From: Maribellus maritimus
GTDB taxonomy: Bacteria; Bacteroidota; Bacteroidia; Bacteroidales; Prolixibacteraceae
DNA: 64,000 nucleotides
Direction: 5' to 3'
NCBI RefSeq assembly: GCF_022267315.1
Contig: NZ_JAIKLE010000006.1
Location: 1-64,000 of the forward strand
Positions within the stretch are counted from its first letter, which is position 1. Every line of letters starts with the position of its first letter. A model generated the notes under the pieces. The model was not told where the DNA came from. It did no database searches and saw only the letters and a program-made list of their open reading frames with translations. This document shows positions 1 to 64,000 of the stretch, piece by piece. The translations under genes were made by a program, and so were the position numbers.

Positions 1-96
1 CTGTCCAAAAAGGATTTTGTATTCGGGTAGGTATCTGAGAAATTTTTCAAATACTCAACTCTTCAAATACATAATCAGACTTTTGGGACAGCCTCT
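1..96. repeat. Imperfect inverted repeat cut by the window edge
   Basis: The window opens with CTGTCCAAAAAG and, 70 bases on, carries CTTTTGGGACAGCCTC. The two are imperfect inverted repeats (GACAG...CAAAAG type) lying just downstream of the glycyl radical enzyme activase stop. The outer part of the left arm lies outside the window. It could be a long-armed terminator or a decayed MITE/insertion-sequence end; the sequence does not decide. A similar GAGGCTGTC arm forms the short hairpin at 48664-48683. Confidence 0.4.
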
Positions 97-103
97 TTTA
101 TTT

Positions 104-1009
104 TTAACCCCCAACTTCAACTTCCAAACTGAAAGAATTAAATATCTCAATTGCTTTTTGAATTTCCTGCTCTGAAGGTTCATCCATTTCACCGGCATTG
201 TAATCCAGTTCCAGCTTTTGGTATTTTCCGGTAGCAATATTGTGGTACGGTAAAAGGTTAATCATTGGCTTATCACCCGGTAATTCTGAAATAAACTCAG
301 CCATTTTTTTTATCTCGTTTTCATCGGTATTTACATTTTTTATAAATGGAATACGAATGTTAATGTTTGCACCTGTTTCAGCCAACAACTTCAGGTTTTT
401 AAGAATAAGTTGATTGTCAACGCCGGTCCATTTTTTATGTTGAACAGGATCCATTAATTTCAAATCGAAAAGAAAAAGGTCGGTGCGTTGGGCAGCTTCA
501 AGCAGTGTTTCTGTTTTAGTAAAACCACAGGTATCCACCGCACGGTGCAGCCCCTTTTCACCACACGCATCCAGCATTTTTATCAGAAATTCCGGGTGCA
601 TCGTTGGTTCGCCACCAGAAAAAGTAACACCACCACCCGACTGGTCGATGTGAACCCGCTCTTTTTCAATAATTTTTAGAAGCTCGTTTGTTTCATATAT
701 TTTTCCCGACATTTCGATGGCTTTTGTTGGGCAGGCATCGGCGCATAATCCGCAAAGTGTACATTTTTCCCCGTTGGTTATAATACCTTCCGGGGTTAAT
801 GTCAGCGCATTCTCCGGGCAAACTTCAATACAATCCTGTGCGCCAATACATTTCGAAGCCGTGTATAGCTTCTGTACTTTTGGCGATTGGCTTTCCGGAT
901 TGTGGCACCAGGCACAACGCAGCGGACAGCCTTTCATAAAAATAGTAATCCGGATACCAGGGCCGTCGTTTATAGAGTAGCGACGTACATCAAATATTAA
1001 TGGAATCAT
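104..1009 (-). CDS. Glycyl radical enzyme activating protein (radical SAM)
   Basis: Radical SAM activase that would install the glycyl radical on the enzyme encoded just upstream (1188-3644). From the chosen start the protein has 301 residues. The start is the ATG at 1009, giving MIPLIFDVRRYSINDGPG, the usual N-terminus of this family; the longer frame to 1078 adds a non-homologous stretch containing part of an inverted repeat. C28, C32 and C35 form the CX3CX2C motif for the SAM-cleaving [4Fe-4S] cluster (GCPLRCAWCHNPES). A ferredoxin-like insert follows, with Cys at 54, 60, 64, 83, 86, 89 and 93. The position expected to hold the second Cys of the first ferredoxin motif is Ala57 (CIGAQDC). 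The family is clear; the partner is inferred from adjacency. Confidence 0.93.
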   Translation of the reverse strand: MIPLIFDVRRYSINDGPGIRITIFMKGCPLRCAWCHNPESQSPKVQKLYTASKCIGAQDCIEVCPENALTLTPEGIITNGEKCTLCGLCADACPTKAIEMSGKIYETNELLKIIEKERVHIDQSGGGVTFSGGEPTMHPEFLIKMLDACGEKGLHRAVDTCGFTKTETLLEAAQRTDLFLFDLKLMDPVQHKKWTGVDNQLILKNLKLLAETGANINIRIPFIKNVNTDENEIKKMAEFISELPGDKPMINLLPYHNIATGKYQKLELDYNAGEMDEPSEQEIQKAIEIFNSFSLEVEVGG

Positions 1010-1062
1010 TTTTTGTGATGATATTTTAGTAGTGAACAATAAGAATGGAAGCATCAAAATGC

Positions 1063-1151
1063 AAATTCCAAAAAACAATTAAATCCCAACAGTCAAAATC
1101 CAATGTCAAAGCCATTCAGTTAAGTTTTGAGTTTTTTGGCTTTTGGAATTT
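1063..1151. repeat. AAATTCCAAAA / TTTTGGAATTT inverted repeat
   Basis: Two 11-base arms (1063-1073 and 1141-1151) are exact inverted complements, separated by about 67 bases that also hold further TCAAAATCC/CCAAAAGCC-like pieces. They lie between the activase and glycyl radical enzyme genes. This resembles the short degenerate intergenic repeats often seen in Bacteroidota; function is unknown. Its presence upstream of 1009 supports the shorter start for the activase. Confidence 0.45.
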
Positions 1152-1187
1152 TTCTCATTAACCACTACGCTGTGCTAATTATCCAAT

Positions 1188-3644
1188 TTAAAATCCTTCA
1201 TTTTCTGTCCGGTCGATGATTTCCTGTTGAAGATCAGCATTCATATCGTTAAAATAATCGCTGTAACCAGCCATTCGAACCATCAAATCTTTATAATCTT
1301 CCGGGCATGCTTGTGCTGCAAGCAGTGTTGCTGTATCCACAATGTTGAACTGAATGTGGTGACCCCCCAAAGTAAAATAGCTTCGGATGAGGTGCCCCAG
1401 TTTTTCCACATCTTTTTCACGTTTTAATAAACTTGGAACAAAACGCAGGTTCAGCAAGGTTCCACCCGATTTTACCTGGTCGAGTTTTCCCAGCGAACGG
1501 ATAACATTTGTAGGTCCATGGGTATCGCAACCATGTGATGGCGAGGTTCCGTCGGAAATTGATTTTCCGGAAAAACGTCCGTTGGGAGTAGCACCTAAAA
1601 CTTTTCCAAAATATACATGGCAAGTGGTCGAAAGCATGTTTAAATGATACTGCCCACCTTTTACGTTGGGTTTTCCGTCGATGGCAGCCAATAAATCGTC
1701 GTAGACACGTAAGGCAATAGAATCGGCAATTTCGTCATCGTTACCAAAAAATGGCGTACGGTTTATGATACGTTGCCGCAGCGCTTCTTCTCCGTCGTAA
1801 TTTTTTGAAATGGCATTCAGCAGGATTTCCATGCTAAATGTCTTGTCCTCAAAAACATGTTTTTTCAGAACTGAAAGACTGTCGGTAATCGTACCTAAGC
1901 CGGTACATTGAATATAGCTTGTGTTGTAGCGTGGTCCTCCGTTGTAGTAATCTTTTCCTTTTGAAATACAATCTTCGATAACTACTGAAAGAAAGGGTGC
2001 CGGTGCATATTTCGCAAACATCTGGTCGATGTAGTTGCTAACTCTTACTTTTTGGTCGACCACAAAATTTAATTGTTTCAAAAACGCATCATATAATTCT
2101 TCATAGTTTTTAAATTCACGGGGATCTCCGGTTTGAATCCCTGCCACCTTCCCGGTAAGCGGATCGATCCCGTTATTCAGCGTAATTTCCAGTACTTTAG
2201 GAACATTTAAATAACCGGTCAGCAAATAGGCTTCTTTTCCAAAAGCGCCTACTTCGATACAACCGCTACACCCTCCTTCGCGGGCATCCTGTAATGATTT
2301 TCCCTGGCGCATCAGTTCCTGGATATAAATATCCGGGTTAAAAACGGAAGGATAACCGTGTCCCTGTCGGATCACTTTGCAAGCAGCATTCAGAAAATGA
2401 TCGGGTGTTTTGGCACTGATATGCACCGAGTTTCCGGGCTGAAGAATATGCAAATCTTCTATGATTTCAAGCATGATGTAGGAAACTTCACTTACTCCAT
2501 TTGACCCGTCGGCTTTTACTCCACCTATATTGATGTTGGTAAAATCGTTAAATGTTCCGCTTTCGCGGGCGGTAATTCCCACTTTTGGCGGGGCAGGATG
2601 GTTGTTCACCTTTATCCAGAAACAACTGATGAGTTCTTTGGCTTCATCTCGGGTAAGTGTTCCTTCGGCAACTTCTTTTTCATAAAAAGGTTGCAGGTGC
2701 TGATCAAAATGTCCCGGGTTCATCGCGTCCCAGCCATTCAATTCGGTTACGGTTCCCAAATGTACAAACCAGTACATTTGAATGGCTTCCCAAACATTTC
2801 GCGGGGCATGTGCCGGTACCCTACGACATACTTCAGCTATCTTTTTTAATTCCTCAATACGTTTAGGATTGGTTTCTTTTTCCACCATTTCCTCTGCCAA
2901 AGCAGCATGGCGTTCAGCAAAAACAATGGCTGCATCGCACGAAATATCCATCGCTTTTAGTTCTTCCAGCTTGTCGGTGGCTTCCGGGTCGTTCATAAAA
3001 TCGAGCCGCTGAATATGTTCGTTGATTTCTTTTTTGAAATCGAGCATTCCTTTCCGGTATATTTTCCCGTCGAGCGCAGTGTGTCCGGGAGCACGTTGTT
3101 CCATAAATTCCGTGAAAACTCCCGCTTCATAGGCAGCCTGCCATTCTTTTGGTACATGGCTAAAAATTCGTTCGCGCATGGTGCGCCCTTTCCAGTAAGG
3201 AATAACTTCATGTTCGTAGGTGTCAATATCTTCCTGTGAAATGGTATAACGCTGCTGATCGCGGGTATTCAAAACATGAAAATCATCCACGCTGTGGCAG
3301 GTGAGTTCCGGGAAGGTGGGAACCGATTTTGGCGATGGGCCGCGTTCTGCAACAATCAGTTCATCAGCGCCGATATAAATGGTTTTTTGTTTGCAAATTT
3401 CCAGAAAATTCAGGGCACGCATCACCGGTGCCGAATATTTTCCTTCGTTTTCTTTATAAAATTTGGTGGTAATTAAGGCTCTTTCAATGGAAAGTGATTC
3501 CTGTGTTTCTACGCTTTGTTTGCGTAAACGACGGATTCTTTCGTTCATTCCCGGTTCGGTTTTTTTATCCGGATTATAAAAATTCCCTTCTGCACCAGCC
3601 AGGCGTTCCGGGGTTTTTGTGGTTTTTATTTTTGTGAAAGTCAT
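1188..3644 (-). CDS. Glycyl radical enzyme, HypD-like (probable trans-4-hydroxy-L-proline dehydratase type)
   Basis: An 818-residue glycyl radical enzyme. The PFL-like barrel carries a single thiyl-radical Cys462 in GGCSGCIEVG, with the Glu464 typical of dehydratase-type members. Formate-lyase proper has two adjacent Cys there, so PFL is excluded. The C-terminal glycyl motif is MAGYSDYF with Gly793 as the radical site, 25 residues from the end, the normal spacing. The QRAPGHT segment (183-189) and the LTGYLNVPKVLEITLNNGIDP stretch after the active Cys look like the hydroxyproline dehydratase (HypD) branch, but no proC (pyrroline-5-carboxylate reductase), often found beside hypD, is present here. 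The enzyme is oxygen-sensitive and cytosolic. Family is certain; substrate is a moderate-confidence inference. Confidence 0.9.
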   Translation of the reverse strand: MTFTKIKTTKTPERLAGAEGNFYNPDKKTEPGMNERIRRLRKQSVETQESLSIERALITTKFYKENEGKYSAPVMRALNFLEICKQKTIYIGADELIVAERGPSPKSVPTFPELTCHSVDDFHVLNTRDQQRYTISQEDIDTYEHEVIPYWKGRTMRERIFSHVPKEWQAAYEAGVFTEFMEQRAPGHTALDGKIYRKGMLDFKKEINEHIQRLDFMNDPEATDKLEELKAMDISCDAAIVFAERHAALAEEMVEKETNPKRIEELKKIAEVCRRVPAHAPRNVWEAIQMYWFVHLGTVTELNGWDAMNPGHFDQHLQPFYEKEVAEGTLTRDEAKELISCFWIKVNNHPAPPKVGITARESGTFNDFTNINIGGVKADGSNGVSEVSYIMLEIIEDLHILQPGNSVHISAKTPDHFLNAACKVIRQGHGYPSVFNPDIYIQELMRQGKSLQDAREGGCSGCIEVGAFGKEAYLLTGYLNVPKVLEITLNNGIDPLTGKVAGIQTGDPREFKNYEELYDAFLKQLNFVVDQKVRVSNYIDQMFAKYAPAPFLSVVIEDCISKGKDYYNGGPRYNTSYIQCTGLGTITDSLSVLKKHVFEDKTFSMEILLNAISKNYDGEEALRQRIINRTPFFGNDDEIADSIALRVYDDLLAAIDGKPNVKGGQYHLNMLSTTCHVYFGKVLGATPNGRFSGKSISDGTSPSHGCDTHGPTNVIRSLGKLDQVKSGGTLLNLRFVPSLLKREKDVEKLGHLIRSYFTLGGHHIQFNIVDTATLLAAQACPEDYKDLMVRMAGYSDYFNDMNADLQQEIIDRTENEGF

Positions 3645-3870
3645 TTTCGTAATATATGATTTGAAAATAAATATGCCATTAAAGCATACGAAAGAAATGA
3701 AAAATGGATAAAGGATTTGTTTGGGAAAAAAGACTAAGCATAAAACATCCGGCAGCTGTAAAGACAGCGGTAAGCTCCTGGTAAATTCGATTTATGCGGT
3801 TTTAAAACCATTGATTTCTTTTTGAAATAACACCGTAAAAATAAATAAAATTTTGATATCTGATTTCTTG

Positions 3871-5193
3871 TCAAAAATTGTTATTGTGCTCATCTACAAC
3901 CTTCGGAACAGAAAATGTATCAAGAATTGCGTTTGCCATTTTTTCTGAGATTATTTTGGCTCCTGGATAAAAAATTACTGTGGTAGTGTCATTTATTCCC
4001 GTTCGGTTAAAAACTTTAAACAAAGATGTGTAGCGGTAATTCGAATATTTTATACCGGAATACGTTAGGTATAAATTGATTTCTTTGGTTTCATAAGGAG
4101 CAAAATTTAACAAATACTTTTCTTTTTCAATATTTATTTCCACGTCGGAAGCGTAGTTTAAATAGAACATTTCTGATGTAAAAAAAGGAGTATTGTTTTT
4201 TATCAATATTTTAACGGGATAGGAAGAATATATTCCTACTTTTTCAGTAAAAGGAAAAATTTGAATGGTAAAATTTTGTGTTGAAACATTTTGTTGAGCT
4301 GTTATCTGAGCCGATACAACGGGTAATTCTTCACTTTCTATTTCTACATCGCCAAAAAAAGGAAGAAATTCCCACGTAGTTGAAAACATTTCTGAAACGG
4401 TATGGTGTTGTGCCAATTTAATGTGGCTTTGGTCAATATATCCGAATTGCCTGAAAGTGGCATCAAAAGGAACCCATCCTGTATTTTCAAAAAATACTTC
4501 AACCCAGGCATGATAATTAAAGCCGAACTCACCCTTGGCAATGCCCGAAACCAGACGGGAAGGAATATAAACCGATCGCAGCATGGAAAGATAGAGAACG
4601 GATATTTCATCGCAATCACCAAATTTTGTATTAAAAACCGTGGACGCTGATTCAATTGTTTCAAAACCTGTTCTCAAATAATCTATATTTTCATAAATCC
4701 AGTACCCAATATTAAAAACAGCATTGTATAATTCTGTTTCATGTCTGACAAGTTCCAAGGCTGTTTTTTCAATTGTTTTTTTTTGATTGATAATATCGTC
4801 AAATCTCAGGAAGTTTTTTAAACTGTCAGGAATATCTATTACCGGAAAAGGAGTGCTTTTAACAGGATACAGATAGTTGTTCGTTTTAATTCTGGCGTCG
4901 TACGAAACCGAGTAATTACTGTGTAATTTTTTCCAGGTATACTGTCCTTTTAAAATATCGGTAAAATCTGCTTCGGGGTGTGAATGGTAATGAATTGAAA
5001 TTACTTTTTGTCTTTCGTCACTTTTGGGAACAAACAGATATTTAACTCGTAAACTTTTAAGGTTTCCTTTTTTCAACGTATTGATCTCTGTACTCATAAG
5101 CATATCAATGGAGAGGTTGTTTTGAGAAGTTTCGAATGGATTTTGAGAGGATGCAAATATTGAGAAAAGAGTAAAAAGAAAAAGCAAATTCAT
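3871..5193 (-). CDS. Secreted transglutaminase-like (papain-fold) protein
   Basis: A 440-residue exported protein from the ATG at 5193, which places a hydrophobic signal sequence (NLLFLFTLFSIFASSQ) at the N-terminus; the longer frame to 5244 would put 17 extra residues before it. The central domain carries the transglutaminase-like triad: Cys194 in GDCDE, His228 in YHAWVEV and Asp244 in PFDAT. The region after about residue 290 is beta-rich without a recognised domain. Family members are proteases or peptide-modifying enzymes as well as transglutaminases, so no reaction is assigned. It is a single gene, divergent from the aminotransferase at 5431. Confidence 0.8.
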   Translation of the reverse strand: MNLLFLFTLFSIFASSQNPFETSQNNLSIDMLMSTEINTLKKGNLKSLRVKYLFVPKSDERQKVISIHYHSHPEADFTDILKGQYTWKKLHSNYSVSYDARIKTNNYLYPVKSTPFPVIDIPDSLKNFLRFDDIINQKKTIEKTALELVRHETELYNAVFNIGYWIYENIDYLRTGFETIESASTVFNTKFGDCDEISVLYLSMLRSVYIPSRLVSGIAKGEFGFNYHAWVEVFFENTGWVPFDATFRQFGYIDQSHIKLAQHHTVSEMFSTTWEFLPFFGDVEIESEELPVVSAQITAQQNVSTQNFTIQIFPFTEKVGIYSSYPVKILIKNNTPFFTSEMFYLNYASDVEINIEKEKYLLNFAPYETKEINLYLTYSGIKYSNYRYTSLFKVFNRTGINDTTTVIFYPGAKIISEKMANAILDTFSVPKVVDEHNNNF

Positions 5194-5430
5194 TTTTCCA
5201 AAAGAGACTGCCGGTGTATAGGTTTGATAAATTTGGTAGCTCATAGTTTTATTAGTAATGCAAAGTAGGATACAAAAAACTTGCCGAATATTCTAATATT
5301 CAATGTTTTCAGAAACAATTATACCAAAAAATATTTTATGGTTAATTTTTTGAAAAAATACAAAATAGAATGGGATAAAAGTAATAGGTTGCTTAATTTG
5401 TATTTGTGCAGAAACTAATATTTCAAAATT

Positions 5431-6732
5431 ATGGGAGAAATTCGTAAAAGCAACCACTTTGTTAACCTGAATTTGAATGTTCGCGGATTAAGCCAATCGG
5501 CAACACTGGTTATTAATGAACGCAGTAACGAGTTGATTCAACAGGGAAAAAAAGTTTATAAGCTTGGATTAGGTCAATCTCCTTTTCCGGTGCCAAAAAT
5601 TGTTCAGGAAGCTTTACAACGAAATGCATATCAAAAGGATTACCTGCCTGTAAAAGGTTTGATGAAACTGCGCGAAGCCATAGCGGCTTTTAATTACCGG
5701 CACGAAGGCACACTCTGTTCGCCGGAGGACATTATGATTGGTCCGGGTTCAAAAGAACTGATTTTTATTTTGCAACTGGTGTATTACGGCGAGTTAATAA
5801 TTCCTACACCGAGTTGGGTTTCCTATTCTCCACAGGCCAGAATAGCGGGGCGCCATGTTACATGGGTTCCCACATCGGAAGTAAGTAACTGGCGGCTGAG
5901 TCCCGAAAAACTGGATTTGATTTGCCGTTCTGATCCCGACCGCCCGAGAGTTGTTATTCTGAATTATCCTTCCAATCCAACGGGTTCAACTTATCCGGAA
6001 GAACGGTTAAAAAAATTGGCTGAAGTGGCACGGAAATACAACCTGATTTTGATATCCGATGAAATTTATGGTTTGCTCGATCATGAAGGGAACCATATTT
6101 CCATATCTCGATACTATCCTGAAGGGACAATTATTAGCAGCGGATTAAGCAAATGGGCCGGTGCAGGTGGTTGGCGGTTGGGAACTTTTACCTTTCCTGA
6201 AAATTTACGCTGGCTGCAAAATGCTATGGCTATTGTAGCTTCAGAAACATTTACATCAACAAGTGCACCAATTCAGTATGCGGCGATTACGGCGTTTGAG
6301 GAGCATAAAGAGATTGATGAGTATTTGGTTTATTCGCGGAAAATTTTGAAAGCACTTGGAAATTATATGACCGATCGTTTACGGGCGATCAATATTACAT
6401 TACCTTCTCCAAAAGGCGGATTTTATTTATTTCCGAATTTTAACTTTTATCGTGAAAAACTGGCTTCAAAAGGCATTTTAACTTCGTTTGAATTATGTGA
6501 GGCGGTGCTCAAAGATACCGGAGTTGCATTTTTACCCGGAATGGATTTTGGCCGCCAACCAGAAGAATTAACCTGTCGGATGGCTTACGTTGATTTTGAT
6601 GGCGAAATGGTTTTGGATAAAGCAATGAACGATTTTAAGGATAAACCAATTGATAATGAATTTTTAAAAAGCTATTGCCCAAAAATGATAAAATCAATCG
6701 ATCTTTTGGAAGAGTGGCTTGAGAACCTTTAG
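5431..6732 (+). CDS. PLP-dependent aminotransferase class I/II
   Basis: A 433-residue fold-type I aminotransferase of the aspartate/aromatic superfamily. NYPSNPTG (178-185), DEIY (210-213) and SSGLSKWAGAGGWRLG with PLP-binding Lys241 are all present, and an Arg in the C-terminal TCRMAYVDFDG segment fits the carboxylate-binding Arg of the family. It is cytosolic with no signal sequence. The substrate cannot be read from sequence. A DoxX-like gene follows after 43 bases, possibly co-transcribed. Confidence 0.88.
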   Translation: MGEIRKSNHFVNLNLNVRGLSQSATLVINERSNELIQQGKKVYKLGLGQSPFPVPKIVQEALQRNAYQKDYLPVKGLMKLREAIAAFNYRHEGTLCSPEDIMIGPGSKELIFILQLVYYGELIIPTPSWVSYSPQARIAGRHVTWVPTSEVSNWRLSPEKLDLICRSDPDRPRVVILNYPSNPTGSTYPEERLKKLAEVARKYNLILISDEIYGLLDHEGNHISISRYYPEGTIISSGLSKWAGAGGWRLGTFTFPENLRWLQNAMAIVASETFTSTSAPIQYAAITAFEEHKEIDEYLVYSRKILKALGNYMTDRLRAINITLPSPKGGFYLFPNFNFYREKLASKGILTSFELCEAVLKDTGVAFLPGMDFGRQPEELTCRMAYVDFDGEMVLDKAMNDFKDKPIDNEFLKSYCPKMIKSIDLLEEWLENL

Positions 6733-6775
6733 CAGCTTTTTATGTTTTTATTTTTAAATACAAAAAACAAATAAA

Positions 6776-7183
6776 ATGAGTTCACGACAGGGATACAGCA
6801 CCGGACTGCTGATTTTGAGACTAACAATGGGGATATTAATGATTTTGCATGGATATGGCAAAGTTGTTAATGGCGTGGAAGGAATATCAAACAGTTTAAT
6901 TGAAAAAGGCTTGCCTGGTTTTATTGCTTATGGGGTTTATGTAGGAGAGGTGATAGCACCTTTGTTAATGATTGTGGGATATCGAACGCGACTTGCAGCG
7001 ATGGTATTCTCATTTAATATGCTTGTTGCGGCTTTACTTGCCCATCCAAACGATATTTTTGCACTTACCGAAAGAGGAACCTGGGCCATTGAAACACTCG
7101 GACTTTTCTTTTTAGGTGGCCTAACATTGGTATTTACAGGTGGTGGTAAATTTGCCGTTTCAACCAGAAGTTGGTGGGATTGA
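6776..7183 (+). CDS. DoxX family integral membrane protein
   Basis: A 135-residue protein with about four hydrophobic spans. Its opening has the DoxX pattern (GLLILRLTMGILMILHGYGK) and the second span region contains YGVYVGEVIAPLLMIVGYRTR, typical of the DoxX/SURF4 family. It sits in the inner membrane. Members are linked to redox and sulfur metabolism in some organisms, but no specific role can be given here. It follows the aminotransferase in the same direction. Confidence 0.85.
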   Translation: MSSRQGYSTGLLILRLTMGILMILHGYGKVVNGVEGISNSLIEKGLPGFIAYGVYVGEVIAPLLMIVGYRTRLAAMVFSFNMLVAALLAHPNDIFALTERGTWAIETLGLFFLGGLTLVFTGGGKFAVSTRSWWD

Positions 7184-7446
7184 TTACTCAAACTGTAATT
7201 TCAGAAACGAGCGGGTTCTTAAATTTTTGAAAATTTGTCTGTCTGCAGCTCCAAGGGTTGGGTAACGTTGACAATATTATTTCTTCTTGTATATTTTGTT
7301 AATTTAGTTTAAAATAAAAGAAAAAATCATCTTTTTACCCAATTGTGAATAACAAAATAACAATTGATTCGTTTTTTAGCTGATTCAACTACAACAAATG
7401 ACCACTTTTTATAATTGAACTGAAGTTTAATTTAAATAGAAACAGT

Positions 7447-7884
7447 GTGAAAAAGTTAATTTTGATTGCTTCTGCAATTTTTGTTGTAAGCACTATCCAT
7501 GCCCAGAAATGGGAAACCAATTTTGAAACAGCAAAAAAGCGAGCTTCTGAAGAGGGGAAAAATATTTTGCTTGTTTTTTCTGGCTCCGACTGGTGTATTC
7601 CGTGTATGAAACTGGAAAAAGAAATTTGGGAGTCAAAGGATTTTATAAAAGATTCAGAAGAGCATTTTGTTTTGCTTCGGGCCGATTTTCCAAAACGGAA
7701 AGCCAACAAGCTTTCGAAAGAACAGCAGGAGCAGAATAATCGTTTAGCGGAGACCTACAACAAAAAAGGTCTTTTCCCCATGGTTGAAGTTCTTGATAAA
7801 AATGGGAATGTGCTCGGAACAACAGGCTATAAAAATGTTAGCCCGAAGGATTACATTGTAATGTTACATTCATTTGAAAAGTAA
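7447..7884 (+). CDS. Periplasmic thioredoxin-like protein (CIPC)
   Basis: A 145-residue thioredoxin-fold protein with an N-terminal signal sequence (MKKLILIASAIFVVSTIHAQ) and the redox motif SDWCIPC (Cys50, Cys53), followed by KLEKEIW as in the thioredoxin_7/DUF255-like group. The start codon is GTG at 7447. It probably acts as a thiol-disulfide enzyme in the periplasm. It opens a tight four-gene operon: apbE begins directly after its stop, then the DUF4266 lipoprotein and DUF3570 barrel follow. A reducing partner for one of those envelope proteins is a reasonable inference but not shown. Confidence 0.85.
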   Translation: MKKLILIASAIFVVSTIHAQKWETNFETAKKRASEEGKNILLVFSGSDWCIPCMKLEKEIWESKDFIKDSEEHFVLLRADFPKRKANKLSKEQQEQNNRLAETYNKKGLFPMVEVLDKNGNVLGTTGYKNVSPKDYIVMLHSFEK

Positions 7885-8874
7885 TTGGTTGTGAAACCTT
7901 TCTTTTATTTGGTGTTTTTCCTTTTTCCGGTTCTTCTTTCGTCTCAGGAAAAATATACCAGGGTTTTGAAATTAATGGGAAGCCGTTTTGATATTACGGT
8001 GGTAGCTGATAGTGAAACCAAAGGAAATAAATATATTGATTTGGCAGTTGCTGAAATAAGCCGGATTGAGAAGATGATTTCCTCGTGGGATACTCTTTCT
8101 GAGACAGCAAAAATTGTAGAGAATGCTGGTATTCAGCCTGTAACGGTAGATAAGGAATTATGTGATTTAATTGGCCGCGCCATCAAAATTTCGGAACTTA
8201 CCAGCGGAGCTTTCGATATTAGTTATGCTTCAATGGACCGGATTTGGAAATTTGACGGTTCGATGAAGGAACGACCAACTAAAGAAGAAGTAGCTGCTTC
8301 TGTTTCAAAAGTCGGTTACAAAAATATTATCCTTGACCCGAAAAATCAAACGGTGTTTCTGAAAAACAAAGGAATGCGAATCGGTTTTGGGGCACTTGGC
8401 AAAGGTTATGCAGCCGATAAAGCCAAACAACTTTTAATTTCAAAAGGCGTGAAAGCAGGAATCATCAATGCTTCAGGCGACTTAACTACCTGGGGAATAC
8501 AACCCGACAAAACTCCCTGGATGGTGGGAATAACCAACCCGTTGAATAAAAACAAGGTATTTTCCTGGTTTCCTCTTGATAACAGTTCTGTGGTTACTTC
8601 GGGGAATTACGAGAAATATGTCGAATTCAACGGGATAAAATATACTCATATCATCGACCCGAGAACAGGATGGCCGGTAAGTGGGCTCACCAGCGTTAGT
8701 ATTTTTGCTCCAAAAGCCGAACTGGCAGATGCTTTGGCCACCTCTGTTTTTGTAATGGGAAAAGAAACAGGCCTGGATTTTATTAATCAATTGCCGGGTG
8801 TAGAATGCGTCATTGTCGATGATCAGGGAAAAATCTATAATTCAGAAAACATAAAATTAAATTCAACAAAATGA
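7885..8874 (+). CDS. apbE: FAD:protein FMN transferase (ApbE)
   Basis: A 329-residue ApbE-family flavin transferase, which attaches FMN to Thr/Ser of exported target proteins. It has a signal-like N-terminus (FFYLVFFLFPVLLSSQ) and no clear lipobox Cys. FAD/Mg motifs are visible: GALGKGYAADK (169-179), INASGDL (194-200), HIIDPRTGWPVS (255-266) and the metal-site segment ADALATSVFVMG (281-292). The frame begins right after the thioredoxin stop with TTG (7885) or GTG (7891); there is no ATG nearby, so a non-AUG start is likely. The stop overlaps the start of the DUF4266 gene (ATGA), indicating translational coupling. Confidence 0.92.
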   Translation: MVVKPFFYLVFFLFPVLLSSQEKYTRVLKLMGSRFDITVVADSETKGNKYIDLAVAEISRIEKMISSWDTLSETAKIVENAGIQPVTVDKELCDLIGRAIKISELTSGAFDISYASMDRIWKFDGSMKERPTKEEVAASVSKVGYKNIILDPKNQTVFLKNKGMRIGFGALGKGYAADKAKQLLISKGVKAGIINASGDLTTWGIQPDKTPWMVGITNPLNKNKVFSWFPLDNSSVVTSGNYEKYVEFNGIKYTHIIDPRTGWPVSGLTSVSIFAPKAELADALATSVFVMGKETGLDFINQLPGVECVIVDDQGKIYNSENIKLNSTK

Positions 8875-9080
8875 AAAAAATTGTTCCAATCCTTTTTACT
8901 CTTTTTTTACTGACATCCTGTGCAACAGTAAAAGAGTATGAAAAGGTTTATGTTAATGATGCCGATATGAAATTGGCCGCAAATTCAAACGAACGTTTTG
9001 AAACAAATTTTCAGGTTTACCGCGAAGGAGCTGCCGGTGCGAACGGTGGAAAAACCGGCGGCGGCTGTGGTTGTAATTAG
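8871..9080 (+). CDS. DUF4266-type small lipoprotein
   Basis: A 69-residue lipoprotein with lipobox LLTSC at residues 14-18. The tail is Gly/Cys-rich: GGKTGGGCGCN, a hallmark of this small family. It overlaps apbE by 4 bases and lies 9 bases before the DUF3570 gene. The family is of unknown function and commonly lies with apbE and DUF3570 genes. The extreme C-terminal CGC could bind metal or be a site for modification; that is inference. Confidence 0.85.
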   Translation: MKKIVPILFTLFLLTSCATVKEYEKVYVNDADMKLAANSNERFETNFQVYREGAAGANGGKTGGGCGCN

Positions 9081-9089
9081 TATTTTGTT

Positions 9090-10565
9090 ATGAAAAAAAT
9101 ATTATTCACGGTCCTTTTTGTTTTTGGAGGTTTTGTGCTGTGTTTGGCGCAAAATCAGGATTCGACAAAAGTGTACAAGAAAAAAGTACTCGAAAACGCA
9201 GAGGTTGATTTTTTAATGAGTCTTTATCAGCAAGATGGAGAGCATTCTGCAGTTGGCGGGGGAGTGGGAACTGAAAAACTGACCGACGGAACACCTACAA
9301 TTGTAATCAGTCTGCCTTTGAATGATGATGACGTGTTAACCATTGATGCAGGAATTTCGGCTTACACTTCTGCTTCTTCGAGTAACATAAATCCGTTCAA
9401 CAGCAGCGGGGCATCACGTGGTGGGGAAGATGATGATGATGACGAGCACGAAGAAGAAGAAGATAATGATGATTTTCAACCCGGTACTTCCGGTACTCCT
9501 ACCGGGACGCCCTGGCTTGCTTCATCAGGAGCCTCACGAAGCGATGAACTGATTTCTTTACATATTGATTACAGCCACAGTTCCGATTCGAGGAATTTTA
9601 TCTGGGGTTCCAATGTTTCTTTTTCAAATGAATACGATTACACCTCGGTTGGTTTTGGTGGCAACATAACGGGTTTATTTAATGAAAAAAATACCGAACT
9701 GGGCTTAAAAGGAACAGTGTATCTTGACCAATGGAAACCTATTTACCCCACCGAACTTCATGAATATGCTATTTATGGCAATAACTTTTTAAATCAGGGA
9801 TATTTTTCGGGTGTCGATGTAATTAGTCAGAACGGAACGATCTCTGCAAATTATCATCCCGATGATTTTACTGCATTTACAAATAAGGAACGCAATTCAT
9901 ATTCTGTGTCATTTTTTCTGTCTCAAATTTTGAGTAAACGCTTGCAGGCCGCTTTATTTTTCGATCTGGTAAAACAGGAGGGTTTGCTTTCCACACCTTA
10001 TCACCGGATTTATTTTGCCGATAAAGCGAATTACTATATTGGTGAAGCTAATTATATTCCGGTTTATACAACACCACAAAACCGCGGTGTTTACCAACTG
10101 GCAGATGATATTGAGCGTCTGCCGTCAACTCGATTTAAAATTCCAATTGGGGCGAGGGTGAATTATTACATCAACGAAACATTTGTGTTGAGAACATATT
10201 ACCGGTATTATACCGACGACTGGGGATTAGAAGCTCATACTGCAAACATTGATTTGCCTGTCCGGTTTGGGCCAAAATTTTCAATTACGCCATCGTACAG
10301 GTTTTACACACAAAACGCGGTGAAGTATTATTCGCCCTACGAAACGCATTTGTCAACTGAACAATATTATACTTCCGATCCTGACCTGGCGAAATTTAAC
10401 AGTAATCAGTATAGTGTTGCCCTGAATTACAATGATATTTTTAACGATTTTAAAATTAGCAGGCTGGGTTTAAAAAATGCAAATATAAAATATAGTCATT
10501 ATGAGCGAAGCGATGGGTTAAGAGCAAATATTGTTTCGGTAGGATTTAAGTTCATTTTTAAATAA
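9090..10565 (+). CDS. DUF3570 outer-membrane beta-barrel protein
   Basis: A 491-residue protein with a signal peptide (cleavage near FVLCLAQ), alternating aromatic/polar strands and a C-terminal Phe (SVGFKFIFK), as expected of an outer-membrane barrel. The sequence after residue 150 (SHSSDSRNFIWGSNVSFSNE) matches the DUF3570 pattern. Between about residues 105 and 150 lies an unusual insertion: 16 residues of almost only Asp/Glu (113-128), then a GT/TP-rich piece, with SSGASR on both sides. It is last in the thioredoxin-ApbE-DUF4266-DUF3570 unit. Function is unknown. Confidence 0.85.
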   Translation: MKKILFTVLFVFGGFVLCLAQNQDSTKVYKKKVLENAEVDFLMSLYQQDGEHSAVGGGVGTEKLTDGTPTIVISLPLNDDDVLTIDAGISAYTSASSSNINPFNSSGASRGGEDDDDDEHEEEEDNDDFQPGTSGTPTGTPWLASSGASRSDELISLHIDYSHSSDSRNFIWGSNVSFSNEYDYTSVGFGGNITGLFNEKNTELGLKGTVYLDQWKPIYPTELHEYAIYGNNFLNQGYFSGVDVISQNGTISANYHPDDFTAFTNKERNSYSVSFFLSQILSKRLQAALFFDLVKQEGLLSTPYHRIYFADKANYYIGEANYIPVYTTPQNRGVYQLADDIERLPSTRFKIPIGARVNYYINETFVLRTYYRYYTDDWGLEAHTANIDLPVRFGPKFSITPSYRFYTQNAVKYYSPYETHLSTEQYYTSDPDLAKFNSNQYSVALNYNDIFNDFKISRLGLKNANIKYSHYERSDGLRANIVSVGFKFIFK

Positions 10566-10606
10566 ACCTCATTAACTTAGCCGAAAATCAATGATTATCG
10601 GCCAAA

Positions 10607-11215
10607 ATGATTTTTTTCGACAGTCTACCATTTGTCAGTTTTTGGGTTCTTGCCGGAATGTTAGCGGGACGAATTCTGATGCTGAAAAAGCAGGGAGTTC
10701 AGGTAAGCTCAAAAGATGGGAAAAAGAACAAAACAGCAATGTTCCTTTTCCCTGTTTTTGTTATCATTTTTTTGCTCTGGTTTGTTGAAATCATAAAACC
10801 AGCATTTCAACTCTCCTTTTCTATTCTTCCCGAAATACTAACCAACGATATTTTTGAAAATATTTTTCTGAAAATTTCAGGTAGTGTGATAATTATTTTT
10901 TCTCTGATTCTTTTGGCAGTAACACTCATTCATTTTAATACCTCGTTGCGTTTTGGTTTAGATAAAAATAACCACGGGAAACTGGTTACAAAAGGCGTAT
11001 TTTCTATTTCCCGTAACCCGTTTTTTCTTTCACTTGATATTTATTTTATTGGAATTACGTTGATTTTTCCAACAATGTTTTTCGTTGGATTTGCCCTGCT
11101 TGTTTTGGTTGGCATTCATTCTTTCATTCTGCGTGAAGAAAAATTTATGCTAGAAGTGTACAAGGAAGAATATGAAAAGTATATAAAAAAAGTAAGCAGA
11201 TATTTCAATTTTTAA
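10607..11215 (+). CDS. Isoprenylcysteine carboxyl methyltransferase-family membrane protein
   Basis: A 202-residue integral membrane protein with about five hydrophobic spans. The second half fits the ICMT/PEMT-like methyltransferase family: TKGVFSISRNPFFLSLDIYF, then ILREEKFMLEVYKEEYEKY near the C-terminus, where the conserved E and Y bind SAM in this family. The substrate is unknown; bacterial members methylate small molecules or lipids. It follows the DUF3570 gene by 41 bases. Its stop overlaps the tail of the convergent lipoprotein gene by 11 bases. Confidence 0.78.
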   Translation: MIFFDSLPFVSFWVLAGMLAGRILMLKKQGVQVSSKDGKKNKTAMFLFPVFVIIFLLWFVEIIKPAFQLSFSILPEILTNDIFENIFLKISGSVIIIFSLILLAVTLIHFNTSLRFGLDKNNHGKLVTKGVFSISRNPFFLSLDIYFIGITLIFPTMFFVGFALLVLVGIHSFILREEKFMLEVYKEEYEKYIKKVSRYFNF

Positions 11216-11804
11216 AAAAATGATAATCTTTTTTCAACCGGTAATCAAATCTTCCATATGAGATTTTAGTGCTATTCCCGACAGAATCGGTTGCGGTAAA
11301 ACCAAAAGTTCCCGAAAAAATTGCCATAGTAAGGGAATCGTTTATTTGTATGTTTTTAATGTACAATTGGCCAATTCCTTTATATTTATACGAATCCGGA
11401 TCACATTCTTCAATATAATAACCCGTATTCTCAGCGCCATCAAGTTCTGTTTTTACCCCCTTTAACAGCGGTAAGTCTTCAAAATCGGTTATACCAAGAT
11501 TCTTTAAATGAAATTCGAGCCATGCACTTTTATTCCCGGTGTCTCCTGAAAAACGGATAACGACACTATCCTCTTCCGGCCATACATAAAAAGAAGGCGT
11601 GTTTATATAACCATAAAGCCCCCACGTTTGAACCGACTCCCAAATTTTGTCGTTTACAAAAGCTCCGGCTACATTATTCCCGCTTTCTGTATATTTAGGA
11701 AGACGAGGATCGACAGGATCGGGAACAAATACGCCGTCGCATGCAATGATGGTAACAGCAATCCAGCCAATTAAAATACTATTTATGTAAAATGATTTTC
11801 TCAT
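11205..11804 (-). CDS. Hypothetical lipoprotein
   Basis: A 199-residue protein with a signal and lipobox (AVTIIAC). The C-terminal stretch SGTFGFTATDSVGNSTKISYGRFDYRL resembles the SGTF.F.A....G....I..G.FD ending seen in several Bacteroidota surface lipoprotein families, but I cannot name one with certainty. It is the last gene of a five-gene minus-strand run (14153 to 11205) and its start overlaps the preceding barrel gene by 26 bases. Function unknown. Confidence 0.75.
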   Translation of the reverse strand: MRKSFYINSILIGWIAVTIIACDGVFVPDPVDPRLPKYTESGNNVAGAFVNDKIWESVQTWGLYGYINTPSFYVWPEEDSVVIRFSGDTGNKSAWLEFHLKNLGITDFEDLPLLKGVKTELDGAENTGYYIEECDPDSYKYKGIGQLYIKNIQINDSLTMAIFSGTFGFTATDSVGNSTKISYGRFDYRLKKDYHFFKN

Positions 11805-12405
11805 TTAACAATTTGAATTTAATTCCCAACGAAAAGCAAACATTGTGTAAATCCTTCATTTTCCCGTGAAAGTTTCCCATCTCATCAATTAAAACATAAT
11901 TCAGCATGGGACTTAACCCGTAGGTTACGCGCGAATAAATGCTGAATCTTCGGTTGTCGAAGGCACTAATTCCTGCTACCAAACCAGAGTCAAAATGATT
12001 ATAGGTTTTCATGCCTTGTTTTATGTTGGTCGATAATAATGTACTTAATTCAACTCCTCCCTGCAACGACAGAAACGGAACAGGTGAATAATTCACCAAA
12101 ATAGGGAATGCCAGGTAATTAAAACGAAAAAAATAATCGTTACTGAAATTCTGCTGATAGCCTTTTTGTGTAAAAATAAACTCGTTAATAAGCGATAATT
12201 TGCTAAAATTCTTTACAGGAAAGTACTGAATGCCAAACCCGAAATGATAAGCTTCGATTGAATTTTGGTTTCCAAGCAAAACATCACTTTTTACATTACA
12301 AAAATTAGCACCTGCCTGAATGGCTACCTGGGCGTTCGATTTTGTTGCCGCCAAGGTAAATAGGCCATATACAAACAATACTTTTAGAAAAGAGCGAATA
12401 TTCAT
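11779..12405 (-). CDS. Outer-membrane beta-barrel (PorT-like) protein
   Basis: A 208-residue protein with a signal peptide (ending TKSNAQ) followed by IQAGANFCNVKSD and alternating strand-like segments such as FGFGIQYFPVKNFSKL and YLAFPILVNYSP. This is the usual look of the small outer_membrane_beta-barrel_2/PorT-type proteins of Bacteroidota. The C-terminus is not a classical terminal Phe. It is probably co-transcribed with, and translationally coupled to, the lipoprotein gene at 11205-11804. Confidence 0.75.
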   Translation of the reverse strand: MNIRSFLKVLFVYGLFTLAATKSNAQVAIQAGANFCNVKSDVLLGNQNSIEAYHFGFGIQYFPVKNFSKLSLINEFIFTQKGYQQNFSNDYFFRFNYLAFPILVNYSPVPFLSLQGGVELSTLLSTNIKQGMKTYNHFDSGLVAGISAFDNRRFSIYSRVTYGLSPMLNYVLIDEMGNFHGKMKDLHNVCFSLGIKFKLLNEKIILHK

Positions 12406-12413
12406 ACCTTATT

Positions 12414-12938
12414 TTACAACTGTTCGATACCCGAAATATTGATTCCAGTAAAACAATCGTCCGCGCAGTTATTTTCAACATAACCACAAGTTGATATCAT
12501 GCCATCATTATCGGTCTCAAAAAATGCTTTTACATCATCTTTTTTAGTAAGCCATTCTGTGCGGGCTTTTTCGTAAATCTCATCCAGGGTTATCGTTTCA
12601 GCCGCTGGTGTATCGGTGTGGGAATTTATTTTATCTCCGCTTTCTGCCCATTCCAGGTCTTCCTCCGGAATCTCCGCCAGCAACTCTTCACTTGCTGTCA
12701 TTTTAAAAGAACGTGCGGTTACTTCCCCTTCGGTAACAGTAACGGTCGTTTCCCATGAAGCGCCAACCCAGGTGCTACCAATTACTGTATAGCGGTAGGA
12801 ATTACCCGTGACTTTTTTAAAATTCAGCCACTCTTTATAACTCTTATCAAATGCGTTTTCAAAGTAAAGTTCGTCTTCTTGACAGGAAAATAGTACAATG
12901 CTCAGTAATACTGTAAAAAAATAAAATTGAATTTTCAT
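12414..12938 (-). CDS. Hypothetical lipoprotein with Cys-rich tail
   Basis: A 174-residue protein with lipobox SIVLFSC at the N-terminus and no domain I recognise. A beta-rich middle (SYRYTVIGSTWVGASWETTV) is followed by an acidic helical part and a C-terminal cluster of three Cys (CGYVENNCADDC). It reads like a DUF6174-type secreted protein, but this is only an impression. It ends 8 bases before the downstream barrel gene, so the two are very likely one operon. Confidence 0.7.
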   Translation of the reverse strand: MKIQFYFFTVLLSIVLFSCQEDELYFENAFDKSYKEWLNFKKVTGNSYRYTVIGSTWVGASWETTVTVTEGEVTARSFKMTASEELLAEIPEEDLEWAESGDKINSHTDTPAAETITLDEIYEKARTEWLTKKDDVKAFFETDNDGMISTCGYVENNCADDCFTGINISGIEQL

Positions 12939-12955
12939 AGCTGTATTTTAAAGTT

Positions 12956-13405
12956 TTATTCTTCCCGTTTATATTTAATTTCAACAACAGGAGAAACGTT
13001 TGTGTCTGTTATAATTAAACTAGAACTATCAACAAGAGAATAAGAAACAATTATTGTATCGGCTTCTTCAGGTAACGGAGACGAATAAATAACAAATGTA
13101 CTGTCGGTGCGCTCGAAATAGTCTTCGTTTTTTATTCCGGTAGCCACACTTGGATCATAAAGTATTTTTCCGTTGTTTGGCAGCCCAAGTTCATCATCAA
13201 CATAATTAGAGAAGAAACTCAGCTGTTGTCCGGCGCTTATGTTTTCCCAATCCGAGTCACCGGTTTTACTTCCTGTTTCTTTCCAGTTTAGCACGTAATT
13301 GTACTGTTCCGGATCAATGATGAGTTCGTCTTCATCGTTGTTATTTGTCAAACACGATGAAAGGAACAAAAGTGATAAGAAAAGAGGCAGATAGTTTTTA
13401 AGCAT
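12956..13405 (-). CDS. Hypothetical lipoprotein
   Basis: A 149-residue lipoprotein from the ATG at 13405, which gives a clean signal and lipobox (MLKNYLPLFLSLLFLSSC); the longer frame to 13444 overlaps the upstream SIMPL gene and adds a charged leader. No known domain was recognised. The mature part is acidic and Ser/Asp-rich. It lies between the SIMPL gene (31 bases upstream) and another lipoprotein gene (17 bases downstream), so an envelope role is inferred. Confidence 0.7.
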   Translation of the reverse strand: MLKNYLPLFLSLLFLSSCLTNNNDEDELIIDPEQYNYVLNWKETGSKTGDSDWENISAGQQLSFFSNYVDDELGLPNNGKILYDPSVATGIKNEDYFERTDSTFVIYSSPLPEEADTIIVSYSLVDSSSLIITDTNVSPVVEIKYKREE

Positions 13406-13436
13406 AATACATATTTTAGTGAATTTAATTGACTTC

Positions 13437-14153
13437 TTACTCAATTTCGAACCGTACCAGTATGGAGTATTCCAGTTTTATTTTTTCAAATTCAATGTCA
13501 GGTTGTTTTAACTCCATTTCATCAGAATAGCCATATCCTCTGACGGCTATATTTGATATACCGGCAACTTTACCCTGAAGAGCATTATAGATATGGTTAT
13601 TTTGTTCCTGGATATAAATTGCTTTTCCAATTTTCTGATCGATTGCGCCGGTTAATGAAACCGCCTTTTCTTTTGCTGCTTTAATCGCCATCACTTTTAC
13701 TTCGGTTTTGAATTCCTGTATTTTGGAATGGTCAATTTTTTCAACGGAAATATTTGATAATCCTAAAGTTTCAAGATCCCTGATTACCTGGCCGGCTGTA
13801 TTGGCGCTTTCTACTTTTAACTGGTATTCTTTAACTGAGTTGATTTCGGTTCCTTTTAGCCAGTATTTTTGAAAGTTACTTGCCATGTCTCTGATTGTAA
13901 GTTGTTCTGATACATCGATTCCTATTTTTGAAAGCGCCTGAATCATCGATTTTTCCAGTTTCTGAAGGTCTTCTTTTCCTTTGAAGTCCTTTTCATTTAC
14001 AACAATTTTCAGATAAATCTCATCAGGAACAATTTCCATTTCTGCGTTTCCGGTAACTTCAATATAGTTTTGGTCGATAAAATTTTTCTCTCCGGGCTGA
14101 GCAAAAGAGGAAATCGAAAAAACTACAAAAGCAATCAAAATTATTTTTTTCAT
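13437..14153 (-). CDS. SIMPL domain (DUF541) periplasmic protein
   Basis: A 238-residue exported protein starting at the ATG at 14153 (MKKIILIAFVVFSISSFAQ signal). NYIEVTGNAEMEIVPDEIYLKI is the conserved opening of the SIMPL/DUF541 domain, and the repeat KAAKEKAVSLTGAIDQKIGKAIYIQE is its second hallmark. Members are periplasmic or outer-surface oligomeric proteins of unclear function, linked to stress in other bacteria. It heads the five-gene run of small envelope proteins down to 11205. Confidence 0.88.
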   Translation of the reverse strand: MKKIILIAFVVFSISSFAQPGEKNFIDQNYIEVTGNAEMEIVPDEIYLKIVVNEKDFKGKEDLQKLEKSMIQALSKIGIDVSEQLTIRDMASNFQKYWLKGTEINSVKEYQLKVESANTAGQVIRDLETLGLSNISVEKIDHSKIQEFKTEVKVMAIKAAKEKAVSLTGAIDQKIGKAIYIQEQNNHIYNALQGKVAGISNIAVRGYGYSDEMELKQPDIEFEKIKLEYSILVRFEIE

Positions 14154-14228
14154 CGTATTCTGTTTTATCATCTTTTTTATGACGACAAATATTGCTTTTG
14201 AGTTGCGTTATGTTAAAATAAATAGAGT

Positions 14229-14900
14229 TTAAAGAATGGCTTCAAGCCAGAAATGATAAAGCCGGGCATTTTCTGCAAAAGCTTTTTCCAGTGTATCTTT
14301 TAAATTAACAGAGAAGAACACAGTGTCTATATCTTTTTCGCAACCTAAATACAGACTTTTTTTCTGAAACCATTCCTGGAATTTCTCCGGGAGAGAATTT
14401 GTAACGGGGCGTTTGTAGTTCTCTCCTCCCGGAATAAACAGGTTTTGGGTGTTGTAGCTGGCAATAATCGGTTCGAATTTTTCCGGATGCGTGAGAATGT
14501 AGCTTCTTATTTTTTCCATATTTTGCGGGGTAGCCGAATAAAAACCCATTCCGTAACCATATTTTTCAGGAGTAAAATAGAAATAGAATTCAGGAACATT
14601 GCCCCAGATTTTCGTCGGTCGTTTGAACGATATCCATTGTTCTGTTCTGAACGGCGATTTATCAGCCGAGAAACGGGTGTCGCGGTATATCTTCGAAATG
14701 GTTTTGTTTATTGCCGGCGAAGTTTCAATTTCTGCATCCATACTTTTTAGCGGCAGTTGTAAATCGCTTACCAATTGCCTCAATGGGGTCAGGAGGTTTT
14801 CTTCGTATATCTGTCGGTTCAGTTCAAACCATTCTTTATTGTTGTTGGCCGCCAGGTCTTTCAGAAACTGAATTCCTGTTTTTGTAAATCCGTTAAACAT
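14229..14900 (-). CDS. DUF2461 domain-containing protein
   Basis: A 223-residue cytosolic protein of the DUF2461 family (TIGR02453 type). It opens with FTKTGIQFLKDLAANNNKEWF, and the family's middle motifs ISKIYRDTRFSADKSPFRTE and GYGMGFYSATPQNMEKIR are both there. No enzymatic role is established. Its start overlaps the stop of the PD40 gene by one base (TAATG arrangement), so the two are translationally coupled. Confidence 0.9.
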   Translation of the reverse strand: MFNGFTKTGIQFLKDLAANNNKEWFELNRQIYEENLLTPLRQLVSDLQLPLKSMDAEIETSPAINKTISKIYRDTRFSADKSPFRTEQWISFKRPTKIWGNVPEFYFYFTPEKYGYGMGFYSATPQNMEKIRSYILTHPEKFEPIIASYNTQNLFIPGGENYKRPVTNSLPEKFQEWFQKKSLYLGCEKDIDTVFFSVNLKDTLEKAFAENARLYHFWLEAIL

Positions 14901-15763
14901 TATTGTATTACTCCTTTTGTTTCTGTGCGGTAAACATTATCATTTTTGTAAATAAATAAGAACTTTCCGTCGGGCGAAATGTCAAAAGAATCATCCACCT
15001 CAGAAGAATTAAAACGCTTTCCAAAATTAAGCGGTTTCGCCCAACCTTTGTTATTCCTGTACGAAATAAATGCGTCGTAACTATTTTTGCTGTTTTCAAC
15101 TTCTGTTGAGGTTATTATAAATTTTCCGGCGGGATCAACAAACGGATTGGTTACGCTGCAATTTCCTTCAAAAGGTACATTCTCTTTTGCGGGTTCTGAA
15201 TAAACACCATTCAAATAATCCGATTTATAAATACTTCCTTTGTTGGTTTTTAAGTCCCAGGCGCAAAAGTAAATGGTTCCTTCGTTGGTTATGCTCGGGT
15301 GAAATTCTAAAATATCCGGGTTTGTAATGTCGATTATTTTTTTGGCATTCACCCATTTGTTCCCCGCTTTTTCCATGCGCCGGATACTATATTGTTTGAT
15401 GTCTTTTTCCCCTTTGCTCGAAGAAAAATACAAGTATTTGCCATCAGGAGAAAAAGCAGGTTCCACTGCAAAACAGTCTCTGGAGAAAGAAGCAACTTCG
15501 GGTTTCGACCAGCCACTTTCCATTTTTTTTACATGCATTATTTTGCATTCAGGCCACGTACCGGTAGCAAAAAAGACTTCATCCCCCACAGGAGAAACAG
15601 CCAGCGAATATTCTTTTGTATTTTCCAGCGAAATGATGCCAGGTGCAAAAAGCTCAATTTTATCTCCGGGAGAGGGAAATCCAAAATAGTCAAAACTGTT
15701 TTTTTGTGCCGATGCAGACAGTGCTATCGAAAAGAACAAAATCAATAAAAGGGTAGTTTTCAT
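14900..15763 (-). CDS. PD40 (TolB-like beta-propeller) secreted protein
   Basis: A 287-residue exported protein from the ATG at 15763 (MKTTLLLILFFSIALSASAQ signal). Repeats of the form FSPDGKYLYFSS, VDPAGKFIITS and ISPDGKFLFIYK mark WD40-like PD40 propeller blades. Such proteins bind peptides or act as sensors of envelope state. No enzymatic domain is attached. It is transcribed together with the DUF2461 gene and preceded by the AraC-type regulator on the same strand. Confidence 0.85.
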   Translation of the reverse strand: MKTTLLLILFFSIALSASAQKNSFDYFGFPSPGDKIELFAPGIISLENTKEYSLAVSPVGDEVFFATGTWPECKIMHVKKMESGWSKPEVASFSRDCFAVEPAFSPDGKYLYFSSSKGEKDIKQYSIRRMEKAGNKWVNAKKIIDITNPDILEFHPSITNEGTIYFCAWDLKTNKGSIYKSDYLNGVYSEPAKENVPFEGNCSVTNPFVDPAGKFIITSTEVENSKNSYDAFISYRNNKGWAKPLNFGKRFNSSEVDDSFDISPDGKFLFIYKNDNVYRTETKGVIQ

Positions 15764-15834
15764 CGTTTTTGTATACAAAATTACGCTTGTTTAAAAAAGA
15801 AATCAGACAAAAATTGGGGGTTAAATGGTACTTT

Positions 15835-16689
15835 TCAAGGATTTATAACATTTTTATATGAATGTGGAGTGTGCCCAATCTTGTTTTTAAATGCCCTTAC
15901 AAAATAAGAATTATCCTGAAAGTTTAATTTCCAGGCTATTTCAGACACCGATAAATCAGAATACAGCAGTAATCTTTTGGCTTCAAGAAATATACGATTT
16001 TGAATAAAATCTTTTGCTGAAATTCCAAAATGTTGTTTTATCACGCTGTTTAAATGGCCGGCAGTTATATTCAGTTTACCGGCATAAAAACTTACTGAAT
16101 GCTGGTTTTGAAAATATTGGTTGACCAGTTTACGAAATTCAAAAATATATTTACAAACAGCCGGCTCCGACACGGAATTTAATTGGATAAACCGGCGATT
16201 TAGCCAAACTAAAACCTGATACAACAAGGCCCGCAATATGTGGTTGTCTTTTTCCTGTTGCCCGACAATTTCTTCTTCAATATTTTTTAAAATGGTTTTG
16301 AGATAGTCAAAATCAGGACTATCCAGCGAAAGAACAGGTTCGTGACCGGTGGCATTAAAATAGGATAGACGTTGTACAAACTCCGAATCGTTAAAAAAAG
16401 TTCCCAAAAATTCCTCTTCAAAAATTAAAACCAATCCTTTTGGGGTTTTGCCAATTTCCCATTTGCGAACCTGCATCGGGGAAGAAAAATATATGTTTCC
16501 TGGTTTAATGTTGTAACGGAACTCATCAAGCAAAAATTCCCCAACTCCTTCTGTAATTAGTGTAATATCGTAATACGACAATACATGCGGTTTACCTTCC
16601 GAAATATATTTTTCAAGGTTTTCGAGCCTTATCAGATCGATAAGCAGCTCGGAGCCATATTTGGTTTTAAAAAAGTCGTATTGGTCCAT
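15835..16689 (-). CDS. AraC family transcriptional regulator
   Basis: A 284-residue protein with an N-terminal cupin-like sensing half (about 1-160) and a C-terminal double helix-turn-helix. The second HTH reads LSVSEIAWKLNFQDNSYFVR followed by AFKNKIGHTPHSYK, the AraC/XylS signature. The ligand is unknown. It is flanked by ribB upstream and the PD40 gene downstream on the same strand, so it could regulate the latter. Confidence 0.92.
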   Translation of the reverse strand: MDQYDFFKTKYGSELLIDLIRLENLEKYISEGKPHVLSYYDITLITEGVGEFLLDEFRYNIKPGNIYFSSPMQVRKWEIGKTPKGLVLIFEEEFLGTFFNDSEFVQRLSYFNATGHEPVLSLDSPDFDYLKTILKNIEEEIVGQQEKDNHILRALLYQVLVWLNRRFIQLNSVSEPAVCKYIFEFRKLVNQYFQNQHSVSFYAGKLNITAGHLNSVIKQHFGISAKDFIQNRIFLEAKRLLLYSDLSVSEIAWKLNFQDNSYFVRAFKNKIGHTPHSYKNVINP

Positions 16690-16770
16690 TTTCCGGTCTT
16701 CAAAATCTATCCGAATTTAAAAACTTAAGTCTTAGTAAAGTGGAAATGTAACCAGAAAATAATTAAAAAT

Positions 16771-17430
16771 TTATTGTTCATTATCGACTTCATTTGTTGA
16801 TTGAGTTCGGTATTGAATAATATCTTCAATGGTAACCACCGACATATCATGTTTTTCTGCAAAATCAATAATTTCAGGTAGTCTGGCCATCGTTCCGTCC
16901 TGATTTGTCAATTCGCATAAAACAGCCGTGTCGCCAAGCCCACTAAGCTTTACCAAATCCACACTTCCTTCGGTATGTCCTCTTCTTTCAAATACACCTT
17001 TTTCGCATGCTGTTAAGGGAAAAACATGTCCGGGATGCGCTAAGTCAGATGGTTTTGCATTTTTTGCTATCGCTGTTTTTATGGTGTGAATCCGGTCTTT
17101 TGCCGAAACGCCTGTCGTTACGCCTTCTTTGGCTTCAATAGAAATGGTAAATGCCGTCTGATTTTTGCTGCTGTTGTGTTCTACCATTTGCCGCAATTGC
17201 AGGCTTTTGCTTTTTTCGGGAGTGAGGCACAAACATACAATACCGCTGCATTCGCGTATCATCAGTGCCATGTTGGCTTCGGTCATTCTTTCTGCAGAAA
17301 AAATAATGTCGCCTTCATTTTCCCTGTCTTCATCATCGACAAGTAAAATTCCTTTTCCGCTTTTTAATTTGTTGATTGCATTTTCTACACGTTCCTTGTA
17401 ATCGCGTCCGAAGTTGTTGATGGTTTTCAT
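16771..17430 (-). CDS. ribB: 3,4-dihydroxy-2-butanone-4-phosphate synthase
   Basis: A 219-residue RibB, which converts ribulose 5-phosphate to the four-carbon unit of riboflavin. The Mg-binding/catalytic loop [10 protein letters not shown] is at residues 32-41 and [16 protein letters not shown] is in the second half. The length equals that of a stand-alone RibB; the GTP cyclohydrolase II domain of RibBA fusions is absent. An FMN riboswitch lies 80 bases upstream, so the gene is expected to be repressed by FMN. Confidence 0.96.
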
Positions 17431-17510
17431 TTTGCCTTTTATTAATCAGATAAAAATAACCTTCAGGGCAAAATGCGCCATAATACTCCCAGGAATATGG
17501 TGGTATTATT

Positions 17511-17621
17511 TTCTTCTCTCATCCAGACTTTCACTGTCGGTTTTGGAATTTCACCAAATCAGTCCTAAAAAGGAGTCGCGGACTTTTACCGCCGGTAGGG
17601 AATTACGCCCTGCCCCGAAGA
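17511..17621 (-). promoter_or_regulatory. FMN riboswitch (RFN element)
   Basis: Read on the minus strand, the segment has the RFN landmarks in order: CUUCGGGGCAGGG, UUCCCUACCGGCGGU, AAAGUCCGCGA, AUUCC..ACCGACAGU, AAAGUCUGGAUGAGAGAAG. The closing P1 stem is formed by CUUC at the 5' end and GAAG at the 3' end. It ends about 80 bases before the ribB start. Between them no clear terminator was found, so control may be at translation. This is a known riboswitch class. Confidence 0.95.
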
Positions 17622-17675
17622 AAACAGTGCAAAATTAATTTTCTTTTGTTAAAAGCAGATAGGATTATTGGTTAA

Positions 17676-19325
17676 TTATTTCAAATTAAAAACCTTTTCC
17701 CCATTCACCCAGGTACTTTCAATTTTTGTGTTTAAAATTTCTTCAGGAGAGGCTTCCATTAAATCAGTATCCAGAATAATAAAATCAGCATATTTACCGG
17801 GTTCAAGGCTACCTTTTTTGTTTTCTTCAAACGAGGCTTTTGCCCCCCAAATTGTCATGGAACGAAGTGTTTGTTTCCGGGTAAGTCCTTCGTTGAGTTG
17901 CCAGCCACCCAGCGGCCTTCCGGTGTGGTCAGTACGGAAAAGCGATGCATAAAAAGTATAAAGCGGTTCAATATTTTCTACCGGGAAATCGGTTCCGTTT
18001 GGTAACCAGCCATTTTGTTGTAGTAAGGTTTGATAAGCATACGCACCTCTTAGCCGCCATTCGCCAAGTCGTTTGCCGGCCCAGTACATATCGGAGGTAC
18101 AATGTGTTGCCTGAATAGAAGGAACAACCGAGTATTCAGCAAATTTTTGGAAATCGTCGGGATGAATGATTTGTGCATGTTCAATGCGCCAACGACGATC
18201 GTTTTTGCCTTTTAGAAATTCTGCATACGTATTCAACATTAAACGGTTGGCACTGTCGCCAATACAATGAGTGGCAACAATAAAATTGTTGTCGTAAGCC
18301 AGTTGGCAAATTTTATCATAATATTCCTGCGATTCAATTTGAAGCCCGCTGTTGCCGAAATCATCAAAATAGTCTTCGAGTAACAATGCGCCGCGCGAAC
18401 CAAGCGCGCCGTCAGCAAAAATTTTTATGGTATTTACAGTCAGTCGATCACCCTGTTTTGGCCCGTTTTTTACAAAATTTTCAAAATTTTCATCTGTTGG
18501 ATTTAGCATGGCATTTATTCGCATTTTTAGGCTGCCTTTATTTTGCATTTCCTCCATCAGCGATATTGTTGATTTTGACAAACCGGCATCGGTAACTGAA
18601 GTGAGTCCCGCAGCAAAACAATTTTTTTGCGCTTCGAGCAACCCTTTTTGTTGTTGTTCCGAAGTGATTTCAGGGATGTATTCTCCAACAAGCCCCATGG
18701 CATTGTCAATTAAAATTCCGGTAGGTTCACCGTTTTTAACTATAACCTGGCCACCGGAAACTTTTGAATCGGCAGTAACACCTGCAATTTCCAGTGTTTT
18801 TGAATTGCACCAGCCGGCATGCCCGTCTACACGTACGAGGTAAACCGGAATGTCGGGGAATAATTCATCAAGACGAGTTTTGTCAGGGAACGATTTTTCG
18901 GGCCAGTCATTCTGATCCCAGCTGCGGCCTAAAATCCAATCTCCGCCAAATTTGTCGTGGTGTTGTTGCAGTCGCTCATAAATTTCTTCCTGCGTTTCAG
19001 TTCCGCGTAAATCGGCATATTGCATCAGGTTCGTGGCGTATCCGTTAAAATGGCAATGGGCATCGTTAAAGCCGGGATAAATATATTTGCCTTCTGCATC
19101 AATAACTTCTTTACCTGAAAATTCTGAGAGAATAGTGTCATGCGTTCCAACAGCGACAATTTTTCCGTCTTTAATAGCAATACTTTCTGCGGTTGAAAAG
19201 TTGTCGTCTACGGTGTAAATTTTTGCACCTGTTACAATTAAATCAACTTGTTTTTTATTTGAGCATGAAATCATCGAAATCAGAATAATAAAATGGATAA
19301 ATAACACCGGCCATTTGTACATCAC
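17676..19325 (-). CDS. Exported amidohydrolase (YtcJ-like metal-dependent hydrolase)
   Basis: A 549-residue amidohydrolase-superfamily protein with lipobox SMISC (Cys21), so it is probably membrane-anchored in the periplasm. The metal-site HxH appears in PGFNDAHCHFNG, a later His in ATHCIGDSANR and WRIEHAQII, and an Asp in PNGTDFPVEN. The order fits the YtcJ/NfdA-like group of predicted N-substituted formamide or amide hydrolases. Substrate unknown. It stands alone on the minus strand upstream of the FMN riboswitch. Confidence 0.9.
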   Translation of the reverse strand: MMYKWPVLFIHFIILISMISCSNKKQVDLIVTGAKIYTVDDNFSTAESIAIKDGKIVAVGTHDTILSEFSGKEVIDAEGKYIYPGFNDAHCHFNGYATNLMQYADLRGTETQEEIYERLQQHHDKFGGDWILGRSWDQNDWPEKSFPDKTRLDELFPDIPVYLVRVDGHAGWCNSKTLEIAGVTADSKVSGGQVIVKNGEPTGILIDNAMGLVGEYIPEITSEQQQKGLLEAQKNCFAAGLTSVTDAGLSKSTISLMEEMQNKGSLKMRINAMLNPTDENFENFVKNGPKQGDRLTVNTIKIFADGALGSRGALLLEDYFDDFGNSGLQIESQEYYDKICQLAYDNNFIVATHCIGDSANRLMLNTYAEFLKGKNDRRWRIEHAQIIHPDDFQKFAEYSVVPSIQATHCTSDMYWAGKRLGEWRLRGAYAYQTLLQQNGWLPNGTDFPVENIEPLYTFYASLFRTDHTGRPLGGWQLNEGLTRKQTLRSMTIWGAKASFEENKKGSLEPGKYADFIILDTDLMEASPEEILNTKIESTWVNGEKVFNLK

Positions 19326-19505
19326 GTGTAATTTTTTGATGAAAGAAACAAAATTAAATTAAATTACGGGAATTTGTTTTAGCAAATGATTGTATTAAAC
19401 ATTATTGAAAATATGCTGTTGATATAAATCAGTGAACGGAATGATATTTTTCGAAAATGCCTAAAAACAAGTGTTAAAATATATGTTGGACAAATCTTTA
19501 CGTTA

Positions 19506-19523
19506 TATTTTTTTACTTTAGCG
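19506..19523 (+). promoter_or_regulatory. Promoter-like element shared with 27779-27797
   Basis: The string TATTTTTTTACTTTAGCG precedes the small membrane-protein gene by about 27 bases and recurs, one T longer, upstream of its paralogue. TACTTTAG resembles the Bacteroidota -7 box (TAnnTTTG) at one mismatch. Spacing to the ATG is kept within one base at both loci. A functional promoter with co-regulation of the two heme sub-blocks is inferred. Confidence 0.6.
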
Positions 19524-19549
19524 TTTCGTAAAAACAGAATAAAAGCAAA

Positions 19550-19885
19550 ATGTTTACAATCGGTATTTTTTCTACACACATTCCCTACATCGCTTTTGTG
19601 CTGTTTTATGCCTATTTTTTTGTTTCAGGAGTTCAAAAAGCAGTTGACGGGGAAATTCCGCTTACTGATAAATGTGCATTTATTTCTGAAATTCAGGCTG
19701 AGCAGGATATCCTTAATCAAGATTCCTCAAACGATACATATAACTACAAAGCCTTTGTCGTTTCGGATTTTGAAAGATTTATTTTTAAACGAAAAATAAA
19801 ATACAGGATAAAAACCACCAAGTTTTTTCATTCTATTGCAATTTTTACTTCCCTTTTCGAGCGGCCGCCCCCCTTTGTTAGTTAA
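19550..19885 (+). CDS. Uncharacterised single-span membrane protein, heme cluster copy A
   Basis: A 111-residue protein with no family I recognise. Residues 1-37 (FTIGIFSTHIPYIAF, then FVLFYAYFFV) form one membrane span with a short N-terminal segment, followed by KAVxGEIP. The rest is polar, with a basic KRKIKY patch near 82-87 and a C-terminal RPPPFVS. A paralogue at 27823-28161 shares the first 25 residues exactly and the PPP tail. Across those 25 codons the two genes differ at ten codons, all synonymous, so the protein itself is conserved. It lies 98 bases before hemA and opens the heme cluster. Confidence 0.85.
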   Translation: MFTIGIFSTHIPYIAFVLFYAYFFVSGVQKAVDGEIPLTDKCAFISEIQAEQDILNQDSSNDTYNYKAFVVSDFERFIFKRKIKYRIKTTKFFHSIAIFTSLFERPPPFVS

Positions 19886-19983
19886 CTTTTCTTAAACAAA
19901 GAAAGGGATTTGTCGTTATCCCTAAATGATGATGACAATCTGGTTGATTTTCATTTTTAAACATTTACAAAATTAATTTTACA

Positions 19984-21261
19984 ATGATAGGCCTTGCAGG
20001 TATCAATCATAAAACTTCGCCGATTGAAATCAGGGAGCAGTTTTCGATCTCAAAGGAAGAAATCATACCTTTTTCAGAACTTCTTCAGGATGATACTGGT
20101 ATTTCCGACATAGTTGTACTATCCACTTGCAACAGAACGGAAATTTATTTTTCGCAGATGAAATACGATAATGTAACGGCATCTAAGTTGATTTACAGAA
20201 CGTTGAAGAAGTTTAAAGGGATTGAAAACAAATATTGGCATTTGTTTTACAATTACGGCAATTCGGAGGCGGTTCGGCATTTATTTGAAGTATCATCCGG
20301 AATTGATTCCATGATTATCGGTGAGGATCAAATTATCGGACAAATAAAGGAAGCCTACCAGTACTGCACCGATGCCGCTCTTACCGACGCTGTTCTGATG
20401 CGTTTGTTTCAAAAGTCGTTTGAAGCAGGCAAAAGGGTTCGTTCAGAGACTAAAATAAAAATGGGGACCACGTCAATCAGTAGTGCTGCGGTTCAGAAAT
20501 GTTTTCAACTGTACGACAGTCTGAATGATAAAAGGGTTTTGATGATTGGAGCCGGCGATACCGGAAGATTGGTACTGCAACATTTGAATAAGAGTGGTGT
20601 AAAAAGAATTACGGTGTCAAATCGTACCGAGGAGAAAGCAAAAAGACTGGCAGAACGGTACAGATGCGCAATGCTTCCTTTTGACCAAATGGGAAATCAT
20701 CTTTTTTTGTATGATATTATTATCGTTGCAACGGGGTCATCTGTTCCGCTGGTGACACGCGAGATGATTACTGACTCGCAGGAGAAAAGAGAAAATAAAC
20801 CACAGGTTTTTGTTGATATTTCGGTTCCCCGGAATATTGAGAAAAATGTTGAAGAAATGGAAAATATTCAGCTGTTTACTATTGATGCGTTGCAAAAAAC
20901 GGTAGATACAAATGTGGAGAAAAGGATGCATAGCGTTTCTTCGGCAAGGGAAATTATTGATGAAATTGTTGACGAATTTTCGGAATGGCTGTCAAGTCGC
21001 TCTTTACGTCCGGCGATAAAAATGATTACCGAAATAATGCAAAAAGTTTCAAACGAAGAGCTTTTGACTTATTATAAAGCAGATACCGAAGAAAAACAAC
21101 TGGCAATTAATGAATTCTCCACTCACCTGACTCAAAAATATACACGTCTTTTTATTAAAAACCTGAAAGAGATAACCGAGAACGGAAAGAATACTGAATC
21201 ATTACAAATCATAAATAAGTTGTTTAATTTTGTTTATGAACATGAAGAAATAGAGGAATGA
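19984..21261 (+). CDS. hemA: Glutamyl-tRNA reductase
   Basis: A 425-residue HemA, which reduces glutamyl-tRNA(Glu) to glutamate-1-semialdehyde with NADPH, the first step of C5-pathway tetrapyrrole synthesis. It opens with GLAGINHKTSPIEIRE; the catalytic Cys49 is in LSTCNRTEIY; SSGIDSMIIGEDQIIGQIKEAY is the family signature; GAGDTGRLVLQHL binds NADPH. The C-terminal dimerisation helices are present and the length is normal. The stop overlaps hemC (ATGA). Confidence 0.98.
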   Translation: MIGLAGINHKTSPIEIREQFSISKEEIIPFSELLQDDTGISDIVVLSTCNRTEIYFSQMKYDNVTASKLIYRTLKKFKGIENKYWHLFYNYGNSEAVRHLFEVSSGIDSMIIGEDQIIGQIKEAYQYCTDAALTDAVLMRLFQKSFEAGKRVRSETKIKMGTTSISSAAVQKCFQLYDSLNDKRVLMIGAGDTGRLVLQHLNKSGVKRITVSNRTEEKAKRLAERYRCAMLPFDQMGNHLFLYDIIIVATGSSVPLVTREMITDSQEKRENKPQVFVDISVPRNIEKNVEEMENIQLFTIDALQKTVDTNVEKRMHSVSSAREIIDEIVDEFSEWLSSRSLRPAIKMITEIMQKVSNEELLTYYKADTEEKQLAINEFSTHLTQKYTRLFIKNLKEITENGKNTESLQIINKLFNFVYEHEEIEE

Positions 21262-22184
21262 TTAAAAAAAGTATTCGGATTGGCACCCGTGGAAGTAAAC
21301 TCGCATTGTACCAGGCCAATCTTACAAAAAAAATATTATTGGAAACCTTTCCGAAAACCAATGTTGAAATTGTAATTATAAAAACAAAAGGAGACAAAAT
21401 TCTTGATGTTGCACTTTCAAAAATTGGTGATAAAGGATTATTTACAAAAGAAATTGAAACGGCACTGATTGACGGAGAGGTAGATATTGCCGTTCACAGT
21501 TTGAAAGATCTACCAACGAATCTTCCTGACGGACTTAAATTGGGGGCTGTTTTAAAACGTGCTGAATTTCGTGATGCATTAGTATCCAAAGACGGACGTA
21601 AATTAAACGAGCTTACTTCAGGCGATACCATTGCCACTTCCAGTTTGCGCAGAAAAGCAGGATTGCTGCGTATCAATAAAAATTTTAAAATTGTTGATAT
21701 CAGGGGAAACGTTGAAACCCGGTTGAAAAAAATGGAAGAGGGATACTGTGATGCCATGATTATGGCAGCCGCAGGTTTGCAACGCCTTGAACTTGATAAA
21801 TACATCACTGAAATTTTGGATCCGGAAGTTTTAATTCCGGCTACCAGTCAGGGAGTGATTGCCATTGAATCGAGAATTGATGACGCAGAAATTGATGCCT
21901 GTTTAAAAGAAATCAATCATGCAGAAACCTGGGACGCGATTCAGGTGGAAAGAAGCTTTCTTCATAGTATTGAAGGAGGTTGTCAGGTTCCCGTAGGTTG
22001 TTATACCAAAACTGAAGGTGAAACAATATCCATCATCGGTTTTGTTGCAGCGGTTGATGGCTCCGAATTCCTGCTCGGTAAAGAATCAGGACGGGTGGAC
22101 GAGGGCAAGGTTATAGGTGAAAAACTATCTAAAAAACTGATTGACAAGGGAGCCGCAAGAATATTGGCAAACATAAGGCGATAA
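21258..22184 (+). CDS. hemC: Hydroxymethylbilane synthase (porphobilinogen deaminase)
   Basis: A 308-residue HemC, which joins four porphobilinogens into hydroxymethylbilane. The start RIGTRGSKLALYQA is typical, catalytic Asp84 is in HSLKDLPT, the Arg-rich SSLRRKAGLLRI and DIRGNVETRL loops are present, and the dipyrromethane cofactor attaches to Cys242 in EGGCQVPVG. Overlaps at both ends (4 bases with hemA, 1 base with hemD) show a tightly coupled operon. Confidence 0.98.
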   Translation: MIKKSIRIGTRGSKLALYQANLTKKILLETFPKTNVEIVIIKTKGDKILDVALSKIGDKGLFTKEIETALIDGEVDIAVHSLKDLPTNLPDGLKLGAVLKRAEFRDALVSKDGRKLNELTSGDTIATSSLRRKAGLLRINKNFKIVDIRGNVETRLKKMEEGYCDAMIMAAAGLQRLELDKYITEILDPEVLIPATSQGVIAIESRIDDAEIDACLKEINHAETWDAIQVERSFLHSIEGGCQVPVGCYTKTEGETISIIGFVAAVDGSEFLLGKESGRVDEGKVIGEKLSKKLIDKGAARILANIRR

Positions 22185-22951
22185 TGAATCATCTGCTGAA
22201 AAATAAGCTGTTTATTTCTACACGGCCTAAAGGACAATCAGATGAGCTAAATCGTCTGTTAAAAGAAGCCGGTGCCGAAACAGTAGAAATGCCACTTATT
22301 GAGATTCGCCCTGCAAGTTTATCAGAAAAAGAGAATGATATTCTGGAACAACTGGAACAGTTTCAGTGGCTTGTTTTTACGAGTCCCAATGGTGTTCGGT
22401 ACTTTTTTGAGGTACTTGAAAAGAGAGGAATAGCAAATCTTCCCGAAAAGATTCAAATAGCAGTAATTGGCCAAAAAACAGAAGAAGAACTAAATTTTTT
22501 TGGTTATTCGCCTGCTTTTGTTAATCCCGGAAACACAGGCGAACACTTTGCTGCAGCATTATTGAAAAAAGTAGAAAACAATTCATGCCAGCCACGGATT
22601 TTGCTGACACTTGGTAATCTTGCACGTGCGGTTATTCAGGATGAATTAAGCAGGGTCGCAGCATGTATGCGGCTAAATGTGTATAAAACAGTAATCCCTG
22701 ATTTAACAGATGAAAAAACTGTTCAACTTATTAAAGACAACCGCTACGAAATGCTTATTTTCACCAGTCCGTCGGCTATTCAAAATTTTATGAAACGATT
22801 TAACGACATTTCCGCAAAAAATATTCGGCTTGCCTGTATTGGGGAAACCACAGCAAGCGAGGCACGAAAACAGGGTATTCAACCGTTGGTTGTAGCAAAA
22901 AATGCTTCGGCACAGGGAATCGTCGAATCAATAATTCAATATTATTCTTAA
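22184..22951 (+). CDS. hemD: Uroporphyrinogen-III synthase
   Basis: A 255-residue HemD, which cyclises hydroxymethylbilane with inversion of ring D. The family is weakly conserved in sequence; support comes from ISTRPKGQSDELNRLL at the start, WLVFTSPNGVRYFFE in the first domain, IFTSPSAIQNFM and ACIGETTASEARKQG in the second, plus its place between hemC and hemB. Length is normal for a stand-alone HemD. Confidence 0.94.
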   Translation: MNHLLKNKLFISTRPKGQSDELNRLLKEAGAETVEMPLIEIRPASLSEKENDILEQLEQFQWLVFTSPNGVRYFFEVLEKRGIANLPEKIQIAVIGQKTEEELNFFGYSPAFVNPGNTGEHFAAALLKKVENNSCQPRILLTLGNLARAVIQDELSRVAACMRLNVYKTVIPDLTDEKTVQLIKDNRYEMLIFTSPSAIQNFMKRFNDISAKNIRLACIGETTASEARKQGIQPLVVAKNASAQGIVESIIQYYS

Positions 22952-22969
22952 AACACAAAAATTACAGAT

Positions 22970-23938
22970 ATGCATTATCCGGTAACAAGACTTCGTCGTC
23001 TGCGCAGAAACGCTGCCTTAAGAGACATGGTACGCGAAACCATATTAACCCGTCACGATTTAATAATGCCTTTATTTGTTTGTCCGGGCAAAGGGGTTAA
23101 TAATCCTATTTCTTCCATGCCCGGCAACTCTCAGCTTTCGGTCGATTTTTTGGTTGAAAAAGGCAAAGAATTATTTGATCAGGGAGTACAATCAGTGTTG
23201 CTTTTTGGTATCCCGGAATCAAAAGATGAAACAGGAGAAGTAGCCTGTCAGCACAATGGTATTGTACAGCAAGCTACACGGGCGCTAAAAGAAGAAGTGC
23301 CTGATCTGTATCTGATTGCCGACATTTGCAACTGCGAATACACTACTCATGGTCATTGCGGAACCATTGTGGATGGCGATGTTGATAATGATCAGACCCT
23401 GGAGACCTTGGCTAAACAATCAGTTTCGCTTGCAGAAGCCGGAATTGATATGGTAGCACCCAGTGATATGATGGACGGTCGTGTGGGAGCAATCCGCACA
23501 GCACTCGATAACAACGGGTTTCACAACCTTCCCATCATGGCTTATTCAGCAAAATATGCATCAGCATTTTATGGTCCGTTTCGCGAGGCTGCTGAAAGTG
23601 CTCCGCAATTTGGCGACCGTAAAACTTACCAGATGGATCCCGCCAATGGTGATGAAGCACTTCGTGAGGTAGCCCTCGATATTCAGGAAGGAGCAGACAT
23701 TGTAATGGTGAAACCGGCCCTGAATTATATGGATATTATTCACCGTGTGAAAACCAGTTTTAATATGCCGGTTGCAGCTTATAATGTAAGTGGTGAGTTT
23801 TCCATGGTAAAAGCTGCGGCTGCAAAAGGATGGATTGATGAAAAACGAATTGTACACGAACTGCTTACCGGATTAAAACGTGCCGGAGCCGATTTGATTA
23901 TTTCCTACCATACGCAGGATATTATACAGGATTTATAA
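22970..23938 (+). CDS. hemB: Delta-aminolevulinic acid dehydratase (porphobilinogen synthase)
   Basis: A 322-residue HemB, which condenses two 5-aminolevulinates to porphobilinogen. It starts with [18 protein letters not shown]. The Schiff-base lysines are Lys195 ([16 protein letters not shown]) and Lys248 ([12 protein letters not shown]). Cys120, Cys122 and Cys130 ([14 protein letters not shown]) form the three-Cys catalytic zinc site, so this is the zinc-dependent rather than the Asp/Mg form. It follows hemD by 18 bases. Confidence 0.98.
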
Positions 23939-24009
23939 AAATTTACTTTCGTCATCCCGTGAATATTTTAGTTGTTCTTCGGGAGATGAGGTTTAAAAAT
24001 TTATTAGAA

Positions 24010-25305
24010 ATGACATACGAAAAAAGTATAGAAGCGTTTGCAGAAGCACAAAAACATATTCCCGGAGGAGTAAATTCGCCGGTGCGTTCTTTTAAAAGTG
24101 TAGGTGGAAATCCGCCTTTTATAGCCAGTGCCAAAGGTTCGAGGGTTACTGATATTGACGGGAATGAATATATTGATTATGTAGGCTCATGGGGACCTAT
24201 GATTTTAGGGCATTCGCATCCAAAAGTAGTGGAGGCAATTCAAAAAACTGCGGTTCTGGGAGCCAGTTTTGGCGCGCCCACATTGCTTGAAACAGAAATT
24301 GCCAAACAAATCAAAAAGATGGTTCCTTCCGTCGACAGTGTCCGAATGGTGAACTCGGGAACAGAAGCGACAATGAGTGCCTTGCGACTGGCCCGTGGTT
24401 ATACTAACCGCGATTTGGTTATTAAATTTGAAGGATGTTACCATGGTCATAACGACAGTTTTCTGATTGAAGCCGGTTCGGGTGCCCTCACGTTTGGTGT
24501 GCCCAACACACCGGGTGTTACCAGAGGAACTGCACATGATACACTTACGGCTAAGTTTAATGATCTTGCCTCGGTACAACGTTTATTTGAAGAAAATAAA
24601 GGAAAAATTGCTGCTGTAATTCTGGAACCGATTACCGGAAATATGGGCGTAATTGTTCCTGATGAAGAATTTATTAAAGGAGTAAGAAATCTGTGCGACG
24701 AAAATCAGACCGTATTGATTTTTGATGAGGTGATGACCGGATTCCGGGTGGCCAAAGGTTGTGCACAGGAAGTACTTGGTATAAAGCCTGATTTAACCAC
24801 TTTTGGAAAAATTATCGGTGGTGGCTTGCCGGTAGGTGCCTATGGTGGCAAACAAGAAATTATGGAAATGCTGGCGCCGCAGGGCCCTGTTTATCAGGCA
24901 GGAACATTGTCGGGAAATCCATTGGCAATGGCGGCAGGTTTAACCACTTTACGTTTACTCGACCAGGCTCAGGATTTTTATGAAGATCTTGAAAAATCTT
25001 CGGCTTTGCTGGAGGAAGGCCTTCAGAATAATTTGAAAGAGTTAAAGTTTAAAGGTGTAATCAACAGAGTGGGCTCTATGTTTACGTTGTTTTTTACAGA
25101 AGAGGAAAGTGTAAAATCCTTGTCCGATGTAAATAAATGTGATACATCGTTGTTTGCACGTTATTTTAAAATTTCACTTGATAGCGGCATTTATCTCGCA
25201 CCTTCACAATATGAAGCCGGATTTGTTTCAGCAGCGCATACCAATGAAGACATTCGGAAAACGATAGAAGCAAGTTATAGTGCATTAAAGCAACTTAAGG
25301 GGTAA
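24010..25305 (+). CDS. hemL: Glutamate-1-semialdehyde 2,1-aminomutase
   Basis: A 431-residue HemL from the ATG at 24010 ([20 protein letters not shown], the usual N-terminus); an in-frame GTG at 23959 would add 17 non-homologous residues. It converts glutamate-1-semialdehyde to 5-aminolevulinate with PLP or PMP; the PLP lysine is Lys267 in [18 protein letters not shown], and [18 protein letters not shown] is the conserved phosphate-binding part. Together with HemA it supplies ALA by the C5 route. Confidence 0.97.
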
Positions 25306-25308
25306 AAT

Positions 25309-26355
25309 ATGGATAACAAAACAGAACCAATATTATTACAAACGCTTAGGGGAAAAGCAACTTCACGGCCACCCTTTTGGTTTATGCGTCAGGCTGGACG
25401 GGTTTTGCCCAACTATTTAAAGTTGAAGGAAAATTATACTTTCTGGCAAATGATGCAAAATCCAAAAGTTGCAGCCGAAGTTACTTTAATGCCGGTATAC
25501 GATCTGGGTGTGGATGCCGCCATTTTGTTCAGTGATATTCTGGTGATTCCTTATGCACTGGGAATGGGACTTGATTTTACAGATGCCGGACCTGTTTTTG
25601 AAAAGCCGCTGGCACAGCGAAGTAATCCTTTGGAAGGTTTGAATCCTGATCCCTCGAAACTTGAATATATTTACAAAGTTGTTGATGAAATCATAAAAAC
25701 GCGGCCGGAGAATACGCCCTTGATTGGTTTTTGTGGCGCGCCACTTACGGTATTGTTGTTTATGTTGCAGGGATTGGGACGAAAAGGTGATTTTCCGGAT
25801 GCTGTAAAATTTATCTACCAAAATAAAGAAGCCACAAAAAAGCTGGTGGAAGAACTCACTGAGCTGTCGGTTATTTATGCACAGGAACAAATCAACCATG
25901 GAGTGGAAGTGTTTCAGTTGTTCGACACACACGCCGGTTTGATTCCTTTCGATTTGTACAAAGAGCTGTTTTTACCGGCAACAGAAAAAATAGCTGAAGC
26001 AGTACGCGCGAAAGATGTACCTTTTATTTTCTTCCCCAAAGGACTCGGATGTGGTATTGGAGCCATCACACCGGAATACTGCGATTTTCTGAGTATTGAC
26101 TGGCAAACGTCGCTACAAACTGCGCGTAAACTGGTGCATCAGGAGGTAGGTTTACAAGGTAATATTGATCCACGTTTGTTATTTGCCCCTCAGCAGGAAA
26201 TGGAAAAAACACTGGAAAGCTACATTGAGTTTGGTCGCAAAAATCAAAACTGGATTTTTAACCTTGGGCACGGGTTTATTCCGGGTCTGCCCTACGAAAA
26301 TGCCAAGTTCCTCGCCGACTGGGTGAAAAATACAGACTGGAAACGAAACAGCTGA
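25309..26355 (+). CDS. hemE: Uroporphyrinogen decarboxylase
   Basis: A 348-residue HemE, which removes four carboxyl groups from uroporphyrinogen III to give coproporphyrinogen III. The diagnostic N-terminal PPFWFMRQAGRVLPNY is present, then ILFSDILVIPYALG with the catalytic Asp, GFCGAPLTVLLFML, and the C-terminal GLQGNIDPRLLFAP and NLGHGFIPGLPYENAK. It starts three bases after the hemL stop. Confidence 0.98.
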   Translation: MDNKTEPILLQTLRGKATSRPPFWFMRQAGRVLPNYLKLKENYTFWQMMQNPKVAAEVTLMPVYDLGVDAAILFSDILVIPYALGMGLDFTDAGPVFEKPLAQRSNPLEGLNPDPSKLEYIYKVVDEIIKTRPENTPLIGFCGAPLTVLLFMLQGLGRKGDFPDAVKFIYQNKEATKKLVEELTELSVIYAQEQINHGVEVFQLFDTHAGLIPFDLYKELFLPATEKIAEAVRAKDVPFIFFPKGLGCGIGAITPEYCDFLSIDWQTSLQTARKLVHQEVGLQGNIDPRLLFAPQQEMEKTLESYIEFGRKNQNWIFNLGHGFIPGLPYENAKFLADWVKNTDWKRNS

Positions 26356-26472
26356 TTTTTGCTTTTTTTAAGAAACAATACTACCTGAGGACTGTTAAGT
26401 ACAACGTTGTTTCGTATGTATTTCAGAAAATACAGACAAGGAAACATTGTGAAACAGACAAAACAGTTTACT

Positions 26473-26787
26473 ATGTTACATCGGTTTAAGGAAAAATGGA
26501 ATATAAAATCTAATTTTCAGCTTATTGTTATTCTTTTTGTTTTCTCGATCACCGGGAGCGCTGCACTCGTTGTACGGAAATTTATATTTCACCTTGTAGG
26601 CATTCAACAAGATACTTCCCTACTGATTAAAGTTCCGCTTTATTTAATCGTTTTAATACCCAGTTACCAGCTTTTGCTGTTGGTTATAGGAACATTATTG
26701 GGTCAGTATCGGTTTTTTCTGGCATATGAAAAGAAAACCGTTGGGCGTTTAATTAAGAGAAGTAAAAAAAGCCATGAAAAAAATTGA
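26473..26787 (+). CDS. Small two-span membrane protein (DUF6787-like)
   Basis: A 104-residue protein if it starts at the ATG at 26473 (MLHRFKEKWNI); the frame is open back to 26407. Two hydrophobic spans are separated by a short loop (about 16-40 and 52-80). KEKWxIxSNFQLIVILFVFSITGS and the charged tail resemble small Bacteroidota DUF6787-type proteins. It overlaps hemF by 14 bases, so it belongs to the heme operon. Function is not known. Confidence 0.7.
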   Translation: MLHRFKEKWNIKSNFQLIVILFVFSITGSAALVVRKFIFHLVGIQQDTSLLIKVPLYLIVLIPSYQLLLLVIGTLLGQYRFFLAYEKKTVGRLIKRSKKSHEKN

Positions 26788-27676
26788 CAAAATTGCCGCC
26801 ACATATTCTGAACTCCAAAAAAAAATGTGTCAGATTTTGGAATCCGCTGACGATGGAGGAAAGTTTAACTCCATTCCCTGGAAAAAAGAGATTGGTGGAG
26901 GAGAATCTCAATTGATGGAAGACGGTAAAATTATTGAAAAAGGAGCAGTTAATTTTTCCTTTGTGAGGGGAAAATTTTCGCCCGGGATGGAGCAGTTGCT
27001 GGGCGAAAAAGCCGGAGAATATGCGGCGACCGGAATTTCTTCTATTTTGCATCCGCAGAATCCCGGGGTGCCTGTTATTCATATGAATGTACGCTACTTT
27101 GCACTTGACAACGGCGTTTCCTGGTTTGGAGGAGGAATTGATTTGACACCTCATATTATTCATCCCGAAGATGCCGTCTCTTTTCATCGCACATTAAAAG
27201 AAATTTGCGACCGCTACGACCATAAATTTTACCCCGACTTTAAAAAATGGGCCGATGATTATTTCTTCCTTCCACACCGCAATGAAACAAGAGGTATTGG
27301 CGGTATTTTTTTTGATCGTTTAAAACCCGGAGAACAAAATAGTTTCGAAAGTCTGCTAAATTTTACCATCGACCTCGCTAATGTTTACCCTGAAATTTAT
27401 GCTGGATTTATGCGTAAGTACGGCTCTAAACCTTTTTCCGAAAGGGAAAAAAAATGGCAAAATTTGCGCAGGGGGAGGTATGTGGAGTTTAATCTGATTT
27501 ATGATCGCGGAACCAGGTTCGGCCTTGAATCGGGAGGAAATGCTGAATCTATTTTGGCCAGTCTCCCCGCCGATGCTTCCTGGAAAACCAATTATATTCC
27601 TCCAAAGGATGGTTTTGAAGAAAACACACTTCATTTGTTAAGAAAAAATATCGACTGGATTAATTTTACTGCGTAA
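26774..27676 (+). CDS. hemF: Oxygen-dependent coproporphyrinogen-III oxidase
   Basis: A 300-residue HemF, which converts coproporphyrinogen III to protoporphyrinogen IX with O2. Signature pieces are HPQNPGVPVIHMNVRYF, WFGGGIDLTPHI, FYPDFKKWADDYFFLPHRNE, RGIGGIFFDR and GRYVEFNLIYDRGTRFGLESGG. Length is normal. The cluster also holds oxygen-independent hemN, so both versions of this step are available. Confidence 0.98.
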   Translation: MKKIDKIAATYSELQKKMCQILESADDGGKFNSIPWKKEIGGGESQLMEDGKIIEKGAVNFSFVRGKFSPGMEQLLGEKAGEYAATGISSILHPQNPGVPVIHMNVRYFALDNGVSWFGGGIDLTPHIIHPEDAVSFHRTLKEICDRYDHKFYPDFKKWADDYFFLPHRNETRGIGGIFFDRLKPGEQNSFESLLNFTIDLANVYPEIYAGFMRKYGSKPFSEREKKWQNLRRGRYVEFNLIYDRGTRFGLESGGNAESILASLPADASWKTNYIPPKDGFEENTLHLLRKNIDWINFTA

Positions 27677-27778
27677 TAATGTTCTTTTATGAACAATTGA
27701 TTTAAATCAATCCGCATGTTGTTTTATTTTGTATTTAAAATATGCGCAATAACATATAAAGAGAAAATTATAAAAAGG

Positions 27779-27797
27779 TATTTTTTTTACTTTAGCG
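27779..27797 (+). promoter_or_regulatory. Promoter-like element shared with 19506-19523
   Basis: TATTTTTTTTACTTTAGCG lies about 25 bases upstream of the second small membrane-protein gene, matching the element before its paralogue apart from one extra T. The neighbouring sequence outside this core is different, so the match stands out. A GAGGAGA run just before the ATG is a Shine-Dalgarno-like site, which is unusual for this phylum and absent at copy A. Confidence 0.6.
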
Positions 27798-27822
27798 CAT
27801 TCAAATCCGGAATAAGAGGAGA

Positions 27823-28161
27823 ATGTTTACAATAGGAATTTTTTCTACACATATACCTTACATTGCTTTTGTACTTTTTTATGCCTACTTTTTTGTAGCA
27901 GGAATAAATAAAGCTGTCTCAGGAGAAATTCCTTCCGGAGAGGATTTTCACAAAACAGAGATTTACGCCTCAGATAATTTTATGGATCAGGATATTGATA
28001 CGTATCATTATTTCTGTAAGGAATCTGATTTTTGCAAAACATTTAAAGATGAAGATTCTCTTCTCAAACGAAAGATAAATTATCCGGAGTATTCTTTAGC
28101 AAAAATTGCAATTGAATATTATTTAATTCATTTCAACAAGCCTCCTCCGGTTTTAGTTTGA
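27823..28161 (+). CDS. Uncharacterised single-span membrane protein, heme cluster copy B
   Basis: A 112-residue paralogue of the protein at 19550-19885, identical to it at 33 of the first 37 residues. After the membrane span the sequences diverge strongly, with conserved landmarks KAVxGEIP, a basic LKRKINY patch, an IAI stretch and the C-terminal KPPPVLV. The middle is acidic and holds two Cys (C67 and C74 region) absent from copy A. It sits between hemF and the TonB receptor gene and opens the second half of the heme cluster. A regulatory or complex-anchoring role is a guess. Confidence 0.85.
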   Translation: MFTIGIFSTHIPYIAFVLFYAYFFVAGINKAVSGEIPSGEDFHKTEIYASDNFMDQDIDTYHYFCKESDFCKTFKDEDSLLKRKINYPEYSLAKIAIEYYLIHFNKPPPVLV

Positions 28162-28224
28162 TTCGTTTTTTTGTTTAGTTTTCCCTGGTTGAGGAATTTA
28201 TATCCAATTTTACATATTTAAATA

Positions 28225-30327
28225 ATGAAAAAGATAATACTATCCATAGTAATCTATTCTCTTTTTACCGCTTTTGCACAAGCACAGAATTTGAGAGTTA
28301 TAACAGATACAACTAATACCCCTGATATTTTAATTGACGAGATCACTGTAAAATCACCTAAGGAATTACCATTAGTAAGAGAAATTCCTACATCTATATC
28401 GTTACTACCAGCAAGGAAATTAGAGAACGATGAGATTCATTCATTGACAGATATTTCTTCCAAAGTACCCAACTTTTTTATGCTCGATTACGGTTCAAAA
28501 CTACAATCTTCTGTATTTGTTCGCGGAATTGGCTCAAGGCTTGGTTCTCCTTCTGTTGGACTATATGTAGATAATGTTCCTTATTTTGAAAAAACTACAT
28601 TTGGGTTTGATTTTTTTGATATTGAACGTGTTGAAGTTTTGAGAGGACCTCAGGGAACTTTATATGGCCGAAATACTATGGGTGGTATTATTAATGTATT
28701 TAGCAAGTCTCCGCTTGTATACGATGAAACAAATATTTCAGTAACCGCTGGTACCCACGGTTATTACAATGTAAATGTGAACCATTATAACAGAGTAGAT
28801 GACAAATTTGGTTATTCAATAAGCGGAAATTATTTGAATCAAAACGGTTACTTTACCAATAATTTTTCGGGAGATCCTGCGGATGATAAATATTCAGCAA
28901 GTGGGAGAGCAAGGTTGGTTTGGAGAATTTCTGATAACTTAATGCTTGAAAATACCGCGAATTATGAAAAAAGTGAACAATATGGATTCCCTTACGCTTT
29001 GTATAACGACTCAACTAATCGCGCTGTTGGGATAAGCTATGATCAGGAAAGTTCCTATAAAAGGGATCTTTTTTCTGACGGACTTGTCTTAAAATATCAG
29101 AATGATGTTTTCCAATTTGTTTCAACATCCAGTTATCAGTTTTACGACGGGTTGATGGCTGTTGACCAGGATTTCACCAAAAACAAAATATACTTTTTTG
29201 AAATAGGAGACAGACAAAACATGGTTTCGCAGGAACTGATGTTAAAGTCATTGTCACCGTCGAAATACAAGTGGCTTTTTGGTGCGTATGGATTTTATCA
29301 GACGATGAAACAGCAAACGCAAGGCGATATTTATACTTCAAAAGTTAATCAGGATATTCGAAGTGATTTTAATATATCCGGATATGCATTGTTTCACCAG
29401 TCGACCTTCGATGATTTTCTTGTGGAAAATTTATCGCTAACTGCAGGAATAAGATTTGACGTTGAAAAAGATGACTTGGATTATACGTTCGACCAGGCAG
29501 TTGGAGATAACCCGGTATCCAATCTTGCAACTGAAGATTATTCAGAAAATTTTACGGAAATACTGCCTAAAGTTGCGTTGAAATATGCTTTTAACAACTC
29601 GTTAAATACCTATGCAACAGTTTCCAAAGGATATAAATCAGGTGGTTTTAATACGAACACCTCGATCGTTCTGGAAGAAGATCGCTCTTTTGACTCAGAA
29701 AAGAGTTGGAATTATGAGTTGGGTTTAAAATCTTCTTTAGCCGGCAACCGCTTATTTGTTGACGCTGCTTTGTTTTATATCGATTGGCAGGACCAACAAA
29801 TTGATGTTCCCGTACCAGGTGGCCGTGGTAATATGAAAAAAAATGCAGGTGAATCGGTTAGCAAGGGAGCCGAGCTTTTTGTAAAAGGGTTACTGGCTGA
29901 TAATCTGGAAGCAACGCTGGGATATGGTTATACCCATGCTACTTTTGCCGACTACGTGGTTTCAGAAGAGCTTAATTATAATGATAACTTTATACCTTAT
30001 GTCCCCAGGCATACCATAAATGCAAGCTTGTACAAGACATTCGAATTTAAAAATGGATTTTTGGAGAAATTAATTGCAAATTTAAGCTATAAAGGAGTAG
30101 GAAAACATTATTGGTCGCTTGATAATTCAGTTTACCAGGACTATTACGGGCTTCTTGATGCGAAGTTATCTTTTGTAACCGGAAAATTTCGTTTTGAAAT
30201 TTGGGGAAAGAATATTTTTGATACTTCCTATAATACTTACTATTTTGAAATTTCGTCTTTACACAATTCCTATGTCCAAATGGGCAAACCGGCAAGTTTG
30301 GGTGTAAATTTGAAAGTAGCTTTTTAA
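28225..30327 (+). CDS. TonB-dependent outer-membrane receptor (iron/heme type)
   Basis: A 700-residue receptor with a signal peptide ending in AFAQAQ, a plug (PTSISLLPARKLE, FVRGIGSRLGSPSVGLYVDN, RVEVLRGPQGTLYGRNTMGG) and a 22-strand barrel ending in GVNLKVAF with terminal Phe. It lacks the CarboxypepD_reg domain of SusC proteins, so it is of the siderophore/heme class. Its place between hem genes and next to an MFS permease suggests uptake of heme, a porphyrin or an iron chelate; the ligand is unknown. Confidence 0.92.
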   Translation: MKKIILSIVIYSLFTAFAQAQNLRVITDTTNTPDILIDEITVKSPKELPLVREIPTSISLLPARKLENDEIHSLTDISSKVPNFFMLDYGSKLQSSVFVRGIGSRLGSPSVGLYVDNVPYFEKTTFGFDFFDIERVEVLRGPQGTLYGRNTMGGIINVFSKSPLVYDETNISVTAGTHGYYNVNVNHYNRVDDKFGYSISGNYLNQNGYFTNNFSGDPADDKYSASGRARLVWRISDNLMLENTANYEKSEQYGFPYALYNDSTNRAVGISYDQESSYKRDLFSDGLVLKYQNDVFQFVSTSSYQFYDGLMAVDQDFTKNKIYFFEIGDRQNMVSQELMLKSLSPSKYKWLFGAYGFYQTMKQQTQGDIYTSKVNQDIRSDFNISGYALFHQSTFDDFLVENLSLTAGIRFDVEKDDLDYTFDQAVGDNPVSNLATEDYSENFTEILPKVALKYAFNNSLNTYATVSKGYKSGGFNTNTSIVLEEDRSFDSEKSWNYELGLKSSLAGNRLFVDAALFYIDWQDQQIDVPVPGGRGNMKKNAGESVSKGAELFVKGLLADNLEATLGYGYTHATFADYVVSEELNYNDNFIPYVPRHTINASLYKTFEFKNGFLEKLIANLSYKGVGKHYWSLDNSVYQDYYGLLDAKLSFVTGKFRFEIWGKNIFDTSYNTYYFEISSLHNSYVQMGKPASLGVNLKVAF

Positions 30328-30338
30328 TTGAATAAAAA

Positions 30339-31601
30339 ATGGGAAAAAAAGAAATCAATAAGTACTTTACGCTGCTGAGTCTTTATCTGGCGCAATCGAT
30401 TCCGATGAGTTTTTTCTCCACAGTGATTCCCGTAATCATGCGAATGGAAAATTATTCACTCGAATCCATCGGTTACCTTCAACTCATAAAATTACCCTGG
30501 ATAGTTAAATTTTTGTGGGCTCCGATTGTCGACAGGACGAGTCACTCCTCAAAAAGGTACCGGCGCTGGATATTGTCTTCGGAACTGTTTTATGCGGCTA
30601 TAATAGTTTCCATTGGTTTTTTTGATTTGCAGACCGATTTTTCCACAATAATTATTTTAATGGTAATTGCCTTTACAGCATCGGCCACACAAGACATCGC
30701 TACCGATGCTTTTGCCATTCTTGTATTAAAAGAAAAGGAAAGAAGTATCGGAAACAGCATGCAGTCGGCCGGTAGCTTTATCGGAACATTAGTGGGGAGT
30801 GGCGTTTTGTTAATTATCTATCACTACAGGGGGTGGATGCCGTTGCTGCACTGTCTTGGTGTGTTTGTTTTGATTTCTCTAATTCCGGTGATGTTTTTTA
30901 AAAATCATAGCAAAAAAGAAATTGATAAGTCAAGAAAAAACATCTCACCTCTGGAGTTTGTATATTTTTTTAAACAAAAAAGAATTGGCGGACACATTTT
31001 ATTGCTTTTCCTGTTTTACGCCGGAATAATTGGCATTTTAACCATGATAAAGCCCTATCTGGTTGATTTGGGCTACGAAGTAAAAAGAATAGGTTTTATT
31101 TCCGGTATTTTTGGAACAGCTTGCGGCGCGTTAATGACCATCCCGGCAGGGATATTTATCCGAAAAAAAGGAGTATTACGTTCTGTGTGGGTTTTTCCTG
31201 TTTTGAATGTGATGGTGGCCGTTTATTTTATTTTTCTTACCTACACGAATCATCAGTTGTATTTGATTTATATTGGAGTTGCGTTGCTTTGGAGTGCTTA
31301 TGCAATGTCTTCGGTTTTTGTGTATACACTCGGAATGCAGGTGGTTAGAAAAGGAAGAGAAGGAACAGATTTTACCATCCAGATTGTAGTTACTCATTTA
31401 AGCAGTCTGGTTATAGCCATATTAAGCGGAAAAATAGCCGACACGATAGATTATCGTGGGCTTTTTGCTATTGAATTAGGAATTGGATTATTAATTTTGA
31501 TCCTGTTGCCGTTTTTATTTAGAAAAGAATTCTATAATACTGAGGAACGTTGTCCCGTTATAGAAGCCGGGGCTGAATTTCCTGACAAAACAATAAATTA
31601 A
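30339..31601 (+). CDS. MFS permease, AmpG/RhtX/FptX-like
   Basis: A 420-residue transporter with about 12 membrane spans. SIPMSFFSTVIPVIMR, KLPWIVKFLWAPIVDR and ASATQDIATDAFAILVL are the motif set of the AmpG/RhtX branch, which moves muropeptides or siderophores across the inner membrane. It starts 11 bases after the TonB receptor, so the two probably move the same compound across the outer and inner membranes. Iron-chelate or tetrapyrrole import is the inference. Confidence 0.85.
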   Translation: MGKKEINKYFTLLSLYLAQSIPMSFFSTVIPVIMRMENYSLESIGYLQLIKLPWIVKFLWAPIVDRTSHSSKRYRRWILSSELFYAAIIVSIGFFDLQTDFSTIIILMVIAFTASATQDIATDAFAILVLKEKERSIGNSMQSAGSFIGTLVGSGVLLIIYHYRGWMPLLHCLGVFVLISLIPVMFFKNHSKKEIDKSRKNISPLEFVYFFKQKRIGGHILLLFLFYAGIIGILTMIKPYLVDLGYEVKRIGFISGIFGTACGALMTIPAGIFIRKKGVLRSVWVFPVLNVMVAVYFIFLTYTNHQLYLIYIGVALLWSAYAMSSVFVYTLGMQVVRKGREGTDFTIQIVVTHLSSLVIAILSGKIADTIDYRGLFAIELGIGLLILILLPFLFRKEFYNTEERCPVIEAGAEFPDKTIN

Positions 31602-31611
31602 TACAAATCGA

Positions 31612-32988
31612 ATGAAGATTCCGAAAAATCTGATAGATAAATATAATGTGCCGGTACCGAGATATACCAGTTATCCACCGGCTAATTTCTTTTCAACAGA
31701 ATTTGATAATAAGGAATATATCCGGGCAATTGAGTTTTCAAATAACGAATGGCCCGAGAATATTTCGATTTATTTACACATTCCGTTTTGCCCCAAAATT
31801 TGTTACTACTGCGGATGTAATACACATTTAACACGCGATAAAGATAAAATGCGGGTGTATGTTGAAGCATTAAAAAAAGAGATTTTGATGGTGAAAAAGT
31901 ACCTTTCATCAAACCGGAAAGTGGCGCAGGTACATTGGGGTGGAGGTACACCAAATTCTTTGCCTGTTGAAATGATGGAAGAAATTATGGGTGTGTTGCA
32001 CTCTAATTTTTCATTTATTACGAACCCCGAAATTGCAATGGAATGTCACCCCGCTATGCTCGATTCTGCCTATATTGATGCGTTGGTAAAAAGTGGGTTT
32101 AACCGAATGAGTTTGGGGATACAGGATTTTAATCTGAAGGTACTTGAGAATGTAAATCGGGATCCTTCTGAAATTCCGGTTGAAGAACTTGTTCAACTTA
32201 TTCGCAGTCGCGGAGATATTGGCGTAAATCTTGATTTTATTTACGGTTTGCCCTATCAGGATGTAAAATCATTTTCAGAAACAATAGAACAGGCAGTTAA
32301 AATTTCGCCCGATCGTTTGGTGACATTTTCATATGCACACGTACCGTGGATTAAAAAAGCACAGAAAATCCTTGAAGTTCGCGGACTTCCTGAAGCCGAT
32401 GAAAAATTGGCCATGTTTGAAGCTGCTTATAAAATTCTAACACAAAATGGATATAAACCCATCGGCCTCGATCATTATGCAAAAGCTGATGATGAGTTAA
32501 ATATTGCACTTGAGAACAGAACTTTACACCGGAATTTTCAGGGCTACTGCACTCGTGAAACAACCGGACAGGTTTATGCGTTTGGAGCTACAGGAATTAG
32601 TCAGTTGGAAAGCGCTTATGCACAAAATGCAAAAGACACCAACAAGTACGTAGAACAAATTGAAAGTGGGAATTTTTTTATTGAAAAAGGCTATAAACTA
32701 AATAAAAGGGAGAAGATAATAAAACATGTCATAAACGAAATCATGTGTAATTACTATCTTTCATGGAAAGAGGCCGCTCAAAAATTTGAAGTTTCAGAAG
32801 ATGAGTTGAAAAACGTTGTTGAATTAAAGGATAGCAACTTAGATAGTTTTGCGGAAGACGGGCTTTTAAATTTTAACCCGGATGAAATTGCGGTAACTGA
32901 TTCAGGAAGATTTTTTGTTCGAAATATTGCTGCAAGCTTAGACCCCAATCTAAAGAATGCGGCGCAGAAATTTTCAAAATCGTTGTAA
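31612..32988 (+). CDS. hemN: Oxygen-independent coproporphyrinogen III oxidase (radical SAM)
   Basis: A 458-residue HemN. The start VPRYTSYPPANFFS is typical, and the radical SAM cluster Cys60, Cys64 and Cys67 lie in HIPFCPKICYYCGCN. HWGGGTPNSLP and GVNLDFIYGLPYQ follow, then RMSLGIQDF. It makes protoporphyrinogen IX without oxygen and complements HemF in anoxia. It directly precedes the protoporphyrinogen oxidase gene with one base between stop and start. Confidence 0.96.
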   Translation: MKIPKNLIDKYNVPVPRYTSYPPANFFSTEFDNKEYIRAIEFSNNEWPENISIYLHIPFCPKICYYCGCNTHLTRDKDKMRVYVEALKKEILMVKKYLSSNRKVAQVHWGGGTPNSLPVEMMEEIMGVLHSNFSFITNPEIAMECHPAMLDSAYIDALVKSGFNRMSLGIQDFNLKVLENVNRDPSEIPVEELVQLIRSRGDIGVNLDFIYGLPYQDVKSFSETIEQAVKISPDRLVTFSYAHVPWIKKAQKILEVRGLPEADEKLAMFEAAYKILTQNGYKPIGLDHYAKADDELNIALENRTLHRNFQGYCTRETTGQVYAFGATGISQLESAYAQNAKDTNKYVEQIESGNFFIEKGYKLNKREKIIKHVINEIMCNYYLSWKEAAQKFEVSEDELKNVVELKDSNLDSFAEDGLLNFNPDEIAVTDSGRFFVRNIAASLDPNLKNAAQKFSKSL

Positions 32989-32989
32989 A

Positions 32990-34354
32990 ATGAGCGAAAA
33001 TAAAATTCAGAAAGTAGCTGTTGTAGGCGCGGGATTAACCGGATTAACTACCGCCTATTATTTAAAAAAAGCAGGCATCGGTGTTCAGGTTTTTGAAAAA
33101 GCAGATCGCGCCGGAGGTGTTATCAAAACATACAACAAAGATGGTTTTACATTTGAAGCCGGACCAAATACAGGTGTTCTCGGACAACCTGAAGCAACAG
33201 AATTACTTGAAAATTTGCACGGCGACTGTGAACTGGAAATCGCCGATGAAGCAGCAAAAGCCCGGTGGATTTGGAAGTCCGGTAAATGGGAACCTCTTCC
33301 TTCTGGATTAATTGGCGGGATAACAACACCTTTGTTTACATTTGCCGACAAGTTGCGGTTATTGGGTGAACCCTTCAGAAAAAGGGGAACAAATCCGAAC
33401 GAAACATTAAAAGAATTGGTGCTTCGCCGTATGGGAAAAAGTTTTCTTGATTATGCTGTTGATCCGTTTATCCTGGGAATTTATTCCGGCGATCCGGCGA
33501 AGCTGGTTCCAAAGTATGCTTTGCCCAAATTATACAGATTGGAGCAGGACTACGGAAGTTTTATCGGGGGCACTGTAAAAAAAGCTCGTCAACCCAAAAC
33601 CGATTGGGAAAAAAAAGCTACAAGAGAAATATTTTCAGTAAAGGGTGGTTTGGAAAACTTGATAAAAGCATTGGTAAAAAATGTCGGGAAGGATAACATC
33701 GTCTTTAATTGTGATTCTATTTCTTTTGAAAAAACAGAAAAAGGATACAAAGTAAACAACCGAAATGAAGTATTTTCAAACGTAATCTCAACGGTTGGTG
33801 CTTATGAATTAAGCCATCTTTTTCCGTTTGCCGACATTGAAAAAATAATTCAGATAAATCAGTTGGAGTATGCCAAAGTAGTTCAGGTTTCATTAGGTTT
33901 TAGAGAGTGGAAAGGAGTTGATTTAAAATCATTTGGAGGGTTAGTACCATTTAAAGAAAACAGGGATTTGCTTGGAGCGCTTTTTTTATCTTCTTTTTTA
34001 AAAAACAGGGCGCCTCAAAACGGAGCGTTACTTTCAACATTTCTGGGGGGTATAAGAAAACCTGAAATGGTTGAACTGAATGACGGTCAAATTGTTGATA
34101 TCGTCAAAAAGGAAATAGTAGAAATGATGGGCTTGAAACAGTTTGACCCTGATATGCTGAAAATTTTTCGTTATCAGCATGCCATTCCGCAATATGGAAT
34201 TGAATCGGAACAAAAGCTAAAAGCAATCGACCAGCTGGAAAAAATGAATCCGGGATTGATTTTGGCGGGAAATATACGTGACGGAATTGGAATGGCCGAC
34301 CGAATTAAACAGGGAAAAATGTTGGCAACTCAGATAATCAGTCAAAGTAAATGA
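32990..34354 (+). CDS. hemY: FAD-dependent protoporphyrinogen oxidase (HemY type)
   Basis: A 454-residue flavoprotein from the ATG at 32990. The FAD motif VAVVGAGLTGLTTAYYL is at residues 9-25, then VFEKADRAGGVIKT and EAGPNTGVLG. The C-terminal part has LAGNIRDGIGMADRIKQG, close to the AGN...G....C/A signature of the family. It oxidises protoporphyrinogen IX using O2 and is called hemG in some schemes; it is not the flavodoxin-like HemG of E. coli. The next gene overlaps it by 4 bases. Confidence 0.95.
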   Translation: MSENKIQKVAVVGAGLTGLTTAYYLKKAGIGVQVFEKADRAGGVIKTYNKDGFTFEAGPNTGVLGQPEATELLENLHGDCELEIADEAAKARWIWKSGKWEPLPSGLIGGITTPLFTFADKLRLLGEPFRKRGTNPNETLKELVLRRMGKSFLDYAVDPFILGIYSGDPAKLVPKYALPKLYRLEQDYGSFIGGTVKKARQPKTDWEKKATREIFSVKGGLENLIKALVKNVGKDNIVFNCDSISFEKTEKGYKVNNRNEVFSNVISTVGAYELSHLFPFADIEKIIQINQLEYAKVVQVSLGFREWKGVDLKSFGGLVPFKENRDLLGALFLSSFLKNRAPQNGALLSTFLGGIRKPEMVELNDGQIVDIVKKEIVEMMGLKQFDPDMLKIFRYQHAIPQYGIESEQKLKAIDQLEKMNPGLILAGNIRDGIGMADRIKQGKMLATQIISQSK

Positions 34355-35373
34355 AAAAAGGAAAAACAGCTGTATTATTGATGAATGTTGGAAGTCCCGA
34401 TGAACCAACAGTTCCTGCTGTACGGAAATATCTTACTGAATTTTTGAATGATAAAAGGGTAATCGACCTTCCGTGGTTGTTGAGAAAATTTTTAGTAAAT
34501 GTGATTATTATTCCTTTCCGTGTAAAAAATTCAACGGGATTATACAAGCAGCTTTGGACAAAAAAAGGGTCTCCGTTAATTTATTATTCTGAAGAATTAA
34601 AACAAAAACTACAGGTACAACTCGGAAGTTTATTTGAAGTTTTTGTTGGAATGCGTTACGGAAATCCGAGTTATAAAAAGGCACTTTCAGAAATAAAAAA
34701 GAAAGGCTTTGAGAAAATTGTTTTGGTTCCGCTTTACCCGCAGCATGCGATGTCGACTACAGAAACTTCTTTGGTTGCGGCTGAAAAGGAGATAAAAGAA
34801 CAGGGAATTCATGCCGAAATATTTGAGGTTGAACAGTTCTACGACAACCCGAAATTTGTCGATGCTTTTGCTGAACAAGTACGAAAATATAATTTATCCG
34901 ATTTTGACCATATCATTTTTTCGTATCACGGCCTTCCTAACCGTCATGTTGAAAAATGCCACCCGGGGATTAAAGTGGAAAACTGTTCCTGCAGAAATGC
35001 TCTTCCGGAACATGGAAAATTTTGTTATCATGCTACTTCTTACGAAACTACGCGACTAATTGCTTCAAAACTCAATCTGAAAGAGTCAGATTATACCGTT
35101 AGTTTTCAATCGAGGTTGTCAAACAATTGGCTTACTCCGTTTACTGATGCTGTTTTGCAGGAGAAACTGGAGGAAGGGAAGAAGAATATATTGGTTTTGG
35201 CGCCTTCGTTTGTTACGGATTGTTTGGAAACCATTCTGGAAATTGGTGTGGAATATGGCGAGGAGTTTAAGCAAAAAGGAGGGAATAAAGTTCAATTGGT
35301 GGAAAGTTTAAATACCGGTGATAGATGGGTGGAAATTCTTGCGGAGATGGTTATTTCGCAACTGAACACTTAA
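34351..35373 (+). CDS. hemH: Ferrochelatase
   Basis: A 340-residue HemH, which inserts Fe(II) into protoporphyrin IX. The N-terminus LLMNVGSPDEP, GMRYGNPS, LVPLYPQHAMSTTETS, FSYHGLP with catalytic His193, and FVTDCLETILEIGVEY with Glu293 are all present. Four Cys lie at 203, 212, 214 and 225 (EKCHPG, ENCSCRN, KFCYH), a pattern compatible with an internal [2Fe-2S] cluster as known in some bacterial ferrochelatases; that assignment is inference. The gene overlaps hemY by ATGA. Confidence 0.97.
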   Translation: MKKGKTAVLLMNVGSPDEPTVPAVRKYLTEFLNDKRVIDLPWLLRKFLVNVIIIPFRVKNSTGLYKQLWTKKGSPLIYYSEELKQKLQVQLGSLFEVFVGMRYGNPSYKKALSEIKKKGFEKIVLVPLYPQHAMSTTETSLVAAEKEIKEQGIHAEIFEVEQFYDNPKFVDAFAEQVRKYNLSDFDHIIFSYHGLPNRHVEKCHPGIKVENCSCRNALPEHGKFCYHATSYETTRLIASKLNLKESDYTVSFQSRLSNNWLTPFTDAVLQEKLEEGKKNILVLAPSFVTDCLETILEIGVEYGEEFKQKGGNKVQLVESLNTGDRWVEILAEMVISQLNT

Positions 35374-35383
35374 AATTGTTTTG

Positions 35384-35692
35384 ATGCATTTTGCAGCCAT
35401 TAATATTTTTAACGATATGCTCAGCTTTGAGTGGCGCATAACCTATACCTGTATTGCCACTTTTATTATTAATTTACCTTTTGGTTATGTTCGGGGCGGA
35501 TTTCGCAAACTTTCATTTTGGTGGTTTGTAGCAATTCACGCACCGGTTCCGTTGGTTATTTTAATTCGGAAATTTCATGATTTGCATTTAACCTGGAGTT
35601 TGGCTCCGTTCCTTTTGGGTAGTTTCTTTCTCGGACAGTATGCCGGCAGAAAACTATACAAATTAAAACCATGGAGGAAACAAAAAGAATAG
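35384..35692 (+). CDS. Small membrane protein downstream of hemH
   Basis: A 102-residue protein from the ATG at 35384 (a TTG at 35381 is also in frame) with three hydrophobic segments (about 18-35, 46-62 and 72-90) and a basic C-terminus. I do not recognise a family. It is 10 bases after hemH, so it is probably the last gene of the heme operon; it meets the beta-galactosidase gene tail to tail. A role in heme trafficking is possible but not supported by sequence. Confidence 0.72.
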   Translation: MHFAAINIFNDMLSFEWRITYTCIATFIINLPFGYVRGGFRKLSFWWFVAIHAPVPLVILIRKFHDLHLTWSLAPFLLGSFFLGQYAGRKLYKLKPWRKQKE

Positions 35693-35714
35693 TTTTCTGA
35701 CAAGTATTCAGGAT

Positions 35715-38156
35715 TTATATTTTTACCACTCCAACGCTTGCGTTTCCCGTTTTTAATCCTTCGGATTTTGCTGAAACAGAGATTTCGCCACCGTCTTTTT
35801 CCAAACGAAGTATCAGCTGGCATTTTCCTCTGAAACTTTTCACGTGTGGTTGTCTAAAACTTTTCATGTCCTTCGGATTTCCGTTTGCCACTGCCTGCAG
35901 TTTTCCATTTCCTTGTATTTCAAAATCAACAGGAATTTCTGCATTTGGAACAACAATTCCGTTTTTGTCCACCACTTCAATATTAAAATAAGCTAAGTCG
36001 TTTTTGTTGATATTAATCGTATTTTGTTCAGGTGTGATTTTTACAGCAAACGGTTTTTCAGCAGTTTTTAAAGTTTGTCGAACAACTTCTTTTCCCGCTT
36101 TAAAACCAATGGCTGTCAACTCTCCTTCTGTATAAGGAACCTCAAATCTTGCTGTCAAGCTTGTTGCCTCCGACACTTTTTTTGTTCCAATTTCTTTTCC
36201 GTTTAATTCCAGCCGAACCTGGTCGCAGCGTGAGTAAACAGAAACCTGCAGGGGTTTATCTTCATTGCCTTGCCAGGTCCAGCTTTTCCATTCTCCGGGC
36301 CAACCCCATTTGCTTATTATTTCTTTGCGCCCTTCAGGTACAGGCGTATGAACCATTATTTCCAAATTGCTATTTCGCCAAACAACATCGCGGAAATACA
36401 TTTGTGGTTTTTTATACCCGAGGATGCTAATGTCACCGCAGTAAGCGTTAAACCACGGCCAGGGAGGTAAAAACTGGATATCGGAATTATCCAGCTTTGT
36501 ATGTCCAATGCCGGATTCACCAAGGTAATCCATTCCGGTCCACACAAAATCGCCAATTATATATGGATGTTTTTCTACCATTTGCCAGTTTTCAAGCGCT
36601 TCCAGAGGAAATGATTCTGTTCCAATCATAATTCTTTCCGGATATTTCTTGTGGTCTGATTCATAGTCGTTCCAGCGGTAATTGTATCCATGTACATCCA
36701 TTTGCGAGAAAGCAGGCGCCGTGTCTTCCCAATCGCGTCCGGGCTGATCCCAGAAATGGCAAATCGCCTGTGTTACCGGACGGGTTTTATCTAAAAGAAG
36801 TATTTTTTCTTTCAGGTTGTTGGCTATCTCCAGACCGGAGGAATCAGCCCGTTCATTGATTTCATTTCCAATGCTCCAGATAATTATTGAGGGGTGGTTT
36901 CTGTCGCGCAAAATCATGGACTCCAAATCTTTTTCCCACCAATCGTCGAAATAAAGGTTGTAGTCCTCAGGATTTTTTGGGCGTTGCCATTGGTCAAAAG
37001 CTTCATCCATGACCAGCATTCCTATTTCATCGCAGGCACCCAAAAAAGTTTGAGAAGGAGGATTGTGTGCGGTACGAATGGCATTAAAACCATTTTCCTT
37101 CATGATTTTTATCCGGCGGTATTCCGCTGTTTTAAAAGTTGCCGAACCTAGTGGGCCGTTGTCGTGATGCAGACAACCTCCCTTTAACAAAACACTGTTC
37201 CCATTTAGTAAGAATCCTTTTTCAGGAGAAAACTCAATGGTTCTGATCCCAAATTTTTGTCTGGTTTCATCAATCAGTTTATTTCCCTTAAAAAGTTGAA
37301 CAGTCAGTGTATAAAGCTGTGGTTCTTCCGGCGACCATAAGCGCGGATTTTGGACTTCTAATTTATTTTGAAAAACAGTATTTTTTCCAGGGTTTAAATC
37401 AGTTCCTTTTTCATATTCTGCGGAGATAAGGCCCAACGGGTTTAAAATCTGCGTCCTGATTGTATAGTTTTCCGCATTGTGTGTTGTGTTTGTAATTCCG
37501 GTTTCCACATTTACAAAAGCCTTTTCTTTCGATACTTCAGGCGTTGTAACATAAACACCCCATAAATCAATATGGACCGGATTGGTTTTAATTAGGCTTA
37601 CATTCCTGTAAATTCCCGAACCGCTGTACCAACGTGAATTTTTTCCTTCATTTTTAACTTGAACAGCAAGAACATTATCTTCACCCGCCGGATTCAGGAA
37701 GTCGGTTAAATCGTATGAAAAAGCAGTATAGCCATAAGGATGATTTCCAAGGTGTTTTCCGTTTATCCAGAAATCGGCGTTCATATAAACACCGTCGAAA
37801 AGTATTTTTATGATTTTGCCCTCATCCTTTTTATTTAAAGTAAAATGTTTCCGGTACCAGGCATTTTCTCCAACAACGTGTCCTGTTGAAGCACCTCCGG
37901 CACTTTTTTCCGAAAATGGCCCCATTTGTTTTACTCCCTCGTTTTCAGGAAGGTCTTCAATGCTGTAATCGTGAGGAAGATCGAGGATGCGCCAGGCTGA
38001 ATCGTTGAAACTAACAGCTTGTCCGTTTTGCACATCAGAACGAATAAATTTCCAGTCGCAGTTAAACGGCGTTTCCCGGTTTATTTCATTTTCCTCTTTT
38101 GAACAGGAGACAAGCAGAATCAGAATTGCAGTTATACAATGATAAGATAGTTTCAT
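35715..38156 (-). CDS. Glycoside hydrolase family 2 beta-galactosidase-like lipoprotein
   Basis: An 813-residue GH2 enzyme with lipobox LLVSC. Domain order: sugar-binding jelly roll (about 30-195), immunoglobulin-like domain (200-305), TIM barrel (310-600) and C-terminal beta domains of the DUF4982 type. The acid/base Glu432 is in WSIGNEIN and the nucleophile Glu514 in IMIGTESFP. Exported and probably attached to a membrane, acting on beta-linked galactosides or a related glycan. No SusCD pair adjoins it directly. Confidence 0.93.
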   Translation of the reverse strand: MKLSYHCITAILILLVSCSKEENEINRETPFNCDWKFIRSDVQNGQAVSFNDSAWRILDLPHDYSIEDLPENEGVKQMGPFSEKSAGGASTGHVVGENAWYRKHFTLNKKDEGKIIKILFDGVYMNADFWINGKHLGNHPYGYTAFSYDLTDFLNPAGEDNVLAVQVKNEGKNSRWYSGSGIYRNVSLIKTNPVHIDLWGVYVTTPEVSKEKAFVNVETGITNTTHNAENYTIRTQILNPLGLISAEYEKGTDLNPGKNTVFQNKLEVQNPRLWSPEEPQLYTLTVQLFKGNKLIDETRQKFGIRTIEFSPEKGFLLNGNSVLLKGGCLHHDNGPLGSATFKTAEYRRIKIMKENGFNAIRTAHNPPSQTFLGACDEIGMLVMDEAFDQWQRPKNPEDYNLYFDDWWEKDLESMILRDRNHPSIIIWSIGNEINERADSSGLEIANNLKEKILLLDKTRPVTQAICHFWDQPGRDWEDTAPAFSQMDVHGYNYRWNDYESDHKKYPERIMIGTESFPLEALENWQMVEKHPYIIGDFVWTGMDYLGESGIGHTKLDNSDIQFLPPWPWFNAYCGDISILGYKKPQMYFRDVVWRNSNLEIMVHTPVPEGRKEIISKWGWPGEWKSWTWQGNEDKPLQVSVYSRCDQVRLELNGKEIGTKKVSEATSLTARFEVPYTEGELTAIGFKAGKEVVRQTLKTAEKPFAVKITPEQNTININKNDLAYFNIEVVDKNGIVVPNAEIPVDFEIQGNGKLQAVANGNPKDMKSFRQPHVKSFRGKCQLILRLEKDGGEISVSAKSEGLKTGNASVGVVKI

Positions 38157-38187
38157 TGAATTTAGGTTTGGTTTTTTGGAGACAAAT

Positions 38188-39552
38188 TTATTTAACGACT
38201 ACGGTTTTTGCATTCATAAATTCTTTAATACCATGTACCGAAAGTTCGCGGCCAAAACCACTTTCTTTTATGCCTCCGAATGGCAGACGAGGATCTGATC
38301 TTACGAAGTCGTTAACAAAACAACAACCTGCTTCCAGTTGGGTTTCTGCAATTGTTTCACCCTTTTTCGCATCTTTTGTGAATATTGCTGCGCCAAGGCC
38401 AAAAACAGTATCGTTGGCCACTTTTATCGCTTCTTCTTCATTTTTCACACGGATTACTGAAGCAACGGGGCCAAACAATTCTTCGTCGTAAGCAGGCATT
38501 CCGGCTTGTACATTTTCCAGGATGGTTGGAGGATAAAATGCTCCTTTACGGTGAGGAATTTCTCCGCCCAGGATAACCTCAGCTCCTTTACTGACAGATT
38601 TAACCACCTGTTGGTGTAATTCATCTCTTAAATCAACGCGGGCAAGAGGGCCCATCGTAGAATCGGAATCCGTCGGGTCGCCAAAATATGCATTGTTCAT
38701 TTCGTGTGTAAAATGTTCAAGGAATTCCGGATAAACATCATCAACTACGATAAACCGCTTTGCTCCAATACAGCTTTGTCCGGCATTTAATAGTCTTCCG
38801 GAAGCGCATATTTTAGCGGCTTTTTCCAGGTTTGCATCTTTTAATATCAGGTAGGGATCACTTCCCCCTAATTCCAATACACATTTTTTTAACTCACTTC
38901 CGGCAATGGCGGCTACACTTTTTCCGGCAGGCGTACTTCCGGTTAAACTAACTCCTTTAATTGCCTGGTGTCTGATAACTTTTTCTACCTGGTTACTTCC
39001 AATCAGTATTGTGCGAAATACATTTTCGGGGAATCCTGCATCGCGAACCAATTCTTCAATGGCCATTGCGCATCCGGGCACATTACTTGCATGTTTTAAA
39101 ACTGCAGTGTTGCCTGCCATCAATGTGGGAGCCAAAAAACGAAACACCTGCCAGAAAGGAAAATTCCAGGGCATTACTGCCAATATAGTTCCCAGTGGTT
39201 GATAAGATACATATGATTTTGAAGCTTCGGTTTTTATAATTTCATTTTCCAGAAAGCTTTCGGCATTTTGAGCATAATAATCACAAACCCAGGCACATTT
39301 TTCAATTTCAGCAATTCCTTCTTTTAAAACTTTACCCATTTCAAGTGCCATTAAACGAGCCAGTTCCTCTTTTTTTGTCTTGAGAAGACTTGAAAGATTT
39401 TGCATTCTCCGCCCCCTGTGCACAAACGATGTACTTCGCCAATGGTGCCAGGTTTTATCTACAGAATTGATAATTTTCTCAACTCCTTTTTCGGAATAAC
39501 TTTCGTAGGTTTGAAGGGATTCACCGGTTACCGGGTTTACTGATTTCATCAT
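38188..39552 (-). CDS. Aldehyde dehydrogenase (succinate-semialdehyde dehydrogenase-like)
   Basis: A 454-residue NAD(P)-dependent aldehyde dehydrogenase. MPWNFPFWQVFRFLAPTLMAGN, LELGGSDPYLIL with Glu227, and NAGQSCIGAKRFIV with catalytic Cys261 are clear. It most resembles the short SSADH (Sad/GabD-like) branch, which oxidises succinate semialdehyde to succinate. No transaminase of GABA metabolism is next to it. It is transcribed alone, 31 bases downstream of the GH2 gene start. Confidence 0.88.
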   Translation of the reverse strand: MMKSVNPVTGESLQTYESYSEKGVEKIINSVDKTWHHWRSTSFVHRGRRMQNLSSLLKTKKEELARLMALEMGKVLKEGIAEIEKCAWVCDYYAQNAESFLENEIIKTEASKSYVSYQPLGTILAVMPWNFPFWQVFRFLAPTLMAGNTAVLKHASNVPGCAMAIEELVRDAGFPENVFRTILIGSNQVEKVIRHQAIKGVSLTGSTPAGKSVAAIAGSELKKCVLELGGSDPYLILKDANLEKAAKICASGRLLNAGQSCIGAKRFIVVDDVYPEFLEHFTHEMNNAYFGDPTDSDSTMGPLARVDLRDELHQQVVKSVSKGAEVILGGEIPHRKGAFYPPTILENVQAGMPAYDEELFGPVASVIRVKNEEEAIKVANDTVFGLGAAIFTKDAKKGETIAETQLEAGCCFVNDFVRSDPRLPFGGIKESGFGRELSVHGIKEFMNAKTVVVK

Positions 39553-39684
39553 TGTTGCGGCTATTTTTCGAAAAAACTAAATTACAAAAAAATACAGCGC
39601 GATGAAACCTTATTGATTTTTGAAGCAGAGGTTATAACTAATATTGGATAATAATTATGATTAAAACTTGGAGTTGCAAAAAAT

Positions 39685-40071
39685 TTAACGAATGAGCCAT
39701 TTGGTGGCTGCTTCCTCCGAAGAGAAGCTTTCAAATTTTAAGCTTGTCCCCCGTTGTTTAAGTCCAAGTGAAAAGACAGTTGAATTAACTACTTCCAGGG
39801 GAGTTGAGGTTACTATGGCGCATTTTCGTTCCATATTAATTGGTTTGGTGTAATCATTTAGAAAATCGCAAAATTTACCAACGTTTTCCATAAAGTTGAT
39901 GAATTTAGCTCCTCTGATATCGATTAGTGAGTTGTAATTCTCATTAAACTTGTCAGATTGAATCCTGGTTTTTTCATGTTGAATTACCATATTAAGGTCT
40001 ACTTCTCCCTGGATAATGTCATAATTAATTTTTAATTCATGATCGATTTTATATCTGAAAATTGCATTCAT
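39685..40071 (-). CDS. Hypothetical SpoIIAA/STAS-like protein
   Basis: A 128-residue cytosolic protein with alternating strands and helices and no signal sequence. The pattern KIDHELKINYDIIQGEVDLN, then YNSLIDIRGAKF and a helix before MERKCAIVTSTP, resembles the SpoIIAA/STAS-type proteins seen in Bacteroidota. I cannot assign a partner. It is isolated: 132 bases from the dehydrogenase start and followed upstream by a 577-base noncoding gap. Confidence 0.65.
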   Translation of the reverse strand: MNAIFRYKIDHELKINYDIIQGEVDLNMVIQHEKTRIQSDKFNENYNSLIDIRGAKFINFMENVGKFCDFLNDYTKPINMERKCAIVTSTPLEVVNSTVFSLGLKQRGTSLKFESFSSEEAATKWLIR

Positions 40072-40648
40072 TCTATTTTCAAGAAAATTGAGGTTTGTAC
40101 TTTATAAGAAAAATGATGGTAGCAAAAAACAATCGGTGAATGTAAGGCTTTTATTGTTAAAATCTATTGAGAATCAGAATTCTGTCAATGAATTTAATAT
40201 TGTGGTGGTAAATACGGGAACTTGGTTTCTAATATGCCAACATCTGAAAAATAATTATTAACTTCATCCTCAAAATTACTTTATCATCTAACTGACTTTA
40301 AGTGCTTTTTTGGACGCAAATAATCAAAGACATAGAGCGGCGTACAGTCCAATTCTCATCATAATGGTTTGCGCAATTCTGAATCAAATTGAACTCGTAT
40401 GCCGCTTTTTTTAGTTTTGATGACAATCAGAATCTTTCTTATCTTTCAAAAATCCTTTTTTGAAAGATAATCATTTTTACTTTTTTAAAAAAGTTATTGA
40501 ATATATCAGAGTTTATTCAATGATAAGCAGACAGGACTTTAATTTCCATAATTATAGGAAACCAAGAAATATTATCCCGTGACCCTTTTTATAATTGATT
40601 AATCCAACTGGACTTTTTGAGCGGCAACAATTCGAAAGTTGATTTTTT
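40072..40648. other. 577-base noncoding gap with several hairpins
   Basis: No convincing reading frame. It contains the long stem-loop at 40336-40412, a perfect 12-bp hairpin (ATCTTTCAAAAA at 40441-40452 with its complement at 40457-40468) and a short palindrome (ACTTTTTTAAAAAAGT at 40479-40494). A further TTTCC/GGAAA pair lies near 40547-40565. The gap separates the STAS-like gene from the 3' end of the Wzi-like gene and may hold promoters, a small RNA, or a decayed element. Confidence 0.55.
40336..40412 (+). ncRNA. Candidate structured RNA or long-armed terminator
   Basis: Arms AGCGGCGTACAGTCCAATT (40336-40354) and AATTGAACTCGTATGCCGCT (about 40387-40406) pair over roughly 17 bases with two mismatches and a bulge, enclosing about 32 bases. 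A run of seven T follows the 3' arm, so on the plus strand it has the form of an intrinsic terminator. No plus-strand gene ends nearby, which suggests it terminates a small RNA started in this gap. Confidence 0.4.
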
Positions 40649-42316
40649 TTACCATCTTTTTGTCAAGCTGATTCCGGCGCCAATAGAATTGTACAGCAGT
40701 TTACCCTGATCTATTGCCAGTTGAATTCCGAGCTCAAAACCACTGTTTAACTCCCGTTGGCTTTCAAGGTAAGCAGAAAATTGATGAAGTTTTGGAAAGT
40801 AAGGGGGCTCGTAATAATAAATAACACTTCCCAATCCTCTTTCTCCTCTGCTTGTGCGGTAAGTCCCGTAGTTTAAAGAGTAAGTCAGCAAGCCCTTGCA
40901 AAACCAATTTTTAAGTTGAAACTCTGTTCCTCCGTGAAAAGCAATAATTCTATTGTTTGGAAAATATTGAGTTGATGTGGTTGGATACCCGCTTTTTATA
41001 TGTTTTTCCGGAGTAAATAAGGGATTACCTAAATTTTCTCCGTTATATGCCCAGCCATTGAGGTAGAGGAAATTGTTGTAATAATTTTCTGCTCCCGAAG
41101 CTCTTGGTTTAGAGTCAATTTCTCCTCCCTGACTTTTTGAATACAAGAATTCAAATAGAAATTTGTTCCAATAAAAGTTGCCTGATTTAGCTTTTTCATT
41201 TTTTATACTTAATCCCCACAACCCATCTTTTGCATTGGCTAGTGTGGCAAGGGCTCCAACATCATAAAAAAACTGATGGTAGCCGTTCACCAATGTTTGA
41301 CCAACTTGCCATTCTATTCCTTGGTCGATGCTGCCTATATGGTTTCCAACTTTTGAAGTTGGGATGCTACCAGTTCCGTATTTTTTACCAATAACTACAT
41401 ATTTTAAGGTGTTGAATTCAGACAATTCCCATCCCGGAAAGATTTCCTTTTCATAACCCCACACAACCATATGGTTGACTCCACCGTAAAGTTTTATCCT
41501 CCAGGTAGGTTTTCCTACACGACCATATGCACTTAACTGGTGCAAATAGGCATCTGTCTCAGAAATCAATACAGTATTGTCTTCTTTTTTGTTTAATGTT
41601 TGCTTGTCCATCCAGCCATGGGCAACATTTCCTTTTATTGCTATAACTCCTTTGGTTAAAGGCACATTCCAGTAATTGGGAATTCCGGCTTTGATTTTAG
41701 GAACTCCTAATGTGTTACCAGAAAGGGAGAAAGCCCCGGAAGAAAGGGTTGAATCAACATAACCAACTTGCTCACGAAAACGGCCACCTTTTAGTTCAAA
41801 AATACTTAACCTTACTTTGGCATAAGCTTCAATCAGAATAAATTTCGAATTATTGCCCGCATTGACGCGTCCCTCAAAACCTGTGCCCCAGTCCATTAGT
41901 TTTTGCCGTGTGCCAGCTTGGTAGTCTTTAAAAGCTCCACCAATTAATGAAACCGAAATGCCTTCAGACGGAATGCTGCCATGTCGCATGCTACGCATCC
42001 AAAAAGGAACTACTCCATTTGTGGTTCCAAATGCTCCCGCACTTAGAAATGCGCTGTAATTTTTTTCTTTCTGATGGGTTTTAAAATTCCCCTGAGGGAA
42101 TTTGTTTTTAAATTCTTTTGATTCACCAGCTATTCTTGATAACGAAACAGAAGTCTCCAAATAGTTATCAGTATTTATGGTGTAAGAATCATTCGACGAA
42201 AATTTTGGTTTACTACTTTCCACAATTATCGAATCCGATTCAATATTCTTTTTCTGAGCTTGTCCACTGAAAAACAGTATCGACAGTCCAAACGCCAATA
42301 AAATTACTTTTATCAT
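40649..42316 (-). CDS. Wzi-like capsule assembly/outer-membrane beta-barrel protein
   Basis: A 555-residue outer-membrane protein with signal peptide (ending FFSGQAQ). Features of the Bacteroidota Wzi-like family are LSAGAFGTTNGVVPFWMRSM, the early LMDWGTGFEGRVNAGNNS region, GGRFREQVGY and FSLSGNTLGVPKI. The C-terminus (GAGISLTKRW) ends in an aromatic residue, as barrels do. E. coli Wzi binds capsule at the surface; whether this protein does so is inference, as no capsule genes are near. Confidence 0.83.
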   Translation of the reverse strand: MIKVILLAFGLSILFFSGQAQKKNIESDSIIVESSKPKFSSNDSYTINTDNYLETSVSLSRIAGESKEFKNKFPQGNFKTHQKEKNYSAFLSAGAFGTTNGVVPFWMRSMRHGSIPSEGISVSLIGGAFKDYQAGTRQKLMDWGTGFEGRVNAGNNSKFILIEAYAKVRLSIFELKGGRFREQVGYVDSTLSSGAFSLSGNTLGVPKIKAGIPNYWNVPLTKGVIAIKGNVAHGWMDKQTLNKKEDNTVLISETDAYLHQLSAYGRVGKPTWRIKLYGGVNHMVVWGYEKEIFPGWELSEFNTLKYVVIGKKYGTGSIPTSKVGNHIGSIDQGIEWQVGQTLVNGYHQFFYDVGALATLANAKDGLWGLSIKNEKAKSGNFYWNKFLFEFLYSKSQGGEIDSKPRASGAENYYNNFLYLNGWAYNGENLGNPLFTPEKHIKSGYPTTSTQYFPNNRIIAFHGGTEFQLKNWFCKGLLTYSLNYGTYRTSRGERGLGSVIYYYEPPYFPKLHQFSAYLESQRELNSGFELGIQLAIDQGKLLYNSIGAGISLTKRW

Positions 42317-42592
42317 TTGTTACGGTTTTTTTGAATATTACGGTTAATCAAAATTTATTTTTTGTTTATCTTTTTTGTTTTGTTAAGTTTTATGATTGAT
42401 TATCAAGTTACAGCTTCACAAAGACTTTCACAATAATTTGGTATCTTAATATGGAACAATGATAAGACAACAAGGTTTGCGGAGAAGATTAAAACTTTAT
42501 GTTACAGGTTATCCAGAATATATTAACTATCCAATTTTGAGAATGGATTTAAGTTAAACAGGATTGGGCAAATATTAAGGTAGTTATGATGC

Positions 42593-42632
42593 AAAAAAGC
42601 GCTGCCGTTATGTTGTCTTGCCGCGCTTTTTC
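42593..42632 (-). terminator. Intrinsic terminator of tRNA-Arg
   Basis: Arms AAAAAAGCGC (42593-42602) and GCGCTTTTT (42623-42631) flank a 20-base loop. On the minus strand the stem ends in a run of six T. It lies about 10 bases downstream of the tRNA-Arg 3' end. Confidence 0.75.
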
Positions 42633-42640
42633 ATGTTCTG

Positions 42641-42712
42641 TAGTCCCACCGGGAATCGAACCCAGATCTACAGTTTAGGAAACTGCTATTCTATCCGTTG
42701 AACTATGGGACC
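42641..42712 (-). tRNA. tRNA-Arg (anticodon CCT)
   Basis: A 72-base cloverleaf: acceptor GGTCCCA/TGGGACT, D-stem GTTC/GAAT, anticodon stem GCAGT/ACTGT with loop TTCCTAA (anticodon CCT at 34-36, reading AGG), T-arm CTGGG-TTCGATT-CCCGG, and discriminator A. The CCA end is not encoded. The gene lies 175 bases from the initiator tRNA on the same strand. Confidence 0.95.
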
Positions 42713-42856
42713 TAAATTCATTTCGGGTGTGCAAAAATAGAGAAAAACCCCTTTCTCCCCAAATCATTCAAAAAATAATAGATAAATGTTTATGAATTAA
42801 CTTCCCAATCTATAAAAAACCGACTGAAATATATAGGAAAAGGATTATATAGAAAA

Positions 42857-42881
42857 TAAAAAGCCGGCTAAAAGCCGGCTT
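42857..42881 (-). terminator. Intrinsic terminator of initiator tRNA
   Basis: AAGCCGGC (42861-42868) and GCCGGCTT (42874-42881) form a perfect 8-bp stem with a 5-base loop. On the minus strand it is followed by TTTTTATTTTC. It sits 6 bases past the tRNA 3' end, as expected for a single-tRNA transcript. Confidence 0.85.
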
Positions 42882-42887
42882 TCCAAG

Positions 42888-42960
42888 TAGCGGGGGCAGG
42901 ACTTGAACCTACGACCTTTGGGTTATGAGCCCAACGAGCTGCCAACTGCTCCACCCCGCA
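42888..42960 (-). tRNA. Initiator tRNA-fMet (anticodon CAT)
   Basis: A 73-base cloverleaf with anticodon loop CTCATAA. Initiator hallmarks are present: three consecutive G-C pairs at the base of the anticodon stem (TTGGG/CCCAA), an A11:U24 pair in the D-stem (GAGC/GCTC) and a mismatch at position 1:72 (T1 with T72). Acceptor TGCGGGG/CCCCGCT, T-arm GTAGG-TTCAAGT-CCTGC, discriminator A. CCA is not encoded. Confidence 0.93.
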
Positions 42961-43145
42961 ATATATCTTTATTTCAATGAAATTTCCTCGTAACGGGTTG
43001 CAAATATAATAGCTTTTATGGAATCTGCAAAACTTTGATCCAGAATATTTAATTTATGAAAAACAATTTTTTCTAAAATACTTCAATTCCCAATTTTTTT
43101 TACGAAATTTAAAATTTTTGATATAAACACTAAATCTAATATGTT

Positions 43146-44489
43146 ATGAGTTCAAATCAATCCAGAAGAAAGTTTATTAAAGATTCAGCAACTACTGCTG
43201 CCGCAGCGTTGGCGGTGCCAAGTATAATTCCGGCTGAGGCTTTTGGTGCAAATGATCGGATTAATGCTGCCGTTTTGGGTATTAATGGTCGTGGGAAAAG
43301 TCATATCCAGGGATTTATGGTTCAGGACAATGTAGAAGTAACAACACTTTGTGATCCGGATATGAATCTTTTAAAACAACGACAAAAAGATTTTAAGGAT
43401 AAGTACAACAAAGATGTTGCATTGGAACAGGATCTTCGTCGTGTAATGGATAACAAAGACATTGATGTAATTAGTATTGCTACACCTAACCACTGGCATT
43501 CATTAGCCGTAATCTGGGCTTGCCAGGCTGGAAAAGACGCCTACGTTGAAAAGCCAGGTTCTCACAACATTTGGGAAGGCCGTAAAATGGTTGAAGCTGC
43601 TGAAAAATACGATCGTATTGTTCAGCATGGTGTTCAGTTGCGCAGTTCACCGGCAGTTAATGAAGCCATTGGTTTGTTAAGAGACGGATACATTGGCCGC
43701 GTATATATGGCACGTGGATTAGTTTTCCGCTGGCGTCCAAGTATTGGCGATGCAGGTTTTGAGCCAGTTCCCGATGGAATTGATTATGATCTTTGGACTG
43801 GTCCGGCAATGAAAAGACCTTTCACAAGAAATTTAGTTCACTATAACTGGCACTGGACATTCGAATATGGAAATGGAGATGTAGGTAATCAGGGAATTCA
43901 TGAAACTGATTTGTGTATGTGGGGACTGGATGTTGGTTTGCCTACTAAAATTACTTCAATGGGTGGTAAGTTTCTTTGGGACGATGCAAAAGAAGTACCG
44001 GAAGTTCTCACTTCTGTTTATCATTATCCTGAAGAAGATAAAATTATTCAATTTGAAGTTCGTCCGTGGTGTACAAACACGGAAGAAGGAGTTACTGTTG
44101 GAAACATCTTTTATGGCGACAAAGGTGTTCTCGTAGTTGACGGGTATGATAGTTATAAGACATATTTAGGTCAGAAAAGAGAACCCGGTAAATCAGGCAG
44201 CGACGGAGCGATGTCCGGATCGGAATATGACAGAGGTGCCGGTGGTACCGACGGACATTTTGCAAACTTTATTAAAGCCGTTCGTGCCCATGATAAAACC
44301 ATTTTGAACGGACCGGTCGAAACGGCTCATCTTTCTTCAGGATTGGCGCATTTAGGCAACATCGCTTATCGTTTAGGACGTGTGTTGACTTTTGACCCGG
44401 ATTCTGAGCGATTTGTAAATGACGCTGAAGCTGATAAGTTGCTGAAAAGAAATTATCGGCCTCCTTATGTAATCCCGGAAAATGTATAG
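43146..44489 (+). CDS. Gfo/Idh/MocA family oxidoreductase with Tat-like signal
   Basis: A 447-residue NAD(P)-dependent oxidoreductase. The N-terminus SRRKFIKDSATTAAAAL is a twin-arginine-type signal, so the enzyme is probably exported already folded with its cofactor. The Rossmann part reads INAAVLGINGRGKSHIQGF, and the catalytic-Lys motif is DAYVEKPGSHN. The C-terminal half (YNWHWTFEYGNGDVGNQGIHE) is the family's substrate domain. The sugar substrate is unknown. A terminator follows; the GH36-like gene converges on it. Confidence 0.9.
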   Translation: MSSNQSRRKFIKDSATTAAAALAVPSIIPAEAFGANDRINAAVLGINGRGKSHIQGFMVQDNVEVTTLCDPDMNLLKQRQKDFKDKYNKDVALEQDLRRVMDNKDIDVISIATPNHWHSLAVIWACQAGKDAYVEKPGSHNIWEGRKMVEAAEKYDRIVQHGVQLRSSPAVNEAIGLLRDGYIGRVYMARGLVFRWRPSIGDAGFEPVPDGIDYDLWTGPAMKRPFTRNLVHYNWHWTFEYGNGDVGNQGIHETDLCMWGLDVGLPTKITSMGGKFLWDDAKEVPEVLTSVYHYPEEDKIIQFEVRPWCTNTEEGVTVGNIFYGDKGVLVVDGYDSYKTYLGQKREPGKSGSDGAMSGSEYDRGAGGTDGHFANFIKAVRAHDKTILNGPVETAHLSSGLAHLGNIAYRLGRVLTFDPDSERFVNDAEADKLLKRNYRPPYVIPENV

Positions 44490-44500
44490 TATTAATAAAG

Positions 44501-44525
44501 ATGCCTCGGAAACGGGGCATTTTTA
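44501..44525 (+). terminator. Intrinsic terminator
   Basis: ATGCCTCG-GAAA-CGGGGCAT (44501-44520) gives an 8-bp stem closed by a GAAA tetraloop, followed by TTTTTATT. It serves the oxidoreductase gene on the plus strand and may also help stop the convergent GH36-like transcript. Confidence 0.85.
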
Positions 44526-46613
44526 TTATAATCCATCTGATTCTTTTCCTCCCAATGTTAAATTTTCGGGTGGGTATTCATTGTTTTCAGAGAAATAAAA
44601 TAACCTCGACTGATGTGGTTCAAGGGTAATTTTTATTTCTGCCAATCGACCAAAAGGCATTGGAACTTCGGGATACCAGCCATAAACAAATGTGTCATCT
44701 TTTTCAATTAAATCTGCAATATTGAAAGTTCGCTCAACCGGACCTTCTTTATCATTGAAAAAAAGTACTCCCCAACTTCGATTTTGTTTATATACCCTAA
44801 CAGCCACTTTTATTTCATCTTCATCAGGCCAAAACGGCAAATATGCATTTTGCTGTCTTTTGTTTGGTTCTAAAAATCGGAAAAATCGTATTTTTTTATT
44901 ATCCAGCTTTTCTAATTCTTCGTTTGTTCCAATGGCGCCACCTAAAATTCCCTGCCACAATGCCAAGCTTAAAATTCCATTTTCTGATAAATTACCACCG
45001 GAATCAGAAAGAAAAATTTCACCTGGGCTGTTTTGCCAAAAAATATTATTAAAATAATGAGAGTAATACGACTCTTTAATCATATTCTGAATACCGGGAG
45101 CGCTCCATTCTTCAGGGTTTTGAAGCGTTTTGTTGATTCTAACGATATCAGCGTATCCAATGGATGCACCATAAGGAGACCTGTCCATCATCCACATGCT
45201 ACCCATGCCAATTTCTTCTCTTATTAATTGTAATACATCGTGGAATACCTGTACAGATGTTTTTCCCGGTTTTGCCCTTTTTATATCCCACGAATCAATT
45301 AATCCCCAGTCCATAAAAGCAGTTTCGTAAAAAATGTATCCGCTTTTTCTCAATTCGCCAAACACTTTTCTCAAATATTTTTGAAATCCCGGATGACTGC
45401 CGTCAAGCGCATAAAATGTTCCCTCACCATCAATATTGCGGGGAATTGGCTTATCCTGATAATTTTTGATTGTCCAGTCCGGATGCTGGCTAAAAAGTTT
45501 ACTATCTTCGGCAACAACAAAGGGAGCAATCCAGATTCCCGCCCGATAACCATCTTTAAAAATTTCGCGGGCGGCTCTGTCAAGGCCTCCCGGCCAGTTT
45601 TCATTTGGCTCCAGCCAATCACCAATTTTGCAATACCCCTTGTTGATAATAACAGAATGTAACGGGATGGGTGGTTTTAAATTATCCAGGTATTCTATCT
45701 TTGTTTGGATTTTTTCAAATGAATTTGCCTCATTTGTTTTACTGATCCAATGGTAACTGGTAATGGAACTTTGACGCGCGTTTGTTCCCTCACTGATTTT
45801 CCAGGCCAATTCCAGCATCGTTTCATATGCCCGGTTGCCGGTATAAAAATAAAGTTCAGGAAGTTTTATGTATTCATTATCAATTCTGATATCTTCAAGC
45901 AACATCCCCGATTCAAAAAATATTTTTTCATCGTCAATAACCTGGCTTCCCAGTCCTTTCTGATGAATACGGTTGTATATTGTGCTTCTGTGCAAAAAAC
46001 GTGAGTGATCAATATTCCCGATGGCAATGGTTTCATTTTTCCCCAGAAATGCAAAACTTAAATAACTATCATGACTCCAAGTCGCTTCATTCATTAAAAT
46101 ATTTCCGGATAAACCTTCAAGACGGGGAATAGGAAATACTCCACATTCGTTTCCTGTTCCATAGCCTTGTTTGAAAAATCGGTTTACTCCAAAAACTTCA
46201 GCTTGCGAAATAGGATGAAACCATCTTGGAGCCCTCGAAAATCCGCTTAATTCTGCACCAATAGATATAGAATCGCTATTTGTTTTTAAATCAAGCATAA
46301 GAAAGCCTTCAGGTAACTCATACACAATTCTTTTCCCTTTTGGAGAGTCTCCCAGAAAAACATTTCTTGGCATAACTCCCTGCCCGTTAATAGAAGGCCT
46401 ACAGTTTTTTAGTATAATTTCCGAAGAAATTAAATCGTAACTCCCATTCTCGTATATTATCCAGCGGGGTCGGGAAAGTTTAAAACCCTTTTCCTTCTTC
46501 TTATCGGTTTCATTTGCCAAAACCTTTTTAAATGGAAAAATAAGGGCACTTCCAAGAGCTACGGTGCCTGAAATATGGAGAAAATCCCGCCTTTTCAGAT
46601 TGTTCCCGGTCAT
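44526..46613 (-). CDS. GH36/clan GH-D-like alpha-galactosidase, Tat-like signal
   Basis: A 695-residue exported glycoside hydrolase from the ATG at 46613, which puts the twin-Arg segment NLKRRDFLHISG at the N-terminus. The barrel contains KIGDWLEPNENWPGGLDRAA, RAGIWIAPFVVAEDSKLFSQ and HPDWTIKNYQ, characteristic of GH36-type alpha-galactosidases. The likely nucleophile Asp is in YETAFMDWGLI and the acid/base Asp in IGYADIVRIN, rather than the usual KWD and SDD wording, so it may be a divergent subfamily with another substrate. Confidence 0.72.
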   Translation of the reverse strand: MTGNNLKRRDFLHISGTVALGSALIFPFKKVLANETDKKKEKGFKLSRPRWIIYENGSYDLISSEIILKNCRPSINGQGVMPRNVFLGDSPKGKRIVYELPEGFLMLDLKTNSDSISIGAELSGFSRAPRWFHPISQAEVFGVNRFFKQGYGTGNECGVFPIPRLEGLSGNILMNEATWSHDSYLSFAFLGKNETIAIGNIDHSRFLHRSTIYNRIHQKGLGSQVIDDEKIFFESGMLLEDIRIDNEYIKLPELYFYTGNRAYETMLELAWKISEGTNARQSSITSYHWISKTNEANSFEKIQTKIEYLDNLKPPIPLHSVIINKGYCKIGDWLEPNENWPGGLDRAAREIFKDGYRAGIWIAPFVVAEDSKLFSQHPDWTIKNYQDKPIPRNIDGEGTFYALDGSHPGFQKYLRKVFGELRKSGYIFYETAFMDWGLIDSWDIKRAKPGKTSVQVFHDVLQLIREEIGMGSMWMMDRSPYGASIGYADIVRINKTLQNPEEWSAPGIQNMIKESYYSHYFNNIFWQNSPGEIFLSDSGGNLSENGILSLALWQGILGGAIGTNEELEKLDNKKIRFFRFLEPNKRQQNAYLPFWPDEDEIKVAVRVYKQNRSWGVLFFNDKEGPVERTFNIADLIEKDDTFVYGWYPEVPMPFGRLAEIKITLEPHQSRLFYFSENNEYPPENLTLGGKESDGL

Positions 46614-46678
46614 AGTTAGGTACAAAATTAGAAGTTTAAAATTACAATCTTAAACAACAAAACAGAAGCTTTTACCAA

Positions 46679-47983
46679 TTAATTTATATCAATATCAAAG
46701 CCCAGGCTTTTTTCCAGCATATTTCGTACCAATTTTTGTTGTTTTTCCGGCAAATTTTGAATTCTGGATGAATGACTGCCGCCAGGCTTAGCAACTTTTA
46801 GAAGATTTTCTTTTCGAGGAATCTGAAATGAAGATGCAAACCACGGATCAAACTGTCCGTAAATAAAAAGTATATTCTTATCTGTAGTTTTAATAAACTT
46901 TTTTACTTCCAGGGCCGTTTTTTGCTTATACTTAATTTTCAAACCGGAAGGGAGAAATATTTTTTCAAGATAATTTCTTGCTGACTTTATTGTGAGAAAC
47001 TTTTTTAATGGTTTGATATCGTAAGCATAATAACCAAGTTCGCGGGCCGCCTGCACATAAAACGATTTTATTCCCTCCATCGCTTCAACAGAAAAGTAAG
47101 ATGGTTCAGATACGTTCATCATGTAGTCATAAAATTCTCGGGGATCGGCATCTGATGCAGGAATCTTATCTGGCGACCTTCCGTATTGCCAGAGCGCAAA
47201 AGGAAACTCCAGCACCCAGTAGTCGAAAACCTCGTTAATCGGAATTCGATAGGTGAAATTTTTCTGCTTGGAATACTCTATCAACTTAGGAACGATCTCT
47301 TTTCTTGCCTTTAGCATTGCAATCTGAAAATCTTCAATCCTTTTTCGTTGTTCCGCTGTCCCGGGTTTTGTCTTCAAAAATTTTCTATGTCGTTTGTCTT
47401 CTACTGCAAAATTCAACGGAGCCACATAAGCAACAGTTAAATCTACATCTTCAGGATAATAGGTTCGGTGATAAACCGCTGTTTGCCCGCCTTTACTTAT
47501 GCCTGTATTTATCCATTTGTTCTTATAATATTTTCGAAACAATTCAACAATACAATGATGGTCGCCAGCTGCATTTTTAACAGTCAAATAATCCCAGTTC
47601 AGCGAATCGGGCCACGACTGGCCAAAATAGCGATGTTCTATACAGATCTGACTGGCATTCAACATCGGGCTCAATTCATTTAGATAGCGCGGACTGGCTG
47701 CGTAGTTAGCCGTATATCCTTCGGTAATTAGCACAACCGGAGTATTTTTGCCCTTGTCAGCAATAAAAACCCGTTGAAGAAAAAATCCTTTGGACGTGTC
47801 AGAATGATCGAGAGGTTGCCTCACCATAATTTTAAACGTTTCATCAAAAAAACTGTTTCCGGTAATTTTCTCCACACTTTGAATGGAAGATTGTGTGTTC
47901 AAAAAACTTTCAAGTTCTGTAGCCAGTGCAGTTGTACAAATTGAAAATGCAAGTAGAAATAAAAATAACTGAGCTGTTTTCAT
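46679..47983 (-). CDS. Secreted serine peptidase, S37/S28-like tripeptidyl aminopeptidase
   Basis: A 434-residue exported alpha/beta-hydrolase with signal peptide (MKTAQLFLFLLAFSICTTALA). The nucleophile is Ser163 in NTGISKGGQTA; ICIEHRYFGQSWPDS and FIYGQFDPWFASSF (charge-relay Asp) and PGGSHSSRI (His) complete the triad. The pattern fits peptidase family S37 (PS-10-like), which removes N-terminal peptides from proline-containing substrates. It is divergent from the cyclophilin gene at 48081. Confidence 0.83.
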   Translation of the reverse strand: MKTAQLFLFLLAFSICTTALATELESFLNTQSSIQSVEKITGNSFFDETFKIMVRQPLDHSDTSKGFFLQRVFIADKGKNTPVVLITEGYTANYAASPRYLNELSPMLNASQICIEHRYFGQSWPDSLNWDYLTVKNAAGDHHCIVELFRKYYKNKWINTGISKGGQTAVYHRTYYPEDVDLTVAYVAPLNFAVEDKRHRKFLKTKPGTAEQRKRIEDFQIAMLKARKEIVPKLIEYSKQKNFTYRIPINEVFDYWVLEFPFALWQYGRSPDKIPASDADPREFYDYMMNVSEPSYFSVEAMEGIKSFYVQAARELGYYAYDIKPLKKFLTIKSARNYLEKIFLPSGLKIKYKQKTALEVKKFIKTTDKNILFIYGQFDPWFASSFQIPRKENLLKVAKPGGSHSSRIQNLPEKQQKLVRNMLEKSLGFDIDIN

Positions 47984-48080
47984 GTGTTTAAATTATGTAA
48001 AGAGGTGAATTTATAAAAGATTTTGTTTTTATTGTATCGTTTTTATGTGTTTATCTTTACAACTGACTAAATTCTCAGAA

Positions 48081-48656
48081 ATGCGAAAAATATTATTTTT
48101 AGCGTTATTTAGCTTTTCTTTTTTTATTGGGGTTGCGCAGCCGCTTCCTCAAGTTATAATCGAGACTTCAATGGGGAATATTGTTGCAGAACTAGATACT
48201 TTAAATGCACCAATTACTGCAAAAAACTTTCTAAATCTGGTTAAAACCGGAGTGTTAAACAATGCCGTATTTTATCGTGTCGTACGTATGGATAATCAAC
48301 CCAATAACAAAATAAAAATAGAAGTTGTCCAGGGTGGTTTATTTGATGATGAAAGAATTGCAAAATATCCGCCTATTCAACATGAAACAACAAAAATGAC
48401 AGGGTTAAAACATTTAAACGGGACATTATCAATGGCGCGTTATGAACCCGGAACTGCTTCCACGGAATTTTCGATTTGTATTGGAGACCAGCCGGAGTTG
48501 GACTTTGGAGGTAAAAGAAACCCTGACGGGCAGGGATTTGCTGCTTTTGGGAGGGTACTTTCAGGAATGGATGTGGCAAAAAGAATACAAATGCAAAAAG
48601 ACAATAAGCAGTATCTCGTTGAAACTGTACCCATTTACAGCATAAAAATATTATAG
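48081..48656 (+). CDS. Peptidyl-prolyl cis-trans isomerase, cyclophilin type, exported
   Basis: A 191-residue cyclophilin from the ATG at 48081, giving a signal peptide (MRKILFLALFSFSFFIGVAQ). The domain shows VIIETSMGNIVAELDTLNAP, AKNFLNLVKTG, FYRVVR, VQGGLFDD, GTLSMARYEPGTASTEFSIC and GFAAFGRVLSGMDVAKRIQ. The core motif FIQGG of other cyclophilins appears here as VQGG. It acts on prolyl bonds of periplasmic proteins. Confidence 0.92.
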   Translation: MRKILFLALFSFSFFIGVAQPLPQVIIETSMGNIVAELDTLNAPITAKNFLNLVKTGVLNNAVFYRVVRMDNQPNNKIKIEVVQGGLFDDERIAKYPPIQHETTKMTGLKHLNGTLSMARYEPGTASTEFSICIGDQPELDFGGKRNPDGQGFAAFGRVLSGMDVAKRIQMQKDNKQYLVETVPIYSIKIL

Positions 48657-48657
48657 A

Positions 48658-48687
48658 GAAAGAGGCTGTCCTGACAGACAGCCCCTT
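48658..48687. terminator. Hairpin between convergent cyclophilin and SusD genes
   Basis: GGCTGTC (48664-48670) pairs with GACAGCC (48677-48683), extended by AGAG/CCCTT on either side, in the 46-base space between two converging stops. The T-tracts are weak on both strands. It probably acts as a bidirectional terminator. Confidence 0.6.
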
Positions 48688-48702
48688 AAAAACTAATTTT
48701 GT

Positions 48703-50094
48703 TTAAAGTGGATTTTGAACTAAATTATCATTTACATCCATTTCTCTTTGCGGAATAGGAAACAACAAACTTGAATCGTTCCAGGGGACAGTTTCTGTAA
48801 TATCAATATTGCTGTACCCAATATTTTTACGCCATCTTTCGAGGTCATATAATGAATGTCCTTCAGCCATAAATTCACGGATGGTTTCTTCCTGAATTGC
48901 AGTAATTAACTCTTGTACAGAAAGATCTGATAACTCATCCAGTCCGGCCCTCAAACGAACAGTATTTAACATTGTTAGTGCTTCGTCTGTATCGGTGCCA
49001 ATTTCGGCCAGGGCTTCGGCCCTGTTCAGATACATTTCGGCCAAACGAATAACGGGTGCATTATAATCGTTTTGAATGTGTTTGTTCGTCCACCAGGAAT
49101 CATCCTGTTCAAAAAACCAGCCCAATCTCAGGTCATTTTCGCTGTATAGTGCAATTGTTGATGGTTTGATGATGATGTCTCCTCTTTCGTTGGGATTCCA
49201 GTAGTTGTTTAGCGATTCGTTATTCGAACCAAAATTATCGGTTGATGTATGGATAATTCCAAAAACCATTTCTGAAGTAAATGATTCTCCAAAAACTTTT
49301 GTTGGATCAGTGTCCAAAGTATAATTACCTGATTGAATTACCTGATTGGCATAACTCGCGGCATTTGAATAGTCTTTCATCTGCAGATAAATTCTTGACA
49401 AATAAGCGCGGCAACTGTATTTATTGGCTCTCCCGGCATCGCTTGTTTCGAGCAACAACGATTCTGCCTCTTTTAAATCAGCGATAGCCTGGCTATAAAT
49501 CTCTTGAACTGATGAACGTGGCAGTTGTTCCGTAGCACTTTCCAAGTCGTTTGACGGAGTGTTTTTAATAACAATCCCCAGATCCGAAGATGAGCTTTCG
49601 CTGTATGGCAAACCGTAGCTGCGAACCATCTCAAAATACAAAACACCCCTGCAAAACAAAGCTTCACCTTTTATCCTGTCTTTCACTTCTTCAAATCCCG
49701 CTTCATCTAATCCATTGTCAACAGCTTCGATTACTTTATTACATCTGTTTACTCCGTCGTAACCGGCAATCCACATTCCAGAGACATCTGTATTATCGGG
49801 CTGGATATCTTTCTGACTCATTTCGGTATAACTTGTATATGAACCTTGCCAGTGAATGTACTGCGATTTTATTTCGGCATTTTGAATCACATTTGTACCC
49901 AGAAGATTTTCGTCCTGAAGTGCGTCGAAACAACCGGTAACAGCATTCTCGATACCGCTAAGTGTAGTAAGTGCCTGTTGGTCGCTAAGCGATTGCCAGG
50001 GATTTATTTCCAACCGGTCTTCGCAGGAAACGGTAAGAAAAAGTATACCAGTCAAAACCGGAATAATTCTATTTATATATTTATTTATTTTCAT
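48703..50094 (-). CDS. SusD/RagB family nutrient-binding lipoprotein (PUL 1)
   Basis: A 463-residue SusD-like surface lipoprotein from the ATG at 50094, with lipobox LTVSC. The SusD landmarks are LEINPWQSLSDQQALTTLSG near the start, IKGEALFCRGVLYFEMVRSYG (TPR helix) and the C-terminal IRLAEMYLNRAEALAEIG, ERWRKN and FPIPQREMDVNDNLVQNP. It caps the SusC transporter encoded just upstream and binds a glycan or other oligomer; the ligand is unknown. The upstream reading frame to 50154 lacks a signal. Confidence 0.95.
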   Translation of the reverse strand: MKINKYINRIIPVLTGILFLTVSCEDRLEINPWQSLSDQQALTTLSGIENAVTGCFDALQDENLLGTNVIQNAEIKSQYIHWQGSYTSYTEMSQKDIQPDNTDVSGMWIAGYDGVNRCNKVIEAVDNGLDEAGFEEVKDRIKGEALFCRGVLYFEMVRSYGLPYSESSSSDLGIVIKNTPSNDLESATEQLPRSSVQEIYSQAIADLKEAESLLLETSDAGRANKYSCRAYLSRIYLQMKDYSNAASYANQVIQSGNYTLDTDPTKVFGESFTSEMVFGIIHTSTDNFGSNNESLNNYWNPNERGDIIIKPSTIALYSENDLRLGWFFEQDDSWWTNKHIQNDYNAPVIRLAEMYLNRAEALAEIGTDTDEALTMLNTVRLRAGLDELSDLSVQELITAIQEETIREFMAEGHSLYDLERWRKNIGYSNIDITETVPWNDSSLLFPIPQREMDVNDNLVQNPL

Positions 50095-50175
50095 CTTATC
50101 TTTTTTTATAAAATTCAATGTTATTTGATTGAACTGTGAATGTTTTGAGTTCATAAATATTTCAATAAATGCGTT

Positions 50176-53100
50176 TTAAAACCCTATATTCACTCCAAAA
50201 ATCAGACTTTTGGAAGGAGGTGCCTGAAAGAAGTCAATCCCTTGTCCCACATTCAGGGTTCCTTCGGAGGATACTTCCGGATCATGCCCGCGGTAATTGG
50301 TAAATGTCCAGAAATTATAGGCCGTTGTGTAAATCCGCACAGAATGGATATTTGCTTTTGTAAGAACCTGACTAGGAATATTATAGCCCAATGAAACCGT
50401 TTTTACCCTTACAAACGAACCATCCTCTACAAAACGAGAGGAATGCTGACGGTTGGTTGAGTCAAATAAAACGGCCTTGGGAATATTTGTAATGTCTCCT
50501 GGTTCCTGCCAACGATCCAATTGGTCTTTCAGGTTGTTAAAATACAATGCCATACTGTTGGCACAATACCTTCCCGCGTCAAAATAAATATCATTTCCCT
50601 GAACAAACTGGACCTGTACACTAAAATCAAAATTATTCCAGGCAAAATTGTTGGTAATTCCGCCGATGTAGTCGGGGTTTGGATCGCCAACTATCTGACG
50701 ATAGTCGTTGCTGTAAGTGGTGGTTTTATTGCCATTCAGGTCATAGAACATTGATTCCCCCGTATCGGGATTTACTCCGGCAAATTTAACGGTGTAGTAA
50801 ACACCAATAGGCTGACCTTCCATTGCCCGCGAAATGCTGTTTTCAATAATCTCTCCCTTCAGGTCGGTGATTTTATTTTTATTAAAAGAGATGTTAAAGT
50901 TCGTATTCCATCTGAATTTTCCTACGAAGTTTCTTGTGTTCAAAGCAAATTCCCAGCCTTTATTCTCCAATTCTCCCAGATTCTTTGCAATGGATGTAAA
51001 GCCTCCTGAAGCCGGAATCTGTACATCAAGTAAAAGATCAGTAGTTTTTTTGTAATAGTAGTCTGCTTCAAAATCGATTCGGTTTTTGAATAATCCCAGG
51101 TTGACTCCCAGGTCGAGCTGTGCTGTCTGTTCCCATTTTAAATCAGGGTTTGCTAACTGCGTGGGCGATAATCCGGGGCTTCCGCCATAATCGCTCCCAT
51201 CCAAATCACCACCATATAAACCAAGTGCGGGGAAATTGGCTGCTACAGCATATCTTGGATCTGTTGAACTGGTGAGGAATTCAGCATTCCCGGTAAAACC
51301 GTAACTTGTGCGAATTTTTGCCAAACTAAGCCAATCCATGTCCCGCATAAAATTTTCGTCGCTTACAATCCACCCTAAAGATACTGCCGGGAAATTTGCA
51401 TAACGATTATCGGCTCCAAACCGGGATGAACCGTCACGTCTCAAAGAAACCTCGAGAAGATATTTATCTAAATAGGAATAATTCAATCTGGCAAAATATG
51501 ATTCGATAGCAAATTGACTAATTGATCCGCCCCCGTTTGTAATTTCAGCAGCATTATTTACGGTCCACAGGTCGTTATTCGGAAATTGTTCTCCGGTAAC
51601 ATTGCTTTGCTCCAGGCGGTTTTCCTGGAACGAGTATCCTGCTATAACAGATAATTGGTGCTTTTCATCAAAAACTTTGTCGTAGCTCAACGTATTTGTA
51701 GTAATCCAGTTGGTATTCCTGTAACTGAGAGCCTGACTTACACCATTGCTTCCACCACCATCTCCGGAATTTAGTCCCCAGAAAATTTTCTCAGACAAGT
51801 CGATATAGTCCAACGACCATTCGCTTTTGAATTTGATGTCGTCAAAAAACGTAAATTCGCCAAAGGTGGTTATTTGAGGGCGAACAGTAATTGCCTCATG
51901 GATATTTTCATCTACTTCGTTTAAAAGATTGTATGCAATGTTGTTGTTTGGGTTTACGCCTTTTCCCAAATAATATGTGCCTTCCGGTCCATACATTTCA
52001 GAACCGTCTCCATAAATGGGAACATTCGGATACTGGAGGATCCCTGACGTAGACATTGAAGCAACCGAGTTGTTGTTTGAAACTCTGTTATTAAAAGTTC
52101 GTGCTACACTGATGTTCGTTCCAATTTTAAAAAAATCAGAAACCTCGTGATCAATGTTTGTGCGAATATTGATTCGCTGAAAATCGTTTCCAATGGTATA
52201 ACCTTCCTCTTCGCGATAACTTACACCGGTATAAAATTGCGTTCTTTCATTACCGCCGTTAGCGGAAAAATCGTATTGATTAATCAGGCCTTTTCTCGAT
52301 ACTGCATCCAGCCAGTCAGTATCGATTGCATCTTCCGGGTTTCCGAGTATATTTGCAACACCTGTTGAATTAAAATAAGCCTCGTTAAATAATTCTGTGT
52401 ATTCGGAACCATTTAACGCATCCATAAAATTGGTGGCTTCCTGAAATCCCGAATAATAGTTCAGGTTAATTTGAGTTTTACCGCTCTTGCCGCGTTTTGT
52501 TGTAATCATAATAACACCATTAGAGGCTCTCGAACCATAAAGTGCAGCTGCTGATGCGTCTTTCAATACCTGGATATTCTCGATATCGTTTGGATTGAGT
52601 GTCGACAACGGGCTGGTTTGTGTATTGTTGCCGGCATATCCCATTTGATAGTCACCTTGCGGAATTCCATCAATAACAAAAAGAGGTTGGGAGCTCGCGG
52701 AGATGGAAGAGGTTCCACGGATGCGGATAGTATTAGCTTCACCTGAACGTGAACCTGTGTTGATTTGTAACCCGGCAGCTTGCCCTGAAAGAGCATTTTC
52801 AATACTTGTTACCGGCATTTTTTCCAATTCGGCAGAATTCACTTTTGTAACTGCATTGGTTATTGCCCGACGTTTTTGCGTTCCGTAAGCTACAACCATT
52901 ACTTCGTCTACGCCCATCACTTCCATTTCAAGCTGAATATCGTGCCTTAAACCGGCAGTGACGGGTAATTCGGTTGTTTTCATACCAACAAAAGAAAACA
53001 CAAGAACGGCATCATTGGGAACTGTCAATGCGTAATCCCCTTCAATACCGGTAATTGTTCCGATTGTAGTACCTTTAACACTCACCGAAACCCCGGGAAT

Positions 53101-53211
53101 AGGTGAGTTGTCTTCTGCTGAAGTTACTTTCCCGGTAACTCGCTTTGTTTGGGCAAAAAGAGAACTTATCCCCATAAACAAAGCCATTACAATAAGGAGT
53201 AATTTTTTCAT
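50176..53211 (-). CDS. SusC/RagA family TonB-linked outer-membrane transporter (PUL 1)
   Basis: A 1011-residue SusC-like importer. Signal peptide (LIVMALFMGISSLFAQ), CarboxypepD_reg-like domain (about 24-100; VTGKVTSAEDNSPIPGVSV), plug (VNSAELEKMPVTSIENALSG, QLFVIDG-type region, LKDASAAALYGSRASNGVIM) and a large barrel ending in GVNIGF with terminal Phe. It forms an outer-membrane complex with the SusD encoded 81 bases downstream. Its 5' leader carries a terminator-like hairpin (see 53262-53399), so expression is probably set by attenuation. Confidence 0.96.
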   Translation of the reverse strand: MKKLLLIVMALFMGISSLFAQTKRVTGKVTSAEDNSPIPGVSVSVKGTTIGTITGIEGDYALTVPNDAVLVFSFVGMKTTELPVTAGLRHDIQLEMEVMGVDEVMVVAYGTQKRRAITNAVTKVNSAELEKMPVTSIENALSGQAAGLQINTGSRSGEANTIRIRGTSSISASSQPLFVIDGIPQGDYQMGYAGNNTQTSPLSTLNPNDIENIQVLKDASAAALYGSRASNGVIMITTKRGKSGKTQINLNYYSGFQEATNFMDALNGSEYTELFNEAYFNSTGVANILGNPEDAIDTDWLDAVSRKGLINQYDFSANGGNERTQFYTGVSYREEEGYTIGNDFQRINIRTNIDHEVSDFFKIGTNISVARTFNNRVSNNNSVASMSTSGILQYPNVPIYGDGSEMYGPEGTYYLGKGVNPNNNIAYNLLNEVDENIHEAITVRPQITTFGEFTFFDDIKFKSEWSLDYIDLSEKIFWGLNSGDGGGSNGVSQALSYRNTNWITTNTLSYDKVFDEKHQLSVIAGYSFQENRLEQSNVTGEQFPNNDLWTVNNAAEITNGGGSISQFAIESYFARLNYSYLDKYLLEVSLRRDGSSRFGADNRYANFPAVSLGWIVSDENFMRDMDWLSLAKIRTSYGFTGNAEFLTSSTDPRYAVAANFPALGLYGGDLDGSDYGGSPGLSPTQLANPDLKWEQTAQLDLGVNLGLFKNRIDFEADYYYKKTTDLLLDVQIPASGGFTSIAKNLGELENKGWEFALNTRNFVGKFRWNTNFNISFNKNKITDLKGEIIENSISRAMEGQPIGVYYTVKFAGVNPDTGESMFYDLNGNKTTTYSNDYRQIVGDPNPDYIGGITNNFAWNNFDFSVQVQFVQGNDIYFDAGRYCANSMALYFNNLKDQLDRWQEPGDITNIPKAVLFDSTNRQHSSRFVEDGSFVRVKTVSLGYNIPSQVLTKANIHSVRIYTTAYNFWTFTNYRGHDPEVSSEGTLNVGQGIDFFQAPPSKSLIFGVNIGF

Positions 53212-53261
53212 AGATAATAATTTATGTTAATACTTAGGTTTCGAACTTTATGTTTTGAGAC

Positions 53262-53399
53262 AAAAAAACTCCCGCCGGGGAAACGGGAGTTTGATACCTG
53301 CCAGCCGGTCAGATATTCGCACTTTTACAAATTGTAATGCTGTTTTAACTATTTCTATGTGTAATTGAAGTGCCTTAAATAAATAATTTTTTCCCCTAA
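53262..53399 (-). promoter_or_regulatory. Structured susC leader with attenuator-like terminator (PUL 1)
   Basis: On the minus strand, in order: box TTAGGGGAAA (53399-53390), CATAGAAATAGTT, palindrome TTACAATTTGTAA (53337-53325), hairpin 1 (ATATCTG 53316-53310 with CAGGTAT 53300-53294) and a 9-bp hairpin 2 (AAACTCCCG/CGGGAGTTT, 53292-53266) followed by TTTT. Hairpin 2 plus T-run has the form of an intrinsic terminator about 50 bases upstream of the susC ATG. The same arrangement is repeated before the second susC. An attenuator or riboswitch-like control is inferred. Confidence 0.65.
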
Positions 53400-53604
53400 C
53401 TCTATGTGAAGTGCTATTTTATGCCCCGAAACAACATTTTGATTTTTTGAATCAAACATAAATAAAGAACCTTTTGATAACACAAATAATCAACTAATGG
53501 TCAAAATAAAAGGCTGAAGGATAGTAAAGTATGTACAAACAAATTATTGCCAGGCTTTTTGTTATTGGTCGATAGTTTTTTGCATTTGGTAGTAAATTAT
53601 GAAC

Positions 53605-53636
53605 AAAAAAAGCCGTACCCCCAAGAGAGTACGGCC
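53605..53636 (-). terminator. Intrinsic terminator of PUL 2 operon
   Basis: GCCGTAC (53612-53618) and GTACGGC (53629-53635) form a 7-bp stem with a 10-base loop. On the minus strand it is followed by seven T. It lies about 20 bases past the stop of the lipoprotein gene, closing the susC-susD-lipoprotein operon. On the plus strand a run of A follows, so termination there is weaker. Confidence 0.85.
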
Positions 53637-53656
53637 CTATAAAAAATATCGAATGG

Positions 53657-54418
53657 TTATGGTAATGTCAAGATTTCGGTAAAGGCTCCGTATGATCCTA
53701 CATCCGGAATATAGTGCTCAATAGACATTGTTAATACTTTGCCGCTGACAGTTCCACTCCCAACAACAAACACATCGCCGTAATCTTCGCTAAACCAGGC
53801 AGCCTGATCAGCAACTGAAACATTATCACCATTTACAACGATAATAATATCATACCCTTCTTCGTATAAGTCTACAGCTTTATATACAGTAAGATTTTCA
53901 CTTAAATCTGCTTTTAACAGTTCAATTGACCAGGCACCTTCAAAAGCTTCTGACGAGAAATCAGCTGTACCTGCCGCAATATAATCTATCTCGAAAAAGG
54001 CAGTAAATGTTGATGTATTAAACAGTTCCGAAACATTATCGCCTGTCAAGGTTAGTTTGAAAACATATGATTTTACTGGATTAAGTAACCCGGGATCAAC
54101 CACGGGAACTATTTTTGCATATGCTACAAGTTCGCCATCTTCAAAAGTCACTGTATTGCTTTCAAGTGCAAAAATGCCGTCAATATCATCATTCATTTCA
54201 AGAACCACTTCAGCTGATGCGGGAGCTGACACACTGGACCTGACAATTGGTATTTCTACCGAGAAATTGTTATCGGCAGTGAGAAAATTTTCCGGTACAA
54301 CAGAAGAGCTAAAAGCCACATAGGGGTTTTCAGGCTCGTAAATTGTTCCCATGTTTTCCTGATCGCAGGAAAGAAGAGCAACTGCCAAAATGATTATTAT
54401 AGAAAATATTTTTTTCAT
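53657..54418 (-). CDS. PUL-associated surface lipoprotein (beta-sandwich)
   Basis: A 253-residue lipoprotein with lipobox VALLSC. The first half (PIVRSSVSAPASAEVVLEMN, TVTFEDGELVAYAKI) looks like a Calx-beta/DUF4843-type beta-sandwich; the second half is a lipocalin-like or DUF-type domain (SFEGAWSIELL pattern). It occupies the position of SusE/SusF, so a glycan-binding or scaffold role is inferred. It begins 18 bases after the SusD stop. No enzyme gene accompanies this operon in the window. Confidence 0.78.
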   Translation of the reverse strand: MKKIFSIIIILAVALLSCDQENMGTIYEPENPYVAFSSSVVPENFLTADNNFSVEIPIVRSSVSAPASAEVVLEMNDDIDGIFALESNTVTFEDGELVAYAKIVPVVDPGLLNPVKSYVFKLTLTGDNVSELFNTSTFTAFFEIDYIAAGTADFSSEAFEGAWSIELLKADLSENLTVYKAVDLYEEGYDIIIVVNGDNVSVADQAAWFSEDYGDVFVVGSGTVSGKVLTMSIEHYIPDVGSYGAFTEILTLP

Positions 54419-54436
54419 ACGACTAAATTTTTAAGT

Positions 54437-56020
54437 TTAATTATCCGCCCAAGGATTTTGATCTGTGGACTCATCCATACTTTTATTCCCGTCAAATTCC
54501 GATTGGGGAATAGACATCACGAAGTCAGGATATTCAGGGTCAAGCGTATTTCTGGTCAATAGTCTGTCGGGATGGTTACTTCCATCGAAGTTTCTGCTAA
54601 AACCTGTTTTTAAACGTTTAATATCCAATATCCTGCCAACTTCTCCCCACAGTTCAATTCTGCGCTGTAAAATAATTTCATCCAAAAGTGTTTCAGAACC
54701 TCCTGCCGGAGTTGTTGGACCGTTGGAATCATCTGTTGTTAATGTATTGGCATCAGTTAATGAAGAAATATCATAACCGGGATCGCGTTCTGCCATCAAC
54801 TCTTCCAAAACGGTTCTTGCCTGAGAATACTTTGCCTGCATACACATCGCCTCAGCTTTGATAAGCATCATTTCTTCGTGACGCATAAAAATATAATCAC
54901 CCAGGTTGTTTGTCGGGTCAGAAAATTGAAATTTAAACTGGTTGTAACTTAATTCCGGCCCAATTTCAACATCTACTTCCAGCGGCCCGTGCCACCATCT
55001 GTTTTTACGAACATCGTTGTCCGACATTTGATTGTAAAGCCATGAACTGATACATTTCCGCGCTGTTTCAGCATAGTTTCCATCTACACTTGCATCAATA
55101 TGTCCAAAAAACGATTCTGTGGCATCAGCTTGTTCCGAGATAATCTGAACACCCCATAATACGGTACCGGCATTTGCATCATTAAATGCAAATCCTTTAT
55201 CTAAATCATCCAGAGAAAGCATCGATGTACCACCGCTCATAGCTATGTCAGCAGCAGTTTCTGCAGAGGGCCAGTCATTTTTTTCAAGAGCAATATTGGC
55301 TTTTATTCCATTAGCCACATAATAATCGATGTGCGAATGATGATTGCGGGGAGCAGCAACCTCGGGATTTAATAATTGAAGTGCTTGCTCAATATCAGCG
55401 TCTATTTGTGTATAAACATCAGCAACAGTTCCCCGTGGTTTTCCTTCTGAAACATTGGTAGTAGGTTCTGTATAAATCGGAACTCCCGGAGCATTTTCGT
55501 TTCCCACATAAGTTTGCTGGTAAAAGCGAATAAGATTAAAGTATGCATAGGCACGCAGTGCATAAGCCTGACCCATAAGACTACTAATTTCGGAAGGCGC
55601 ACCGGTCATTCCTTCTTCCGAGGCAATAATTGCATTTGCATTGGAAATAATAGTGTAGTAAAAGAACCAAACTGAATATGGGCGCCCACTTTTATGTGTA
55701 TAATCAGACTTCACGTTATAAACGTAATCGTACCAAAACCAACCATTTCCTCCCTCATTTTGGGTCATATCTTCACCCATAAGGTTGTAAGCAAGAATAA
55801 ATGCCATTGTACCGAATTCTTCGTCGGCCCAATCCTCCGACCATTCTTCTGCAACATACATGGCACGGTAAATTCCGTTCAGCGCTACATTTGCTTTTTC
55901 AACATCCGAAAATAATACGTCTCCGGAAGTACTATCTGTGGGATTTGTATCCAGTTCATCCTGGCAAGAAAAAATCGCCACAGAGAAAATCAATAATATA
56001 AGGATCTTATGTATTTTCAT
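54437..56020 (-). CDS. SusD/RagB family nutrient-binding lipoprotein (PUL 2)
   Basis: A 527-residue SusD-like lipoprotein with lipobox VAIFSC. Landmarks: DELDTNPTDSTSGDVLFSDV at the mature N-terminus, LMGQAYALRAYAYFNLIRFY (TPR), MRHEEMMLIKAEAMCMQAKY and the terminal LDPEYPDFVMSIPQSEFDGN. It is larger than the SusD of PUL 1, and the two proteins are not close. It lies 12 bases downstream of its SusC gene. Confidence 0.95.
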   Translation of the reverse strand: MKIHKILILLIFSVAIFSCQDELDTNPTDSTSGDVLFSDVEKANVALNGIYRAMYVAEEWSEDWADEEFGTMAFILAYNLMGEDMTQNEGGNGWFWYDYVYNVKSDYTHKSGRPYSVWFFYYTIISNANAIIASEEGMTGAPSEISSLMGQAYALRAYAYFNLIRFYQQTYVGNENAPGVPIYTEPTTNVSEGKPRGTVADVYTQIDADIEQALQLLNPEVAAPRNHHSHIDYYVANGIKANIALEKNDWPSAETAADIAMSGGTSMLSLDDLDKGFAFNDANAGTVLWGVQIISEQADATESFFGHIDASVDGNYAETARKCISSWLYNQMSDNDVRKNRWWHGPLEVDVEIGPELSYNQFKFQFSDPTNNLGDYIFMRHEEMMLIKAEAMCMQAKYSQARTVLEELMAERDPGYDISSLTDANTLTTDDSNGPTTPAGGSETLLDEIILQRRIELWGEVGRILDIKRLKTGFSRNFDGSNHPDRLLTRNTLDPEYPDFVMSIPQSEFDGNKSMDESTDQNPWADN

Positions 56021-56032
56021 GGTATTATTGTT

Positions 56033-59000
56033 TTAAAATTTTAATTCAACTCCCAAAAGGCTTGTCCTTACAGGACTGTAAGAAAAGCTGGTGGATCCGG
56101 TAAAATTATGCTGCGGGTTCATCCCTTGTAAATGAGAAAACAAGGCAACATTGTCTAAGGCTACATATGCTCTAAGACTTTCTACTCCTATGGACTGGAG
56201 AACACTTTTAGGCAGGGTATAACCAAACGTAATATTTTTGATTGCAAAGTAAGACGCATCAATAAGCTGGGCGTCGGTTAACGGGCGTGAAAAACCAGTT
56301 CCGTTTTGTATTCTTGGAATATCAGTAACATCTCCTGGTTTTCTCCAGGCTCTTTCTATATTTGCTGCGTAATTTGTTCCGATGTAGGTTGGATTTAATA
56401 ATCCGGTGTACACGCCATCTCTGATTTCACCGCCAACAGAAAAAGTTGTCATGACGGATAAATCAAAATTTTTGTAGATTGTAAAACTACTTCCAAATGC
56501 ACCAAAAAAGTCCGGAATTCTGCTGCCTGAAATCTTTTTACTTTGAGATGCTTTTTGATAGTCGGAAGAAATATATGGTTCTCCGGGATTTCCGTTGTCG
56601 TCCGTATCATAAACCCAGTACAACTGAGCGCCGGTAGCAATGTCAACACCCGCTGACTGGGTGAGATAATAAGAGTTAATCTCTTCTCCTACACGTTGAA
56701 TGAGGTTGCCATCAACAATCTGATCTGTTTCTCCGTCCAGAGCAACGATTTCATTTTTTAATGTTGTAAGATTTAGATTTGCACTCCAGTTAAAGTTATT
56801 TGAAGTAACCACACTTAAAGTTGTATTGAATTCAAGACCTGAGTTTAACATCTCACCCACATTGGCCCAGTAGCTGTCGAAACCAAGCGAAGTTGCGAGT
56901 GGCTTTTCCATTAACATATCAACGGTTCTTCGCTGATAGTATTCGATTCCAAATTCAACGCGATTCCATAAAATACCTTCAAGACCGACGTTAAAATTGT
57001 TGTTTTCCTCCCATTTTATTGAAGTATTTTCCAACGAAGAAAGTAAAGCTCCGTTTAAGTTGGCATTTGCCCAGTCAAGATTATAAAGCGACTGCCATCC
57101 GTAAAATGTACCAATCTTGTCGTTTCCCTGTTTCCCGTAACTGGCTTTTAGTTTCAGGTTGTCAACAAAAGACATGGTCTGCATAAAATCTTCTTCGCTA
57201 ATTCTCCATGAGCCGCCAACCGACCAGAATTGTCCCCACCGGTAATCTTTATGAAAGCGGGAAGAACCATCAGTTCTGAAACTTGCTGACAGATAGTATT
57301 TGTCTGCAAAATCATAAGTTAAATTACTTAAGAATGATTCAATTGCATAGTTGTCCTCAAATGAAGTAAGCAATGAAATTGTTGAACCCGGAGCAAGTTC
57401 TTTGATTCCTGAATAAGGGAAGCCTGTTTTTTGCCCTTCCAGTTCGTTTACTACCAATTTATAAAACTCATGTCCGGCAAGTATACTGATGCTGTGTTTC
57501 CCAAAATCCTTCTCATATCTTAAAAGTTCATTTACGGTGTATGAAAGATCACGTTTATTAACTAAATCAAGCAATCCACCAACCGATGACGCGTTACCAA
57601 AATCAGGATTCCAGTAAACAGTCTGGTTTGTATTTATATAGTCGAAACCAACATTTGCCGATAACGATAAACCTTCCAGGGTACTATTTACTCCTGTTCC
57701 CAGGAAATTAACATGAAACCTTCCGGATAAATTATCGGCGGTAGTTTCATAGGCATCTTCATATAAAGTGGCCACGGGGTTCCAGTTTGGATTTGCGCCG
57801 GCTGGCCTTGTTTTTCCATAGTCAAATTGTTTTTCTCCCAACTCGGAAAGAACCGGATTTCCCTGTTCATCCTGAACGTATATCGGATAAATGGGTGCCA
57901 TAAACTGGGCCGAGTACCAAACATTGGAGTTTGAGGTAGTATTCTCATATCCCAGATAGTTTGTTTCAGTTTTTGAAAAGTTTACATTTCCACCATATTT
58001 AAACCACTCTTTGGGCTCAAGTTCTGCGCCAATCCTACCTGAAATTCTTTCGAAATCTGTGGTTTTCAATATACCCTCAGTTTTATGATATGCAACAGAT
58101 GCAAAAATCTGCGAACGTTCGGAACCCCCGTTCAAATATAGCTGGTACTCCTGACGGGTAGCGTTATCGTTGGTAATTTCACCAAGCCAATCGGATTCAT
58201 ACAGAAGATTTGCAGAGGGATTAACAAGCCCTGTTTGCGGATCTATCAATTCAGAGATGGGCATATCGTAAGGATTATACATTTCATCAGCACCAAAAAT
58301 TCCGGTACTTCCCTTCATTGCTGCTATAGCCATTTGACCGGCCAGGTCAGGATGGACACCTCCGGTGTAAATCAAATTGTTTTTGTAGCCCTGAAACGAT
58401 GCTTCAATAAAATCAGCAGTACTTAAAGTTTCGTAGGGTTTAATTGCTCTTGAGGCAAGTCCGTAAGAAGCCTTAAATTCCACAGAAAGTTCTTTTGACT
58501 GGCCTTTTTTTGTTGTGATTACAACCACACCATTGGCTCCCCTTGAACCATAAAGTGCACCTGCCGATGCATCTTTTAAGATGGTCATTGACTCTATATC
58601 TCCCGGATTGATTGAGTTTAAATTCCCGTCAAAGGGAACTCCATCAACTACATATAAGGGATTGTTACTTGAGTTCAGCGAACCAAAACCGCGAATTACG
58701 ATTTCTGCTCCTTCTCCCGGCTGTCCTGATCCTGAAGTAACCTGCACGCCGGAAACCTGTCCTTCAAGAGCCTTTGAAATATCAGAAACAGGCCTTTTTT
58801 GAAGAGATTCATTGTCTATCACTTCGGCAGAACCTGTAAACGACTCCTTTTTTGCTGTTCCATATGCGACGACCATAACTTCTTCCATCCCTATTACATC
58901 GTTTTGTAAACTAACGTTATATACAGCTTGAGCCGTAATCGGAATTTCAACAGTCTTCATCCCAACGAAAGAAACGACCAGTGTTTCATTTTCAGGAACG

Positions 59001-59188
59001 TTTAATGTAAAATCTCCATCTACATTGGTAACCGTACCAATTGTAGTTCCCCTAACTACTATCGATGCCCCGGGAATCGGAGCTCCGTCAGCAGCAGAAG
59101 TAACTTTTCCGGTAATTTGCTTTGTTTGGGCAAGCAGTGAAGATGTTCCCAAAACCAAAGCCATTACAATAAAAAGTAGTTTTCTCAT
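56033..59188 (-). CDS. SusC/RagA family TonB-linked outer-membrane transporter (PUL 2)
   Basis: A 1051-residue SusC-like importer with signal peptide (LFIVMALVLGTSSLLAQ), CarboxypepD_reg-like domain (ITGKVTSAADGAPIPGASIV, about 25-100), plug (LQKRPVSDISKALEGQVSGV, LYVVDGVPFDG, LKDASAGALYGSRGANGVVV) and barrel ending in LGVELKF with terminal Phe. Its first 90 residues and its 5' leader resemble those of PUL 1 closely, while the barrels differ, so the two share control elements but transport different ligands. Confidence 0.96.
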   Translation of the reverse strand: MRKLLFIVMALVLGTSSLLAQTKQITGKVTSAADGAPIPGASIVVRGTTIGTVTNVDGDFTLNVPENETLVVSFVGMKTVEIPITAQAVYNVSLQNDVIGMEEVMVVAYGTAKKESFTGSAEVIDNESLQKRPVSDISKALEGQVSGVQVTSGSGQPGEGAEIVIRGFGSLNSSNNPLYVVDGVPFDGNLNSINPGDIESMTILKDASAGALYGSRGANGVVVITTKKGQSKELSVEFKASYGLASRAIKPYETLSTADFIEASFQGYKNNLIYTGGVHPDLAGQMAIAAMKGSTGIFGADEMYNPYDMPISELIDPQTGLVNPSANLLYESDWLGEITNDNATRQEYQLYLNGGSERSQIFASVAYHKTEGILKTTDFERISGRIGAELEPKEWFKYGGNVNFSKTETNYLGYENTTSNSNVWYSAQFMAPIYPIYVQDEQGNPVLSELGEKQFDYGKTRPAGANPNWNPVATLYEDAYETTADNLSGRFHVNFLGTGVNSTLEGLSLSANVGFDYINTNQTVYWNPDFGNASSVGGLLDLVNKRDLSYTVNELLRYEKDFGKHSISILAGHEFYKLVVNELEGQKTGFPYSGIKELAPGSTISLLTSFEDNYAIESFLSNLTYDFADKYYLSASFRTDGSSRFHKDYRWGQFWSVGGSWRISEEDFMQTMSFVDNLKLKASYGKQGNDKIGTFYGWQSLYNLDWANANLNGALLSSLENTSIKWEENNNFNVGLEGILWNRVEFGIEYYQRRTVDMLMEKPLATSLGFDSYWANVGEMLNSGLEFNTTLSVVTSNNFNWSANLNLTTLKNEIVALDGETDQIVDGNLIQRVGEEINSYYLTQSAGVDIATGAQLYWVYDTDDNGNPGEPYISSDYQKASQSKKISGSRIPDFFGAFGSSFTIYKNFDLSVMTTFSVGGEIRDGVYTGLLNPTYIGTNYAANIERAWRKPGDVTDIPRIQNGTGFSRPLTDAQLIDASYFAIKNITFGYTLPKSVLQSIGVESLRAYVALDNVALFSHLQGMNPQHNFTGSTSFSYSPVRTSLLGVELKF

Positions 59189-59239
59189 AGATAATAATTT
59201 ATGTTAATACTAGTTTTCTGATACTACGATTTTGACAAT

Positions 59240-59385
59240 AAAAAAACTCCCGTTGGGGAAACGGGAGTTTACTATACCTGACATCTGTCAGATACTCACA
59301 CTTTTTTACAATTTGTAATGCTGTTTAACTATTTCTATGTAAAAGTAGGTGCGTCTGATTTGTACTATATTATAATTTCCCCTAA
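59240..59385 (-). promoter_or_regulatory. Structured susC leader with attenuator-like terminator (PUL 2)
   Basis: On the minus strand: TTAGGGGAAA (59385-59376), CATAGAAATAGTT, palindrome TTACAAATTGTAA (59318-59306), hairpin 1 (TATCTGAC 59294-59287 with GTCAGGTA 59282-59275) and hairpin 2 (AAACTCCCG/CGGGAGTTT, 59270-59244) followed by a T-run. Compared with PUL 1, stem bases of hairpin 1 are kept or compensated while loops differ, and hairpin 2 differs only in its loop (CCAA vs CCGG). The 27 bases before the susC ATG are also nearly identical. A shared attenuation mechanism is inferred. Confidence 0.65.
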
Positions 59386-59581
59386 TCCCCGATATTGGTT
59401 ATACCCTTTTTTTTCGAAAATTCGCTCAAACTTAAAAAAAGATGGAGTGCACGATTCAAAATATCAACGAATGACATATCCGGAGGGGTGAAAACACAAA
59501 AAAACTATACAAACAACCTGGTATGTACAAAAAGGTTGTTCGTAGATAAATATGCGCTGTTTGTGTATTTTTGAATAAAAA

Positions 59582-59605
59582 AAAAGCGGGAACAAATCCC
59601 GCTTT
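59582..59605 (-). terminator. Intrinsic terminator of the 63-residue protein gene
   Basis: AAAGCGGGA and TCCCGCTTT arms (59583-59591, 59597-59605) form a 9-bp stem with a 5-base loop. On the minus strand it runs into eight T. It begins 9 bases after the stop of the small gene, which supports that gene being real and monocistronic. Confidence 0.88.
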
Positions 59606-59613
59606 ATAATGAA

Positions 59614-59805
59614 TTAGGCCGCAATGTCGGCAAAAGCTTCTGCCAGAACATCGGGATACATTTCTTTAAAGTTTTCGTGACACCATGTGTACAATTCCCG
59701 AACTTGTTCGGGTTCAACCCAGTGAATACATTTATTGAGTTCTTTTCTGAACAACTCTTTACTAAAACTAACTTTTGGTAATATTACTTTTGCATATTCT
59801 AACAT
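59614..59805 (-). CDS. Small conserved-looking protein, 63 residues
   Basis: A 63-residue cytosolic protein (MLEYAKVILPKVSFSKELFR, then KELNKCIHWVEPEQVRELYTW and an acidic helical tail). It looks all-helical, with no signal. The combination of its own terminator and an isolated position suggests a genuine gene; short proteins of this build recur in Bacteroidota as I recall, but I cannot name a family. It lies between the PUL 2 leader and the trp genes. Confidence 0.75.
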   Translation of the reverse strand: MLEYAKVILPKVSFSKELFRKELNKCIHWVEPEQVRELYTWCHENFKEMYPDVLAEAFADIAA

Positions 59806-60024
59806 AGCTTTCTGTTTTTGTTTGCACTATTAAAATAACATCGAATTGATAAAAAAGGTATGCTGTAAAATATGGTTTAACAAATATTAACAACAGAATA
59901 CACTCATGTCTTTTATTAAAGTTCTGATTACTCGTTTATTATCAAAAGCACTTAAAAAATCTGTTTCAAAACATACCTAAAAAGTCATATCGTATTATTT
60001 AACATTAAAGCTAAATCTTCAATA

Positions 60025-60807
60025 TTAGGCAGGCAAAAGTATCTCTGTTACAAATGATGAAATGCTCTTTTTGATTGTTACATTTTTATCAAAAGATTTT
60101 ACAAAGGCACTTCCAATAATCGCTCCGTTGGCGTAATTGCACGCGTTTGTAAACGTTGCATTGTCGGAAATTCCAAAACCGATTAACCTTGGTTTTTTTA
60201 AATTCATTTGCTGAATCCGTTCAAAATAATCATGGTGAAAATCTTCCACTTTTTTACCTGCTCCGGTGGTCGATGAGGAGGAAACCATGTAAATAAATCC
60301 TTCAGAAGCATCATCAATTTGTCGGATTCGTTTTTCTGAGGTCTGCGGTGTTATCAGTAAAATATTGTGCAGATTATTTTTGATAAATGTGTCTTTATAA
60401 TTTTCTTCAAATTCATTGAGAGGAAGGTCTGGAAGAATTGTTCCATCAATTCCAACCTCATGGCATTTCGCACAAAAAGCTTCTACACCAAATTGCAGGA
60501 CCGGATTAAAATAGCCCATTAAAATTAAGGGTATATTTACCGATTTCCGAATCTCTCGGAGTTGTTCAAAAAGTAATTTTACACTTATTCCATTTTTTAA
60601 TGCAACCTCGCTGCTGTGCTGGATAGTTGGCCCGTCGGCAGTAGGATCGGAAAAGGGGATTCCAATTTCGATGAGGTCGACGCCGTTTTTCTCCAATTCC
60701 TGAATGATTTGAACAGTGTCATTTAAATTTGGAAATCCAGCCGTAAAATACACCGAGAATATATTCTCTTTTTTTGTTTCGAAAAGTTGATTTATCCTGT
60801 TTTTCAT
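60025..60807 (-). CDS. trpA: Tryptophan synthase alpha subunit
   Basis: A 260-residue TrpA from the ATG at 60807 (MKNRINQLFETKKENIFSVY); the longer frame to 60858 adds a stretch lacking homology. It cleaves indole-3-glycerol phosphate to indole. The catalytic pair is Glu47 (LIEIGIPFSDP) and Asp58 (TADGP). GYFNPVLQFG and GFGISDN follow in normal order. It is the last gene of the trp operon, 118 bases after trpB. Confidence 0.97.
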   Translation of the reverse strand: MKNRINQLFETKKENIFSVYFTAGFPNLNDTVQIIQELEKNGVDLIEIGIPFSDPTADGPTIQHSSEVALKNGISVKLLFEQLREIRKSVNIPLILMGYFNPVLQFGVEAFCAKCHEVGIDGTILPDLPLNEFEENYKDTFIKNNLHNILLITPQTSEKRIRQIDDASEGFIYMVSSSSTTGAGKKVEDFHHDYFERIQQMNLKKPRLIGFGISDNATFTNACNYANGAIIGSAFVKSFDKNVTIKKSISSFVTEILLPA

Positions 60808-60925
60808 TTTTCTTAAGATTAGCCCTTGAAATCTTTCCAAGGAGATTTCAACAGGCAAAATTCTTCAAATTTCAATATTTCCTTTCTTTGCCTCTCCCTT
60901 TTAGGGGAGAGGTTGGAGAGGGGTT

Positions 60926-62107
60926 TTAATAGCCAAAATAATTCAGATAAGTTTCCATATCCTTATTCCCGCTTCCTGAAAGATTAATAACATTAATATC
61001 ATCCGGATTCATTTTGATTTTCTCCAGCGCGGCCAGAGCATGAGCCGATTCCAGTGCAGGAATAATTCCTTCTTTCTGCGTTAAAAGAAGTGCTGCCTGT
61101 AAAACTTCTTCATCCGTAGCCGAAAGAAATTTTGCCCTTCCGGTTTTATGAAGATGTGCGTGCAGAGGGCCAATCCCGGGGTAATCTAACCCTGCAGAAA
61201 TGGAATACGGTTCTGTAATTTGTCCGTCCTCACTTTGCATAAGCATGGTTTTACTGGAATGTAAAACGCCGGGAGAGCCAACGGTTAAAGTAGCTGCCGT
61301 TTCCGGTGTGTCGACACCTTTCCCTGCGGCTTCCACGCCAATCAGTTCCACTTGCTCATCATCCAGAAAATGATAAAACGCTCCGGCAGCATTACTACCT
61401 CCTCCCACGCAAGCTAAAACACGTGTTGGTAATTTATTCCCGGTTTGCTCTTTCAACTGGCCTTTCATTTCGGCACTAATTATCGACTGAAATCGCGCTA
61501 CCATGTCAGGATAAGGATGCGGACCGACTACCGAACCAATAATGTAATGTGTGTCTTCCGGATTGTTTATCCAGTCGCGCATCGCTTCGTTGGTAGCGTC
61601 CTTTAAGGTTTTATTACCGCTGTGAACCGGAATAACCTCGGCACCCAGCATTTTCATTTTTTTTACGTTCGGAGCCTGCCGTGATACGTCGAGTGCTCCC
61701 ATATAAACCACACATTTTATTCCTTTCAACGCACAAACTGTGGCTGTTGCCACACCATGCTGACCAGCCCCGGTTTCAGCAATAATACGGGTTTTCCCAA
61801 GCTTTTGAGCAAGCAAAATTTGCCCGATGGTGTTGTTTAATTTATGTGAACCCGTGTGGTTTAAATCTTCGCGTTTTAAATATATTCCTGAACCGTAATG
61901 TTCCGACAACCGGCTTGCATAATAAAGCGGCGAAGGCCGTCCCACATAATCTTTCATTAATTGGTCGAATTCTTTTCTGAATTCATCCGACTCAATAATC
62001 TCCAGATACCTGGATTTCAGTTCATCAATATTGGTGAACATCATTTCGGGAATCCAAGCCCCGCCAAATTCACCGTAATATCCTTTTTCGTTAACCTGAT
62101 ATTTCAT
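60926..62107 (-). CDS. trpB: Tryptophan synthase beta subunit
   Basis: A 393-residue TrpB, PLP-dependent condensation of indole with serine. PLP Lys89 is in DLNHTGSHKLNNTIGQ, GAGQHGVATATVCAL is the tunnel region, VGGGSNAAGAF binds the cofactor phosphate, and NLSGSGNKDMETY closes the protein. YYGEFGGAWIPE is the standard N-terminus of TrpB1. Length and order are normal. Confidence 0.98.
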   Translation of the reverse strand: MKYQVNEKGYYGEFGGAWIPEMMFTNIDELKSRYLEIIESDEFRKEFDQLMKDYVGRPSPLYYASRLSEHYGSGIYLKREDLNHTGSHKLNNTIGQILLAQKLGKTRIIAETGAGQHGVATATVCALKGIKCVVYMGALDVSRQAPNVKKMKMLGAEVIPVHSGNKTLKDATNEAMRDWINNPEDTHYIIGSVVGPHPYPDMVARFQSIISAEMKGQLKEQTGNKLPTRVLACVGGGSNAAGAFYHFLDDEQVELIGVEAAGKGVDTPETAATLTVGSPGVLHSSKTMLMQSEDGQITEPYSISAGLDYPGIGPLHAHLHKTGRAKFLSATDEEVLQAALLLTQKEGIIPALESAHALAALEKIKMNPDDINVINLSGSGNKDMETYLNYFGY

Positions 62108-62179
62108 ATTTGTAAAGTTGGAAGTCAGAAGACAGAAGCCGGAAAAAAATGATTCCAGACAGCATGTCTCCCAATAAAA

Positions 62180-62806
62180 TTATTTCTTTATTTCCTCAAT
62201 AAACTGTTTCAATTTTTCAATATTTTTTAATCCGGGTTCATCTTCAAAACCACTGTTTAAATCCACTCCGGCAATTTGAGGATGTTCAATTTTTTTTATT
62301 TCAGCCACGTCTTCCTGTTTAATTCCTCCGCTCAAAAAGAAAGGAGTGTTTCTGTTATATTTATCCAATATTTCCCAGTTAAATTTCTTTCCGGAACCAC
62401 CGGGCAAATTTGTTTTTGTATCAAATAAAAAGTAATCGGCAATTCCCTCAAACGGTTTGGTTTTATGAAACTGGAAAGTTTCATCTACGCGAAAAGCCTT
62501 AATGATTTTTAATCCCTGATTTTTTAAAATCTGACAGGTTTTTGGATTTTCCTTGCCGTGCAACTGCACCCATTCAAAATCCAGATTTTTTGCCAAAGCC
62601 ATAATTTCAAAAGCATTCTCATCGACAAAAACACCTACTTTGGGCTTTGCCGAATTGAATAAACCCGTTTGTGGATTTTCCCCCACATATCTTTTCGATG
62701 GCGGATAAAAAATGTAGCCCAGCAAATCAACCGGAAGTTCTTCAACCGCTTCCCGGTTGGAGGAAAATTTCATTCCGCAAACTTTTATTTTTAATTCATT
62801 TTTCAT
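62180..62806 (-). CDS. trpF: Phosphoribosylanthranilate isomerase
   Basis: A 208-residue TrpF. The catalytic Cys10 is in LKIKVCGMKF, and the general acid Asp and phosphate-binding end are seen in PFFLSGGIKQEDV and GVDLNSGFEDEPGLKN. It carries out the Amadori rearrangement before TrpC. It is a stand-alone domain, not fused to TrpC. Only 20 bases separate its start from the inverted-repeat arm of the GIY-YIG element. Confidence 0.95.
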   Translation of the reverse strand: MKNELKIKVCGMKFSSNREAVEELPVDLLGYIFYPPSKRYVGENPQTGLFNSAKPKVGVFVDENAFEIMALAKNLDFEWVQLHGKENPKTCQILKNQGLKIIKAFRVDETFQFHKTKPFEGIADYFLFDTKTNLPGGSGKKFNWEILDKYNRNTPFFLSGGIKQEDVAEIKKIEHPQIAGVDLNSGFEDEPGLKNIEKLKQFIEEIKK

Positions 62807-62825
62807 AATTGCAGCCTAAGATTGC

Positions 62826-63224
62826 TGTCATTTCGACGAGTAAACGAGGAGAAATCTGTTTCTAAAATGCATCATAAATTTCAGCATTTAAAAATTTCCA
62901 CTCTGGATTAAATTCAATTATCAATTTCACTTTTTTCTCACGCCTCCATTTTTTTAATTCCTTTTCCCTTGAAATTGCATCATTAATGTCTTGAAAATGT
63001 TCATAATAAATCAGATAATGACAATTGTATTTTTCAGTAAATCCAGACAAAAGTTCGTTTTCATGTTCATAAATCCTACGTTGCAAGTCGTTTGTAACTC
63101 CAATATAAAGAACTGTTTTATTCTTATTCGTTACGACGTAAACGAAGTAATTATGGTCTCTCATTTAGTTTATTTCATTTCTTTATTTTACAGATTTCTC
63201 AGTCGTTCCTCCTTCGAAATGACA
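62826..63224. mobile_element. GIY-YIG gene framed by 34-base inverted repeats
   Basis: The left arm (62826-62859) and right arm (63190-63224, read on the minus strand) both run TGTCATTTCGA...GAGAAATCTGT; only the central 12-13 bases differ. They enclose a single gene for a GIY-YIG nuclease. The 400-base unit fills the whole spacer between trpC and trpF. The arms look like the GTCATTTCGA-type interspersed repeats of Bacteroidota. Mobilisation by or dependence on the nuclease is inference; no target-site duplication could be confirmed by eye. Confidence 0.6.
62862..63164 (-). CDS. GIY-YIG nuclease-domain protein (UvrC-like, COG2827 type)
   Basis: A 100-residue single-domain nuclease. FVYVV (Tyr9) and LYIGVTN (Tyr20) make the GIY-YIG pair, Arg29/Arg30 in NDLQRRIYEHE is the catalytic Arg region, and ISREKELKKWRREKK is the conserved Glu/basic helix of this small family. 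There is no DNA-binding partner domain. It lies within an inverted-repeat unit in the trp operon and is co-directional, so it would be transcribed with trp genes. Confidence 0.92.
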   Translation of the reverse strand: MRDHNYFVYVVTNKNKTVLYIGVTNDLQRRIYEHENELLSGFTEKYNCHYLIYYEHFQDINDAISREKELKKWRREKKVKLIIEFNPEWKFLNAEIYDAF

Positions 63225-63229
63225 AGTTA

Positions 63230-64000
63230 TTATTGCACCTTCAACTCCTCAATAAAATTTTTACAGGTTTTCCCCGGGTTTTCTGTTTTCATAAATGTTT
63301 CTCCGATTAAAAATCCACTGAATCCGTTTTCGCGTAAATATTGAATCTCTTTTGGACCGGCCAACCCGCTTTCTGAAATTTTCACAAAATGTTCAGGAAT
63401 CAGTTTTGCCAGTTTTACTGAAGTCTCAACATCTACATCAAAAGTTTTAAGATTACGATTATTCACACCGACAATGTCAACAAAATTGTTTACTTTTTCC
63501 AATTCTTCGGCGTTGTGAACTTCCATTAAAACTTCAAGCCCCAAACTTTTTGCTTCCTTTGTCAGCATTTCGGCCTGCTTTTTTTCGAGACAGGCAGCAA
63601 TGAGTAAAATAACATCGGCACCATACGCTTTTGCCTCGACCAATTGATAGGAATCAATCATAAAATCTTTTCGAAGAATTGGAATATCGGGATTTGTTTC
63701 ACGCGCTTTTACCAGATTGGATTGTGAACCGCCAAAAAACCTTGATTCTGTTAAAACCGATAATCCTGCTGCCCCCGCTTCAACATACGCTTTTGTGACC
63801 TCTTCCACTTTTGCCGAGAGATTTATATCTCCTTTTGAAGGCGACTTCTGTTTAAATTCAGCAATAATTCCCGAGGACCCTTTTTTCAGCAAACTTGCCT
63901 TAAGCGAATTACATTCGCGGTCGAATCCGGGAACCTCTTTTAACATTTCCAAATCAACCACTGTTTTTTGGTGAGCCACCTCTTCTTTTTTGGCTTCGAT
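63230..64000 (-). CDS. trpC: Indole-3-glycerol phosphate synthase (5' end outside window)
   Basis: At least 256 residues of TrpC, which closes the indole ring. The frame stays open to the window end (codons before 63979 read IEAKKEEV, matching the usual TrpC N-terminus), so the true start lies outside and GTG at 63979 is not the start. IIAEFKQKSPSKGDI, LSVLTESRFFGGS, ILRKDFMIDSYQ, GVNNRNLKTFDVD and ISESGLAGP are present in order. Transcription enters from outside the window, probably from trpE/G/D. Confidence 0.97.
   Translation of the reverse strand: MEAKKEEVAHQKTVVDLEMLKEVPGFDRECNSLKASLLKKGSSGIIAEFKQKSPSKGDINLSAKVEEVTKAYVEAGAAGLSVLTESRFFGGSQSNLVKARETNPDIPILRKDFMIDSYQLVEAKAYGADVILLIAACLEKKQAEMLTKEAKSLGLEVLMEVHNAEELEKVNNFVDIVGVNNRNLKTFDVDVETSVKLAKLIPEHFVKISESGLAGPKEIQYLRENGFSGFLIGETFMKTENPGKTCKNFIEELKVQ

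Follow-up and report, generated by a model that had tools for sequence, protein, structure and literature searches.

Leader peptides whose arrest controls the genes behind them are known from protein export and from the uptake of copper. CruR, a DUF2946 uORF of Bordetella pertussis that precedes the TonB receptor gene bfrG, carries RAPP near its C-terminus and is described as mediating copper regulation of the receptor through arrest and Rho (PMC9426467), the arrest itself being reported as demonstrated (PMC12992588). Small RAPP/RGPP uORFs are reported to be enriched before TonB-receptor genes across Gram-negatives, although that 2025 survey of arrest uORFs searched for RAPP and RGPP and not RPPP, and its main text does not mention heme (PMC12992588). 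The main text of the paper on CutF names neither porphyrin nor hemA, and "heme" occurs only in a reference (PMC9973294). For heme, neither an arrest peptide nor a leader has so far been found among the literature matches listed (main texts of open-licence papers). To our knowledge, little is understood of how Bacteroidota control heme, and we know of no description of hmu operons that includes a leader.

The window (the whole 64,000-nt stretch of DNA analysed) carries two small ORFs, one ahead of a hemA operon and the other ahead of a receptor operon (Table 1). Both are present as the initial annotation had it, and a recount returned the same likeness: 33 of the first 37 residues are identical, all 10 codon differences within the first 25 codons are synonymous, and the C-termini read RPPPFVS (leader 1) and KPPPVLV (leader 2). 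DNA identity between the copies is 79% over 130 nt (19530–19659 vs. 27803–27932). No Pfam or NCBIfam family lies above cut-off for either protein; the Pfam scan gave a below-cut-off DUF3796 match for leader 2 and none for leader 1. The structure predicted for leader 2 is a single helix (residues 11–32, pLDDT about 90) with no secondary structure outside it (pLDDT about 54–78). Among the operon genes, the names hemC, hemD, hemB, hemL, hemE, and hemF are presumptive, taken from gene order and general knowledge.

Table 1. Leaders, promoter-like elements, and operon genes in the window
Feature	Position	Strand	Remark	Basis
Promoter-like element, copy 1 (T-run + TACTTTAGCG)	19506..19523	+		Sequence comparison; consensus TAnnTTTG from general knowledge
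Leader ORF 1	19550..19885	+	111 aa, upstream of hemA operon	ORF list, family HMM
Predicted membrane-span helix, leader 1	19580..19645	+	Codons 11–32	Same residues as modelled leader 2 helix
RPPP codons, stall-type motif, leader 1	19862..19873	+	3 residues before stop	
hemA-hemC-hemD-hemB-hemL-hemE-DUF6787-hemF	19984..27676	+	Behind leader 1	hemA TIGR01035 over cut-off; DUF6787 match
Promoter-like element, copy 2	27780..27797	+		Sequence comparison
Leader ORF 2	27823..28161	+	112 aa, upstream of receptor operon	ORF list, family HMM, structure model
Predicted membrane-span helix, leader 2	27853..27918	+	Codons 11–32	Predicted structure of leader 2
KPPP codons, stall-type motif, leader 2	28138..28149	+	3 residues before stop	
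TonB-dependent receptor	28225..30327	+	Behind leader 2	Domain scan
MFS transporter, RhtX/FptX-like	30339..31601	+		Below that model's cut-off
hemN, oxygen-independent coproporphyrinogen III oxidase	31612..32988	+		Model match over cut-off
hemG/hemY-type protoporphyrinogen oxidase	32957..34354	+		TIGR00562 over cut-off
Probable ferrochelatase (hemH)	34351..35373	+		Resembles L061 protein, which matches PF00762

Compared with CruR, the leaders have no DUF2946 match (Pfam scan), end in RPPP or KPPP rather than RAPP, bear a membrane span at residues 11–32, and have heme rather than copper genes behind them; the window copies also lack CXXC, the sensing motif of CruR. They differ from CutF and CutF-like proteins in that the window copies have no conserved Cys/His metal motif and the leaders' intergenic regions show no excess of stem-loops (56 regions vs. 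89 controls). With the RAPP/RGPP arrest uORFs (SecM, ApdA/ApdP, and the RQH family) they share N-terminal targeting, an RxPP-like motif near the C-terminus, and the uORF position.

The twin ORFs are members of a family distributed across a single bacterial order. A family HMM was built, and 84 distinct members were gathered by sequence similarity, with genomic context not used. The leader protein occurs beyond chance: it is encoded in 30 of 37 same-genus genomes, mostly as one copy, so the two-copy arrangement first proposed is not general; one of the seven leaderless genomes, G018, gave only a chance-level partial match. In the order sample, 47 of 393 genomes match at E ≤ 0.005, at least one of these matches (G084/L211) being false. 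In the class sample of 395 genomes, matches beyond the window's own were weak, partial, or in large frames, resembling chance matches, and nothing credible emerged there outside the order.

Members have about 112 residues, with a conserved N-terminal membrane span (MFxxGIFxTHxPY; the N-terminus is hydrophobic across the family alignment), a middle for which no fold is predicted, and FxRPPP near the C-terminus. As end motif, 75 of the 84 carry RPPP, three RPPT, two each KPPP and RGPP, and one each KAPP and NPPP. The motif lies 2–10 residues from the stop (2–3 in 69/84), and the position −2 from it is F, Y, or W in 69/84. The two RGPP members, the only ones with a strict RAPP/RGPP ending, thus carry the motif of the arrest uORFs itself. 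Members matched only at the N-terminus (G132, G352, G068, G219, and G116) still end in KAPP, RPPP, RPPP, RGPP, and RGPP, respectively, so the motif is not merely a product of the profile. In the window's own genome, RPPP followed by two or three residues and a stop matches 15 times, and only leader 1 among these reads as an in-frame gene of at least 100 aa. In an alignment of 51 rows, M1, G5, and one motif proline are invariant, F2, F7, P12, Y13, and Y20 are conserved in at least 90%. An aromatic/His cluster lies 42–46 residues ahead of the motif. Many members contain Cys or His, in many cases with C ahead of RPPP. dN/dS is 0.148 in the middle, 0.145 in the N-terminal part, and 0.211 in the last 12 codons (24 non-independent close pairs); since the middle equals the N-terminal part and the last 12 codons are no lower, the whole protein is under selection among close relatives. 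This counts against an arrest leader, as does an N-terminal span conserved beyond the needs of a mere targeting signal.

A downstream gene is visible for 81 members (three have none in view), and in 81/81 it is a heme/porphyrin gene or a TonB-dependent receptor. The outcome that the initial annotation had named as refuting, widespread homologues lacking hem linkage, thus did not turn up, and support for the heme link is strong. The leaders lie directly upstream on the same strand (gap to the first operon gene 12–431 nt where measured), before hemA operons in 20 cases, receptor-MFS operons, mostly with hemN/hemG, in 49, HmuR/HmuY-type operons in six, and others in six. The six Hmu-type cases, which resemble the HmuY/HmuR heme uptake operon, comprise one HmuR-like receptor alone and five operons that include a HmuY-like gene; HmuY (PF14064) was matched in 3/3 scanned neighbours. 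Within the genus, presence of the leader tracks the pathway: hemA and/or the oxidase gene occurs in each of the 30 genomes that have a leader, and of the seven leaderless ones, five have neither and two have contigs that end before the expected site. In G041 (L232), a TM protein missed by the family HMM and ending in RGPPLG also occupies the same motif slot ahead of the same operon. The leader is not obligatory: it is missing from several hemA operons of the order and, in nine inspected same-genus genomes, from the separate hemA. In a weak tree, with good support for 12 of 50 inner branches and several very long branches, hemA-linked and receptor-linked members interleave.

We consider it likely that these small genes act in cis as leaders whose nascent chains arrest and thereby set how operons for heme synthesis and for porphyrin/heme uptake are expressed, and that the signal is probably heme or a porphyrin. 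What we observe is the family, its anatomy, the motif position, and the linkage; what we infer is the arrest with its ligand, sign, and coupling. Each small gene would be the leader of the operon behind it, and its N-terminal span would bring the growing chain to the inner membrane. RPPP is reported as the strongest stalling motif among XPPP in vitro, and KPPP as clustering with strong motifs (PMC4176338); translation may accordingly arrest or slow once the ribosome gets to FxRPPP (or KPPP/RGPP) close ahead of the stop. Whether the arrest persists would depend on a signal, most likely heme or porphyrin in or at the membrane, read by the chain already emerged, through the GIFxTHxPY span and perhaps the aromatic/His cluster. 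The position of the arrested ribosome would then decide expression of the operon, whether for heme synthesis (hemA), porphyrin salvage (receptor-MFS-hemN-hemG), or heme uptake (HmuY/HmuR); if CruR is a guide, arrest in times of scarcity would keep the operon on.

Of the three roles first suggested, heme sensor fits best. The other two, an anchor in the membrane for a tetrapyrrole enzyme complex and a factor that stabilizes HemA, match the data poorly: most members stand before uptake operons and not hemA, no fold is predicted after the span, and a stall-type motif is pinned to the stop. The last two points also count against a small, stable protein of the inner membrane that would act in trans as heme/porphyrin sensor, carrier, or partner of transport or synthesis, with the proline motif as a binding tail. 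Such a protein would account for the strongly conserved span, purifying selection along the entire length, and co-occurrence with heme genes at the genome level, but not for the place 12–431 nt before the first gene of three operon types, and RPPP swaps with RGPP, KAPP, and RPPT, which have stall chemistry in common and no obvious binding motif. We regard it as unlikely, though the strongest of the alternatives.

Somewhat less probable is a metal sensor akin to CruR and CutF, for iron or copper. The TonB-receptor context and the Cys/His of many members would suit it, and CutF-like proteins are described as numerous in Bacteroidota (PMC9973294); however, DUF2946 is not matched, CXXC occurs in only 3/84 members, the Cys ahead of the motif is missing from both window copies, and the neighbours are tetrapyrrole genes and HmuY, not copper genes. 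A leader that simply pauses or couples translation and has no ligand, or an ORF that is conserved but of no importance and travels with its promoter, is slightly less probable again: duplication alone could explain the identity of promoters and 5′ ends, but not that the early codon changes are all synonymous or that both ends are conserved throughout the order. Least probable, and in our view very improbable, is a Sec/YidC-type monitor in which arrest senses membrane insertion and tunes export of the outer-membrane receptor. An N-terminal span with an RxPP end is the anatomy described for such arrest peptides (PMC10987492), but secA, secDF, or yidC is the first gene for 0/81 visible members (BLAST classification against window and Hmu proteins), and the hemA product, encoded behind 20 members, is not exported.

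If the arrest-leader reading is right, a nascent chain sets heme synthesis and uptake across a whole order, and a tetrapyrrole cofactor joins metals and export among the things that arrest peptides sense. That these are the first heme/porphyrin-sensing arrest peptides, whose nascent span reads the tetrapyrrole level and whose single cassette is reused before synthesis, salvage, and HmuY-type uptake, the same sensor thus moving between operons, is a tentative proposal that we hold to be a little less than evenly balanced. The family offers a ready test system, since a single genome holds two natural copies, one ahead of heme making and the other ahead of import, which are opposite strategies.

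The initial annotation also gave the two ATGs a shared promoter-like element. An element does occur twice, ending about 25–26 nt before each ATG, but the 19-mer quoted is exact at copy 2 only: copy 1 is TA, seven T, and ACTTTAGCG, and copy 2 has TA and eight T, one T more. The 15-mer TTTTTTTACTTTAGC has zero-mismatch matches only at these two places in the 7.33-Mb genome; one mismatch adds five further sites, vs. 11 matches for the reversed control pattern at the same setting. TAnnTTTG is the usual promoter core in Bacteroidota. It lies within 80 nt of the start in 22 of 53 diverse members (4.2 in shuffles) and is also present at orthologues of the leaders. What stands is a promoter core of an ordinary-looking −7 type, common to orthologues, and the element gives no sign of special co-regulation; we rejected a special shared promoter.

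Between leader and operon, a hairpin convincing by eye was rejected as a conserved element since z-scores match those of controls (56 regions vs. 89 control regions: mean z = −1.35 vs. −1.38, P = 0.42), so stem-loop coupling of the CutF kind is without support. With regard to Rho attenuation of the CruR type, C exceeds G in 95% of 56 leader coding regions vs. 27% of 162 heme-gene ends, to which proline codons contribute, and intergenic C − G is +0.027 vs. −0.001 in the 89 controls (P = 0.004). CCTG occurs in 29/56 intergenic regions vs. 22/89 controls, and CCTGTT in 11/56 vs. 2/89.

The two leader ORFs of the window, proposed as arrest-type uORFs, are the first genes of the two halves of one heme gene cluster, and leader 2 is followed by genes for a TonB-dependent receptor, an MFS transporter, HemN, protoporphyrinogen oxidase, and a probable ferrochelatase, in that order. 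The initial annotation held that the twin proteins have 33 of 37 N-terminal residues in common and that their first 25 codons differ only synonymously; we recovered both results (10 of 10 codon differences synonymous). The 5′ parts of the twins form a direct repeat (79% identity, spacing 8273 nt) that brackets hemA-hemF, and recombination between its copies would yield the receptor-only layout of most relatives. A DUF6787 protein gene lies between hemE and hemF inside the heme operon, and DUF6787-like genes also occur in hem operons of some relatives.

Leader ORFs, associated features, and family members with less common downstream genes
Feature	Position	Length	Downstream (distance)	C-terminal end
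Leader 1	19550-19885	111 codons	hemA (98 nt)	RPPPFVS
Leader 2	27823-28161	112 codons	TonB-dependent receptor (63 nt)	KPPPVLV
Direct repeat, leader 1 copy	19530-19659	130 nt		
Direct repeat, leader 2 copy	27803-27932	130 nt		
DUF6787 protein gene	26407-26787			
TM protein of genome G041	L232:1538-1933		receptor-MFS-hemN-hemG operon (55 nt)	RGPPLG
Member at L118			receptor, then oxidase	
Member at L206			receptor, small ORF, MFS	
Member at L117			hemN directly	
Member at L063			MFS directly	
Members at L207, L210			other receptors	

We searched 61 genomes with the query P0002 and later used a profile from 51 diverse members; by these searches the leader protein is present in 30 of 37 same-genus genomes. 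Among 393 genomes drawn from the order, a first profile matched 30 (E ≤ 0.01) and a second matched 47 (E ≤ 0.005); one of the weakest matches (G084, L211) was a false hit, and the match in G310 (L214) has no readable ORF in the fetched stretch. The class-level search returned nothing credible apart from the window's own copies. Scanning genome contigs yielded 28 loci, which carry the names Draconibacterium, Maribellus, Mariniphaga, Tangfeifania, and uncultured Prolixibacteraceae or other Bacteroidota. Removal of members with identical last 60 residues left 84 distinct proteins (69 plus 15 later), many of them close kin; 53 remain below 60% identity.

Members were gathered by similarity, and the downstream gene is visible for 81 of the 84, the others (L200, L203, and L213) either running out at, or close to, the end of a contig or showing no long ORF. 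A hemA operon lies downstream in 20 of the 81, and a receptor followed by MFS in 49 (47 by script, to which come L212 and the window copy, where the script passed over the receptor because of overlap). In five members an HmuY-like gene adjoins the receptor (PF14064 confirmed in all three scanned, L128, L136, and L148; called by BLAST in L208 and from size and place in L147), and one (L209) precedes an HmuR-like receptor alone. All 30 leader-bearing same-genus genomes have hemA and/or the oxidase gene; none of the seven leaderless genomes has hemA, and five also lack the oxidase gene. In the other two (G018 and G021), which have it, the contig stops short of the leader's expected place. Five same-genus genomes (G015, G022, G023, G033, and G035; loci L036, L035, L044, L042, and L034) have no hemA match and retain a receptor-(MFS-hemN-)protoporphyrinogen oxidase operon, which suggests import of porphyrin or porphyrinogen with late-step salvage.

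A divergent amidohydrolase gene adjoins the leader in 26 of 29 same-genus stretches (L033-L061). Behind this leader lies hemA-C-D-B-L-E in some genomes (L039, L043) and receptor-MFS-hemN-hemG in most; the window and G031 have both operons in series, and in Mariniphaga species hemA occupies this locus while the receptor operon is at another place, and both operons have a leader of their own (L097/L107, L099/L119). In the leader tree, which is poorly supported overall, hemA- and receptor-linked members interleave with 11 changes, at least two of them required by branches with good support (e.g., L098 with L102). Because the operon behind one locus has been exchanged and the linkage types interleave, the leader appears to act like a reusable cassette, and twin copies could permit loss of one operon via recombination.

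The predicted structure has a single helix (residues 11-32), the remainder lacking secondary structure (pLDDT about 54-78). Across 51 rows M1, G5, and one motif proline do not vary, and conservation is at least 90% for F2, F7, P12, Y13, Y20, and R-P-P of the end motif. The end motif lies 2-10 residues upstream of the stop (n = 84) and reads RPPP in 75 members, RPPT in 3, KPPP in 2, RGPP in 2, KAPP in 1, and NPPP in 1, with F, Y, or W at the second residue upstream in 69 of 84. In Draconibacterium aestuarii (G007, L057/L117) eight residues follow RPPP, above the usual number; the leader is 209 nt upstream of hemN, and receptor and MFS genes are absent. An aromatic/His cluster lies 42-46 residues upstream of the motif (33-46% at positions 42-45, 17% at 46; 53 diverse members), a distance close to that of the tunnel exit for a chain stopped at the motif. 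In 24 non-independent close pairs, dN/dS was 0.145 for the N-terminal 36 codons, 0.148 for the middle, and 0.211 for the last 12 codons, so the entire ORF is under selection as a protein. Between close relatives the middle, too, is constrained, although it diverges across longer distances.

XPPP sequences stall ribosomes; in one in vitro series RPPP had the strongest effect, KPPP belonged to the strong group, and EF-P relieved the stalling (PMC4176338). A RAPP-like motif close to the end of a small exported protein is a mark of arrest-peptide uORFs (PMC12992588, PMC10987492), and RAPP/RGPP small ORFs are enriched upstream of TonB-receptor genes (PMC12992588). Most such motifs in E. coli and B. 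subtilis proteins, however, gave no arrest alone (PMC10987492). For copper, CruR provides the complete logic: when copper is absent, arrest blocks Rho and the operon stays on (PMC9426467); CutF is a second case, its proline motif alone giving no stalling in a LepB assay (PMC9973294). Within our family RPPP is replaced at the same place by RGPP, KAPP, or RPPT, and the L232 protein, outside the family HMM matches, ends similarly; a stall function common to these forms is therefore the simplest reading of the sequences. RPPP (or SPPP) plus two or three residues and a stop occurs at 15 places in the own genome vs. 20 and 19 for the reversed control pattern, and leader 1 alone among the 15 can be read as a gene of at least 100 aa (KPPP is outside the pattern). 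The proposed ligand and the direction of its effect are both guesses by context. Arrest leaders of this kind have been described before; what looks new is the family, its RPPP form, and the setting among heme genes, the literature searches, within the text accessible to them, having returned no heme- or porphyrin-responsive arrest peptide.

Several results do not favor arrest. Several heme operons have no leader: no family member lies within the fetched stretch upstream of any of 14 hemA starts (L215-L226, L229, and L230), and the nine same-genus ones among these lie, in those read, behind a kinase/regulator-like pair. The separate hemA loci (L215, L217, and others) carry another type of hemA, which shares about 40% identity with that of the window; a response-regulator/histidine-kinase-like pair precedes it, and it has no leader. 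Intergenic folding behind leaders was comparable to that in 89 control regions. As in CruR, C-over-G composition is elevated in the leader and, to a slight extent, between the leader and the next gene, but proline codons contribute. As a separate observation, CCTG occurs in 29 of 56 intergenic regions behind leaders vs. 22 of 89 control regions, and CCTGTT in 11 of 56 vs. 2 of 89.
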